44,403 nucleotides of DNA. It comes from an uncultured Ectothiorhodospiraceae bacterium (GTDB taxonomy: Bacteria; Pseudomonadota; Gammaproteobacteria; S012-40). The stretch is from contig CALZHW010000011.1 in NCBI GenBank assembly GCA_945787125.1, forward strand, positions 1-44,403, read 5' to 3'. The notes beneath the pieces are model-generated. The model was not told the origin of the DNA. It was given only the letters and a program-made list of their open reading frames with translations, and did no database searches. Shown piece after piece: positions 1 to 44,403 of the stretch; positions within the stretch are counted from its first letter, which is position 1, and every line of letters starts with the position of its first letter. The translations under genes were made by a program, and so were the position numbers.

Positions 1-1511
1 GCAACGAGGCCAGAACCCGCTGGAAAACTAATTCCCATTGGAAAGCGGGTATGTGAATCACCGCCTGTGCCAACGGTATCAGGTAAAATCATGCGATTTA
101 ACCAGGAATGAATAATGCCGTCACCCGGTCGTAACGATACTCCACCGCGCGTTTGAAAAAACTCCGGCAAGCTGTGTTGCAGGGTGATATCAACCGGCTT
201 GGGATACGCCGCGGTGTGACAAAAACTTTGCATAACCAAATCTGCAGAAAAACCCAGACAAGCCAACTCTTTTAACTCATCACGGGTCATAGCACCAGTG
301 GTGTCTTGCGAACCGACCGTGGTCATTCGAGGCTCACAATAGGTTCCTGGACGAATACCGCTGACGCCACAGGCGCGCCCAACAATCTTTTGCGCTAAAG
401 TGAAGCCCTTATTATTCTCTTCAGCCGGAATCGGGCGTAAAAATACGGTAGACGCTTCCATGCCAAGGGCTTCGCGGGTTCTGTCTGTCAATGAGCGACC
501 GATGATTAATGGAATGCGTCCACCGGCACGCATTTCATCGGGCATGGTGGTCGGTGTTAAGGTGAACGTAGATACAATCTCGCCTGCAGCATTTTTAACT
601 TGCCCTGTATAAGGCAGAACTGTAATCACATCACCCATATTGAGTTTACTGACATCACACTCAATCGGTAAACAACCCGAATCCTCCGCTGTATTAAAAA
701 ATATTGGGGCGATCTTGCCGCCCAACACAACACCGCCTTGATGCTTGTTCGGCACAAATGGAATTTCATTACCCATATGCCATAACACAGAATTAATGGC
801 CGATTTTCGTGAAGACCCGGTGCCGACAACATCACCAACGTAGGCGAGTGGGTGGCCTTTTTTCTTAAGCTCGCTGATTTTATCCAACGCACCATCCATG
901 GTGTTTATCAACATGGCTTTCGCATGCAATGGAATATCGGGTCGGCTCCAGGCTTCCGAAGCCGGTGACAAATCATCAGTATTCGTCTCGCCTTCAACCT
1001 TAAATACGGTCAAGGTGATTTCTTGAGGCATTGCCGTTTTATTCAAAAACCATTCTGCGTTAGCCCAGCTATCGACAACTTGTTTGGCATAAGCATTGGT
1101 CTTCGATTTTTCTATCACGTCATGAAACGCATCAAACATCAATAACGTACTAGACAGTGCTGTTACCGCAATCGGTGCTAATTCTGCATCGTCCAGCAAA
1201 GCAATTAGTGCTTGAATGTTATAACCGCCTAACATGGTGCCCAGTAGTTCAGTGGCTTTTGTCTTGTCAATTAACGGGCAGGTTGTTTCGCCGTTCGCTA
1301 CCGCTGTGAGAAAACCCGCTTTGATATAAGCCGCCTGATCCACGCCTGGAGGGACGCGATGAATAATTAAATCCAACAAAAACGCTTCTTCACCTTTTGG
1401 TGGATTTTTTAGTAATTCGATAACAGACGCGATTTGCTCGGCATCCATTGGCAAAGGGGGTAAATTTTCAGCTGCACGTTCTTGTACATGCTTTCGATAG
1501 GCTTCTAGCAC
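1..1511 (-). CDS. acnB: Aconitate hydratase B (partial, N-terminal about 503 residues)
   Basis: Bifunctional aconitase B interconverts citrate and isocitrate in the TCA cycle, in the cytoplasm, with a [4Fe-4S] cluster. The reading frame runs off the left edge, so about 503 of the usual roughly 865 residues are present. The minus-strand translation begins [19 protein letters not shown], the typical AcnB start, followed by [20 protein letters not shown] from the HEAT-like domain. Further on come [19 protein letters not shown] from the swivelling domain and [14 protein letters not shown] from the catalytic core. The start is GTG at 1511, with AGGAG nine bases upstream. The cluster-binding cysteines would lie outside the window. 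It is divergent from purB; the 244-base gap should hold both promoters. Family assignment is secure. Confidence 0.96.
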
Positions 1512-1743
1512 TATTGACAACTCCTATGACGGTATAGTTTGATTGTTATTTGAACGTTTTTCGATATGATAATATGGAATATTTTAACGCTATTTATCTA
1601 TTTTAGCGAAGTTTCTCTGCTTATTCCGCCAAACTTGAAAATTATTATCCTAATCTCGACTTTTGCCGCAACTTTTGCTGACTGAAGTAAGACTTGAGCA
1701 ACAACTTATTGTAAAATCCTTCCTCAGAATGTTTATCTATTGA

Positions 1744-3207
<1,464 letters not shown>

Positions 3208-3220
3208 TCAGGATAAGAAT

Positions 3221-4261
3221 TTGAATAGTCAACATCGCTTGCCCGCAGAATGGGAAGAGCAATCAGGAGTGTTAATCACATGGCCCCACCATGCAACAGA
3301 TTGGGTGGCATCGTTAGCGGCCATCGAACAATTTTTTAGCGCGCTAGCGGTAGCGATTATCGCCCATGAAAAACTGCTGGTTATTGCATATGATGAACCG
3401 CATGAAAAACATATTTCTCAGCTTTTACAGGCACAGCATGTCGATTCTCAGCGGCTGATATTTCTCCAGGCTGAAACTAACGATACCTGGACGCGTGATT
3501 ATGGTCCGCTGTTTTTGACTAACGGAAATAAAGTCCACTGTCTGGATTTTGCCTTTAATGCTTGGGGAAATAAGTTTACTGCTGATAAAGATAACGTAAT
3601 CAATCGACAATTATTGGAAAACAAAATTCTCAATTGTACCGAAAGTATCACCCATAGTTTTGTGCTTGAGGGTGGCAGCATAGACTGTGATGGCGCTGGA
3701 ACATTGCTCACCACTAAACATTGCTTACTCAATAAGAATCGCAATCCTGATTTTACAGCGGCACAAATCAGTGAGTTTATAATCGCCGAATTCAATCTGC
3801 GAGCTATACACTGGCTTAGCGAAGGTTTGATAGTCGGTGACGATACTGACAGTCATATTGATATGCTGGCACGTTTTACAGACTCAAATACCATCGTTCA
3901 TGCCAGCTGTGATGACCCGAACGATGCGCACTATCTGCCACTGCAAAAAATGCAGCAAGAATTAAAAACATTCAAAACGGCGTCTGGCGGTAATTACCAA
4001 TTACATGCACTACCGATTCCCGCTGCGATTCTAGATGACGAGGGAAATCGCTTACCCGCCAGTTATGCTAACTTTCTCATTATTAACCAGGCAGTATTAT
4101 TACCGACATATGCAGACCCGTGTGACGAAACAGCCATAAATGTTCTACAGTCCTGTTTTCCGGATCGCACGATAATACCCATTGACGCAAGAGCCGCCAT
4201 TACCCAGGGCGGTAGTCTGCACTGTTTAACCATGCAATTGATTAATGGAGCCCTCAACTGA
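3221..4261 (+). CDS. aguA: Agmatine deiminase
   Basis: Hydrolyses agmatine to N-carbamoylputrescine and ammonia, the first step of the arginine-decarboxylase route to putrescine. The product is 346 aa, usual for the family. Visible motifs are TWTRDYGPL, the EGGSIDCDG segment, the DSHIDMLARF histidine segment and the C-terminal QGGSLHCLT with catalytic Cys335. The start is TTG at 3221 with AGGA eight bases upstream; no ATG gives an equally complete N-terminus. Its TGA stop overlaps the ATG of aguB by one base, so the two are translationally coupled and act in sequence. Confidence 0.94.
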   Translation: MNSQHRLPAEWEEQSGVLITWPHHATDWVASLAAIEQFFSALAVAIIAHEKLLVIAYDEPHEKHISQLLQAQHVDSQRLIFLQAETNDTWTRDYGPLFLTNGNKVHCLDFAFNAWGNKFTADKDNVINRQLLENKILNCTESITHSFVLEGGSIDCDGAGTLLTTKHCLLNKNRNPDFTAAQISEFIIAEFNLRAIHWLSEGLIVGDDTDSHIDMLARFTDSNTIVHASCDDPNDAHYLPLQKMQQELKTFKTASGGNYQLHALPIPAAILDDEGNRLPASYANFLIINQAVLLPTYADPCDETAINVLQSCFPDRTIIPIDARAAITQGGSLHCLTMQLINGALN

Positions 4262-5151
4262 TGTCGCATAACAAACAATTGAAAGTTAGCATCGTACAGC
4301 ATAGTTGCACCGCCGACGTTGACGCAAACTTTGCCCTGGTGGAGTCCTGTGTCCAACAAGCAGCTAAACAAGGTGCTGAGTTGGTTGTTCTACCTGAGTT
4401 GCATGACTACCCTTATTTTTGTCAGACTGAAGACGTCAATAATTTTGATCTTGCCGAACCCATCCCCGGCGAAAAGTCACAATTGTATGCTGACATGGCC
4501 GCTGAAAATGATGTGGTGCTGGTAACCTCATTATTTGAAAAGCGCGCCCCTGGTCTTTATCACAATACCGCGGTCGTATTCGAAAAAGATGGCACAACAG
4601 CCGGACACTATCGAAAAATGCACATTCCGGATGATCCGGGGTTTTATGAGAAATTTTATTTCACGCCCGGCGACCTAGGCTTTGAACCCATTGAAACCTC
4701 AGTCGGTAAGCTGGGCGTATTGGTCTGTTGGGATCAATGGTTTCCAGAAGCCGCACGACTCATGGCACTCGCAGGCGCAGAAATATTAGTTTACCCAACG
4801 GCAATCGGCTGGGATCCCAACGATACTAAAGAGGAAAAGGCTCGGCAATTAGATGCGTGGATTACCGTGCAACGCAGCCACGCCATCGCCAATGGCGTCC
4901 CCGTAGTGGTCGCGAATCGCTGTGGACACGAAACAGATGCATCACAACACTTGGCCGGCATTGACTTCTGGGGCAACAGTTTTGCCTGTGGCCCTCAGGG
5001 CGAAATGCTGCAACAAACCAAAAATCAGCCAGCCATATTTTCCATTACGCTGGATCACTCTCGTGCAGAAAAAGTCAGACGCATCTGGCCTTTTTTGAGA
5101 GATCGCCGTATTGATAGTTATAGTGATTTACTGCGCCGATACAAAGATTAA
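4261..5151 (+). CDS. aguB: N-carbamoylputrescine amidohydrolase
   Basis: Nitrilase-superfamily enzyme that converts N-carbamoylputrescine to putrescine, CO2 and ammonia, completing the agmatine pathway started by aguA. At 296 aa it has the family length. The catalytic triad is visible: Glu46 in LPELHDY, Lys119 in YRKMHIPDD and Cys156 in LVCWDQWFPE. The start ATG overlaps the aguA stop by one base (TGATG). Context and length favour AguB over other nitrilases. Confidence 0.94.
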   Translation: MSHNKQLKVSIVQHSCTADVDANFALVESCVQQAAKQGAELVVLPELHDYPYFCQTEDVNNFDLAEPIPGEKSQLYADMAAENDVVLVTSLFEKRAPGLYHNTAVVFEKDGTTAGHYRKMHIPDDPGFYEKFYFTPGDLGFEPIETSVGKLGVLVCWDQWFPEAARLMALAGAEILVYPTAIGWDPNDTKEEKARQLDAWITVQRSHAIANGVPVVVANRCGHETDASQHLAGIDFWGNSFACGPQGEMLQQTKNQPAIFSITLDHSRAEKVRRIWPFLRDRRIDSYSDLLRRYKD

Positions 5152-5155
5152 TTTA

Positions 5156-5336
5156 AGGGTTGCCGTAAAAATTAGTTTACATTTATGGGTTTTCAATCGC
5201 CATTTTAGCACCAAAAGTAGGCGCTCTTAGGCGAGGCGTGAGGAAGGCAAATAGTGAGCTATTTAACTGACGAACAACGCAGTTAAAATGAGTGAGTGGA
5301 AAGTTAGAAATGTGAAATAATTTTATAGGCAGCCCT
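5156..5336. mobile_element. MITE-like element, 181 bp
   Basis: The spacer between aguB and the DAHP synthase is filled by a non-coding element whose ends form a 29-bp imperfect inverted repeat, 23 of 29 matching. The left end begins AGGGTTGCCGTAAAAATTAG; the right arm (5308-5336) read on the minus strand begins AGGGCTGCCTATAAAATTAT. I see no transposase fragment and no matching direct repeat at the flanks. It is probably a non-autonomous transposon remnant; family unknown. Confidence 0.6.
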
Positions 5337-5391
5337 AAGCGCCGTCTGCACTAATGATTTGAATTCAGGCTTCAATAAAAAAGGATTTACC

Positions 5392-6516
5392 ATGATTATC
5401 ATTCTAAGCCCAAATGTTTCAAAAAAAAATGCTGAATTTAAACAGCTCATGGACTACCTGGAGAAATTACCGAATATCCAGACTCGAGTGCATGAAATTC
5501 AGGGCGCTCAACAACATCTTACTGAGATATATTTGTTAGGCGAAACCGCCAAACTTTCCAAAGAGGATATTGAGGAATTTGCCGGAGTAGAAAAAATTGT
5601 CAGGATATCCCAGGAGTACCGTGTGCTGGGTCGCCACGAAGATGACGACCGTGCCAGCTCGTTTACTTACAATGGAGTAAGATTTGGGCAAGATAATCTC
5701 AATGTGTTTGCCGGTCTTTGCGCGGTGGATAACGCCAAGAACGTTGAGCAAATGCTAAAAATACTGAAAGAAAATAACCAGCAGTGTACCCGTATGGGTG
5801 CCTACAAACCGCGAACAAATCCATATTCATTTCAAGGCCACGGAAAGTCTTGCTTACCTTATGTGTTTGAGCTTGCGGGTAAATATGATATCAAAGTGGT
5901 GGCGATGGAAATCACCCACGAAAATCATATTAAGGAAATCACTGAAGCGCTGGCACAAACCGGCAACCCAACCGGCGTTATGTTGCAAATTGGCACGCGC
6001 AATACGCAAAATTTTGAGTTATTGAAATCAGCCGGCAAGCAAGATCGCTTTCCGGTGTTGCTCAAACGTGGTTTCGGTATTACGCTGGAAGAATCACTCA
6101 ATGCTGCCGAATATCTGGCAAGTGAAGGCAATAGCAATGTTATCTTTGCCTTACGTGGCATGAAAACCAATATGGGTGATCCGCATCGTAATATTGTTGA
6201 TTTTGCCCATGTACCAGTGGTCAAGCGCCTGACGAGAATGCCGGTCTGCATTGATCCCTCTCATTCAGTCGGCTCGCGCGCACAAACACCGGATGGATTA
6301 TTGGATGTCATGCACGTTACAGCACAGGGTGTGATAGCCGGTGCAAATATGGTGTTGGTAGATTTTCATCCTAACCCTAAAGAGGCGTTGGTCGATGGCC
6401 CTCAGGCATTATTAATGAAAGAACTGCCCTACTTTCTCGAGGATGTGCAAATTGCGCATGATGCTTATAAAAAACGCGTACAACTCGCAACGGCTTTTCA
6501 TGCTAAGAATGGCTAA
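5392..6516 (+). CDS. 3-deoxy-7-phosphoheptulonate synthase, type I-beta, with divergent active-site residues
   Basis: Condenses phosphoenolpyruvate and erythrose-4-phosphate at the entry to the shikimate pathway. At 374 aa it has an N-terminal ferredoxin-like domain (about residues 1-85), as in Thermotoga-type enzymes, followed by the DAHP/KDO8P synthase barrel. Recognisable motifs are AGLC with metal ligand Cys110, GAYKPRTNPYSFQG (136-149), QIGTRNTQNFELL, PVLLKRG and DPSH with His291. Two usually conserved positions differ. The Glu metal ligand is Asp324 (LVDFHP rather than VEVHP), and the CERG segment reads FALRG, although Asp335 is kept. I chose ATG 5392, with AAGGA six bases upstream, over an in-frame ATG at 5359 that lacks a site and lengthens the usual start MIIIL. 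Family membership is clear, but the exact substrate is less certain. Confidence 0.85.
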   Translation: MIIILSPNVSKKNAEFKQLMDYLEKLPNIQTRVHEIQGAQQHLTEIYLLGETAKLSKEDIEEFAGVEKIVRISQEYRVLGRHEDDDRASSFTYNGVRFGQDNLNVFAGLCAVDNAKNVEQMLKILKENNQQCTRMGAYKPRTNPYSFQGHGKSCLPYVFELAGKYDIKVVAMEITHENHIKEITEALAQTGNPTGVMLQIGTRNTQNFELLKSAGKQDRFPVLLKRGFGITLEESLNAAEYLASEGNSNVIFALRGMKTNMGDPHRNIVDFAHVPVVKRLTRMPVCIDPSHSVGSRAQTPDGLLDVMHVTAQGVIAGANMVLVDFHPNPKEALVDGPQALLMKELPYFLEDVQIAHDAYKKRVQLATAFHAKNG

Positions 6517-6531
6517 GGAACGTGCACTATC

Positions 6532-6927
6532 CTAAGCTGGCGCTTGATTACGCATGTGATTGGCCGTTTGAGTGAATGCTTGTTTAAGCTGGAACTGAAG
6601 ATTGCTGTCGAGACCAATATCTTCCATGGCCTGAAACATACACATCAGCCATTGGTCCCTGGCAGCGTCATCAATTGCAAAAGGTAAGTGCCTGGCTCTT
6701 AACCGTGGATGGCCAAAGGCGTCAGTATATAAATCTGGGCCACCCAACCAACCGCTTAAAAACATGAATAATTTATCAATCGAGCCAGTGAGATCGCTGG
6801 GATGCATTTTTCGTATGGGATAAGCTTCGGGCAGCGTATCCATTAATAGATAAAACCGTTCAACTAATAATCGAACGGTTTGCTCGCCACCCATGACTTC
6901 ATAAGCGGTTTTATTTTGAAAACTCAT
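6532..6927 (-). CDS. Group II truncated haemoglobin
   Basis: Small 2-on-2 globin that binds O2 or NO through haem. The product is 131 aa. Features of group II (TrHbO/YjbI-like) are Tyr26 at the B10 position, a FLSGWLGGP segment, GHPRLRARH with proximal His80, and Trp93 at the G8 position. A longer frame opens at 6990, but ATG 6927 gives the normal globin N-terminus, with AAGGA further upstream. It stands alone and is convergent with the DAHP synthase, 15 bases apart. In other bacteria such globins serve NO detoxification or O2 handling; nothing here decides which. Confidence 0.9.
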   Translation of the reverse strand: MSFQNKTAYEVMGGEQTVRLLVERFYLLMDTLPEAYPIRKMHPSDLTGSIDKLFMFLSGWLGGPDLYTDAFGHPRLRARHLPFAIDDAARDQWLMCMFQAMEDIGLDSNLQFQLKQAFTQTANHMRNQAPA

Positions 6928-7036
6928 GTTGTTGGAGGTCCTTTTTAATAAAATTATTAATAAAATTGGATGCGCGTAATGTATGACCAAAGGGATAATA
7001 TACCGTTACACCCCGTCATACTGATGGGTTCGGGTA

Positions 7037-7278
7037 ATCCTAGAATCCGCAGTTGAGCAGCCTGTAGTGTGCGTCATTTTGTGCTGAATTGCGTAGTGAA
7101 ATCTTTCCCAAATGGTTGTTCCCTTTGGGAAAGATTTCACATAGCAAAGCAGTGCAAAAGGGCGTGCAATACAGGTTGCAGTGACTCACCGAAAGGATGA
7201 ACTGTGATGCGGTTAATATATTCAATAAATTCATAATGTTATATTGACCTGTAAACGTTCAACTGCGGAATCTAGGAT
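7037..7278. mobile_element. MITE with IS1380-like ends and internal hairpin
   Basis: A 242-bp non-coding element bounded by a 20-bp inverted repeat with one mismatch. The left end is ATCCTAGAATCCGCAGTTGA; the right end read on the minus strand is ATCCTAGATTCCGCAGTTGA. The CCTAGATTC start recalls IS1380-family ends such as ISEcp1. Near the middle, 7096-7112 and 7124-7140 form a perfect 17-bp stem with an 11-base loop. No transposase is present and no clear target-site duplication is seen. It lies in the 7363 gene's upstream region. Confidence 0.7.
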
Positions 7279-7362
7279 GATATCAAACATAGACGCGAAT
7301 TGCGCTTTTTTAGTAAAATAGCAAGTAGCGATTTTTTAAGAGCAGAGAAAGAGTAGAAAACT

Positions 7363-8085
7363 ATGGGCAGAGCATACCAAAACCGAAAAGAATCAATGGC
7401 AAAGACATCAGATGCCAAGGCGAAAGTATATTCCCGATATGGGCGAGAGATCTATGTAGTCGCTAAAAATAGTGGTGTTGACCCTGATGGAAATTTAGCC
7501 CTGCGACGTTTAATCGAAAAGGCCAAAAAAGACCAAGTTCCGACTCATGTGATTGAAAAAGCCATCGATAAAGCCAAAGGTGGTGGCGGTGAAGATTTTG
7601 TCACCGTGCGTTTTGAGGGTTTTGGTCCTGGCGGTTGCATGGTGATCATTGATTGCTTAACAGATAATAACAACCGAACGTTTGGTGATGTTCGCCAGTG
7701 TTTTACCAAAACCAAGACCAAAATTGGCGCCCAAGGTGCAGTGGCTCATATGTTTGATCACTGTGCAATTTTTGAGTTTAAATATGACGATGAGGAAAGG
7801 GTGCTTGATGCCTTAATGGAAGCCGAGGTTGAGGTAAATGACATAGAATCCGAGGCAGGCGTTATTACAGTTTTCACACCAGCAACTGAATTTTTCAAAG
7901 CAAAAACTGCCTTAATGGAAGCCTTACCCGGCATTGAACTGGATGTTGATGAAATCAGTTTTCTTCCCCAAAACAGCAAAGAACTGACGGGTGATGATAT
8001 CCCTCTGTTCGAAAAATTTATCGACATGTTAAACGATTGTGATGATGTGCAAGACATCTATCACAATGCAGAGATTAAGGATTAA
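7363..8085 (+). CDS. YebC/PmpR-family protein (YeeN-like subgroup)
   Basis: Member of the YebC/TACO1 family; proteins of this family have been described as transcription regulators and as helpers of translation elongation. The product is 240 aa, the usual length. The N-terminus [20 protein letters not shown] and the helix [16 protein letters not shown] are diagnostic, as are FEGFGPGG and the C-terminal DDVQDIYHN. The start MGR.Y.NRK and the wording of the core fit the YeeN-like rather than the canonical YebC subgroup. ATG 7363 is preceded by a weak purine-rich site. It is a monocistronic gene next to a MITE. Confidence 0.9.
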
Positions 8086-8160
8086 GGTGGGCTTTCCTTA
8101 TTAGCAAAGCAGCTCATTCGCAAAGCAGAATATAGGCAAACAATAAACCACAAAGCCGGG

Positions 8161-8166
8161 TATAAT
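8161..8166 (+). promoter_or_regulatory. Probable -10 box (TATAAT) for the RRM gene
   Basis: A consensus TATAAT lies 30 bases before the start codon of the RRM gene, embedded between two GCCGG repeats that could form a small dyad. No convincing -35 hexamer is evident. Confidence 0.45.
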
Positions 8167-8195
8167 GCCGGCATATTAAATAACCTGGAAACCCC

Positions 8196-8504
8196 ATGAA
8201 ACTACTCATTCGCAATCTCGCCCGTAGCACAACAGAAGAAGAGTTACTGGCGATGTTTGAAGCCCATGGCACCGTGCAGTCCTGCAATCTCGTGTTAGAC
8301 AAAGAAACCAACAGCTCCAAAGGTTTCGGTTTTGTTGAAATGCCCAAGTCAGGCGAAGCCAAGGCAGCTATCAAAAATCTTAATTTCAAAGAAGTTGGTG
8401 GTAATAAAATTCGGGTCAAAAAAGCTGAAGCAAAACCAGAAGCTGAACCAAAAACAACGCCAAAAATAGCGGCAAAAACAACACCGACACCCGCGAAAAA
8501 ATAG
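8196..8504 (+). CDS. Small RNA-recognition-motif (RRM) protein
   Basis: Predicted single-stranded RNA-binding protein of 102 aa. One RRM covers about residues 1-78: RNP2 is LLIRNL at 3-8 and RNP1 is KGFGFVEM at about 43-50. A tail rich in Lys, Ala, Pro and Thr (about 79-102) is probably unstructured and basic. Bacterial RRM proteins of this size are often cold-inducible; nothing in the sequence proves that here. The stop codon directly abuts the ATG of the VF530 gene, so the two are likely co-translated. Confidence 0.88.
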   Translation: MKLLIRNLARSTTEEELLAMFEAHGTVQSCNLVLDKETNSSKGFGFVEMPKSGEAKAAIKNLNFKEVGGNKIRVKKAEAKPEAEPKTTPKIAAKTTPTPAKK

Positions 8505-8729
8505 ATGGAAAAATCAAGCACCCAGGATGCCCTGCATGGTATCACCCTAAAAATCATCGTCACTCGGTTGGTTGAGAAATACGGCTGGGAAGAGTTGGGT
8601 CGTCGTATCACGATAAAATGTTTCACCAGCGACCCAAGCATCGCTTCTAGTCTTAAGTTTTTGCGGAAAACGCCATGGGCCAGACAAAAAGTGGAAACAC
8701 TTTATTTACGCAATAAATGGCCAGAATGA
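8505..8729 (+). CDS. VF530-family (DUF2132) small protein
   Basis: A 74-aa protein with the conserved DUF2132/VF530 pattern: [20 protein letters not shown], then [20 protein letters not shown], then [11 protein letters not shown]. The family is all-helical, and DNA binding has been proposed from structure; its function is otherwise unsettled. It starts with no spacer after the RRM gene stop. Its own ribosome site would lie inside the A-rich end of that gene, so translation probably depends on it. The pairing with an RNA-binding protein is a lead to its role. Confidence 0.87.
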
Positions 8730-8769
8730 ATGTGCCGTAGTACGGCATAACCACACTGCAACCAGCACC

Positions 8770-11079
8770 CTATTTCTTGTTAATTTTTATGATTCCATAG
8801 GGTAGTATCATAGCGAAATCACTACTCAACGTTGAATTTGAACCTAATTTTCGTTGGCATAACTCCATATAAAAATTTGCGGCTTGATAGATGCTATTGT
8901 GCTGATTAATCGCCACAAAACATGTCAACGCAGCAAGCCACTTTTCCGCATAAAACAAATTTAAACCTTTTTGAAAAAGCTGATTACCTTGTATTATTTC
9001 AGGCGGAGTATCAGTTTTTAAACCTTGTACTTGGAACACATTGATTGGCCGACTTTTTCCTACTAATAAAAAGCGGCCCAACTCACAGCTGACAATATTA
9101 TCAAGATTTCCCACCACTTCACGTGATGCTAAAACATCCGTGCCTAACGTTTTATTCAAACCTTCGAGACGTGAAGCGGTATTGACTATATCGCCGACTA
9201 CACGGTATTCATAATGACTGCCGGCGCCAACATGACCCAACACTACATCACCACAGTGTAATCCAATACGTGTCGGTAAATTAAGCTTGTGTTGTTGGTT
9301 AAAATTCAACGAGGCCTGCCTTATATCGAGTGCAGCTAAGCAGGCACTTTGTTGTAAATCTGTATCCGGGTCACGCGCTGCCCAGATAGCCAACATAGCA
9401 TCACCGACAATATTCGACACCGTTCCTTTTTGGTTTTTAACCGGTGCAAACAATGCCTCGTAATAATCGTTCATCAGTAAGCGCAATGATACAGGGCTCA
9501 TGGTTTCAGAAAGCGTTGTATATTGACCCGCATCTGTTACTAAACAAATTCCATGCATGAGTTGCTCACGGGTTTTAAGCTGTGATATATCGCTTGCCAG
9601 GCTGGCAACGACTGATGCCGGTAAATGATACTCAAATGCCGTGCTGATATTGAGCTTTTCCCGGCGAATAAGGTACAACTTCCATAAAATAATCATCAGC
9701 ACGGCGATGGGCATTTGAATTGTCAGAGGGATAATCAACGGCAGGAACGTCGCATATACTTTAAATAAGTAAAATGCGATCACCAAATAAACTGCCGTTA
9801 ATATCAACGCCAGCGGAACAACAAACAAAGGGGTTGATTGATGCAATAAATTTACTAAAATCACTGCCCAGAAAAACAAAACAAGCAGCAAAACAGTGGT
9901 TGAGGTCGGCTTAAGGCTGTTTTGTTCTAATAAATTAGAAAACAAGGTTGCAGCAATTTCAACACCGCTAATTAATTTTGTTGAGCTATCAGAATAGGCC
10001 GTAAAAAAATCATCTTTGCTTTCTGTTTCATGTTTTTCCGAAAAGCCAACAAAAACAACTTTATCCTTAAAATCCGGCAGAACACCCTCTTCTGATTGTG
10101 CCAATACTTGATAATAAGATATCGTCTTTATCGTATGTCTTGGTCCATAGAAATTTAGATATCGACTGTTGCCTCCGGAATAAACTGCTATTAAAGCGCT
10201 TACTTTTTGCTTTAATTCAGCACTTAAGACCAGTGCATCACTGGCTAGTTGTTTTTTCAACAAATCCACCAAAGCTGGCTGAGATTGCAACAATCGATAA
10301 TAGAGTCGAATTAATGTTTGTGTGTCGGTCTTTTCACTTGCCTCCAACACTTGAATCTTTACAACAAGGTCATTTTCACTGCTTTCTCGTGAAATCATAC
10401 TTAGCAATATTTTACGTGCTTCCGCATTATGTAAATGAAACATTACAACGGGCAATGTGGCAATATCACCCATTCCGGTTTTAAATAACCAGGCTTGAGA
10501 GACTTTTGCCGAGATTTTTGGTAATGGAAAGGGTGCCAGCGCAATCGCACCTTCAGCAAATTGCGGATCGGGCAAAACTATTGATTCAATGTTTACCAAA
10601 TGAGTTTCATCCTTGGACGACGAACTAGTGCTCACTGAGTCTTTTTTGATAAATTCGAATAAAACGACGTTGCCCGCATCCTTAATGGCGGTTGCTAATT
10701 GTCGATCTTCTCTCTCATTCGTTTGATCGCGAAAAAAAACATCAAGACCAATAACTGTTGCACCGCTTTTCGCCAGTTGATTGATGAGTTTAGCAGGCAG
10801 ACTTCGAGGCCAATGCCGAGGATCATAAGGCACATTAAGCTCAATGGCAGATTGTCGATCAATTGCAACAATAACCACTTGCTCTGGTACTGCTTGAGCA
10901 CCGCGTAATTTAAATAACCAGGATAACCCCGTCTCTTTTTCGAGCTCATAACCGAGAGAAGTCATCGCCAAGGCCATGCCCAGTAAACCGATAAACAAGC
11001 ATCCACCGGTTAAGCGAAGTGACCCTTGACGGAAATAAGTGAAAAAAGACATGACTAATTGACTCGCAGTTATAGGCAT
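8770..11079 (-). CDS. CHASE2-domain class III adenylate/guanylate cyclase
   Basis: Membrane-bound sensor cyclase of 769 aa. After an N-terminal membrane segment (about 20-45), an extracytoplasmic CHASE2 domain (about 50-365) starts with the typical VVIVAIDRQSAIEL and includes VIGLDVFF. Several membrane helices follow (about 370-465), then a class III cyclase domain (about 500-690). Metal-binding aspartates are visible in LVTDAGQYTTLSE and NIVGDAMLAIW. The VVGDIVNTASRLEGLNK segment carries the Asn and Arg that stabilise the transition state. The usual Lys before the second GD motif (KFIGD) is Asn here (SNIVGD), so the substrate cannot be called as ATP with certainty. It is convergent with the VF530 gene. 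The signal sensed is unknown. Confidence 0.88.
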   Translation of the reverse strand: MPITASQLVMSFFTYFRQGSLRLTGGCLFIGLLGMALAMTSLGYELEKETGLSWLFKLRGAQAVPEQVVIVAIDRQSAIELNVPYDPRHWPRSLPAKLINQLAKSGATVIGLDVFFRDQTNEREDRQLATAIKDAGNVVLFEFIKKDSVSTSSSSKDETHLVNIESIVLPDPQFAEGAIALAPFPLPKISAKVSQAWLFKTGMGDIATLPVVMFHLHNAEARKILLSMISRESSENDLVVKIQVLEASEKTDTQTLIRLYYRLLQSQPALVDLLKKQLASDALVLSAELKQKVSALIAVYSGGNSRYLNFYGPRHTIKTISYYQVLAQSEEGVLPDFKDKVVFVGFSEKHETESKDDFFTAYSDSSTKLISGVEIAATLFSNLLEQNSLKPTSTTVLLLVLFFWAVILVNLLHQSTPLFVVPLALILTAVYLVIAFYLFKVYATFLPLIIPLTIQMPIAVLMIILWKLYLIRREKLNISTAFEYHLPASVVASLASDISQLKTREQLMHGICLVTDAGQYTTLSETMSPVSLRLLMNDYYEALFAPVKNQKGTVSNIVGDAMLAIWAARDPDTDLQQSACLAALDIRQASLNFNQQHKLNLPTRIGLHCGDVVLGHVGAGSHYEYRVVGDIVNTASRLEGLNKTLGTDVLASREVVGNLDNIVSCELGRFLLVGKSRPINVFQVQGLKTDTPPEIIQGNQLFQKGLNLFYAEKWLAALTCFVAINQHNSIYQAANFYMELCQRKLGSNSTLSSDFAMILPYGIIKINKK

Positions 11080-11352
11080 CCACTGTAATAATAGTTATAT
11101 TTAATAGTAAAAGAAACTAAAACTAGAACTCACGGGAGAAAGCTTGATCCAACTGACAACCTCAAGATTGTACAATTATAACTCACTGTGGGAATTGAAA
11201 GGCGGCGGAAGATTTCGTTGGGCCACCAACAGTAGACGCTTTAGGCCGAGCATCGTGTGCCCAACAATCTTGCAATTGTTGTGCATATCAATATTGTTAC
11301 CGTTTTTACCGGCAACTCTGCAGTGACTACCATGAAAGCTATTACTTGCGTA

Positions 11353-12327
11353 TTAATTTTTGGCAAACTTAAAGGCGTCAACCAATATATCTTTGATATT
11401 CGCCCCGGCTAAAAAGACTTTTTTACGGGTGCTTTCTACCATGTTGGGATTACCACAGAGATAAACTTTCCAGCCTTTTAAGTCTGGTTGTCGTTGCAAT
11501 GCGATATCATTTGCTCGGCCAGCAACTTGTTTGCCTATTGTTTCACCTTGTGAGACGCATCCCGTGTAGTGAAAATTTGGATAAGTCTCAGCCAGCTCTG
11601 TTAGCTCTTTAACGAGGTACAGTGCGTTGGATTTCGCTGCGCCGTGAAATAAATGGATATCGCCTTGATGGGCTTGTTGCAATGCATCGCGTAAGATTCC
11701 ATAAAGAGGCGCCAGTCCGGTTCCGGTTCCTATCAGCAAAATAGATTGATCGCTACTTCCAGCAGAGTAATAACAATCACCATGGGCTTCACTGAGTATT
11801 ACTTCGTCATCAAGAGACAAATCGTTTTTAATCCAGCCACTAACTATGCCATTTTCTATGATCTTGATTTGCAATTCTAGAAATTCATCAACAACCGGAA
11901 CACTCGCCAATGAGTAACTTCGCTGATTTTCTGCGTCTTTGATGAGATTTATAAATTGTCCTGCACGATAGTCAAAACCTTCAGGGATTGATAAGCGCAA
12001 TTGAATAACGTCTTCATTCAATAAGTCTTTCGCCAATACTCTAGCTCTAAATTCAATGATATCTACTTCACTGGGTAGTTCTACGGTTAAATCATTATCA
12101 GGATAACAACTACAGGCAAGAAAGTAGTTTTTTTCCTGCTGTGTTTCTTTTAATGCGATTTTTGCTTCTTTAGGGACTACACCCTCACTGGCTCGCATTA
12201 AGCATGACTGACATATTCCGCTTTTACAGCCGTGGGGAATGATATTGCCTGCATTCAGCAGCGTATCTAATACGCTCACATTTTCTAATCGTTCATATTT
12301 TTTGTTTTGAAAGGTGATTTTTGCCAC
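11353..12327 (-). CDS. Ferredoxin / FNR-type NAD(P)H oxidoreductase
   Basis: Two-domain reductase: an N-terminal plant-type [2Fe-2S] ferredoxin and a C-terminal FAD/NAD(P) ferredoxin-reductase module. Cluster cysteines are in HGCKSGICQSCLM, with the fourth in FLACSC. RSYSLAS binds FAD, GTGTGLAPLYGILRDAL binds the nucleotide, and YLCGNP is the C-terminal motif. This layout is shared by CDP-6-deoxy-glucoseen reductase-like proteins and by reductase components of oxygenases; no partner oxygenase is nearby, so the acceptor is unknown. I chose GTG 12327 because the ferredoxin fold starts at VAKITFQNK. An in-frame TTG at 12393 would add 22 residues. Confidence 0.85.
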   Translation of the reverse strand: MAKITFQNKKYERLENVSVLDTLLNAGNIIPHGCKSGICQSCLMRASEGVVPKEAKIALKETQQEKNYFLACSCYPDNDLTVELPSEVDIIEFRARVLAKDLLNEDVIQLRLSIPEGFDYRAGQFINLIKDAENQRSYSLASVPVVDEFLELQIKIIENGIVSGWIKNDLSLDDEVILSEAHGDCYYSAGSSDQSILLIGTGTGLAPLYGILRDALQQAHQGDIHLFHGAAKSNALYLVKELTELAETYPNFHYTGCVSQGETIGKQVAGRANDIALQRQPDLKGWKVYLCGNPNMVESTRKKVFLAGANIKDILVDAFKFAKN

Positions 12328-12517
12328 GTTAATTCTCGTTAATAGATTGTATTGTAAAGCCCTAATAGGCAGAGATTTTGTTAATCGTAACAATGCCTGT
12401 GTTCAATAAAGCTGATAAAACTATAGTTGAGAGATTATAACCGCAAACAATAATTTCGCAAAACCAAGCTGCTTTATGTGATGAACTTAGTGATGTTATT
12501 ATGTGGGTGAAATGTAA

Positions 12518-12708
12518 AACTCACAATCGGAGTTTAATTTATTGCTCGTAATCAGCGCACGTAGTGGCAAGGCCTTATCGAGAGTGTTGGCAGCATGGAT
12601 GCTGCCTCCAAGCCTACACGGACGTATTCACGGCGTCCTCGGTAAGGCTTTGCCGCTGCGGGTGCTGGAAGGCGGCACTTTTGCATATTTGAACTCCGAT
12701 TGTGAGTT
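12518..12708. repeat. Dispersed repeat A, copy 1 (about 190 bp)
   Basis: Begins AACTCACAATCGGAGTT and ends with its inverted complement. The GC-rich core contains a GGCAGCATggATGCTGCC hairpin and a CCTACACGGACGTATTCACG segment. An inverted copy at 12012 plus 7000, that is 19012-19203, matches over the whole length. No coding potential is convincing; the 66-aa frame inside it is a shadow. It lies between the reductase and the porin gene. Confidence 0.8.
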
Positions 12709-12712
12709 AAAA

Positions 12713-12767
12713 GTACGACGAGCCCAAAGTTGCGAGGTCTAAGGTCTGGATAGCGGGCCCGTCGTAC
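12713..12767 (-). terminator. Hairpin downstream of the porin gene
   Basis: GTACGACGAGCCC at 12713 pairs with GGGCCCGTCGTAC ending at 12767 (12 of 13 positions). It sits just beyond the porin stop and could end the cytochrome operon or stabilise its 3' end. There is no long T-tract, so the role is uncertain. Confidence 0.45.
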
Positions 12768-12794
12768 GAAAGAAGTGAAACTACAGAGTATACA

Positions 12795-14009
12795 TTAGAA
12801 TGTTATGCCGCCCCATAACCAGACTTTGCTGGTGTCTGTTGCAAAATCATCGGCCATGTAGTTCGCATATTTGATACCGGCACTATAGTTCTTACCGAAT
12901 TTTTTAGCCGCAAGTAAGTCCAGTTCCTTACCATAATCCGTGCTGCCATTATCTGAAGTGAATACATGGTAAGTACCGAGTAATTTTATCCCCGAAACCA
13001 TTCCTGTGACCGTTAAATACATGTCAACTAGCCCATCATCGGGTGTATTCAGAAATTTATCCGCCCAGCCATTGAATTTGTGTTTAGTCGCCAAGGGTGT
13101 TTCAAACTCATAATCGCCGTCGCTACCCAAAACTTCATAACCTATTTTTGTAATAACCTCATTAACTTTTCCACCAAGTTCAATGTTATAATAACTGGCA
13201 TCATTTCCGCTATCTTCGTCAGCGTAGTCACTCATTTGTGCGAACTCTGCACGGTAAAGTAGTGTAAACATATCGGAAACTTTGAATTTTCCGTCAGCAC
13301 TTAGGCCAAGCGTTTTACTATCACTACCGCTATCATAATCCAGAAAATACCCGTAGGCGCCAAGCTTCACGTCGCCAAATCCTGCATAACTGCCATTGAC
13401 TAAGTGTCCGCTAAGTTCAGCCTCGGTACCAAAAATGGTGTTTACCTGATCAAGATAAGCATAATTGACCGTCGCCTTGGCAATCGCATTGGTACTCAGC
13501 TTCACTGCGTCATAGGTTTGTTCATTTTGACGCCATCCAACATTTCCCACAAAGCGCGCACCATCAAAAATAATCCTTTGGCGCCCTGCGATAGCGGTTA
13601 AACTATCCCCCTGTTTAACCATTAAATAAGCCTGATTAACCTCCGTGCCTTCCGGGTCTGCAACGACAGGATATTTACCTAGGTTAGGGCTGTTGGGAAA
13701 AGCGTAATCATCCACCATCGCCGTCGTATTTTCAAACTCAAAAAAACCACTAAAACCCTGATAGATGCCACTCATATAACCTATGCGTGTACGAGTAGTT
13801 ATTGCGGTCGCACTTTTATCGATGCCATCCTGATCTACCATTTCCGCTCTTAAGCGTAAATCGACTTTCGCTGTGCCTGAAGTAATTGCTGTTGTTATAT
13901 CGTTGGCCATTACATTCGCTGACGCGAGGCATAATGCGCCAGCAAATAATCCACTGGTAAAAATCAGAGTACCTTTTAACTTGCCTAACTTACTGTTTGC
14001 GTTTTTCAT
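12795..14009 (-). CDS. Outer-membrane beta-barrel porin (alginate-export/OprD-like type)
   Basis: A 404-aa protein with a signal peptide (about 1-35, ending ASANVMA-ND) and a C-terminal aromatic strand ending WLWGGITF, the usual barrel-assembly signal. Alternating strands run throughout. The segment LTAIAGRQRIIFDGARFVGN resembles the alginate-export/porin families common in aquatic Gammaproteobacteria. The AAAGGAAG ribosome site precedes ATG 14009. It is the last gene after three electron-transfer genes in the same direction, suggesting passage of a substrate or ion for that system. No specific substrate can be named from sequence. Confidence 0.8.
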   Translation of the reverse strand: MKNANSKLGKLKGTLIFTSGLFAGALCLASANVMANDITTAITSGTAKVDLRLRAEMVDQDGIDKSATAITTRTRIGYMSGIYQGFSGFFEFENTTAMVDDYAFPNSPNLGKYPVVADPEGTEVNQAYLMVKQGDSLTAIAGRQRIIFDGARFVGNVGWRQNEQTYDAVKLSTNAIAKATVNYAYLDQVNTIFGTEAELSGHLVNGSYAGFGDVKLGAYGYFLDYDSGSDSKTLGLSADGKFKVSDMFTLLYRAEFAQMSDYADEDSGNDASYYNIELGGKVNEVITKIGYEVLGSDGDYEFETPLATKHKFNGWADKFLNTPDDGLVDMYLTVTGMVSGIKLLGTYHVFTSDNGSTDYGKELDLLAAKKFGKNYSAGIKYANYMADDFATDTSKVWLWGGITF

Positions 14010-14107
14010 TCATCTTCCTTTTGTTAAAAAGAGTTCTGTTGAAAACCCCGCCGTTACGATTTTCGACCAGAAACATATGTTTTTTTATTTGAGAAACAGC
14101 TAATTAA

Positions 14108-14695
14108 CTAAATCGGTATGCGAATAACAACACCTCCCATCACGTCACCAATTTTGAAGTCTGATTTTGGTGTATCTTTATGATCGTTATGACAAGTTAC
14201 ACAAACCGGTGCGACCGCAATATCAGGGTAGACAGCTGTGAAATAATTAGTACCTCCAAGTTCTTCCTCAACATAAAAATTCTCACCAGGATTGTCAAAA
14301 ATGTACTGTAAGCCGGTTTTTTCTGCTTCTGTTTTCGCCTTATTTTGTTTATTGATGGGCCACAAGGACAGCAAAGAATAGCTAAAATTGGCGTCACCTT
14401 CTGCAACCAATTCCGATCCATAACGAAACATTTGTGCAGGTAATGGCAAAGCTTTATCATCCTTCCATTCTTCACTGGCTTTAATGACTTTTTCATCTTT
14501 CACCAAACGATTGACAACTTCTTTGGTGTACACCGTTCTATCAGCAACCAAGACAGCATGTATTGCATCTGACATTTTCTGCGGCGTTATTCCTCCTGCT
14601 ATCTCGCTGGGTTTTTCTGTACAAGCGGACAATGTTAAACCCAGTACACTCGCTGCCAGCGTTGTTTGTAGTCCATTTCTATGCATATTATTCAT
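14108..14695 (-). CDS. Mono-haem c-type lipoprotein with Tll0287-like (DUF3365) domain
   Basis: A 195-aa exported protein. LTLSAC (about 20-25) is a lipobox, so it should be lipid-anchored in the periplasm or outer membrane. The rest matches the DUF3365/Tll0287-like domain, which carries a single c-haem: CVTCH is near residue 166 and the C-terminus reads GGVVIRIP. Related domains occur as haem-bearing periplasmic sensors and electron carriers. GAGGA lies eight bases before ATG 14695. The position after the multihaem cytochrome gene suggests electron exchange with it. Confidence 0.82.
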   Translation of the reverse strand: MNNMHRNGLQTTLAASVLGLTLSACTEKPSEIAGGITPQKMSDAIHAVLVADRTVYTKEVVNRLVKDEKVIKASEEWKDDKALPLPAQMFRYGSELVAEGDANFSYSLLSLWPINKQNKAKTEAEKTGLQYIFDNPGENFYVEEELGGTNYFTAVYPDIAVAPVCVTCHNDHKDTPKSDFKIGDVMGGVVIRIPI

Positions 14696-14753
14696 GAATT
14701 TATCCTCACTATTTAGGTAACGTATTTCAAACTTAGTAATCTAACTCTTCTTT

Positions 14754-16133
14754 TTAATCGTCGTCATCTTTGATTAAACCCAATCGTTTCAATTCCTCCC
14801 TTTTTTTCGCCATGGCAAATCCTTCATTTTCAAAGCGTGATGAACCATTGAAATTATTTTTTATCAGCTTGCTGTCCGCCAGAGCTTCCAATGAAAATTT
14901 TAAACCATGACAATTCAAACACACTGCTCTGACCATTTTTTCATTGGGCCTCAATGTATTACTTTGATTATGGTCAACTAAAATTCGTTTCTCACCTAAC
15001 TCTCTATGCTCTAAACGTGGCATATGACAGCTAGCACAAGTCAAACCCGTATTGTTTTCAGCCTTGTTATACTTCGCTGCTTGATAGGCTGCAAAATGTT
15101 TACTCTTGCGAAAGGCTTTGCTGTGCTCGTCCTGGTGACAACCTAAACAGGCATCTATCGCGGCCTTTTCAGTGTTATAACTGTGATCTGTATGACAGGT
15201 GTTACAGGTTAGTATTTTTTTGTCCGGATTTTTAAGGTCGATACGCGCATCACTCACTTTCATTGCGGGTAGTTCTACCCCCAGGCGCATGCCATGTTTG
15301 CTCGCAAAAAAACTTTTTGATTCAGGCTCATGGCACGATTTACAGACACTGATAGTTGGTTTGAATATCCACTCGCCCTTGCTAACATGACAAGCGCTGC
15401 AGTTGACGCCGCTCTTGGCATGAGTTGATTTTTCCCACTCATGAACGATGGCTTTATTCGCACTAATTTCAGGTGGCATATCAATATTGTCAGCACTCAG
15501 CGTTTGTGAATATTTTTCATCCTGACGGACAAAATGCTCTTTTAGATTTCGCTGTGGCAATGCCATTATTTCCAGCATCGATTTATCATCCATGTGCTTC
15601 ACCAGAAAGTCTTCATATAACGCTTTGTTGTCATGGTAATTGTGGCAACCTGCATCATCGCAGGTTTCAAATCCCAGCTCTTTGTGACTAGGGCGATTTT
15701 TACCGACATCCTGATGACAGAGGAAACAATAATCTTCTGGCATAGTGACACCCATTAATCGCGTTTTTTCTGATCGGTGTTCAATGTGACATGTCACACA
15801 ATATCTTGCGTCAAGTATTTCTAAAATATCGGCATTACGTGGGTCAGTAAATTTGCTTTTAGGATGAGAGTCTTCAACTTTTTTGAGCTCATCCTTGTGG
15901 CAATTTAAGCAAGCTTTCTGCAACAATTCTTTGCCAGCAAAAGCTTCTGTGTGACAACTATCGCACTTCAATTCTATTTGATAATGACCATCTGTAGTCT
16001 TGCCGGAAAGATAAACGCTTTTATCGGTACTGATATCGGTACTAAGCAAAGCATTGCCATAATAACCAGATAACATTAGGCTAAGCACAATCCAGACAAA
16101 CCACCAAACAGTTTTTTTAGTATTAATTTTCAT
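14754..16133 (-). CDS. Membrane-anchored multihaem cytochrome c (about 11 haems)
   Basis: A 459-aa protein with one N-terminal membrane helix (about 8-30) and a periplasmic region. I count ten CxxCH motifs (CDSCH, CLNCH, CVTCH, CFLCH, CSACH, CKSCH, CNTCH, CLGCH, CASCH, CLNCH) plus one expanded CDDAGCH (CX4CH), so up to 11 haems. The pattern recalls cytochrome c3/NapC/NrfH-type and octahaem families, but I recognise no named enzyme. No Lys-ligated CxxCK motif of NrfA is present, so nitrite ammonification is not indicated. The ATG lies one base after the stop of the upstream fusion gene with no clear ribosome site, which implies translational coupling and physical partnership. The tail ends in acidic residues (KDDDD). 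Confidence 0.88.
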   Translation of the reverse strand: MKINTKKTVWWFVWIVLSLMLSGYYGNALLSTDISTDKSVYLSGKTTDGHYQIELKCDSCHTEAFAGKELLQKACLNCHKDELKKVEDSHPKSKFTDPRNADILEILDARYCVTCHIEHRSEKTRLMGVTMPEDYCFLCHQDVGKNRPSHKELGFETCDDAGCHNYHDNKALYEDFLVKHMDDKSMLEIMALPQRNLKEHFVRQDEKYSQTLSADNIDMPPEISANKAIVHEWEKSTHAKSGVNCSACHVSKGEWIFKPTISVCKSCHEPESKSFFASKHGMRLGVELPAMKVSDARIDLKNPDKKILTCNTCHTDHSYNTEKAAIDACLGCHQDEHSKAFRKSKHFAAYQAAKYNKAENNTGLTCASCHMPRLEHRELGEKRILVDHNQSNTLRPNEKMVRAVCLNCHGLKFSLEALADSKLIKNNFNGSSRFENEGFAMAKKREELKRLGLIKDDDD

Positions 16134-16134
16134 A

Positions 16135-18108
16135 TTAAAAATAATAGGCTGACGTTATGTGAAAGCCCAACAGAACCGGCATCGGCCAGACAGCAATAAT
16201 ATGTGCTCTATTCACCAACATACGCCAGCGTTTAGCGTTCAATGGTGAATACTTATGTTCATTCGCAACAATATAAGCGGATACAGCGCCAACGATTGAT
16301 GCCAGTATAAAACTCGTCAGTAAATAGAAACTTAAGTTTGAGCCAGTGTTAAGCCCGGTGTGTAGCACCAGGATTAACAATGCAACAAGCCCCATTATGG
16401 TGTGCATATTGCGCCAGAAGCCTAGCTTACCGATATCAAATCTCGCAATTCTTTTGCGTAGGGAAAAACCAATAATACTTAACAAAGTGATCCCAGCTAA
16501 TGTATAGCCAGTGATTTGCTTGTAAATAAAATCACTCCAGATAAAATCCAGACTAAAACTTCGTACGCTAGCGGCATAAGAGATCGGTGGAGAAATAAGC
16601 CAAATAATAATGATAAATAGCGTTATAAAGCTTATTAGGAACAAAGTTTTATAACCCCACTGTGGGTTCAGTTTGATACTACTGCCTAACAAATTGGAGA
16701 CTAGTGGTTTACAGGAGCCGCAGACAGAAGAAGCACCCGTTTCAGCGCTAATAGATTCAATCTGATTAAAACCTTGCGCAATACAATCAGTAATTTCTCC
16801 TCGACTAATGCCCTTACAGCTACAAACAACCGCATTCGCCGGCCAACTACTGACATCAAAAGAATCACTTTCACTCCAAACTGAGCCAGAGGATTTAAAA
16901 GCCAACAATTGCCAGGGCCAGACTTGTCGTTTATTTCGAATCGCTTCCTGAATTCGTTCAAATTCAGCCCATGGCCCGATACCCATGGCACCAACAATTC
17001 GTCGATGACGCACAACGAGTACGCGAATATTTTTATTGTTTGCATTGTACTGGTAAATAGTGTTGGTAATACTCTCTGAATCATCAGATACTTCGCCTGC
17101 ACTGTAAACTGGCAAGCCACAAACTTTCAGCTTGGTTACGTTCAACGAACCTTCGTAACGAACATTTTCATTGTTTAAAGCATGAGCGACTACTGCTGCT
17201 TGCTCATAGCCCGGTGCAACCAATCCGTACACCTCACCCCTGAATTCACAACATTCACCAACAGCGTAAATATTAGCGTCTGAAGTCATCAGATTTTCGT
17301 CAACTTTAATTCCGCGTCCAATAGATAGCCCTACTGAAAGCGCTAAATCCTTATTGGGTGTGATGCCTGTGGCGACAATCACAGTGTCACAATCTATGAC
17401 CGTACCATCATTCAGCAAAACACCGGTTACACCGATTTCTCCTTTGATACATTTCACCAAGGTCTGTAGACAAACCTCAATACCCAACTGTTTTATTTCC
17501 GCCAACAAACACTCAGACAACTCATCATTAAGCTGACGAATCATCAAGCGGATATTATGCTCAACCACTACAACCTTAGTATTGTATTTTTGCATTGCCC
17601 GAGCCGCTTCCAAGCCAAGTAATCCACCACCTATCACTACGGTGCAACGTGATTTAATGCGCCGAGCAAACAATTCATCGACATCGCGCATATCTCTAAA
17701 AGTAAAGACGTGCGGTAGGTTTATTCCGGGGATATTAGGTTTATGCGCGCGTGAGCCAGTTGCAAGAATCAGTTTTCGGTAATAATGTTGTTGACCGGTT
17801 TCATCAAGAACAAACTGATTAGTACGATCTATTTTTACGACTCGGCAATTGTGATGCTGCACTAAATTATTATGTGCAATGGAATTATTCAGCGCTTCAC
17901 GGGGCAGTTCGCCCGCCAGAAAAGAGGACAATCCTACCCGGTCATAAGGCTCGAACGGCTCATCTCCAAAAATAATCATGGTTTGTTGAGGAGAGATTCT
18001 ACTGATCTCAGCAGCCATTTTCATACCCACTGGCCCTGTGCCAACAATGATGACAGCTCCTTCCTCAAACTCATTTTTTGGGTCAATATTGTTTGCAAGC
18101 ATTCTCAT
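16135..18108 (-). CDS. NirB-like FAD/[2Fe-2S] reductase fused to a di-haem cytochrome b membrane domain
   Basis: A 657-aa fusion. Residues about 17-300 form a pyridine-nucleotide disulfide oxidoreductase module: IIVGTGPVGMK (20-30) binds FAD, VVIGGGLLGLEAA (157-169) binds NAD(P), and YAVGEC (281-286) is the C-terminal FAD motif. A NirB-like linker follows. A BFD-type [2Fe-2S] domain has Cys429, 431, 463 and 466 (CSC...CGSC). The NirB sirohaem half is absent. In its place residues about 485-655 form roughly five membrane helices with two HX13H motifs (His569/583 and His636/650), as in ferric reductase/NOX-type proteins holding two b haems. I infer NAD(P)H oxidation in the cytoplasm and electron transfer across the membrane to the adjacent multihaem cytochrome. 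The start at 18108 has no good ribosome site except AGGA inside the upstream terminator arm. Electron direction is inferred. Confidence 0.85.
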   Translation of the reverse strand: MRMLANNIDPKNEFEEGAVIIVGTGPVGMKMAAEISRISPQQTMIIFGDEPFEPYDRVGLSSFLAGELPREALNNSIAHNNLVQHHNCRVVKIDRTNQFVLDETGQQHYYRKLILATGSRAHKPNIPGINLPHVFTFRDMRDVDELFARRIKSRCTVVIGGGLLGLEAARAMQKYNTKVVVVEHNIRLMIRQLNDELSECLLAEIKQLGIEVCLQTLVKCIKGEIGVTGVLLNDGTVIDCDTVIVATGITPNKDLALSVGLSIGRGIKVDENLMTSDANIYAVGECCEFRGEVYGLVAPGYEQAAVVAHALNNENVRYEGSLNVTKLKVCGLPVYSAGEVSDDSESITNTIYQYNANNKNIRVLVVRHRRIVGAMGIGPWAEFERIQEAIRNKRQVWPWQLLAFKSSGSVWSESDSFDVSSWPANAVVCSCKGISRGEITDCIAQGFNQIESISAETGASSVCGSCKPLVSNLLGSSIKLNPQWGYKTLFLISFITLFIIIIWLISPPISYAASVRSFSLDFIWSDFIYKQITGYTLAGITLLSIIGFSLRKRIARFDIGKLGFWRNMHTIMGLVALLILVLHTGLNTGSNLSFYLLTSFILASIVGAVSAYIVANEHKYSPLNAKRWRMLVNRAHIIAVWPMPVLLGFHITSAYYF

Positions 18109-18116
18109 TTTTTCAT

Positions 18117-18169
18117 AAAAAAAGGCGTCCTAACAATACACCAATGGTATATTGTTAAAGGACGCCTTT
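18117..18169 (-). terminator. Strong intrinsic terminator (attenuator) between the ANTAR gene and the electron-transfer genes
   Basis: On the minus strand AAAGGCGTCC begins a stem of about 22 bp with a two-base bulge, closing with GGACGCCTTT and a run of seven T. It lies upstream of its own operon genes: the fusion gene starts only nine bases later. A terminator placed inside a cluster after an ANTAR antiterminator gene is the expected arrangement for antitermination control. Confidence 0.88.
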
Positions 18170-18185
18170 ATCCTGTTAGAAGAGA

Positions 18186-18219
18186 TTACTCATCATTGAG
18201 CAACCTCAGTCATAGTGAG
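18186..18219 (-). promoter_or_regulatory. Candidate ANTAR-binding dual hairpin (P1 and P2)
   Basis: P2 (18186-18203, minus strand) is TTGCTC-AATGAT-GAGTAA: a six-base-pair stem with one G-U pair and a hexaloop with A at position 1 and G at position 4, the established ANTAR target signature. P1 (18205-18219) is CTCA-CTATGAC-TGAG, a shorter stem with a seven-base loop, so it fits less well. One base separates them. TGAG of P1 and CTCA of P2 can pair instead around GTTG, giving an alternative fold. Both lie just after the ANTAR stop and before the terminator. Confidence 0.65.
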
Positions 18220-18229
18220 TGTGAATTAG

Positions 18230-18805
18230 TTATGCAATATATTTAAACATCTCGATAACATCGCTACCTACCTCGGCCATGCATTTGTTTTGATCCATGG
18301 CAATTTTTCGTAAAGATTGATAGGCTTCTTGCTCTTTCATGCCACGTAGATCCATTAACACACCTTTTGCTCGATCGATAATTTTACGATCTTCAAGATT
18401 GCGTTTAATAAGTAACAACTCTTCCAGCCTGGATTGCTCTTCATTAAAACGGATTAACGCCATATCAATAATTGCTGGGATTCTTTCTTTTACCAAACCA
18501 TTTATTATTAAGGCGTGTATCCCTGATTTAATCGCTTGTGATATCTCATTTTTACTCGCTGACTCAGCAAACACAATAACCGGTAATGCAGATGTCGAAT
18601 GCATCTCTTCTATTAAAATAAGTTTCTGAGAAAGGCTGCCATTAAGATTAAAAATTATGGCTTCCGGATTATCCTTAATACTAAACGCAAGTGTTGGAAC
18701 AACATTAATTTCTTGCTGAACACTATAACCCGCTAAAATGATACCTTCGTTTAAAATGTCAGAACAACGTTGTTCTTCGTTAACCAGCAGTATTTTGTTA
18801 ACCAT
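18230..18805 (-). CDS. NasT-like response regulator with ANTAR RNA-binding domain
   Basis: A 191-aa antiterminator. Residues 1-120 form a receiver-like domain (KILLVNEEQ..., LPVIVFAESA, AIKSGIHALIING). The usual phosphorylated Asp is missing: IIFNLNG has Asn53 and Asn55 where an Asp is expected, as in pseudo-receivers of the NasT type. After a helical linker, residues about 135-191 carry the ANTAR pattern LEDRKIIDRAKGVLMDLRGM and EAYQSLRKIAM. ANTAR proteins bind dual-hairpin leaders and prevent termination; such a leader and terminator follow directly. NasT is normally held by a NasS nitrate sensor, which is not in this window. Transcription is probably from the sigma-54 promoter at 18850-18865. 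Confidence 0.9.
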   Translation of the reverse strand: MVNKILLVNEEQRCSDILNEGIILAGYSVQQEINVVPTLAFSIKDNPEAIIFNLNGSLSQKLILIEEMHSTSALPVIVFAESASKNEISQAIKSGIHALIINGLVKERIPAIIDMALIRFNEEQSRLEELLLIKRNLEDRKIIDRAKGVLMDLRGMKEQEAYQSLRKIAMDQNKCMAEVGSDVIEMFKYIA

Positions 18806-18849
18806 CTCTCAAGCTCACAGTGCTATTTTTACTCAATGATATATTGCAT

Positions 18850-18865
18850 AGCAGACAACGTGCCA
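18850..18865 (-). promoter_or_regulatory. Sigma-54 (RpoN) type promoter of the ANTAR operon
   Basis: The minus strand reads TGGCACGTTGTCTGCT, with GG and GC separated by exactly ten bases. The -24 half (TGGCACG) is consensus; the -12 half is CTGC instead of TTGC. Transcription would start near 18838, leaving about 33 bases before the ANTAR ATG. Regulation then needs an enhancer-binding activator. Confidence 0.72.
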
Positions 18866-18928
18866 CTTAATTAACTTATTTAATTACAATCACTTAAGTA
18901 AAATAAGAAGATTTATGCTAGAGATTAG

Positions 18929-18975
18929 CGCACCAAAACGGATTTGATATTTTTTGTTTTGTCCGTTTTAGTGCG
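18929..18975. promoter_or_regulatory. Inverted repeat upstream of the sigma-54 promoter, possible activator site
   Basis: CGCACCAAAACGGA (18929-18942) is mirrored by TCCGTTTTAGTGCG (18962-18975), 14-bp arms with one mismatch. It lies about 65-110 bases upstream of the sigma-54 promoter, where an enhancer-binding protein usually binds. The GCAC half-sites resemble NtrC sites (GCAC...GTGC) only in part. It could alternatively be a hairpin of unrelated origin. Confidence 0.45.
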
Positions 18976-19011
18976 GTGTGGTGTGATAGCGCAGGTGTTG
19001 GTGTTAACTAC

Positions 19012-19203
19012 CTCACGATCAGAGTTTAAAGTTGCAAAACAGTGTCACCTTCCAGCACCCGTAGCGGCAAAACCTTACCGAGAGACGCCGTGAATACGTC
19101 CTTGTAGGCTTGACGGCAGCATCCCTGCTGCCGACACTCTCGATAAGGCCTTGCCACTACGTGCGCAGATTACGGGGAAATATTTGAACTCCGATTGTGA
19201 GTT
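19012..19203. repeat. Dispersed repeat A, copy 2 (inverted relative to copy 1)
   Basis: The minus-strand sequence starts AACTCACAATCGGAGTT and follows copy 1 at 12518-12708 over its whole length, including GTAGTGGCAAGGCCTTATCG and GGACGTATTCACGGCGTC. It abuts the asnS stop, four bases away. The two copies lie about 6.3 kb apart in inverted orientation and bracket the ANTAR-cytochrome operon. Confidence 0.8.
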
Positions 19204-19207
19204 ATTA

Positions 19208-20599
19208 CTAGTAATGCGCCGCTTTGGGCGTTCGAGGAAACGGGATAACATCGCGCACATTTTCCATACCGGTGATGTAAGCAATAAAACGTTCGAAACC
19301 CAGACCAAAACCTGCGTGTGGCACTGTGCCGTAGCGACGTAAATCACGATACCACCACAAGGCTTCCTGAATATTTAGGTTTTGCATTTTCTCATCCAGT
19401 ATATCCAATCGTTCTTCTCGTTGACTACCACCGATGAGCTCACCAATACCGGGTACGAGAATATCCATTGCCGCGCACGTTTTGTTGTCATCGTTTCGAC
19501 GCATATAAAACGCTTTAATCTCTTCCGGGTAGTTCATCAAAATAACCGGGCCTTTGAAATGTTGCTCACACAAAAATCGTTCATGCTCAGACTGTAAGTC
19601 CAGCCCCCAGTGCACTGGATATTCGAATTTTTTTCCTGATTTCAGTAATATTTCTATCGCATCCGTATATTCCAGACGCACAAAAGGTGTCCTCACTAAA
19701 TGTTCCAGGCGCTCAATCAGACCTTTTTCTACAAACTGATTGAAAAAACCAAATTCCTGCGCACAAGTTTGCAATAACTCTTTAATGACCGAACGTAAAA
19801 AATCTTCAGCCAACGTTGCATCTTCATTGAGATCTGCAAAAGCGATTTCCGGTTCAACCATCCAAAACTCGCTCAGGTGGCGACTGGTATTCGAATTCTC
19901 TGCACGAAAAGTTGGACCAAAGGTATACACCCGCGACATGGCCAAACAATAGGCTTCAACATTCAATTGGCCTGAAACAGTGAGATAGGTAGGTTCAGCA
20001 AAAAAGTCCTGTTCATAATCAACTTTATTCTCGTTGATCGGTAGATTCATCATGTCCAATGTGCTTACCTGAAATAATTCACTGCCGCCTTCACAGTCGC
20101 TAGCGGTAATAATAGGCGTATTGACCCAGAAAAAATTGTGCCGAGTAAAATAGTTGTGCATGGCAACAGCCGCGTGATGACGAACACGCGTAATCGCGCC
20201 AAATACATTGGTTCTGGGTCGAAGATGTGCAACCGTGCGTAAATATTCAAAGCTATGCCGCTTCTTCGCCACGGGATAGTGATTTGGATCTTCAACCATA
20301 CCTAATATTTCAATCGAGTCTGCTTGCACTTCAATGTTTTGCCCTTTGCCGTCACTTTTTACCAGTCGGCCAGTGACGGTGAGACTGCAACCTGTAGAAA
20401 GTTGCAGTATGTCTGACTCATAATTGACTAATTTGCCATCAGCTATAATCTGAATCCCATCAAAACAAGAACCGTCATGCAGATCGATAAATGAAAAACC
20501 GGCTTTTGAATCCCGCCGGGTGCGAACCCACCCCTGCGTGGTAATTGTTTGATCGAGCAGTGTCGAATTCTGTAGTAATTCTTTAATTTGTGTCTTCAT
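19208..20599 (-). CDS. asnS: Asparaginyl-tRNA synthetase
   Basis: Class IIb synthetase charging tRNA-Asn in the cytoplasm. At 463 aa it has the normal bacterial length. The N-terminal OB anticodon-binding fold covers about 1-105 ([20 protein letters not shown]). Class II motif 2 is [20 protein letters not shown], and motif 3 is [16 protein letters not shown] near the C-terminus, which ends [10 protein letters not shown]. It is monocistronic; repeat A follows the stop. Confidence 0.96.
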
Positions 20600-20737
20600 A
20601 CCAGTCTCACAGTAAAGCCAATGTTTAAATGCACTGCCACGAGGCGTTATTTAGCCGTATCTCAGTGTGGCGAACAACGACAGTGCGCAATTCCTTCTGA
20701 TTATATCCTAAGTAAATGATTTTTCATTTCAATTATT

Positions 20738-20753
20738 TGGCATTTAAATTGCC
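20738..20753 (+). promoter_or_regulatory. Sigma-54 type promoter of the GAF gene
   Basis: TGGCATTTAAATTGCC has GG and GC spaced by ten bases and matches TGGCA and TTGC of the consensus. The predicted start near 20764 leaves about 30 bases to ATG 20794, with GGAGGGG in between. Confidence 0.68.
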
Positions 20754-20793
20754 GCCTTCAAAATACGATACTCAACCTTGGAGGGGTTTAAAA

Positions 20794-21363
20794 ATGACAC
20801 CACTGGACTTGAATAATTCGCATTCTGATGTTTTACCACATGATGTCTATCGACATGTTTTCCAAATGATCTTTGAAGAGGTTGAAGAAGCACATAAGCA
20901 TAAAACAGTACAGCAAATAATCAATCGAATCCTGATGATGTTAGAAGAAAATTTGTTTTTGAACATGGGGCGGGTGTTATTGCCTGATAACACCGATAAT
21001 TTTTTACGCATTCGATATTCTCACGGCCTTTCGACTGAGAAACGCTTTATCACTTATACTGTGAACGAAGGAATCACCGGCTTTATCTATCATACAGGGC
21101 AAGCAATGTATATTGATGATCTTGATACAAATAGCATGTATATTGGCCGATTAGTTAATCCTATGGACCTACCCTATTCCAAACCTGCGTTCTCTGGGGT
21201 GCCAATATTTAATCCATTGAACGACGTTATTGGGGTATTGTGTGTTAATCACGGTTACAGAAATCGAATGGAAGTCAAAACGACATTAGGAATATTGGAG
21301 CAAACAGCGCAGATCATTGGGGAATTATTGGCAACGCAACATGAGTTAAGCAGAAGTGCTTAA
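20794..21363 (+). CDS. Stand-alone GAF-domain sensor protein
   Basis: A 189-aa cytoplasmic protein made of one GAF domain (about residues 30-185). It includes NMGRVLLPDN, YTVNEGITGFIYHTGQAMYI (the helix-strand typical of GAF domains in NifA, FhlA and NorR-like regulators) and DVIGVLCVNH. No output domain is attached: no AAA+, HTH or kinase. The ATG is chosen because GGAGGGG lies seven bases upstream; an in-frame ATG at 20716 lies before the sigma-54 promoter and would not be transcribed from it. The ligand is unknown. Control by RpoN suggests a role in nitrogen, redox or related signalling, perhaps by binding a partner regulator. Confidence 0.82.
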   Translation: MTPLDLNNSHSDVLPHDVYRHVFQMIFEEVEEAHKHKTVQQIINRILMMLEENLFLNMGRVLLPDNTDNFLRIRYSHGLSTEKRFITYTVNEGITGFIYHTGQAMYIDDLDTNSMYIGRLVNPMDLPYSKPAFSGVPIFNPLNDVIGVLCVNHGYRNRMEVKTTLGILEQTAQIIGELLATQHELSRSA

Positions 21364-21709
21364 AAATATAGGGAATCCATTCCCTAGTCATACATCCTGT
21401 ATGATAAATACTCAAGCAAGTGCATAAAACTATACACTCTGAAAACCATTACTGATAAACCTGAGCATCCGTTTAATGTAACCAAACTGCACTCAACTTA
21501 ACGTTATCTTTCATTCCATGAAAAAGAATGGTTTTTCAATCCATTGTCTGTAATGATTTACAAAAGATATTTCGACATTCGGTAAAAGATCTTTAGGCAT
21601 ATTTTAAAATAGTTGTAGTAATAGAGAATTATTAGTTCTATTACTGCAATCCACGGTATTAATACAGCGAATTGGGGCTAAATGCACTCAAGAGGCTCGG
21701 GGAACAAGC
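21364..21709. other. Intergenic region between the GAF and phzF-like genes
   Basis: A small hairpin TAGGGA-ATCCAT-TCCCTA follows the GAF stop at 21369-21386. CATTC...GAATG with a short T-run near 21516-21540 may be a weak terminator. I see no gene and no clear promoter. Confidence 0.4.
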
Positions 21710-22612
21710 ATGAAGATCAAGTTTTACACAGTTGACGCCTTTACAGATACGGCTTTTCAAGGAACGCCGGTACTAGTATTCCCTGCTGCTGACAATATAA
21801 GCGATGAATTAATGCTGAAATTATCACTGGAATTCGGTTTTCCTGATACAGTTTTTGTCACTAAAGCATCAAACAAAAATTATGCTGCAAAATTTCGCTT
21901 GTTCACCCGGTCAGGCGAAACAACTTTTGAAGGGCACGCCACCATCGGCGCCGCCTACGCGTTGTTTAAAAATAACGCCTTAACTCATATAAAAGATCCA
22001 CAGAAATTCACCATAGAAGAAAAGCTAGGACCCATCGATATCATCATCACTGAAGTGAAAGATGATCAATGGAAAACAGAATTTGTTGTGCAAACCCAAC
22101 CAGCATTCGATACCTATGTTCCATCAAATTCTGAGCTTGCAAAGATTTTATCGCTGGATTCATCCAGTCTCAATCTGGACAGCTTTGAACCTATGGTTAC
22201 CCGCTGTGACCGCAGCTACCTTATCGTACCCATCGCCAACTCAACTGATTTACAAAAAGCACAATTTTCCAATTCAGCCTGGGTAAGCTCCACATCCACC
22301 AGCACCCTGCCAAGAGACTTATTGCTTTTTGCCCCAGCATCCGATGCCGGTGAAACACACTTTCAAGCACGTCTCCTTGGCGAATCAATCAGTTCAAATG
22401 AAGATCCACCGATTGGTTCAAGCATGCCTGCATTTGCCAGTTACCTCGGCCAATCAGGACAAAACAATAAAGCATTCACAATAGAACGAGGCGTAGGCTA
22501 CAGTCGCTTAAGCACACTAAATGTACACGTTGACAGCTTTGAAGACACTAGGGCAACCATTCGAGTCGGTGGTTCTGTTGTTTGTGTTAGCGAAGGTGAA
22601 GTGGAAATTTAG
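21710..22612 (+). CDS. PhzF-family isomerase/epimerase-like protein
   Basis: Member of the PhzF/diaminopimelate-epimerase fold, 300 aa, cytoplasmic. Family features are YTVDAFTDTAFQGTPVLVF at the N-terminus, GHATIGAAYALF, EDPPIGSSM (usually EDPATGS) and RGVGYSRLSTL. The catalytic Glu of PhzF (in NLSETTFV) is Asp46 here (GFPDTVFV), a conservative change also compatible with another proton-transfer substrate. Phenazine genes are absent, so the substrate is unknown. A bidirectional terminator follows. Confidence 0.87.
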   Translation: MKIKFYTVDAFTDTAFQGTPVLVFPAADNISDELMLKLSLEFGFPDTVFVTKASNKNYAAKFRLFTRSGETTFEGHATIGAAYALFKNNALTHIKDPQKFTIEEKLGPIDIIITEVKDDQWKTEFVVQTQPAFDTYVPSNSELAKILSLDSSSLNLDSFEPMVTRCDRSYLIVPIANSTDLQKAQFSNSAWVSSTSTSTLPRDLLLFAPASDAGETHFQARLLGESISSNEDPPIGSSMPAFASYLGQSGQNNKAFTIERGVGYSRLSTLNVHVDSFEDTRATIRVGGSVVCVSEGEVEI

Positions 22613-22620
22613 CCACCATA

Positions 22621-22664
22621 GGGTGCGTTTAACGCACCATTAATCTGTGGACTGTCTGGGAGTA
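22621..22664. repeat. Dispersed repeat B, truncated copy
   Basis: GGGTGCGTTTAACGCACC followed by ATTAATCTGTGG matches the left end of the longer copies at 34347 and 40797 (GGGTGCGTTTTACGCACC then ATAAATCTCTG). Only the left part is preserved. Confidence 0.6.
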
Positions 22665-22695
22665 TTTTGAGTGCTGAAGTGATAGTTGCTACAAA

Positions 22696-22722
22696 AAAAT
22701 ACCGCTATAAAAGCGGTATTTT
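22696..22722. terminator. Bidirectional intrinsic terminator
   Basis: AAAATACCGCT-ATAAA-AGCGGTATTTT: an 11-bp perfect stem flanked by A and T runs. It serves the phzF-like gene on the plus strand and the PEP-CTERM gene on the minus strand. Confidence 0.85.
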
Positions 22723-22744
22723 AATTTTGCCTAAGGATAGGTTT

Positions 22745-23497
22745 TCAACCAATTTTTCTTTTTCTCACTGCTCTCATTGTTAAAAGGCCAAGACCCATCA
22801 AGGCTAAAGTTGCTGGTGTTGGTACACCATGCACATCAGAAATACCAATTACCATATCGTTAAAGTCTCTCAAAGATTGGCCAGTACCCCCATCAAGTCC
22901 TTTTCCATCCTCCCAGGCGAGTAATAAGTTACTGCCTAACAATCCTTGAATAACATTATCACTGACATCAAACATCAATAAACTATCTTCTTCATTTGTA
23001 TTTAATACATTATGTGAATATAAAACATCGCCATTTCCAGTATCTAGATAAAACCCAAAGACAGGATCTAAAGCAACAGTTACATTTGAAGTACTATTTG
23101 TTGCGGTACCAAGTACCCGATCAAATGAGATTGTAGTACTTGTCGATGTTATTTGCCCAAAAAGGTTAGTTGAAGTCGCACTAGCAGACCCATTAAATAT
23201 CTCCAAGGATGTTCCGGTTGTCACGGTTTCATCGGGATTGATGGTGAAATTATAAATGCCGAAGCTATTAATTCCTGCATTTGTCGTTTCTTCCTGGAAC
23301 AAATAGAAAAATGTTATATCGTCTGTTTGATTATCGATATCATCTACTCCGGCACCATGCCAGCCTTTTTTATCCCTGTAGTCAGAATAACCTGGCACAC
23401 CTGTCAATTCAGTTAAGTTTTTGATAGTTGTGGCATTTACCGAGCTCGCGGTGAATAGGATGCTCAAACCTGCGATAACTGCTGGGATTATTCTCAT
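22745..23497 (-). CDS. PEP-CTERM-type secreted protein of unknown function
   Basis: A 250-aa exported protein. The signal peptide covers about 1-22 (AGLSILFTASSVNA). The body is rich in Ser, Thr, Asn and Asp, with short beta strands. The C-terminus GVPTPATLALMGLGLLTM followed by RAVRKRK is a PEP-CTERM-like sorting signal (P-rich start, hydrophobic helix, basic end), normally cut by exosortase in exopolysaccharide-producing Gram-negatives. No exosortase or EPS gene is in the window. GAAGGAAG precedes the ATG. Confidence 0.8.
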   Translation of the reverse strand: MRIIPAVIAGLSILFTASSVNATTIKNLTELTGVPGYSDYRDKKGWHGAGVDDIDNQTDDITFFYLFQEETTNAGINSFGIYNFTINPDETVTTGTSLEIFNGSASATSTNLFGQITSTSTTISFDRVLGTATNSTSNVTVALDPVFGFYLDTGNGDVLYSHNVLNTNEEDSLLMFDVSDNVIQGLLGSNLLLAWEDGKGLDGGTGQSLRDFNDMVIGISDVHGVPTPATLALMGLGLLTMRAVRKRKIG

Positions 23498-23662
23498 GAA
23501 TTGTCTTCCTTCATTAATGAATATTGGCTAAATCATGTGAAGGATTGTATATAGCATTCCTTATCAATAGATTAATTAATATACAGATTGCTGGAATCAC
23601 TGAGTATTCGGTATTTAATGGCTGCTAGTGTTACAGCTTACACTCCGAATTTAGAGAGGGTT

Positions 23663-24463
23663 TTAGTGCGAGGCACGGTGAACAAAGTCATTTATAGCAC
23701 TGAAATAATGGCTACCACCGTGGATAGTATTATGGCCAGTATCAGCAATAATCTCTATTCGTTTTTCAGGACTCTTCCAGTGGTTGAATAATATTTGCGA
23801 AAATATAACTGGAATTATTTGATCATGCTCCGCCGCTAAAATTAATAACGGTGTTTGACTTTGTTTGCCTATGGCCACTGAATCGAGTGGATGTTTTAAT
23901 ATCAACGAGACAGGAATGAACGGGAAATAGCGTTTTCCAATATTTGCCAAGCTGTCGAAAGGTGAAATCAATATCAAACCGGTATAATGTTTATTTTTTG
24001 ATATTTGCACAGCAATAGCAGCGCCAAGACTGCGCCCCATTAAAAAAATATGCGAAGGGTCAAGTGAAAACTCTTTTGTAATGGCTGATACAGTGGCATG
24101 GGCATCTTTAACTAAGTGCGATATGCTTGGATTACCATCATTGCCTGCAAATCCTCGATAATTAATTGCTATAAATTGTGCATCGATTTTCGTTACAAAA
24201 TCCCTTAGATTATTGAATACATCTTCCGCATTTCCGCCGAAATAAATAATCAGCGGTTTATCGCGATTAATATTTTCGCTGCGAATTCCATTTAAGGTAA
24301 GACCATTAATAGTTAATGATATTGTATTTTTCAAAGGGATGTTTTCTGCCGCTAAACTTGTTGCAGGAGGAAATAATATTTGCTTTTCTTGGGAAAAATA
24401 CAAATACAGACAAAGCGCCAAATAGGCGATTAAAAAAACTCCAATAAATTTAATAAGTAGCAT
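23663..24463 (-). CDS. Membrane-anchored alpha/beta hydrolase (ABHD13/BEM46-like)
   Basis: A 266-aa protein with an N-terminal membrane helix (about 4-24) and an alpha/beta-hydrolase domain. The nucleophile Ser lies in MGRSLGAAIAV (GxSxG), the acid in AAEHDQIIP and the His in ADTGHNTIHG. FFGG-like IYFGGNAEDVFNNL forms the oxyanion region, and INYRGFAGNDG is typical of this subgroup. The substrate is unknown; such enzymes act on esters or thioesters near the membrane. It is transcribed alone. Confidence 0.86.
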   Translation of the reverse strand: MLLIKFIGVFLIAYLALCLYLYFSQEKQILFPPATSLAAENIPLKNTISLTINGLTLNGIRSENINRDKPLIIYFGGNAEDVFNNLRDFVTKIDAQFIAINYRGFAGNDGNPSISHLVKDAHATVSAITKEFSLDPSHIFLMGRSLGAAIAVQISKNKHYTGLILISPFDSLANIGKRYFPFIPVSLILKHPLDSVAIGKQSQTPLLILAAEHDQIIPVIFSQILFNHWKSPEKRIEIIADTGHNTIHGGSHYFSAINDFVHRASH

Positions 24464-24801
24464 ATTGAAATACTACAGTAAATAGAAACCGTCACCAACA
24501 TTCTTTTTTTAATACATAAAGCGAGCGTTTTAAATCTCAAGTTTCGGAGTTGAAATATTAATGGTTAGCGATGGGGTGTATTATTAGCTCATAGATAGGT
24601 GTCACAAGTGCGCTTGAAAAAACGGAGGGTTAAAAATATACATGGAATAAGCTTTGTTTATTGGCAGAAAAAATATATTATTGGGACATTGGCTCATGAA
24701 CTTTGTGGGAAACTTTTCATCATATAAATTTATGGATAAGGAACGTCTCAACAACGTTTAACCATCCATAACTTTTTCAACACTTATGCGAAATAGGAAC
24801 C
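24464..24801. other. Intergenic region without recognised gene
   Basis: It separates the divergent hydrolase and membrane-protein genes. A 21-codon frame (24696-24761) exists but lacks supporting features. I see no repeat or structured RNA of note. Confidence 0.4.
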
Positions 24802-25266
24802 ATGAAACTTCAATCAGAAAGTTATCAAAGAGAGAGATATCAAACGTTTTCCACCCGTCATCAATCAGGTGGCACAAAACTTAACATAGTAATCGGTCTG
24901 TTTATCGCTGCCGCATTATTTATTGTCTCATTAGCGATTTTTCCACCGACTTACAGTACTGATTTGACACTCATCGGCCAGGGAAAGCCCGCGATCGCTA
25001 TCGTTTATGACGTGGAAGATGGCTACAGCGTAGAACTAAAGAAGAACTTTAGTGCCGTCCGTGATGATAATGACTATGAAGATTTACTTGAGTTTCTAAT
25101 TATTGACGTAAGAAGTCCAAATGGAAGAGATTTTTTGCGCAAAAACCCAGCCACCCAGGGCAGTGCTTTATTTTATTCAGGCGCAGGTGAAAAAGTATTG
25201 GTAATAGAGGGACCTCGAGAAGCATCTGTTCTCAGAGATTCAATACAACAAGCGTTTGGGTTTTAG
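24802..25266 (+). CDS. Single-pass membrane protein of unknown function
   Basis: Not recognised by name. The 154-aa product has a polar N-terminus (1-26), one membrane helix (about 28-48, VIGLFIAAALFIVSLAIF) and an extracytoplasmic domain. The domain alternates strands and helices (AIAIVYDV, EFLIIDVRS, SALFYSGAGEKVLVIEGP) with a final helix, which suggests a thioredoxin-like fold without a CxxC motif; that is an inference from pattern only. AGGA precedes the ATG. It is convergent with cobQ, 19 bases apart. Confidence 0.7.
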   Translation: MKLQSESYQRERYQTFSTRHQSGGTKLNIVIGLFIAAALFIVSLAIFPPTYSTDLTLIGQGKPAIAIVYDVEDGYSVELKKNFSAVRDDNDYEDLLEFLIIDVRSPNGRDFLRKNPATQGSALFYSGAGEKVLVIEGPREASVLRDSIQQAFGF

Positions 25267-25285
25267 TGAGCATCTTCAACCCTGT

Positions 25286-26770
25286 TTAGCGTTTTTCTAA
25301 TGACATAATGTTGAGTATTTTTTCCATATCCATGTGTGACTCCATGATATCTGCCAGCCGATTAATCTCAGCTTCTCGTAATTCTGCATAATCGAATGGC
25401 TTTGCTTCAGGTAAACCTGCCCAGCTTAGCAGAGACTGGCACGCAATGGTGGCATCAAACAGCCCATGTGCATAACAACCCATAATCTGGTTATCTGGAC
25501 TGATAGCACCGTCAGTTCGGTCACCTATTTTTAGAACAGGATTTTCCAGCCCTGACCCAGTGGTGAAACCTGCGTGGATTTCATAACCGTTCATCGGTGT
25601 ATTATCCAAGACCAAATGACCACTAATATTTTTCAAGTGTTTATTGGCTTGCAATGTCGTCTCGATATCAAGTAATCCAAAACCCGGCGTATTGCTGATT
25701 GTGCTTTCAATCGCCAATGGATCATAGATGTAATGACCTAACATTTGATAACCGCCGCAAATAGCTAAAACTTTTCCGCCGTAACGCAGATGACGATTGA
25801 TAACATTTTCCCAGCCCTGGGATCTCAACCAGGATAAATCAGCCATGACTGATTTACTGCCTGGTATAATAATTAAATCTGCCGGCGGAATGACTTGATC
25901 AGGTCCAATAAACTGAAAATCAATATCAGGATGTAAACGCAGTGGATCAAAGTCGGTATGATTGCTTATGCGTGGCAATACCGGAACGATAATGCGAAAT
26001 TTATTAAGTTTAGCCTGCGCTAAGCCTGCGGTATTTTCTGTTTCCCGTGACAGTGCATCTTCTGCTTCCAGATGAAAACCATGGATATACGGCAGGACAC
26101 CTAATACGGTTTTTTTTGTTTCATTTTCTAACCAATCCAAGCCGCTTTGTAACAAACTCAGATCGCCACGGAAACGGTTAATCACAAAGCCTTTGACACG
26201 GGATTGTTCGGTCTCACTCAGCAATGCCAAAGTACCTACCAAATGAGCGAAGACGCCGCCACGATCAATATCGGCCACAATAATAACCGGGCAATCAACC
26301 GCTTCTGCAAAACCCATGTTTGCAATATCATTTTCACGTAGATTTATTTCTGCTGGAGAGCCAGCGCCCTCGACGACAATTGCTTCATAGGTTTCACTTA
26401 ATCGAGCATAAGACTCCAGCACCGCATCAAGCGCGACTTTTTTATAATCGTGATAGTCTTTTGCATTTTGCTCGCCAATAGCTTTGCCATGAATAATAAC
26501 TTGTGCATTTTTATCCGAAGTAGGTTTGAGTAAAATTGGATTCATGTCGGTATGTGGTTCCAATCCACAAGCAAGTGCTTGCACCGCTTGCGCGCGGCCT
26601 ATTTCACCACCATCTACGGTAACGGCACTATTTAGCGCCATGTTTTGTGGTTTGAAAGGCGCAACCTGAATTCCTCGGCGCAATAATATTCTACCGAGTC
26701 CTGCGACCAACGTGCTTTTGCCTGCATCTGACGTTGTTCCTTGCACCATTAACGTTGGCGTTTTCGTCAT
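25286..26770 (-). CDS. cobQ: Cobyric acid synthase
   Basis: Glutamine-dependent amidation of adenosylcobyrinic acid a,c-diamide to adenosylcobyric acid. The product is 494 aa, normal length. The N-terminal P-loop-like [20 protein letters not shown] opens the ATP-binding (dethiobiotin-synthetase-like) domain. [13 protein letters not shown] and [11 protein letters not shown] are typical. The class I glutaminase domain has Cys in [10 protein letters not shown] and His in YAHGLFD. I chose ATG 26770, where the family start [11 protein letters not shown] lies; an in-frame start at 26848 would overlap cobO. It is 19 bases after the cobO stop and under the same riboswitch. Confidence 0.95.
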
Positions 26771-26789
26771 TGTGTTACCAACGCAGGCA

Positions 26790-27395
26790 TTACAGCTCAA
26801 CCCCTTTTTGCGCGCGTATGCCATTTTGATATGCATGTTTAATCTCACGCATTTCTGTCACAGTATCTGCGATATCAATTAACGCCTGCGGCGCGCCCCG
26901 CCCAGTGACCGCAACATGTTGCATTACTGGACGTTGTTGTAAAATCGCAATAACCTCAGCAAGGGGAATATAGTTGTACTTCAATGCAATATTTAATTCA
27001 TCCAGCACCACTAGATCAACGCTTGTGTCTGTTAAAAAGTGAACAGCTTGCTGCCAGGCTGCTGTTGCGGCAATAGTATCTTGCTCGCTGTTTTGTGTTT
27101 CCCAAGTGAAACCTTCACCCATAACGTGATATTCCACCTCGGGGAAACGACGATAAAACGCTTCTTCACCGGTTGAAAAGGTACCCTTGATAAATTGCAC
27201 AACGCCTACTTTCATTTCGTGACCCAGGGCTCGGGCAACCATGCCGAAAGCCGATGAGCTTTTACCCTTACCGTTACCGGTGTTGATTAGTAATATGCCT
27301 TTATCCTGATTCGCCGCTGCAATTTTTTTATCAATAATTGTTTTTTTGCGCTGCATGCGCGCGCGGTGCCGGCTTTCTTGTTCAGCATTTTTCAT
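26790..27395 (-). CDS. cobO: Cob(I)yrinic acid a,c-diamide adenosyltransferase (CobA/CobO/BtuR type)
   Basis: Transfers the adenosyl group of ATP to reduced corrinoid. The product is 201 aa. The P-loop is [14 protein letters not shown] (about 38-51); [26 protein letters not shown] and [20 protein letters not shown] are diagnostic of this family. The N-terminal helix (1-30) is present. It is the first gene of the left-going B12 operon; the leader contains the cobalamin riboswitch at 27551-27925. In enterobacteria the same protein is called BtuR/CobA. Confidence 0.95.
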
Positions 27396-27550
27396 GATTG
27401 GTGCTTATGTTCCTGTGAGCGAACGGAAATAACAAAGGATGACCTTGGGCCAACATCGGACGAACATGGGATACGAAGAGGAAAAAATGAAATGAAAACA
27501 AATTCACCAGCATTGCCCGCCGCAATGTCAAACCTTACAAAGTATAACTT

Positions 27551-27925
27551 CAGGCCGGTCTCCGGGCTTATGAGTGGATGATTCCTATCATTGCGCCTTC
27601 CCATAACGAGTACAGTGGCGGTTGCAATGACTTAGGAACGTGCATGAAATAAATTACCCATCTTGCATCTCATCTTCAGCCCGTCTTGGCACGTTATTCA
27701 ATCACAAAAGCTCGAAATAGAACGACTATTCCTGCACTTTTGTGATTTCAGAACGTGCCAATACAGACTAAATATGAGCGCCAGATGCCCAATTTGTTTC
27801 ATGCACGTTCCTAAACTCAATTACCGTTGCGGGGGCAGCATTGGAATAATCTCTCACTGAAAGGTGAAAAATGCACCAACTTCCCGTTTAATCCTCTCTC
27901 TTATCTAAGAGAAAGACACCTGAAA
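27551..27925 (-). promoter_or_regulatory. Cobalamin riboswitch upstream of cobO, interrupted by a fold-back element
   Basis: In minus-strand order: GGTGTC and ACGGGAAGTTGGTG at the 5' side, then GCTGCCCCCGCAACGGTAA, then a 183-bp insertion, then CCGCCACTG, ATGGGAAGGCGC and the B12-box region GCCCGGAGACCGGCCT. All conserved blocks of the RF00174-type aptamer are present in order. The insertion lies in the peripheral variable stretch between GCAACGGTAA and CCACTG. Confidence 0.88.
27632..27814. mobile_element. Fold-back (hairpin) element inserted in the riboswitch
   Basis: A 183-bp element with 24-bp terminal inverted repeats differing at one base (TTAGGAACGTGCATGAAA...). The two halves are similar over almost their whole length. 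Near the centre, TTGGCACGTT (27686-27695) pairs with AACGTGCCAA (27752-27761), and AATCACAAAAG with CTTTTGTGATT. There is no coding potential. If GGAACG is the true end, TA flanks both sides, as in IS630/Tc1-type insertion; this is tentative. Confidence 0.8.
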
Positions 27926-28085
27926 CTAAATAATGCTAGCAATATAAGATTAATTATTCTTTGCTGTCAAGAACATAGGAACATTTACTTAAGCGCCCCG
28001 CATTAGCAACAATAAAGCATTTGTTGACTCATGCAGTGCTATTCGTTAAGCTCCGCGTAAAATTTTATTAAACATTACATTTGTG

Positions 28086-28270
28086 TAGGTGCTCCGCTGA
28101 TAACCATCAAACGAGTTAAACGGGAAGCTGGTGAGTTACGACAATTCCAGCACTGCCCCCGCAACGGTAATTGAGTTAGGTTTTACTTGTGCCACTGTGA
28201 AAATGGGAAGGCGTAAAATCAGGGTTGATTAACACTCAACCCAACTCAAGAGTCCGGAGACCGGCCTGCC
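28086..28270 (+). promoter_or_regulatory. Cobalamin riboswitch upstream of the btuB operon
   Basis: Uninterrupted aptamer: AGGTGCTCC at the 5' side, AACGGGAAGCTGGTG, CACTGCCCCCGCAACGGTAA, GCCACTG, ATGGGAAGGCG and the B12-box AGTCCGGAGACCGGCCTGCC. A helper stem GGTTGA...TCAACC lies before the box. The start region of btuB follows closely, so control of translation initiation is plausible. It is back to back with the cobO riboswitch; about 160 bases between them must hold both promoters. Confidence 0.93.
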
Positions 28271-28375
28271 ATACGTATATAACAGTGTATTGCGGTGGGC
28301 GATGCAAATGATATATTTTATATCGTTCCTTCTTTCCCACTGCAATTCCACTTAATTAACTATGCGAGTTGCGGC

Positions 28376-30379
28376 GTGCGATCCCCAGTATTTACTATCA
28401 CATTATTGTTTTTATTAGGCGCTTTTGTGCAACCAAGTGTTGCCAGTAGCCCGCTGGTTATTGACATCAATAATGGTATAGATGCGATCCCTCATGAAAC
28501 GGGTGATGTGGATAAAACAATTACGTCTAGTTTTATTCAAACCGTTGAAGCAGAGAATATTCGTGATTCTCACTTGGGTTTGGCGCAAGTCATTGAAAAT
28601 TACTCAGGCATTAAAATCCGACAATTTGGTGGCCTCGGTAGTCAATCGCTAGTATCCATCCGCGGCAAATCAGCCGATCAAGTGATGATTTATCTGGACG
28701 GTATGTTACTCAACAATGCGTCCGGTGGCAGTGTTGATTTAAGTCAAATCCCTATCGATCAAATTGTTCGCATTGAAGTTTATAAAGATATTATTCCTAT
28801 AGAATTTAGCGAAGCATCCAATGGGGGCGTGATTAATATTATTACCCGTCGGACAAAAAAAACCAATACCACGCGTATTTCTGTAGGTGCAGGCATGTTC
28901 AAGACACATAAGCTAACGTTTGCTGCTACACAAAGCATGAAAAAATGGCAGTATGTTGCGTCTGGTACGTATCTAAAGTCGAATAATAATTATAAATTTA
29001 CTTTTGAGAATGGTACGCCCGAAAGTCCGGACGATCACGAAGTTCAAAATAGACAGAACAATCAACTATCGCAGTACAACTTAATTGCTAAAGCTAAACA
29101 TTCTATCACTGAGCAACGAACGTTGCAGTTTGCAGCAGAATTTTTTAATAAAAATAAGCATATTCCATCGCTACGTAACAGAACTGACACACACACCTAC
29201 GTGGAAAACAACGATAAACATTTTTATGCCAATTACATCGATAGGCAACTGGGTAGCAAGAACCTAGAACTAAACCTAAATGCTAAAGCAAGCCTAAAAA
29301 GTCAACGTTATGACGATAGTGAACGTCAAATAGGCTTGGTGAAAATGCTTATTGATCAAAACATTAAAACTTTTTCAGGCAAAGGCTATGTAAAATATCG
29401 GGGCAATACATTCGATCTCGTAAGCAACAATACCCTGCGTTATGAAACACTCAACCTTGATGATTTTTATAACTCGAAAAACTCAAAAGATAATAAGCGA
29501 ATGACTTTCTCTAGTGGTTTGCAAGCTTATTTCTATTTAAATAATAAGAAATTAATTGTTTCACCGGCCGTTCGTTATTTTATTTCACAGGATAACTATT
29601 CAGGTTATTCTTTGTTTGAGGATGATACTAAAATAGACCTTAGTCAACGTTACTCCACATTAGCCCCGCAGTTTGGTCTACGTTATCAACTTACTACTGA
29701 AGCAACGTTAAAATTTAACGCCGGGCAATATTATAGACTGCCGAATTATATCGAATTGTTTGGTATAAGTGGTTATCTGGGTTCAAACGAAAGTTTGTTG
29801 CCAGAAAAAGGCATAAATATGGATGCAGGTTTTGAGTATTTGAACTATCTAAAAGGCAATAGATTCACACAACTCAACTGGGATTTTAGTGTTTTTCACT
29901 CCTGGATTGAAAATGAAATTAACTATTCATTTAATTCACAAGGTATTGGAAAACCATCCAATAATTATGAATCAACAATTAGCGGCATTGAAAATAACAT
30001 CACACTTGAAATGTTTTATGACATTGATGTTGTTTCTCAAACAACATTATTATTGCCGCTCAACAAAAGTGACCCTGGCAACACTAAGATACTCGGTGGC
30101 CGATCAATTTGGTCGCAAACAACTCGATTGGTGCTTAATCATAATCAATGGCAGCTGTTTTTCGAGCATGTTTGGGAATCACCTTATTATTATGATAATG
30201 AAGAACGTCTGCCAGGCAAAGAAAAGTCGGTTTTTAACAGTGGTTTTAACGCTAACACTAAAAAGCTAGCATTTAGTCTTAGCTTAAATAATATCTTCAG
30301 TCATCAGAATAAAGATTACTTTACTCAGCCATCACCTGAGCTGTCAATTTTTTTTACTGCCAGTTTAAAATTATCATAA
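28376..30379 (+). CDS. btuB: TonB-dependent outer-membrane cobalamin receptor
   Basis: Outer-membrane barrel for corrinoid uptake. The plug domain is clear: VIENYSGIKIRQFGGLGSQS, LVSIRGKSADQVMIYLDGML and EASNGGVINIITRR. Then a 22-strand-type barrel follows with the C-terminus IFFTASLKLS. GTG 28376 gives a standard signal peptide (RSPVFTITLLFLLGAFVQPSVA) and 668 aa. An upstream in-frame GTG at 28295 would add 27 residues before it, so the start is uncertain. Riboswitch control, and the btuC-btuD-btuF genes downstream, make cobalamin the likely ligand. Confidence 0.9.
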   Translation: MRSPVFTITLLFLLGAFVQPSVASSPLVIDINNGIDAIPHETGDVDKTITSSFIQTVEAENIRDSHLGLAQVIENYSGIKIRQFGGLGSQSLVSIRGKSADQVMIYLDGMLLNNASGGSVDLSQIPIDQIVRIEVYKDIIPIEFSEASNGGVINIITRRTKKTNTTRISVGAGMFKTHKLTFAATQSMKKWQYVASGTYLKSNNNYKFTFENGTPESPDDHEVQNRQNNQLSQYNLIAKAKHSITEQRTLQFAAEFFNKNKHIPSLRNRTDTHTYVENNDKHFYANYIDRQLGSKNLELNLNAKASLKSQRYDDSERQIGLVKMLIDQNIKTFSGKGYVKYRGNTFDLVSNNTLRYETLNLDDFYNSKNSKDNKRMTFSSGLQAYFYLNNKKLIVSPAVRYFISQDNYSGYSLFEDDTKIDLSQRYSTLAPQFGLRYQLTTEATLKFNAGQYYRLPNYIELFGISGYLGSNESLLPEKGINMDAGFEYLNYLKGNRFTQLNWDFSVFHSWIENEINYSFNSQGIGKPSNNYESTISGIENNITLEMFYDIDVVSQTTLLLPLNKSDPGNTKILGGRSIWSQTTRLVLNHNQWQLFFEHVWESPYYYDNEERLPGKEKSVFNSGFNANTKKLAFSLSLNNIFSHQNKDYFTQPSPELSIFFTASLKLS

Positions 30380-30409
30380 AACACTTTGCTACTATTCAAA
30401 AGGAAAAAT

Positions 30410-31603
30410 ATGAAACTCTTTAATCATTCTAAAAATAATATAAAACGACTCAGACAGATAACGATGCTCGCAGGAGCAGCCGTATTGTTAAACGGTTGCC
30501 TTCATCCTTCAGAAGACAATGCCGTAACTCCATCAGTGCATTACGCCGTAATATCCACTCAGGCATCTGATAATCAATCTGGCGACATTAGTATCATTTC
30601 ACTGGAGGACTTTAGCGCCGATAACACAAATTATGGTGGGCTTTCTGATACTGTAATTTCGACCCATGAAGACGTATTTTATCGCATAGGTCGTCTTAAT
30701 CAAGACAATGTGAGTAAATTTCAGATTGATGCTCCTGATTCACGAATTTGGCAACATAATGTCAATGATGCTTCAGAAGAAGGCAATAGCAATCCTTACA
30801 AACTGGTAGCAAAAGACAAAAATAGCGGTTACTTGATTCGTTATGGAAGTCCAAAAATTTGGGTTGTTAATCTTAATACGAGTAATTTAGGAGAATTTAA
30901 AATTGGTGAAATTGACTTAGGTCACTACGCACTTGATGACGGAATACCTGAAGCAGCAGATGCGCTGCTTATTGATGATAAACTTTATGTTCTGATGCAA
31001 AATCTGGATAGAAACAATGGTTGGATACCAGGAGACGCGTATGTCGCTATTTTTGATATCCGTGATAATTCAGAAATCGCAACAAATTCGAACGACAGTA
31101 CACCAAAAGGCATTCGGTTGATTGTAACAAATCCATCAAAAATGAAATATCTTGCTAGCAACAACATGCTATATGTTGCAGCGACGGGTGCTTACTTTCC
31201 TTCGGATTACACGGGTGGCATCGAGTCAATCAATTTGACAAACTATAATACAGAAATCGTGGTAGACGATGGTGATATCGAGGAACATCCCTACGGTCAA
31301 ATCAACAATATTGCGATACTCAATAGCACGCGCGGTTACTTTGTTGGCTCTAAAGCATGGAAAGATGATGCACTCTATCACTTTAACCCAAGCACTGGAA
31401 TCGTAAATCCAGTTCCACTAGAAAGTAATAACGATATCGAGGATATCGAAATTGGTCCATTGGGCAATCTCTGGATGACGGACCGCGATGCTTCTGGTAT
31501 CAAGATATTTGATACCGTTGACAATAGTATAGCTGAAGAATTGATCTCTACGGACTTAGTACCTTATGATATAGAGTTTATTTCTGTCAAACAAAGCGAT
31601 TAG
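30410..31603 (+). CDS. Lipoprotein with predicted beta-propeller in the B12 uptake operon
   Basis: A 397-aa exported lipoprotein. The signal and lipobox end at VLLNGC (about 26-31). The rest is a series of beta-rich repeats (AVISTQASDNQSGDISIISL, LVAKDKNSGYLIRYGS, KIWVVNLNTSNLGEF, LYVAATGAYFPSDYTGGIES, LGNLWMTDRDASGIKIFDT) typical of YncE/DUF5074-like propellers. It sits between btuB and btuC under a B12 riboswitch. In Bacteroides, the BtuG surface lipoproteins that pass B12 to BtuB are also propellers. A similar role here is inference from context and fold, not from recognised identity. AAAGGA precedes ATG 30410; an in-frame start at 30386 is less supported. Confidence 0.72.
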   Translation: MKLFNHSKNNIKRLRQITMLAGAAVLLNGCLHPSEDNAVTPSVHYAVISTQASDNQSGDISIISLEDFSADNTNYGGLSDTVISTHEDVFYRIGRLNQDNVSKFQIDAPDSRIWQHNVNDASEEGNSNPYKLVAKDKNSGYLIRYGSPKIWVVNLNTSNLGEFKIGEIDLGHYALDDGIPEAADALLIDDKLYVLMQNLDRNNGWIPGDAYVAIFDIRDNSEIATNSNDSTPKGIRLIVTNPSKMKYLASNNMLYVAATGAYFPSDYTGGIESINLTNYNTEIVVDDGDIEEHPYGQINNIAILNSTRGYFVGSKAWKDDALYHFNPSTGIVNPVPLESNNDIEDIEIGPLGNLWMTDRDASGIKIFDTVDNSIAEELISTDLVPYDIEFISVKQSD

Positions 31604-31619
31604 GTTCAAGAGCTTTTCT

Positions 31620-32606
31620 TTGATTATTAAGACCCAGTTTTATAATCACTTCACTCTGCTCGCCGGACTGCTGCTGCTATCCGGTCTGAGTATTATTTTG
31701 TCAATTTTTGTGGGTAGTGCATCACTGTCAATCGCTGATGTATTTGATGTTTTGCTGGGTGATGCAACACCATTACACCAAGCGTTGATTTATGATTTAC
31801 GTTTACCCCGCGCATTTGTTGCATTTGCCACCGGCGCGATGCTCTCCATTGCCGGTGTGCTCATGCAAGCGCTATTGCGAAATCCGTTGGCCGATCCTTA
31901 TGTGCTCGGCGTTTCCGGCGGCGCTTCATTCGCTGCATTGCTCGCAATGTTATTTGGCTTAGGCACAATAGCTATTACCGGCAGTGCTTTTCTAGGTGCC
32001 CTGCTTTCTATATTTACTGTTTTCCTGCTCGCGCAAGGCAAAGGTGGATGGACAATCTCACGATTGTTATTAACCGGTGTTGTCATGGCGGCAGGCTGGG
32101 GAGCAATGATCAGTTTTGTTTTGGTTATTACGCCACCCGATCAAATATACAGTATGTTATTTTGGTTAATGGGGGATTTAAGCTTCAGTAGGCCGTTGTT
32201 ACCGGGTTTAATTATCCTGGTGATAGGTCTTTTGCTCACCTTGCCACTGTGTCGACAGCTCAATGTCTTGATATGGGGCGATGCACAAGCCAGTAGTTTA
32301 GGCATTAATACGCAACGTTTGCGCATAACTATATTTTTTCTCGCTTCATTACTGACTGCTGGTGCAGTATCGCTTGCGGGTGGCGTAGGGTTTGTCGGAT
32401 TGGTTGTACCACATTTCATGCGTTTACTGGTAGGTAATGATCATCGTATCCTGGTTCCCGCCAGCGCACTTGCTGGAGCGATTTTACTGATCGTTGCGGA
32501 TATGGTGGCGCGTACAGCATTTGCCCCTCAACAAATTCCCGTCGGCGTTATAACGGCTTTTATTGGCGTACCGATGTTTTTGTATTTGTTACGACGGAGT
32601 ACCTAG
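31620..32606 (+). CDS. btuC: Cobalamin ABC transporter permease (FecCD family)
   Basis: Inner-membrane permease for corrinoid import, 328 aa with about ten helices. FecCD/BtuC family marks are LRLPRAFVAFATGAMLSIAG, MQALLRNPLADPYVLGVSGG, LAGGVGFVGLVVPHFMRLLV and the C-terminal FAPQQIPVGVITAFIGVPMF. The start is TTG at 31620, with only a weak purine-rich site. The stop is one base before btuD. Assignment to B12 rather than iron rests on the riboswitch and the neighbours. Confidence 0.88.
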   Translation: MIIKTQFYNHFTLLAGLLLLSGLSIILSIFVGSASLSIADVFDVLLGDATPLHQALIYDLRLPRAFVAFATGAMLSIAGVLMQALLRNPLADPYVLGVSGGASFAALLAMLFGLGTIAITGSAFLGALLSIFTVFLLAQGKGGWTISRLLLTGVVMAAGWGAMISFVLVITPPDQIYSMLFWLMGDLSFSRPLLPGLIILVIGLLLTLPLCRQLNVLIWGDAQASSLGINTQRLRITIFFLASLLTAGAVSLAGGVGFVGLVVPHFMRLLVGNDHRILVPASALAGAILLIVADMVARTAFAPQQIPVGVITAFIGVPMFLYLLRRST

Positions 32607-32607
32607 C

Positions 32608-33378
32608 ATGTCAATTCAGCTCAATCGATTGACCCTAAGTATTGGCAATAAAAAAATCTGTGACGATTTGACGGTTGAGTTTAATCCTGGAGAATTCTGG
32701 GCGATTCTGGGCATTAATGGCGTTGGCAAATCCACCTTGTTGCACCGCATGATAGCCGTATCTACGGCGATGTCAGATGAAATTATTATAGATGACAAAT
32801 CTTTGTTTAATTATCGTCAACATCGGAAGCTGCTTGCAACTAAAGTTGGGCTTTTATTGCAGGAATATGAATATAATTTCCCCTGCTCTGTATTGGAAGC
32901 AACATTGATCGGTCGGCATCCTTATCTTTCCCAGTGGCAATGGGAAAGCAATGAAGATATTAAAATCGCTGAAGACGCGCTCAAGCAAACTGATTTGTTA
33001 GATTTGAAAGATCGACAAGTTAACACATTGTCCGGTGGTGAAAAGCGACGCCTCAATCTGGCAACCCTATTAACGCAAGATCCTCTATATTACTTATTGG
33101 ATGAACCGACCAATCACCTCGACTTAAAAGCGCAAATAAACACATTGAATTCACTTAAAAAATTGATCAATGATAACAACAAAGCTGGCATCATGGTTAT
33201 TCATGATGCTAACCTGGCGAATCGTTATTGCGATAATGTGCTGATGTTGTTTGGAGATGGTGAATGGGCGGCCGGTTCCGCTGCGAGCCTGATCAATACC
33301 GCGAATCTTGAGAGACTATATGGCTGCACCATTGAAAAGCTTTCCAATGAACATCATACGATTTACATACCGGGTTAA
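32608..33378 (+). CDS. btuD: Cobalamin ABC transporter ATP-binding protein
   Basis: ATPase of the BtuCD-type importer, 256 aa. The Walker A is GINGVGKST, the Q-loop lies in LLLQEYEYNFP, the ABC signature is LSGGEKRRLNLA, the Walker B is YYLLDEPTNHLDL and the switch His is in VIHDANLANRY. The ATG is chosen because GGAG lies eight bases upstream and the btuC stop is one base before it. It overlaps no gene; btuF begins just after its stop. Confidence 0.9.
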   Translation: MSIQLNRLTLSIGNKKICDDLTVEFNPGEFWAILGINGVGKSTLLHRMIAVSTAMSDEIIIDDKSLFNYRQHRKLLATKVGLLLQEYEYNFPCSVLEATLIGRHPYLSQWQWESNEDIKIAEDALKQTDLLDLKDRQVNTLSGGEKRRLNLATLLTQDPLYYLLDEPTNHLDLKAQINTLNSLKKLINDNNKAGIMVIHDANLANRYCDNVLMLFGDGEWAAGSAASLINTANLERLYGCTIEKLSNEHHTIYIPG

Positions 33379-33382
33379 AACT

Positions 33383-34294
33383 ATGCTTGTCTCTTATTCA
33401 TTGACTTTGCTCAGTAAAAGCCTCATATGGTTAGGGATAGTCGTACTAAGCATATTCACCCCCTATTCCTATGCCGAGATATCGGTAGTCGATGATACTG
33501 GCGCAATTGTCTCACTGAAACAACCTGCACAACGTATTATCAGTTTGTCGCCGAGTTTAACTGAATTAACGTTCGCTGCCGGCGGACAATATTTATTGAA
33601 AAGTGTGGTAAATTACAGTGATTACCCACCAGCGGCAATAAAAATACCCCAAGTGGGTAATCATAATGCCATAGATATTGAACGCTTAGTGTCTTTGAAT
33701 CCAGATCTGGTACTGGTCTGGAAAAGTGGTAATCCACCTCTGCAAATCAGTAAAATACAACAGCTTGGCATTCCTATATTTACCAGCGAGCCTGATGAAT
33801 TTGACGATATCCCTTCCACTATTTTACGCTTAGGGACTTTAATGAATACGGAAGTCACTGCAAGGAAGAATGCTGAAGACTTCCGCCAAAAATTAGAAAA
33901 CTTAAAAAAACGCTTCCCTCAAACTAGCGCGAGTAAAAAAAGTGTTTTTATTCAAATCTGGGATCAACCGTTAATGACGATTAGTGGTCGTCATCTCATT
34001 TCAAAAATTGTTGAGCAATGCAACGGTGAAAATATTTTCCATGATGCAACACCGCTGAGCTTGACCGTAGATATAGAGACCGTTTTGCAACTTGATCCTG
34101 ATGTGATATTGGCGACCAAAAAAGCGGAGCCCGGTGAAAGCTGGTTGAATCGGTGGAACCAATGGGGATTTCTTTCCGCAGTAAAAAACCAAAGACTTTA
34201 TCGAGTTAATCCTGATGAAGTCGTAAGGCATACGCCACGCATAATTGAAGGCATTGAAAACGTTTGCGAAGTTTTACACTCGGTATCGGAATAA
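33383..34294 (+). CDS. btuF: Cobalamin periplasmic binding protein
   Basis: Class III substrate-binding protein that delivers corrinoid to BtuCD. From ATG 33383 it is 303 aa with a signal peptide ending near PYSYA-E. Core motifs are RIISLSPSLTELTFAAGG, VGNHNAIDIERLVSLNPDLV, WKSGNPPLQISKIQQLGIPI and the C-terminal domain with VDIETVLQLDPDVILA. Two further in-frame starts (33347 and 33308) overlap btuD and place extra residues before the signal. It is last in the riboswitch operon. Confidence 0.87.
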   Translation: MLVSYSLTLLSKSLIWLGIVVLSIFTPYSYAEISVVDDTGAIVSLKQPAQRIISLSPSLTELTFAAGGQYLLKSVVNYSDYPPAAIKIPQVGNHNAIDIERLVSLNPDLVLVWKSGNPPLQISKIQQLGIPIFTSEPDEFDDIPSTILRLGTLMNTEVTARKNAEDFRQKLENLKKRFPQTSASKKSVFIQIWDQPLMTISGRHLISKIVEQCNGENIFHDATPLSLTVDIETVLQLDPDVILATKKAEPGESWLNRWNQWGFLSAVKNQRLYRVNPDEVVRHTPRIIEGIENVCEVLHSVSE

Positions 34295-34346
34295 TTCAAT
34301 TCTAACAGATTGTCATAACTCACAATTGACGTTCAAAGCCACCGTT

Positions 34347-34470
34347 GGGTGCGTTTTACGCACCATAAATCTCTGGGTTATCCGGGAATACTATTATCTG
34401 CTTGTCTATCAGCTGGCTCTGATTTTTTGGGGCGTTTGCAGATCCCGCTGGTGCGTAAAACGCACCCTAC
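34347..34470. repeat. Dispersed repeat B, full copy
   Basis: The ends are complementary: GGGTGCGTTTTACGCACC at 34347 and GGTGCGTAAAACGCACCC ending at 34467. The centre has ATAAATCTCTGGGTTATCC and CTATCAGCTGGCTCTGATTT. The copy at 40797-40922 shares this layout. AACTCACAATTG, similar to the tip of repeat A, lies just before it at 34318. Confidence 0.75.
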
Positions 34471-34513
34471 AGGGCGACATGAGGTAGGATGGAGGTTTGG
34501 ATTCATCTTTGTA

Positions 34514-34741
34514 TCATGCGGCGATAGAACTGCGGCTCATCGCTTTATTATTTTCTAGGTGAAAAATTCGATCATCATCCAGCATCAGAATTTGTGGACG
34601 CAATACTTGAAGGGTCTCCTTTAGTGCAGACATACTACTATTTTCAATGATTATCACCTCATAACCGCTATTCTTTAAACCCGTCTGCAAGTATGCTGTA
34701 TGTTCTGTTCCATCGTTTACCAACACAACTCTTTGTTTCAT
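34514..34741 (-). CDS. Truncated NasT-like receiver protein
   Basis: A 75-aa product starting MKQRVVLVNDGTEHTAYLQT, with a receiver-like beginning (VVLVND, SGYEVIIIEN, PQILMLDDD), then a non-receiver tail and stop. It resembles the first 55-60 residues of the ANTAR protein at 18230 (KILLVNEE, AGYSVQQEIN). The rest of the receiver and the ANTAR domain are absent. A strong GAGGAAGGGAAA site precedes ATG 34741, so it may still be translated. Repeat B begins 44 bases past the stop, so truncation by repeat insertion or rearrangement is possible. Confidence 0.6.
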   Translation of the reverse strand: MKQRVVLVNDGTEHTAYLQTGLKNSGYEVIIIENSSMSALKETLQVLRPQILMLDDDRIFHLENNKAMSRSSIAA

Positions 34742-35041
34742 TTTCCCTTCCTCAATGTTATTCATGTTACTGGTTACTTGAAAAGCAATGTATCGGACAC
34801 CACACAGTATTCTTTAATCATGTTACTGTTACGTAACAAAAACCAATACGACAAAATCATTTTTCAAATGCCGCTTACAATGACCACATTTTTAATTCTT
34901 ACCCATCACATGCATTTATTGTTCCGATCAATATCATTTATGGCTAACTTAGATAAAAATTTAACTAATCCAGGCAAGTTATTAAAAAGGCAGCATTTTA
35001 TTGTACTTCCGTTCTTTATTTTTTTAGTGTAGATTCTCACC

Positions 35042-36124
35042 ATGAAAAAAATACTATTATTGGTTGTAGTCGTTATCATTATCCTTACCATGGGTGTCGG
35101 AAGCTGGATGCGTTACCAGGACGATGCCATTGAGGTTAAACTCATTGCTGTTGAAGCGGATTCGATCGAATCGGTGATTCGTGTTACCGGCAGAATCATC
35201 AATGATCGTACTGTTACGATGACAGCCTTGGTGAACGGCCAGATTCAAGGGATGCTGGTGAATAAAGGCGACCGCGTAAAGGCCGACCAAGTGCTTGCGT
35301 TTCTTGACAAGCGTGAAGCTGATGCACTCGTAACAAAAGCCACTGCAGTAGTGGCGCGAGAACGACAGGCAGTAGATGAAACAACGCGCAAGTGGGAACG
35401 TTTACGGGAAATATCCCTTACTGGAGGCGTAACTACTCAAGCCACTGAAGATGCAAAAGCGTTATTAAACGCCGCACGTACACGATTACAAGTCGCCAAA
35501 GCTGAACAGCGAGTGGCACAAATTCATCGCGAAAAAGTAGACGTGACCGCACCATGGGATGGCGTGATCATTCAAAAATCTGCGGAACAAGGACAATGGG
35601 TAGAAGCCGGAATTGAACTATTTACCCTGGTCGCTGAAGAAGGGCGTGAAATAGAAGCCAATGTAGATGCCGGTGACAGTGGTGTGATTGAAATTGGCCA
35701 AACTGTCAGTCTTGTTAGTGACGCCTTTCCCGAGCGCCGCTGGAATGAAACGATCCACTGGATTTCCCCCGCAATTATCAGTGACAACAACGCAGTTGCG
35801 AATAGTTTTGCAGTACGCACAACCCTGAGTTCAGACGCCCCGCCTTTACTGCTGGGGCAACAAATGGATATAGAAATCCGAACTGCCTACAATAAAAAAG
35901 CGCTAAAACTCCCTTACACTGCCCTCATCGAATCGGCGCAGATGACTCAAGTAGCGATTGTCGAAAACAATAAAGTAAAATATATCCCGGTAACCACTGG
36001 TATTGAGGATTTCACCCATGTGGAAATACTTACCGGCCTTGTCGAGGGCGATTTAATTATTGACCTTAGAGGTAAATCTCTCAAGGAAGGCCGCTCAATC
36101 AAAACCGGAACAAGAAATAACTAG
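35042..36124 (+). CDS. Periplasmic adaptor (membrane fusion) protein of a MacAB-like exporter
   Basis: A 360-aa HlyD/MacA-type protein with an N-terminal membrane anchor (about 3-22). The lipoyl halves are VTMTALVNGQIQGMLVNKGD near residues 60-79 and VTAPWDGVIIQKSAEQGQWV. A helical hairpin (about 95-155) lies between, followed by beta-barrel and membrane-proximal domains. It should link the inner-membrane ABC transporter to an outer-membrane channel, which is not encoded here. The stop is two bases before the ATPase gene. Confidence 0.88.
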   Translation: MKKILLLVVVVIIILTMGVGSWMRYQDDAIEVKLIAVEADSIESVIRVTGRIINDRTVTMTALVNGQIQGMLVNKGDRVKADQVLAFLDKREADALVTKATAVVARERQAVDETTRKWERLREISLTGGVTTQATEDAKALLNAARTRLQVAKAEQRVAQIHREKVDVTAPWDGVIIQKSAEQGQWVEAGIELFTLVAEEGREIEANVDAGDSGVIEIGQTVSLVSDAFPERRWNETIHWISPAIISDNNAVANSFAVRTTLSSDAPPLLLGQQMDIEIRTAYNKKALKLPYTALIESAQMTQVAIVENNKVKYIPVTTGIEDFTHVEILTGLVEGDLIIDLRGKSLKEGRSIKTGTRNN

Positions 36125-36126
36125 GC

Positions 36127-36804
36127 ATGATCCATCTAACCGGCATTTATAAAAGCTATCGGGTTGGTGAGCGGGATTTGCCCATTTTACGCAACATCGA
36201 TTTGAAAGTGAGTGCCGGCGAATTTATTGCCATCATGGGACCTTCTGGTTCTGGCAAAACTACCCTGCTCAATGTTATTGGCTGTCTTGACTCCGTCGAT
36301 GCCGGCAGCTACACCTTGGCTGGAGAAACCATAGAGCATGCTACTGATGATGAGCTTGCACGCATACGCAATCGGCACATCGGATTTGTATTTCAATTGT
36401 TCAATCTTATTCCACGTATCTCCGCTTTACGCAATGTCGAACTACCCATGATTTACTCGGGGGTATCTCCAGTCGAACGCCAACAACTTGCATTACAAGC
36501 TTTGCAGCGTATGGCGATTGACGACCGCGCTGATCACGCACCGAACCAACTCTCCGGTGGGCAGCAGCAACGCGTTGCTATTGCTCGTGCTTTGGTTAAC
36601 AATCCTGAGTTACTAGTGGCAGACGAACCCACTGGCAGTTTGGACTCTGCTACTGGCAGCGAAATCATGAACCTGTTTAGTCAACTTAATCAAGCCGGAA
36701 TGACGATTATTATGGTTACTCATGAAGAAGAGATCGCTGCTTATGCGGGTCGCATCATCCGCTTGAAAGACGGTGAAATCGCCGCAGATGACAAACGATG
36801 TTGA
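36127..36804 (+). CDS. ABC transporter ATP-binding protein, MacB/LolD type
   Basis: A 225-aa ATPase. The Walker A is [12 protein letters not shown], the signature is [15 protein letters not shown], the Walker B is [12 protein letters not shown] and the switch His is in [11 protein letters not shown]. The family marks ([34 protein letters not shown]) place it with MacB/LolD/FtsE ATPases. It overlaps the next gene by seven bases. The substrate is unknown. Confidence 0.93.
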
Positions 36805-38039
36805 TATTCTTTTTGGACCGTTTTTATCAATCTCTTTATGCTCTCAAAGATAATCTGCGCCGCACATTGCTAAGTATCATAGGCATCGCTATCGGCATTG
36901 CCGCTGTTATGGCCGTGGGCGCGATCAGCAAAGGCGGTAACTATTTGATTTTCTCTGAGTTGGAAACTTTTGGCCTCAATTCTTTATGGGTGTCCCGCGA
37001 CCGAGCTGACAAAGATCCCAATCGCATGGTGAGGGAAGGCACAGGCATCAGCAACAATGACTACCTAGCGCTAACTGCCGACTGTTGTTCTGCCGTACAT
37101 CGCATTAGCGCCATAGTCTATGGAACAAGGGGCAAGCGCAACATAATTCAAGCGAATAATCGATATAGTAATGCTCAGCTACAAGGAGTAGATTTCAGTC
37201 TGACCACCATTGCAAACGATGTTATTGTCCAAGGACGAGCATTTCGCTCACGCGACATAAGCAAGCGCCGAACCGTCGCTATCATTGGCCCCACTGTAGC
37301 CAAAGACTTGTTCGGGGAAGCCTCACCACTCGGCCGTGAATTTCGTATTAACAATCGCAAATATACAGTCATCGGTCTGCTTGAAGATAAGAGCCGTGAC
37401 TTTCTCGCCAGCATTGGCTCAGCGGGTGGTCAGGACGCGAATAATCGAATTCTTATTCCCTTTACTACCTTTCAACAGATGCTGGGAAATAAAAAAATTA
37501 ATTATCTTCAGGCTGAAGCTGTCACCCAAGTGCAAGCCGCTGAAGCAGCAGAACAAATCATCGCCATACTAAAGCGCCACAATGGTCGTAACTTTACGTA
37601 TAAGTCGGAAACCATGGCATCTTACATTGCTACAACGGAACGTATACTCGATGGTGTTGCGATGATCGGTATTATTGCAGCGTCTGTCTCATTACTTGTC
37701 GGAGGCATGGGTATTATGAATATCATGAGCACTTCGGTACTGGAACGCACTCGAGAAATCGGTCTGCGCAAAGCGATTGGTGCGCGCAAGCGTGATATTT
37801 TATTACAGTTTCTACTTGAGGCGGTGGTAATTAGCACTGCGGGTGGCTTGATCGGGCTTACGCTCGGCACGGCGGCCAGTATTGTTTTGTCAGAGCTGAC
37901 CGGCTTCCCCCTCGCTCCTTCATTCGTGGTTATTGTTATCGCTCTGGTGGTATCAGTCGCTGTGGGAATCATTTCTGGATACCTGCCAGCACGACGCGCT
38001 GCAAACCTACCCCCGGTAGACGCCTTGCGTTATGAATGA
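36798..38039 (+). CDS. ABC transporter permease, MacB/FtsX type
   Basis: A 413-aa permease with the MacB layout: an N-terminal helix (about 22-45, RTLLSIIGIAIGIAAVMAVG), a large periplasmic domain (about 50-285) and three C-terminal helices (FtsX domain, about 290-405) that contain GGMGIMNIMSTSVLERTREI and GLRKAIGARKRDIL. The ATPase is a separate protein, unlike the fused MacB of E. coli. It completes a three-gene mechanotransmission exporter with the two preceding genes. The substrate may be a peptide, siderophore or drug; the sequence does not say. Confidence 0.92.
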   Translation: MLIFFLDRFYQSLYALKDNLRRTLLSIIGIAIGIAAVMAVGAISKGGNYLIFSELETFGLNSLWVSRDRADKDPNRMVREGTGISNNDYLALTADCCSAVHRISAIVYGTRGKRNIIQANNRYSNAQLQGVDFSLTTIANDVIVQGRAFRSRDISKRRTVAIIGPTVAKDLFGEASPLGREFRINNRKYTVIGLLEDKSRDFLASIGSAGGQDANNRILIPFTTFQQMLGNKKINYLQAEAVTQVQAAEAAEQIIAILKRHNGRNFTYKSETMASYIATTERILDGVAMIGIIAASVSLLVGGMGIMNIMSTSVLERTREIGLRKAIGARKRDILLQFLLEAVVISTAGGLIGLTLGTAASIVLSELTGFPLAPSFVVIVIALVVSVAVGIISGYLPARRAANLPPVDALRYE

Positions 38040-38072
38040 AGCGACCGAATCCAGCAATCGCACGTTCCTAAG

Positions 38073-38108
38073 AAAAAAAGGCCCACAGCAATTAGATGCG
38101 AGTGGGCA
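38073..38108 (-). terminator. Intrinsic terminator of the DUF1508 gene
   Basis: On the minus strand GCCCAC, a 15-base loop, GTGGGC and then a run of T. It follows the DUF1508 gene by about 30 bases. Confidence 0.75.
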
Positions 38109-38122
38109 CTTTATAATTAAAC

Positions 38123-38146
38123 TTATGCTAATGCTTATGCTTATGC
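38123..38146. repeat. Hexanucleotide tandem repeat at the DUF1508 stop codon
   Basis: Four near-identical units TTATGC, TAATGC, TTATGC, TTATGC. On the minus strand each unit (GCATAA or GCATTA) carries the bases of the gene's TAA stop, so loss or gain of units would keep the protein end unchanged. Confidence 0.7.
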
Positions 38147-38479
38147 TTCGATTTCAGCTTCAGTTTCTTCCGCTTTGGGCGCTTCACTTTTCATTTGAGA
38201 AATAGCTGCATCTCTGATGTCTTGAGTAGCAAACAATGCACTTGTTGCAACTATCTGACCGTTTGATGCTTTAATATTAAAAAAGAATTTTCCATTTTTT
38301 GATTCTTTCATTTCATAGCGACTTGCTTCAATGCAGTTTTTCTTCACCGAGGCAATTCCATTAAGCGCACTTTTTTTAGCGGCATAATTTTCACTTCTCA
38401 CCAGAGTGGTTCCATCATTGTTTATAAAACTAAACGTAAACGGTTCCTGCGCTTCACTTTTTTTAATGACAACCTTCAT
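38141..38479 (-). CDS. YegP-like DUF1508 protein
   Basis: A 112-aa cytoplasmic protein with the DUF1508 (YegP) pattern, here in two units: EPFTFSFINNDGTTLVRSEN followed by YAAKKSALNGIASVKKN (residues about 12-48), and KNGKFFFNIKASNGQIVATS with a second helix (about 61-97). An acidic tail (APKAEETEAEIEA) follows. The function of the family is not established. AGGAG-like GAGGAGATT precedes the ATG. Confidence 0.85.
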   Translation of the reverse strand: MKVVIKKSEAQEPFTFSFINNDGTTLVRSENYAAKKSALNGIASVKKNCIEASRYEMKESKNGKFFFNIKASNGQIVATSALFATQDIRDAAISQMKSEAPKAEETEAEIEA

Positions 38480-38534
38480 ACATTAATCTCCTCAACGATT
38501 CTCAGACAGGCTCCTAAATCAACAGCCGCTAGCA

Positions 38535-38945
38535 TTAGAATAACTTTTTAGCCATATCCGCTAAACCACCAAGTCCACCAACACTGTCGAGTAATGATCC
38601 ACCGCTACTGGCTTTATCGATTAATTCTGGCACCATGCCAGATAAGCCACTAACAGCGGTATTGATATCCAAACCTGAGTTTGACGCAAATTCTGCAATT
38701 TTTTCTTCGCCGAAAACTTCTTTAACTTGATCACCGGAAATCGGACTATTTTCACCATCACCCAACCACGAACTGACTAATGAGGCAACATCACCGGATT
38801 GAAATTTCGACACCAGACCCATGATATCCAAATTACCATCGCTACCTGCAAGCAATCCACTTAAGGCGCTGCCAATATCGCCTGTATTTCCTTCGTTACC
38901 AACTTTTTGTGAAAAAATATTTCCTGCTATTTCAAGAATATCCAT
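38535..38945 (-). CDS. YidB-like DUF937 protein
   Basis: A 136-aa Gly/Ser-rich protein: GDIGSALSGLLAGSDGNLDI, LVSSWLGDGENSPISGDQVK and VFGEEKIAEFASNSGLDINT are typical of the YidB/DUF937 family. The C-terminus SLLDSVGGLGGLADMAKKLF is a glycine-rich helix. No signal peptide is seen. The family's role is unknown. It lies upstream of the DUF1508 gene in the same direction, 55 bases apart, so the two may share a transcript. Confidence 0.82.
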   Translation of the reverse strand: MDILEIAGNIFSQKVGNEGNTGDIGSALSGLLAGSDGNLDIMGLVSKFQSGDVASLVSSWLGDGENSPISGDQVKEVFGEEKIAEFASNSGLDINTAVSGLSGMVPELIDKASSGGSLLDSVGGLGGLADMAKKLF

Positions 38946-39343
38946 GATTATGTTCCTTTAAATAAGTCGATGATTTATTGCTGTACTGAAGCAAGAATAC
39001 ACTTCATAAAGTATATGTTAAATATACCACTAAAATCTGGACGTTGTGTAACAGCCAAACTAAACGCTTTAGACTTTAACAAAAAACCGCATGCTCTGGA
39101 AAGTATTAATCTGCGATATAAATGACATTTCACATTTGTTTGCAATGTCAGTGAAAGGCTACTTAAGCAATGGTACAAAAAAAAAGAGAATTTGTTATCT
39201 GAGGGAAAGTAAGTAAAAAATAGCAGTGGGGAAATTAGGCGCAATTAAGCAACCCGAAAAAGCACTATTGAGGTTGAAATTAGAACGAGGCCTCTTCAAA
39301 ATATTGAGTGGAGCATGTAAGTTATTTCATACACGTTCCTAAT
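38946..39343. other. Intergenic region with one solo fold-back end
   Basis: Mostly AT-rich without a convincing gene. TTTCATACACGTTCCTAA (39325-39342) is a solo copy of the terminus of the fold-back element found in the riboswitch at 27632-27814. A purine-rich stretch (39174-39220) precedes it. I see no promoter I can assign. Confidence 0.5.
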
Positions 39344-40597
39344 CTATGTAGACAATCCTGCAACTGTTCCATCAGCCCATGCAAGCGCCGCCAAATAACT
39401 TTTACGTAGAATTTTTTTCGGTATGTTGCCACATCTTAATCCCTTCATATCGCCACGCTCATAAGCGATAACACATTTCAAAATACTGCCTCGAATACCT
39501 TTATAATTGAGTAATGCATTTTTTAATTCTGAATTGATTGGCATAGCAGCGAGGATTTTTTTCAGATCTTCATCGAGCATTGCATCAAGTATTGAAAACA
39601 GGCCCAATAAAAAATACTCCTGTGGATTTTCCTGTTTGGTGATTTCCGCAAGTTTTACACACATTTTTGCTCTGACCAAGGAAATACGGATCAAATCAGA
39701 AGGCTTATCATCAATATCAGAAATTATAATGAGTGTCATCCACTGCTTTAGGTTATTCAAACCTAAGATCACTAATATTTGTTTTATGCTTGTAACATTT
39801 TTACCAATATTAAATGCTGGTGAATTAATATAGCGCATCAGTTTGAAGCTCAAGGAAGCATCATTGACAATAAGCTTCTCCAGTTCATCAATTTCAACGT
39901 CTGGATCCTGCAATTTCATTAACAATTGAAGTATTGCCATTTTATTGGCTGGCATATGTTTGCCTTTAACGATATTAGGTTTTTCAAGAAAATATCCTTG
40001 AAAATAATCAAAACCCAATGACTTGCAATGATCAAACTCTTCCTGAGTTTCAATTTTTTCCGCAAGCAACTTTAGCTTGCTATTTCTTTTCATTATGAGT
40101 ATATTTTTTTCTAATTCCTGCTTGCTAAGCAACGTAATATCCACTTTTATCAAGTCTGCATAATCAATCAGTGGCATCATATTTTCCTTGAACGAAAAAT
40201 CATCCAGAGCAATATCAAAACCTTTCTGCTTGAGCAGAATCATTCCATCAATCGTTTTTTGGTTTGGCTCAATATCTTCCAATACTTCCAATACCACTTT
40301 ATTACTGAATGCAGGTACGTCTAGAGTGCCATGAATAAAGTCCTGAGTTAAATTGATAAACGCAATCTTGTTACCGACAATGGCTTCCAGACCTATGTTA
40401 AAAAAGGTATTCATCATTACCTTGGAAGTTGCCATATTACCGTCAAATTCATCAGGCGCCTGCTCCGCTAACTCTTCAGCTCGATACAATAATTCATACG
40501 CATGAACATTAAGCTTTCGGTCATAAATCGATTGACGCCCAACAAGAGCAGTATCTGACACTGACTCTAGTTTTTTCCCATTTGCACTGCCCTGCAT
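39344..40597 (-). CDS. EAL-HDOD signalling protein (YuxH-like)
   Basis: A 417-aa protein with an N-terminal EAL-like domain (about 15-215; VGRQSIYDRKLNVHAYELLY, where the catalytic EAL is ELL; ALDDFSFKE; FDYFQGYFLEKP) and a C-terminal HDOD domain (about 220-400; NDASLSFKLMRYINSPAFN, ILGLNNLKQWMTLI). Active EAL enzymes keep ExLxR and several acidic metal ligands; here ELLYR is retained but other ligands appear reduced, so a binding rather than cleaving role is likely. Homologues integrate c-di-GMP and other signals. The gene is monocistronic. Confidence 0.86.
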   Translation of the reverse strand: MQGSANGKKLESVSDTALVGRQSIYDRKLNVHAYELLYRAEELAEQAPDEFDGNMATSKVMMNTFFNIGLEAIVGNKIAFINLTQDFIHGTLDVPAFSNKVVLEVLEDIEPNQKTIDGMILLKQKGFDIALDDFSFKENMMPLIDYADLIKVDITLLSKQELEKNILIMKRNSKLKLLAEKIETQEEFDHCKSLGFDYFQGYFLEKPNIVKGKHMPANKMAILQLLMKLQDPDVEIDELEKLIVNDASLSFKLMRYINSPAFNIGKNVTSIKQILVILGLNNLKQWMTLIIISDIDDKPSDLIRISLVRAKMCVKLAEITKQENPQEYFLLGLFSILDAMLDEDLKKILAAMPINSELKNALLNYKGIRGSILKCVIAYERGDMKGLRCGNIPKKILRKSYLAALAWADGTVAGLST

Positions 40598-40796
40598 AAA
40601 AAATTTCCTGTTTATGAGACACTTCCAAGCTGTATCGACATAACAATAAGTATACTTTAACGGTTAATACCCGATGAAATTATATTGATATTTATGACTA
40701 TTACAACAATTGCTATACGTTAAAAATGGTATTTGAATCATGGATAAATCAGGGATTTGAACTCCGGTTGTGAGTGATAATTATTCAGCCAGTGTA
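40598..40796. other. Intergenic region before the repeat B copy
   Basis: AT-rich leader of the EAL-HDOD gene. TTTGAACTCCGGTTGTGAGT at 40756-40775 is a solo end of repeat A directly before repeat B. No gene seen. Confidence 0.45.
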
Positions 40797-40922
40797 GGGT
40801 GCGTTTTACGCACCATAAATCTCTGTGTTGCCCAGGATTATCATTATCCTGTTTATCTATCAGCTGGTTCGGATTTTTTTGGGGCAATTGCGGGTTTCGC
40901 TGGTGCGTGGGACGCACACTAC
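40797..40922. repeat. Dispersed repeat B, second full copy
   Basis: GGGTGCGTTTTACGCACC at the left and GGTGCGTGGGACGCACAC near the right end, with ATAAATCTCTG and CTATCAGCTGGTTCGGATTT between. It matches the copy at 34347-34470 over its full length with scattered changes. Confidence 0.75.
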
Positions 40923-41239
40923 AGGGTTATAAGAATACTACAAACTACTTAGATCGCAGGCGGATGAATGCGATTGAATATTTGAAAAATTTGGTTACAT
41001 CGCCGCACAGGCATATGCCATTCTTGGCACCACGCTGTTACAAAGGCATAAGAAGCACTCGACTGTCGTTTAAAGGTAACGAATATCACAGGCATTGAGG
41101 CAATAATAACGTTGTTTTTTTCACAATTTTCAAATAAGCGACTGTTAATTAACGATAAAATGTTTTTGGCGTACAACGTGCATTAGATACGCATACAGGA
41201 TGTACATTTTAATTTTTACTAAGGACGGAGAAATTAACG
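40923..41239. other. Upstream region of the EF-hand gene
   Basis: No convincing gene. TGGCGTACAACGTGCA at 41167-41182 has GG and GC spaced by ten bases and might be a weak sigma-54 promoter about 60 bases before the ATG, but it departs from the consensus at several positions. AAGGACGGAG is a strong ribosome site. Confidence 0.35.
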
Positions 41240-41494
41240 ATGATTAAATTAATCACAATTGCTTTAGGTTTGGTTTTTATATGTGGCGTTGCTATTGCTG
41301 AGGATACTGCCTCAAGCAGTATGGATATGGGTTTCAGCAATATCGATAAAAATAGTGACGGCACACTGACGCTGGAAGAAGTTGCACCTGAATCTATTTT
41401 AGCGAGAAGTTTTACCAATGTGGATAAAGATGGCAATGGCAGCATTGATGCAGGTGAATATCAATTATTCACTGCATTGACAGAATCTGATTAG
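41240..41494 (+). CDS. Small secreted EF-hand calcium-binding protein
   Basis: An 84-aa exported protein. The signal peptide ends near FICGVAIA-ED (about residue 20). Two EF-hand loops follow: DKNSDGTLTLEE (about 36-47) and DKDGNGSIDAGE (about 62-73), each with the D-x-[DNS]-x-DG pattern and a Glu at position 12. It is likely a periplasmic or secreted calcium sensor or buffer. No specific partner is evident, although the neighbouring subtilase family often needs calcium. Confidence 0.84.
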   Translation: MIKLITIALGLVFICGVAIAEDTASSSMDMGFSNIDKNSDGTLTLEEVAPESILARSFTNVDKDGNGSIDAGEYQLFTALTESD

Positions 41495-41525
41495 TGCATT
41501 TAATAAAAAATAAAAGATAACAGGC

Positions 41526-41589
41526 ATGTAGGGCGGTACATGGAGTGTTATGCGAATAACACATGGAGTACCGCTCTTACATCTTTTTT
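41526..41589 (+). terminator. Intrinsic terminator after the EF-hand gene
   Basis: ATGTAGGGCGGTAC pairs with GTACCGCTCTTACAT, around an inner stem GTGTTAT/ATAACAC, followed by CTTTTTT. Confidence 0.75.
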
Positions 41590-41709
41590 AAATAGGTTTG
41601 ATGCTTAAGTAGCAAATGGAGTGTTATTGGCCAAGGAAGGCCTATTTTAATTTCCACTCTCACAGCGCACGTCTTAATGATTCTGCGCTCTACGAAAAAT
41701 CACGATAAC

Positions 41710-44403
41710 TCAATACAGTATACCAAGCTTCCATTTATTGAGCTTGCCGATATCTCGACCCGCATGATCTGACACAATTAACCCCCATTCACCCTGTATT
41801 TGAAGCCCGACAAAATTGCTCAATGCAGGCAAATTCGTCAGGTCAAATCGCTTTATAATATTATCCAGGCTACCGCCGCTTCGTTGATGCAAGATAACTG
41901 ACTCACCACTCGGCGAAATCAATTCAACAATTAAATCACTGATCCACGTATGCGTGATATCCAGCGTTATCTCAATTTCTTGCAATGTACCGGATTCGTT
42001 CACCATAATTGTATCCCTGACGCCTTGAGGGTTATTGTCAGGTATCAGGGTAAACGGAGATGATTCTATTTCTAGCAAACGACTGACTGCTGGCATAATT
42101 TCCAATGACCAACGATTTAATAACCCTTCATCTTTATTCGCATGATCAGAAACATGGAGGGTCCAATCACCATTAATTGACTGATTTCTGAATTGTGCCA
42201 ATTCTGCGGTATTTTGCAGGTCATAGAATTTAACTAAATCATTTTCACTTGCCCCCCACCGGTCATGCAAAGTGACGGTAGTTTGCTCCGGACTGGATAA
42301 CGTCAACTTGAGATCGCCAATATAGCTGTGAGTAATGTCCACCCCGACTTTAACGCCACCGATTAAGTCCGTACTCGAAATATTAATCGTACTGCTAATG
42401 CCATTAGGGGCATTATCCGGGATAGCCAAGTTAGGTTCAGATTCGACCTGAATAAATTCACTTGTCGATGCTTCACCGATATGTGCAGAATACACCAAGG
42501 CGAAATCTTGCGGTCCCTGCGGCACGTTGGACGCAACAATTTCCACCAACCAGGTGCCAGCAAGTGGGTTGACGATATTAAGCTTTTCTACATTGTTTTT
42601 ATTATCTAACACCAAGTTATTACTGCCGACTTGATTACCAAGATAACGACTACCGTCCGGCGAGGTTAACATTAAATTCAGATTATTCACCAGTGCACTG
42701 CCAGGGTAGTCACTATAAACCATCGTTACTTTTAACGGTGTCATACTTGATTGTACAGAAATTTCCAATGCATGAACTTCACCAGTACGTAAACCAGGTT
42801 TAATATCAACAAATGTGGCATTGCCAGCGAGCGCTGGATTTAAGACAGCATCCAAATCTACTTTTCCAAATCCCTGGTCGTTGTCGGCAACGGCTGCATT
42901 CATAGCACTTGGTAAACGGGCAGCACCGTGAATAAGTGCAGACTTGAGTAACGCTGCCGTCGGGTTATTAATGCCCTGCTGAATACGCAAATATTCCCTG
43001 ATCAGACCCACCGCACCAGCGACTAGCGGTGTGGCCATACTGGTGCCACCCATATGAAAATAAGCCTTGCTCGGAGGATAAGCGGCCCAGGCCATATTAT
43101 TGGCGGCCAATCGTGTTGAACGCGTCGAAAGAATAAAGGTACCAGGCGCAACGACATCCGGCTTTATCCGACCATCCGCTGTTGGACCACGACTACTAAA
43201 TGCGACAACCTGTGCTGCGTTATTTGCCATCGGGTCATTATTATAAGGGGCAACTGGATAGTCTTGTGGCCACCAATTGCCATACGTTTGCGCGTTAAAT
43301 TCACTCCGCTCATTTTCACAGGCACCGACACTAATGCAATTTTTTGCGCTTGCTGGCGCGGTCACACTCATAGCATTAATGACCCCATCAGCATCGGCAT
43401 CCGTTCCATCATTGCCATTGGCAAATAGAATACAAAAATCTTTATTGTTCCAAACAAACCGGTCAAGTTGTTCACACTGAATATCGTATACACCTGGATC
43501 ACCACCGCCCCAGGAATTTGAATGAATTCTGACATTATTATTGTAAGCATCTGAAAATAAATCGGTTAAATCATTAGGAATGCCGGTCAACAAATAACGT
43601 CCATAGCGTTGAAAATTTTCTGGATCTTTCCATTGCATTTCTTGCTCAACCGCTTGAAAATAGAGCTTAGCCCGATGTGCCAAACCACGAATGGGCGCCG
43701 TAACGCCTGCTATTTGTGAGCTCACACTGCCATCACCCAATACCGAACCGGCAACATGTGTTCCATGCCCACTATCAAGATCCTGAGCACCATCATCACC
43801 GCCTGGATTATTGATGTACAATGATAAATCAGCAGTAATGGGATAACTGGTGATACCCGAGATTCGACCTTTAAAATCTGGATGAATACTTTGTAGATCT
43901 GCTGTGTCTAACCCGGTATCACAAACGCCAATGATCTCCCCTTGCCCGCTCAAATCAAGACCACCATTGCTCATCGCAAACTCTGTTCCCATAATGTCGG
44001 CTGCAACATTATTCGAAGTGCGTTTTAGGCTGCGCTCACGTATGTAGCGGACGCCATGAACCGCTGACAAACGATGAATACGCTTCAAAGTGCCAGCCCC
44101 ACTCTTTGGGTCTTGAATAATTAGTAAATGAGATTTACTGGCTTTTTCAAGAATCGTGAAACCAATTTTTTTTATTTCTGCAATACTGGCCTTCAATTCC
44201 TTTGCGCCAAAAAATTCAACAACAAATGTTCCGGGCAGGACTTTAGTTCGCGGTAATTCTGCACCCACATCATTCACTTTACGGCCTGCTTTCGATAAAA
44301 CAGAGGTTGCAATTCGCTCGTCATGTGAAAGATGTCCTGCCCAACGTACAAACGGTAATTCAATAATTTTCGCTAAGGTTTTATCATCCGATAGCACAAC
44401 ATA
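41710..44403 (-). CDS. Subtilisin-family (S8) serine protease with two P-domains (N-terminus cut by window edge)
   Basis: At least 897 aa; the frame continues past the right edge (TAT GTT GTG CTA...), so the signal peptide is outside. An N-terminal region resembling an inhibitor propeptide leads into the S8 domain. Its catalytic triad is visible: Asp in GVCDTGLDTADL, His in SGHGTHVAGSVL and Ser in GGTSMATPLVAGAVGLI, with the oxyanion Asn in LFANGNDG. The layout resembles KP-43-type extracellular subtilases. After a beta-sandwich (about 530-650) two P/proprotein-convertase domains follow: IPDNAPNGISSTINIS with GDWTLHVSDHANKDEG, and IPDNNPQGVRDTIMV with GEWGLIVSDHAGRD. It is presumably secreted and calcium-dependent; two P-domains in tandem are unusual. 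Confidence 0.9.
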   Translation of the reverse strand, partial: YVVLSDDKTLAKIIELPFVRWAGHLSHDERIATSVLSKAGRKVNDVGAELPRTKVLPGTFVVEFFGAKELKASIAEIKKIGFTILEKASKSHLLIIQDPKSGAGTLKRIHRLSAVHGVRYIRERSLKRTSNNVAADIMGTEFAMSNGGLDLSGQGEIIGVCDTGLDTADLQSIHPDFKGRISGITSYPITADLSLYINNPGGDDGAQDLDSGHGTHVAGSVLGDGSVSSQIAGVTAPIRGLAHRAKLYFQAVEQEMQWKDPENFQRYGRYLLTGIPNDLTDLFSDAYNNNVRIHSNSWGGGDPGVYDIQCEQLDRFVWNNKDFCILFANGNDGTDADADGVINAMSVTAPASAKNCISVGACENERSEFNAQTYGNWWPQDYPVAPYNNDPMANNAAQVVAFSSRGPTADGRIKPDVVAPGTFILSTRSTRLAANNMAWAAYPPSKAYFHMGGTSMATPLVAGAVGLIREYLRIQQGINNPTAALLKSALIHGAARLPSAMNAAVADNDQGFGKVDLDAVLNPALAGNATFVDIKPGLRTGEVHALEISVQSSMTPLKVTMVYSDYPGSALVNNLNLMLTSPDGSRYLGNQVGSNNLVLDNKNNVEKLNIVNPLAGTWLVEIVASNVPQGPQDFALVYSAHIGEASTSEFIQVESEPNLAIPDNAPNGISSTINISSTDLIGGVKVGVDITHSYIGDLKLTLSSPEQTTVTLHDRWGASENDLVKFYDLQNTAELAQFRNQSINGDWTLHVSDHANKDEGLLNRWSLEIMPAVSRLLEIESSPFTLIPDNNPQGVRDTIMVNESGTLQEIEITLDITHTWISDLIVELISPSGESVILHQRSGGSLDNIIKRFDLTNLPALSNFVGLQIQGEWGLIVSDHAGRDIGKLNKWKLGILY

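Follow-up and report, generated by a model that had tools for sequence, protein, structure and literature searches.

A Mobile Hairpin Element within the P7-P8 Arm of a cobO Cobalamin Riboswitch and Similar Insertions in Other Gammaproteobacteria

Barrick and Breaker (2007, PMC2258182) describe riboswitch 'variable insertions' as long, non-conserved stem-loops at peripheral positions, where they should leave the core undisturbed. In neisserial mRNAs, the hairpins formed by Correia/NEMIS MITEs are cleaved by RNase III (PMC10969869, PMC2229807). In pneumococcus, trp is preceded by two T-box riboswitches with a BOX element between them, and regulation is apparently kept according to RNA-seq (PMC3049150); a recent review of MITEs that cites BOX calls the formation of riboswitches by such elements merely conceivable (PMC10969869). 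For a MITE or transposon inside a riboswitch aptamer, searches within an open-access library gave nothing closer than this BOX element between T-boxes.

Here, we describe a case within the window, by which we mean the whole 44,403-nucleotide stretch of DNA that was analysed. Its cobO leader resembles the class I cobalamin riboswitch (RF00174, with a P8-P10-P11 arm) in having all conserved boxes, the arm helices, a candidate kissing-loop partner hairpin and a B12 gene downstream. Its departure from the standard form is a mobile element of 177 bp that separates P7 from P8. The insert is a long peripheral stem-loop, as are the variable insertions of PMC2258182; the origin of those is not given in the passages considered, whereas the present one can be shown to be a mobile repeat, bordered by target-site copies. 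The BOX element, too, is a mobile repeat that forms a hairpin in the leader of a riboswitch (PMC3049150), but it lies between two complete riboswitches and not inside one aptamer. The Correia/NEMIS elements share the location of a MITE hairpin within a transcript (PMC10969869, PMC2229807); RNase III cleavage was demonstrated for them and no aptamer is involved, in contrast to the present MITE. Optional riboswitch stem-loops have been of unexplained origin, and at this locus the origin is visible as a mobile hairpin.

The cobO leader and the inserted element

The riboswitch is encoded on the minus strand, upstream of cobO/btuR (26790..27395, minus strand), the regulated gene, which encodes a corrinoid adenosyltransferase (PF02572, E 3.6e-64). 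A cobB/cbiA-type a,c-diamide synthase gene (25286..26848, minus strand; PF07685, PF01656) is the next in the presumed operon, and both genes are intact. A cmscan search yielded an RF00174 match at 27936-27762 on the minus strand with 39.2 bits (E 1.4e-6), above the gathering threshold of 31.5, the model skipping the insert via a local end. Covariance-model surveys may miss such switches, considering the 39 bits obtained here versus 96 for the intact neighbour.

The 5′ part of the aptamer (27815..27936, minus strand), supported by the RF00174 match, comprises the outer stem, the P2 hairpin and the sequence up to the P7 5′ strand. The 3′ part (27548..27631, minus strand), read from the sequence, comprises P8, the GCCACTG...GGGAAGGC arm, the P7 3′ strand, the B12 box and the outer stem. 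The conserved columns are intact in both parts. Downstream, we read a P13 hairpin, CAUUGC-GGCGG-GCAAUG (27511..27527, minus strand), as a candidate kissing-loop expression platform. Its loop is complementary by inspection to the CCCCC loop of L5, the hairpin itself has a probability of 0.01 in a plain secondary-structure fold, and the same motif occurs 3′ of the btuB aptamer. Between 27380 and 28300, the only promoter-like site is located directly upstream of the aptamer (27941..27970, minus strand; TTGACA, 18 nt, TATATT), where a consensus match of 11/12 bases indicates a probable sigma-70 promoter; none was predicted within the inserted element.

Only two cobalamin riboswitches were found in the genome, in the cobO leader and the btuB leader. 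The latter, regarded from the outset as the uninterrupted form, indeed matched RF00174 without interruption (28069..28283, plus strand; 95.7 bits) and served as the internal comparison. It is followed by a divergent btuB-type receptor gene (28295-30379, plus strand) with TonB receptor Pfam matches. The cobO riboswitch of a genome from the same family (L137) is also uninterrupted.

An element with inverted ends inside the riboswitch had been reported in the preliminary description, and we confirmed it as a fold-back of 183 nt (27632-27814, minus strand), with two nested arm pairs that are 81% and 86% complementary and 24-nt ends that agree apart from one C/T difference. Better limits are provided by a 177-bp unit (27635..27811, minus strand; GGAACG...CGTTCC), since the 183 nt include two target-site copies, TTA on the 5′ side (27812..27814, minus strand) and TAA on the 3′ side (27632..27634, minus strand). 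These copies differ from each other by one base and were recognized from the TNA flanks of the genomic copies. The terminal inverted repeat GGAACGTGCATGAAA is present at both ends, and the arms are complementary along the whole length, forming a long hairpin with 74 pairs (−96.1 kcal/mol) that is broken by bulges and mismatches.

The same family was found at ~40 places in its own genome, which gave 81 alignments, since a palindromic copy aligns with the query in both orientations. Among the 18 complete copies examined, which share 88-98% identity, 14 were 177 bp long and four were 224-272 bp; identical 3-bp TNA flanks (TTA or TAA) bordered 13 of them, and 17 did not interrupt a reading frame in a crude test. 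Kin of the element occur in three further genomes (G004, G009 and G013). The element contains no ORF of 80 or more amino acids, and no autonomous transposon or transposase with its ends was found among the own-genome matches listed, the neighbouring window ORFs and the plasmids. The inserted element is thus a MITE, acquired by a transposon-type insertion. The window copy is identical to the subfamily consensus at 176 of 177 positions, which argues for a recent insertion. Of the proposal that a transposon-derived stem had been absorbed into the riboswitch, the transposon origin holds, and the absorption is not supported for this very young copy; the term 'absorbed' is premature here and better supported in Pseudomonas.

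Elsewhere in the window, solo ends of the MITE family occur in intergenic sequence at 38058-38071 (GCACGTTCCTAAG) and 39325-39342 (TTTCATACACGTTCCTAA), with no matching partner end nearby. A sequence at about 38497-38517, TTCTCAGACAGGCTCCTAA, is similar to the terminus (AGGAGCTTGTC) of another hairpin family, the one located in the G004 riboswitch.

Insertion site, aptamer core and predicted fold

The MITE is located in the peripheral P7-P8 arm, directly 3′ of the P7 5′ strand UGAGU (27815..27819, minus strand) and before the P8 5′ strand CAUUGC, in agreement with the earlier assignment of the site to the variable periphery. The P7 3′ strand ACUCA (27571..27575, minus strand) consequently lies 240 nt downstream of its partner. 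From the GGTA on the P6/P7 side to GCCACTG, the distance is 202 nt in the window; almost every other gammaproteobacterial riboswitch compared has 20-25 nt there.

We defined as conserved those columns that were conserved in ≥94% of 33 uninterrupted riboswitches. After in-silico removal of the element and one target copy, all 53 of these columns, including the B12 box, were intact (53/53). The comparison with uninterrupted relatives thus bore out the claim that all conserved aptamer parts flank the element. At this site, intact flanks prove little, because the insertion is so young.

The whole leader folded at −164 kcal/mol, in comparison with −104.7 ± 5.1 kcal/mol for shuffled sequences (z = −11.7). 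This value, together with the recurrence of the element at ~40 genomic places, indicates that the fold-back is not due to chance. In the partition-function fold, 143.6 of the 177 element bases were expected to pair internally and 0.0 with the outside, as anticipated for one long self-folding hairpin. The predicted pairing probability of P7 was 0.84 with the element and 0.63 without it, and it averaged 0.09 with shuffled inserts (0/60 as good), and that of P8 was 0.90 with the element present, in calculations that leave out tertiary contacts, kinetics and the L5-L13 pseudoknot. The P13 hairpin and the outer stem showed low pairing probabilities both with and without the element, and the fold model is therefore uninformative on the expression platform. 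In terms of the modelled secondary structure, the palindrome is what keeps the insertion harmless. A palindromic insert that recloses a peripheral junction implies that a structured RNA may gain a helix in one step.

Inserts in other gammaproteobacterial riboswitches

Inserts of mobile character were also detected in cobalamin riboswitches of other genomes, in which the order of the boxes was otherwise normal; the multi-copy status of the inserts was tested with one joined query. In Pseudomonas sp. 8O (L059, upstream of cobO), the insert occupies the P8-side loop and recurs, partially or completely, at 15 other places. The element in G302 (L160), whose riboswitch precedes a TonB receptor-like gene, has two more complete copies (87-88%), and that in G375 (L162, TonB receptor-like gene) has at least 13 further complete copies (87-94%). 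Elements on the 3′ side were found in a Pseudomonas MAG (G379; L067, cobO), with >30 genomic places, and in G190 (L157), with about eight further partial places. In G004 (L133), a genome of the same family as the window's, the riboswitch holds a 45-nt hairpin that is a probable mobile-element case, related ends occurring at a small number of places across G004, G009 and G011. The window MITE and the elements in the other riboswitches belong to different sequence families.

After in-silico removal, the core was complete (53/53) in L059, L193, L195, L133 and L067; upon realignment, L160 retained 49/51 and L162 retained 48/51 columns. Not every composite stays intact, since G375, with two elements, has three changed core bases. 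Its second small fold-back lies in the P2 loop (minus strand) and has ends similar to those of the P7-P8 arm element; the L162 riboswitch is possibly a decaying switch. The gene that follows the interrupted L157 riboswitch is not an obvious B12 gene; its predicted product is an exported protein of at least 312 residues (cut by the locus end). Two otherwise complete cobalamin riboswitches carry unique inserts, one of 145 nt in the arm's apical loop (L159, G175) and one of 91 nt in P4 (L148, G310); we discounted both as mobile because each is single-copy in its own genome.

Among 369 genomes of the class, an insert of 172-202 nt before GCCACTG with exact boxes occurred in the window and G302 only, a further match in G052 being a normal riboswitch. 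MITE insertion in the cobalamin riboswitch arm is thus rare but repeated. Most weak-scoring cases came from genomes with unusually low RF00174 scores, which makes the sample biased, and insertions in the core would escape recognition as riboswitches (ascertainment bias). Within these bounds, the capture of MITEs in the peripheral arm of gammaproteobacterial cobalamin riboswitches is recurrent.

In 3 of 300 Pseudomonas genomes (G378, which is sp. 8O, G458 and G651), one element, a MITE different from that of the window, was present at the identical place, close to the site occupied in the window; the match in G445 was a normal riboswitch. The 4-fold divergence of cobO among the three was 0.17-0.23. 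Their aptamers were 92-97% identical, and their elements were 88-97% identical with 14-46 gap columns. Variable aptamer columns were confined to the non-conserved positions (0/53 conserved vs 17/158 others; Fisher p = 0.008). With the insert, the predicted probabilities were 0.89-0.96 for P7 and 0.95-1.0 for P8, versus shuffled means of 0.15-0.34 and 0.02-0.22, respectively. The Pseudomonas composite is therefore kept across species with its aptamer core unchanged. The leaders of L193 and L195 are 99% identical and cobO only 92%, which hints at recombination, and because of this the three composites are not fully independent witnesses. The presence of composites in several lineages and across Pseudomonas species opens the idea to direct tests, for which uninterrupted relatives would be natural controls.

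Two Pseudomonas loci, L197 (G513) and L198 (G379), carry one repeat family in the same 3′-side hairpin loop of the cobO riboswitch. A single shared insertion is not secure, and independent insertions are possible, because L197 resembles a genomic copy (0.91) more closely than it does L198 (0.82); the loop is a possible insertion hot spot, perhaps with two independent insertions. The two inserts differ by seven compensatory pair changes. We rejected this covariation as proof of selection on the RNA, since ordinary genomic copies also differ by compensatory changes.

Readings of the interrupted leader

We consider that a MITE inserted recently into the permissive P7-P8 arm and that the aptamer core folds as before, leaving a switch that most likely responds to B12; we place the probability of this model-based reading at roughly two in three. 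The 177-bp MITE would have transposed into a TNA target just 3′ of the P7 5′ strand, and its palindromic RNA would close on itself, rejoining both halves of the arm. The core would fold unchanged apart from an additional long helix at the junction, and the leader would regulate cobO as before, with the B12 response and normal cobO expression that this entails. From the predicted fold, B12 sensing is likely retained. The P7-P8 arm would represent a permissive site, entered several times by unrelated hairpin MITEs in other Gammaproteobacteria.

Alternatively, the MITE may impair or abolish the switch through slower folding, trapped transcription or a change in the P13 contact. Expression of cobO would then be constitutively on or off, and the flanks would look intact simply because the event is recent. 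Little decay would be expected in a copy 1/177 from its consensus even if it were neutral, the same insertion is found in no known relative, and a comparable one is limited to the window and G302 in the 369 class genomes. Against this stand the prediction that the insert does not pair with the aptamer and the analogous Pseudomonas composite, which kept its core through species divergence, and we regard an impaired switch as rather improbable.

The long duplex, with its 74 predicted pairs (−96 kcal/mol), could instead be a substrate of RNase III, as neisserial MITE transcripts are cut at the inverted repeats (PMC10969869, PMC2229807). Cleavage of the leader within the element would yield a two-piece aptamer held together by helices, or open a new decay pathway, so that the MITE adds post-transcriptional control. 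The bulges and mismatches of the helix speak against this doubtful proposal, which is compatible with retained sensing and in that respect overlaps the preferred reading of a tolerated insertion.

The recurrence of such insertions in other bacteria suggests that mobile elements are one source of extra riboswitch stems. A broader, tentative view, to which we give somewhat less than even odds, is that the P7-P8 arm of class I cobalamin riboswitches repeatedly receives and retains hairpin MITEs, and that such elements generally supply the 'variable insertion' stems of riboswitches; these stems would in some cases persist through speciation and might add RNase III-dependent control.

An assembly artefact, in which a repeat-induced chimera joins two unrelated riboswitch halves, is very unlikely. 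The draft is fragmented into 321 contigs, ~40 near-identical copies are a potential source of misassembly, and the target copies TTA and TAA differ by one base. However, the element is just 183 bp, and the halves complete a single riboswitch, in which the strands of P7 (UGAGU/ACUCA) and of the outer stem (UUCAGG/CCUGAA) are complementary. Each 5′ and 3′ conserved box is present once, cobO follows, and no cobalamin riboswitch was found in the genome besides this one and the intact one of btuB. The idea that the hairpin is a native expansion of the arm, which would fit the frequent variable stem-loop insertions described by Barrick and Breaker (2007, PMC2258182), is ruled out by the copy number of the element, as the same sequence recurs at ~40 unrelated places with target-site copies and the cobO riboswitch of the same-family genome (L137) is uninterrupted.
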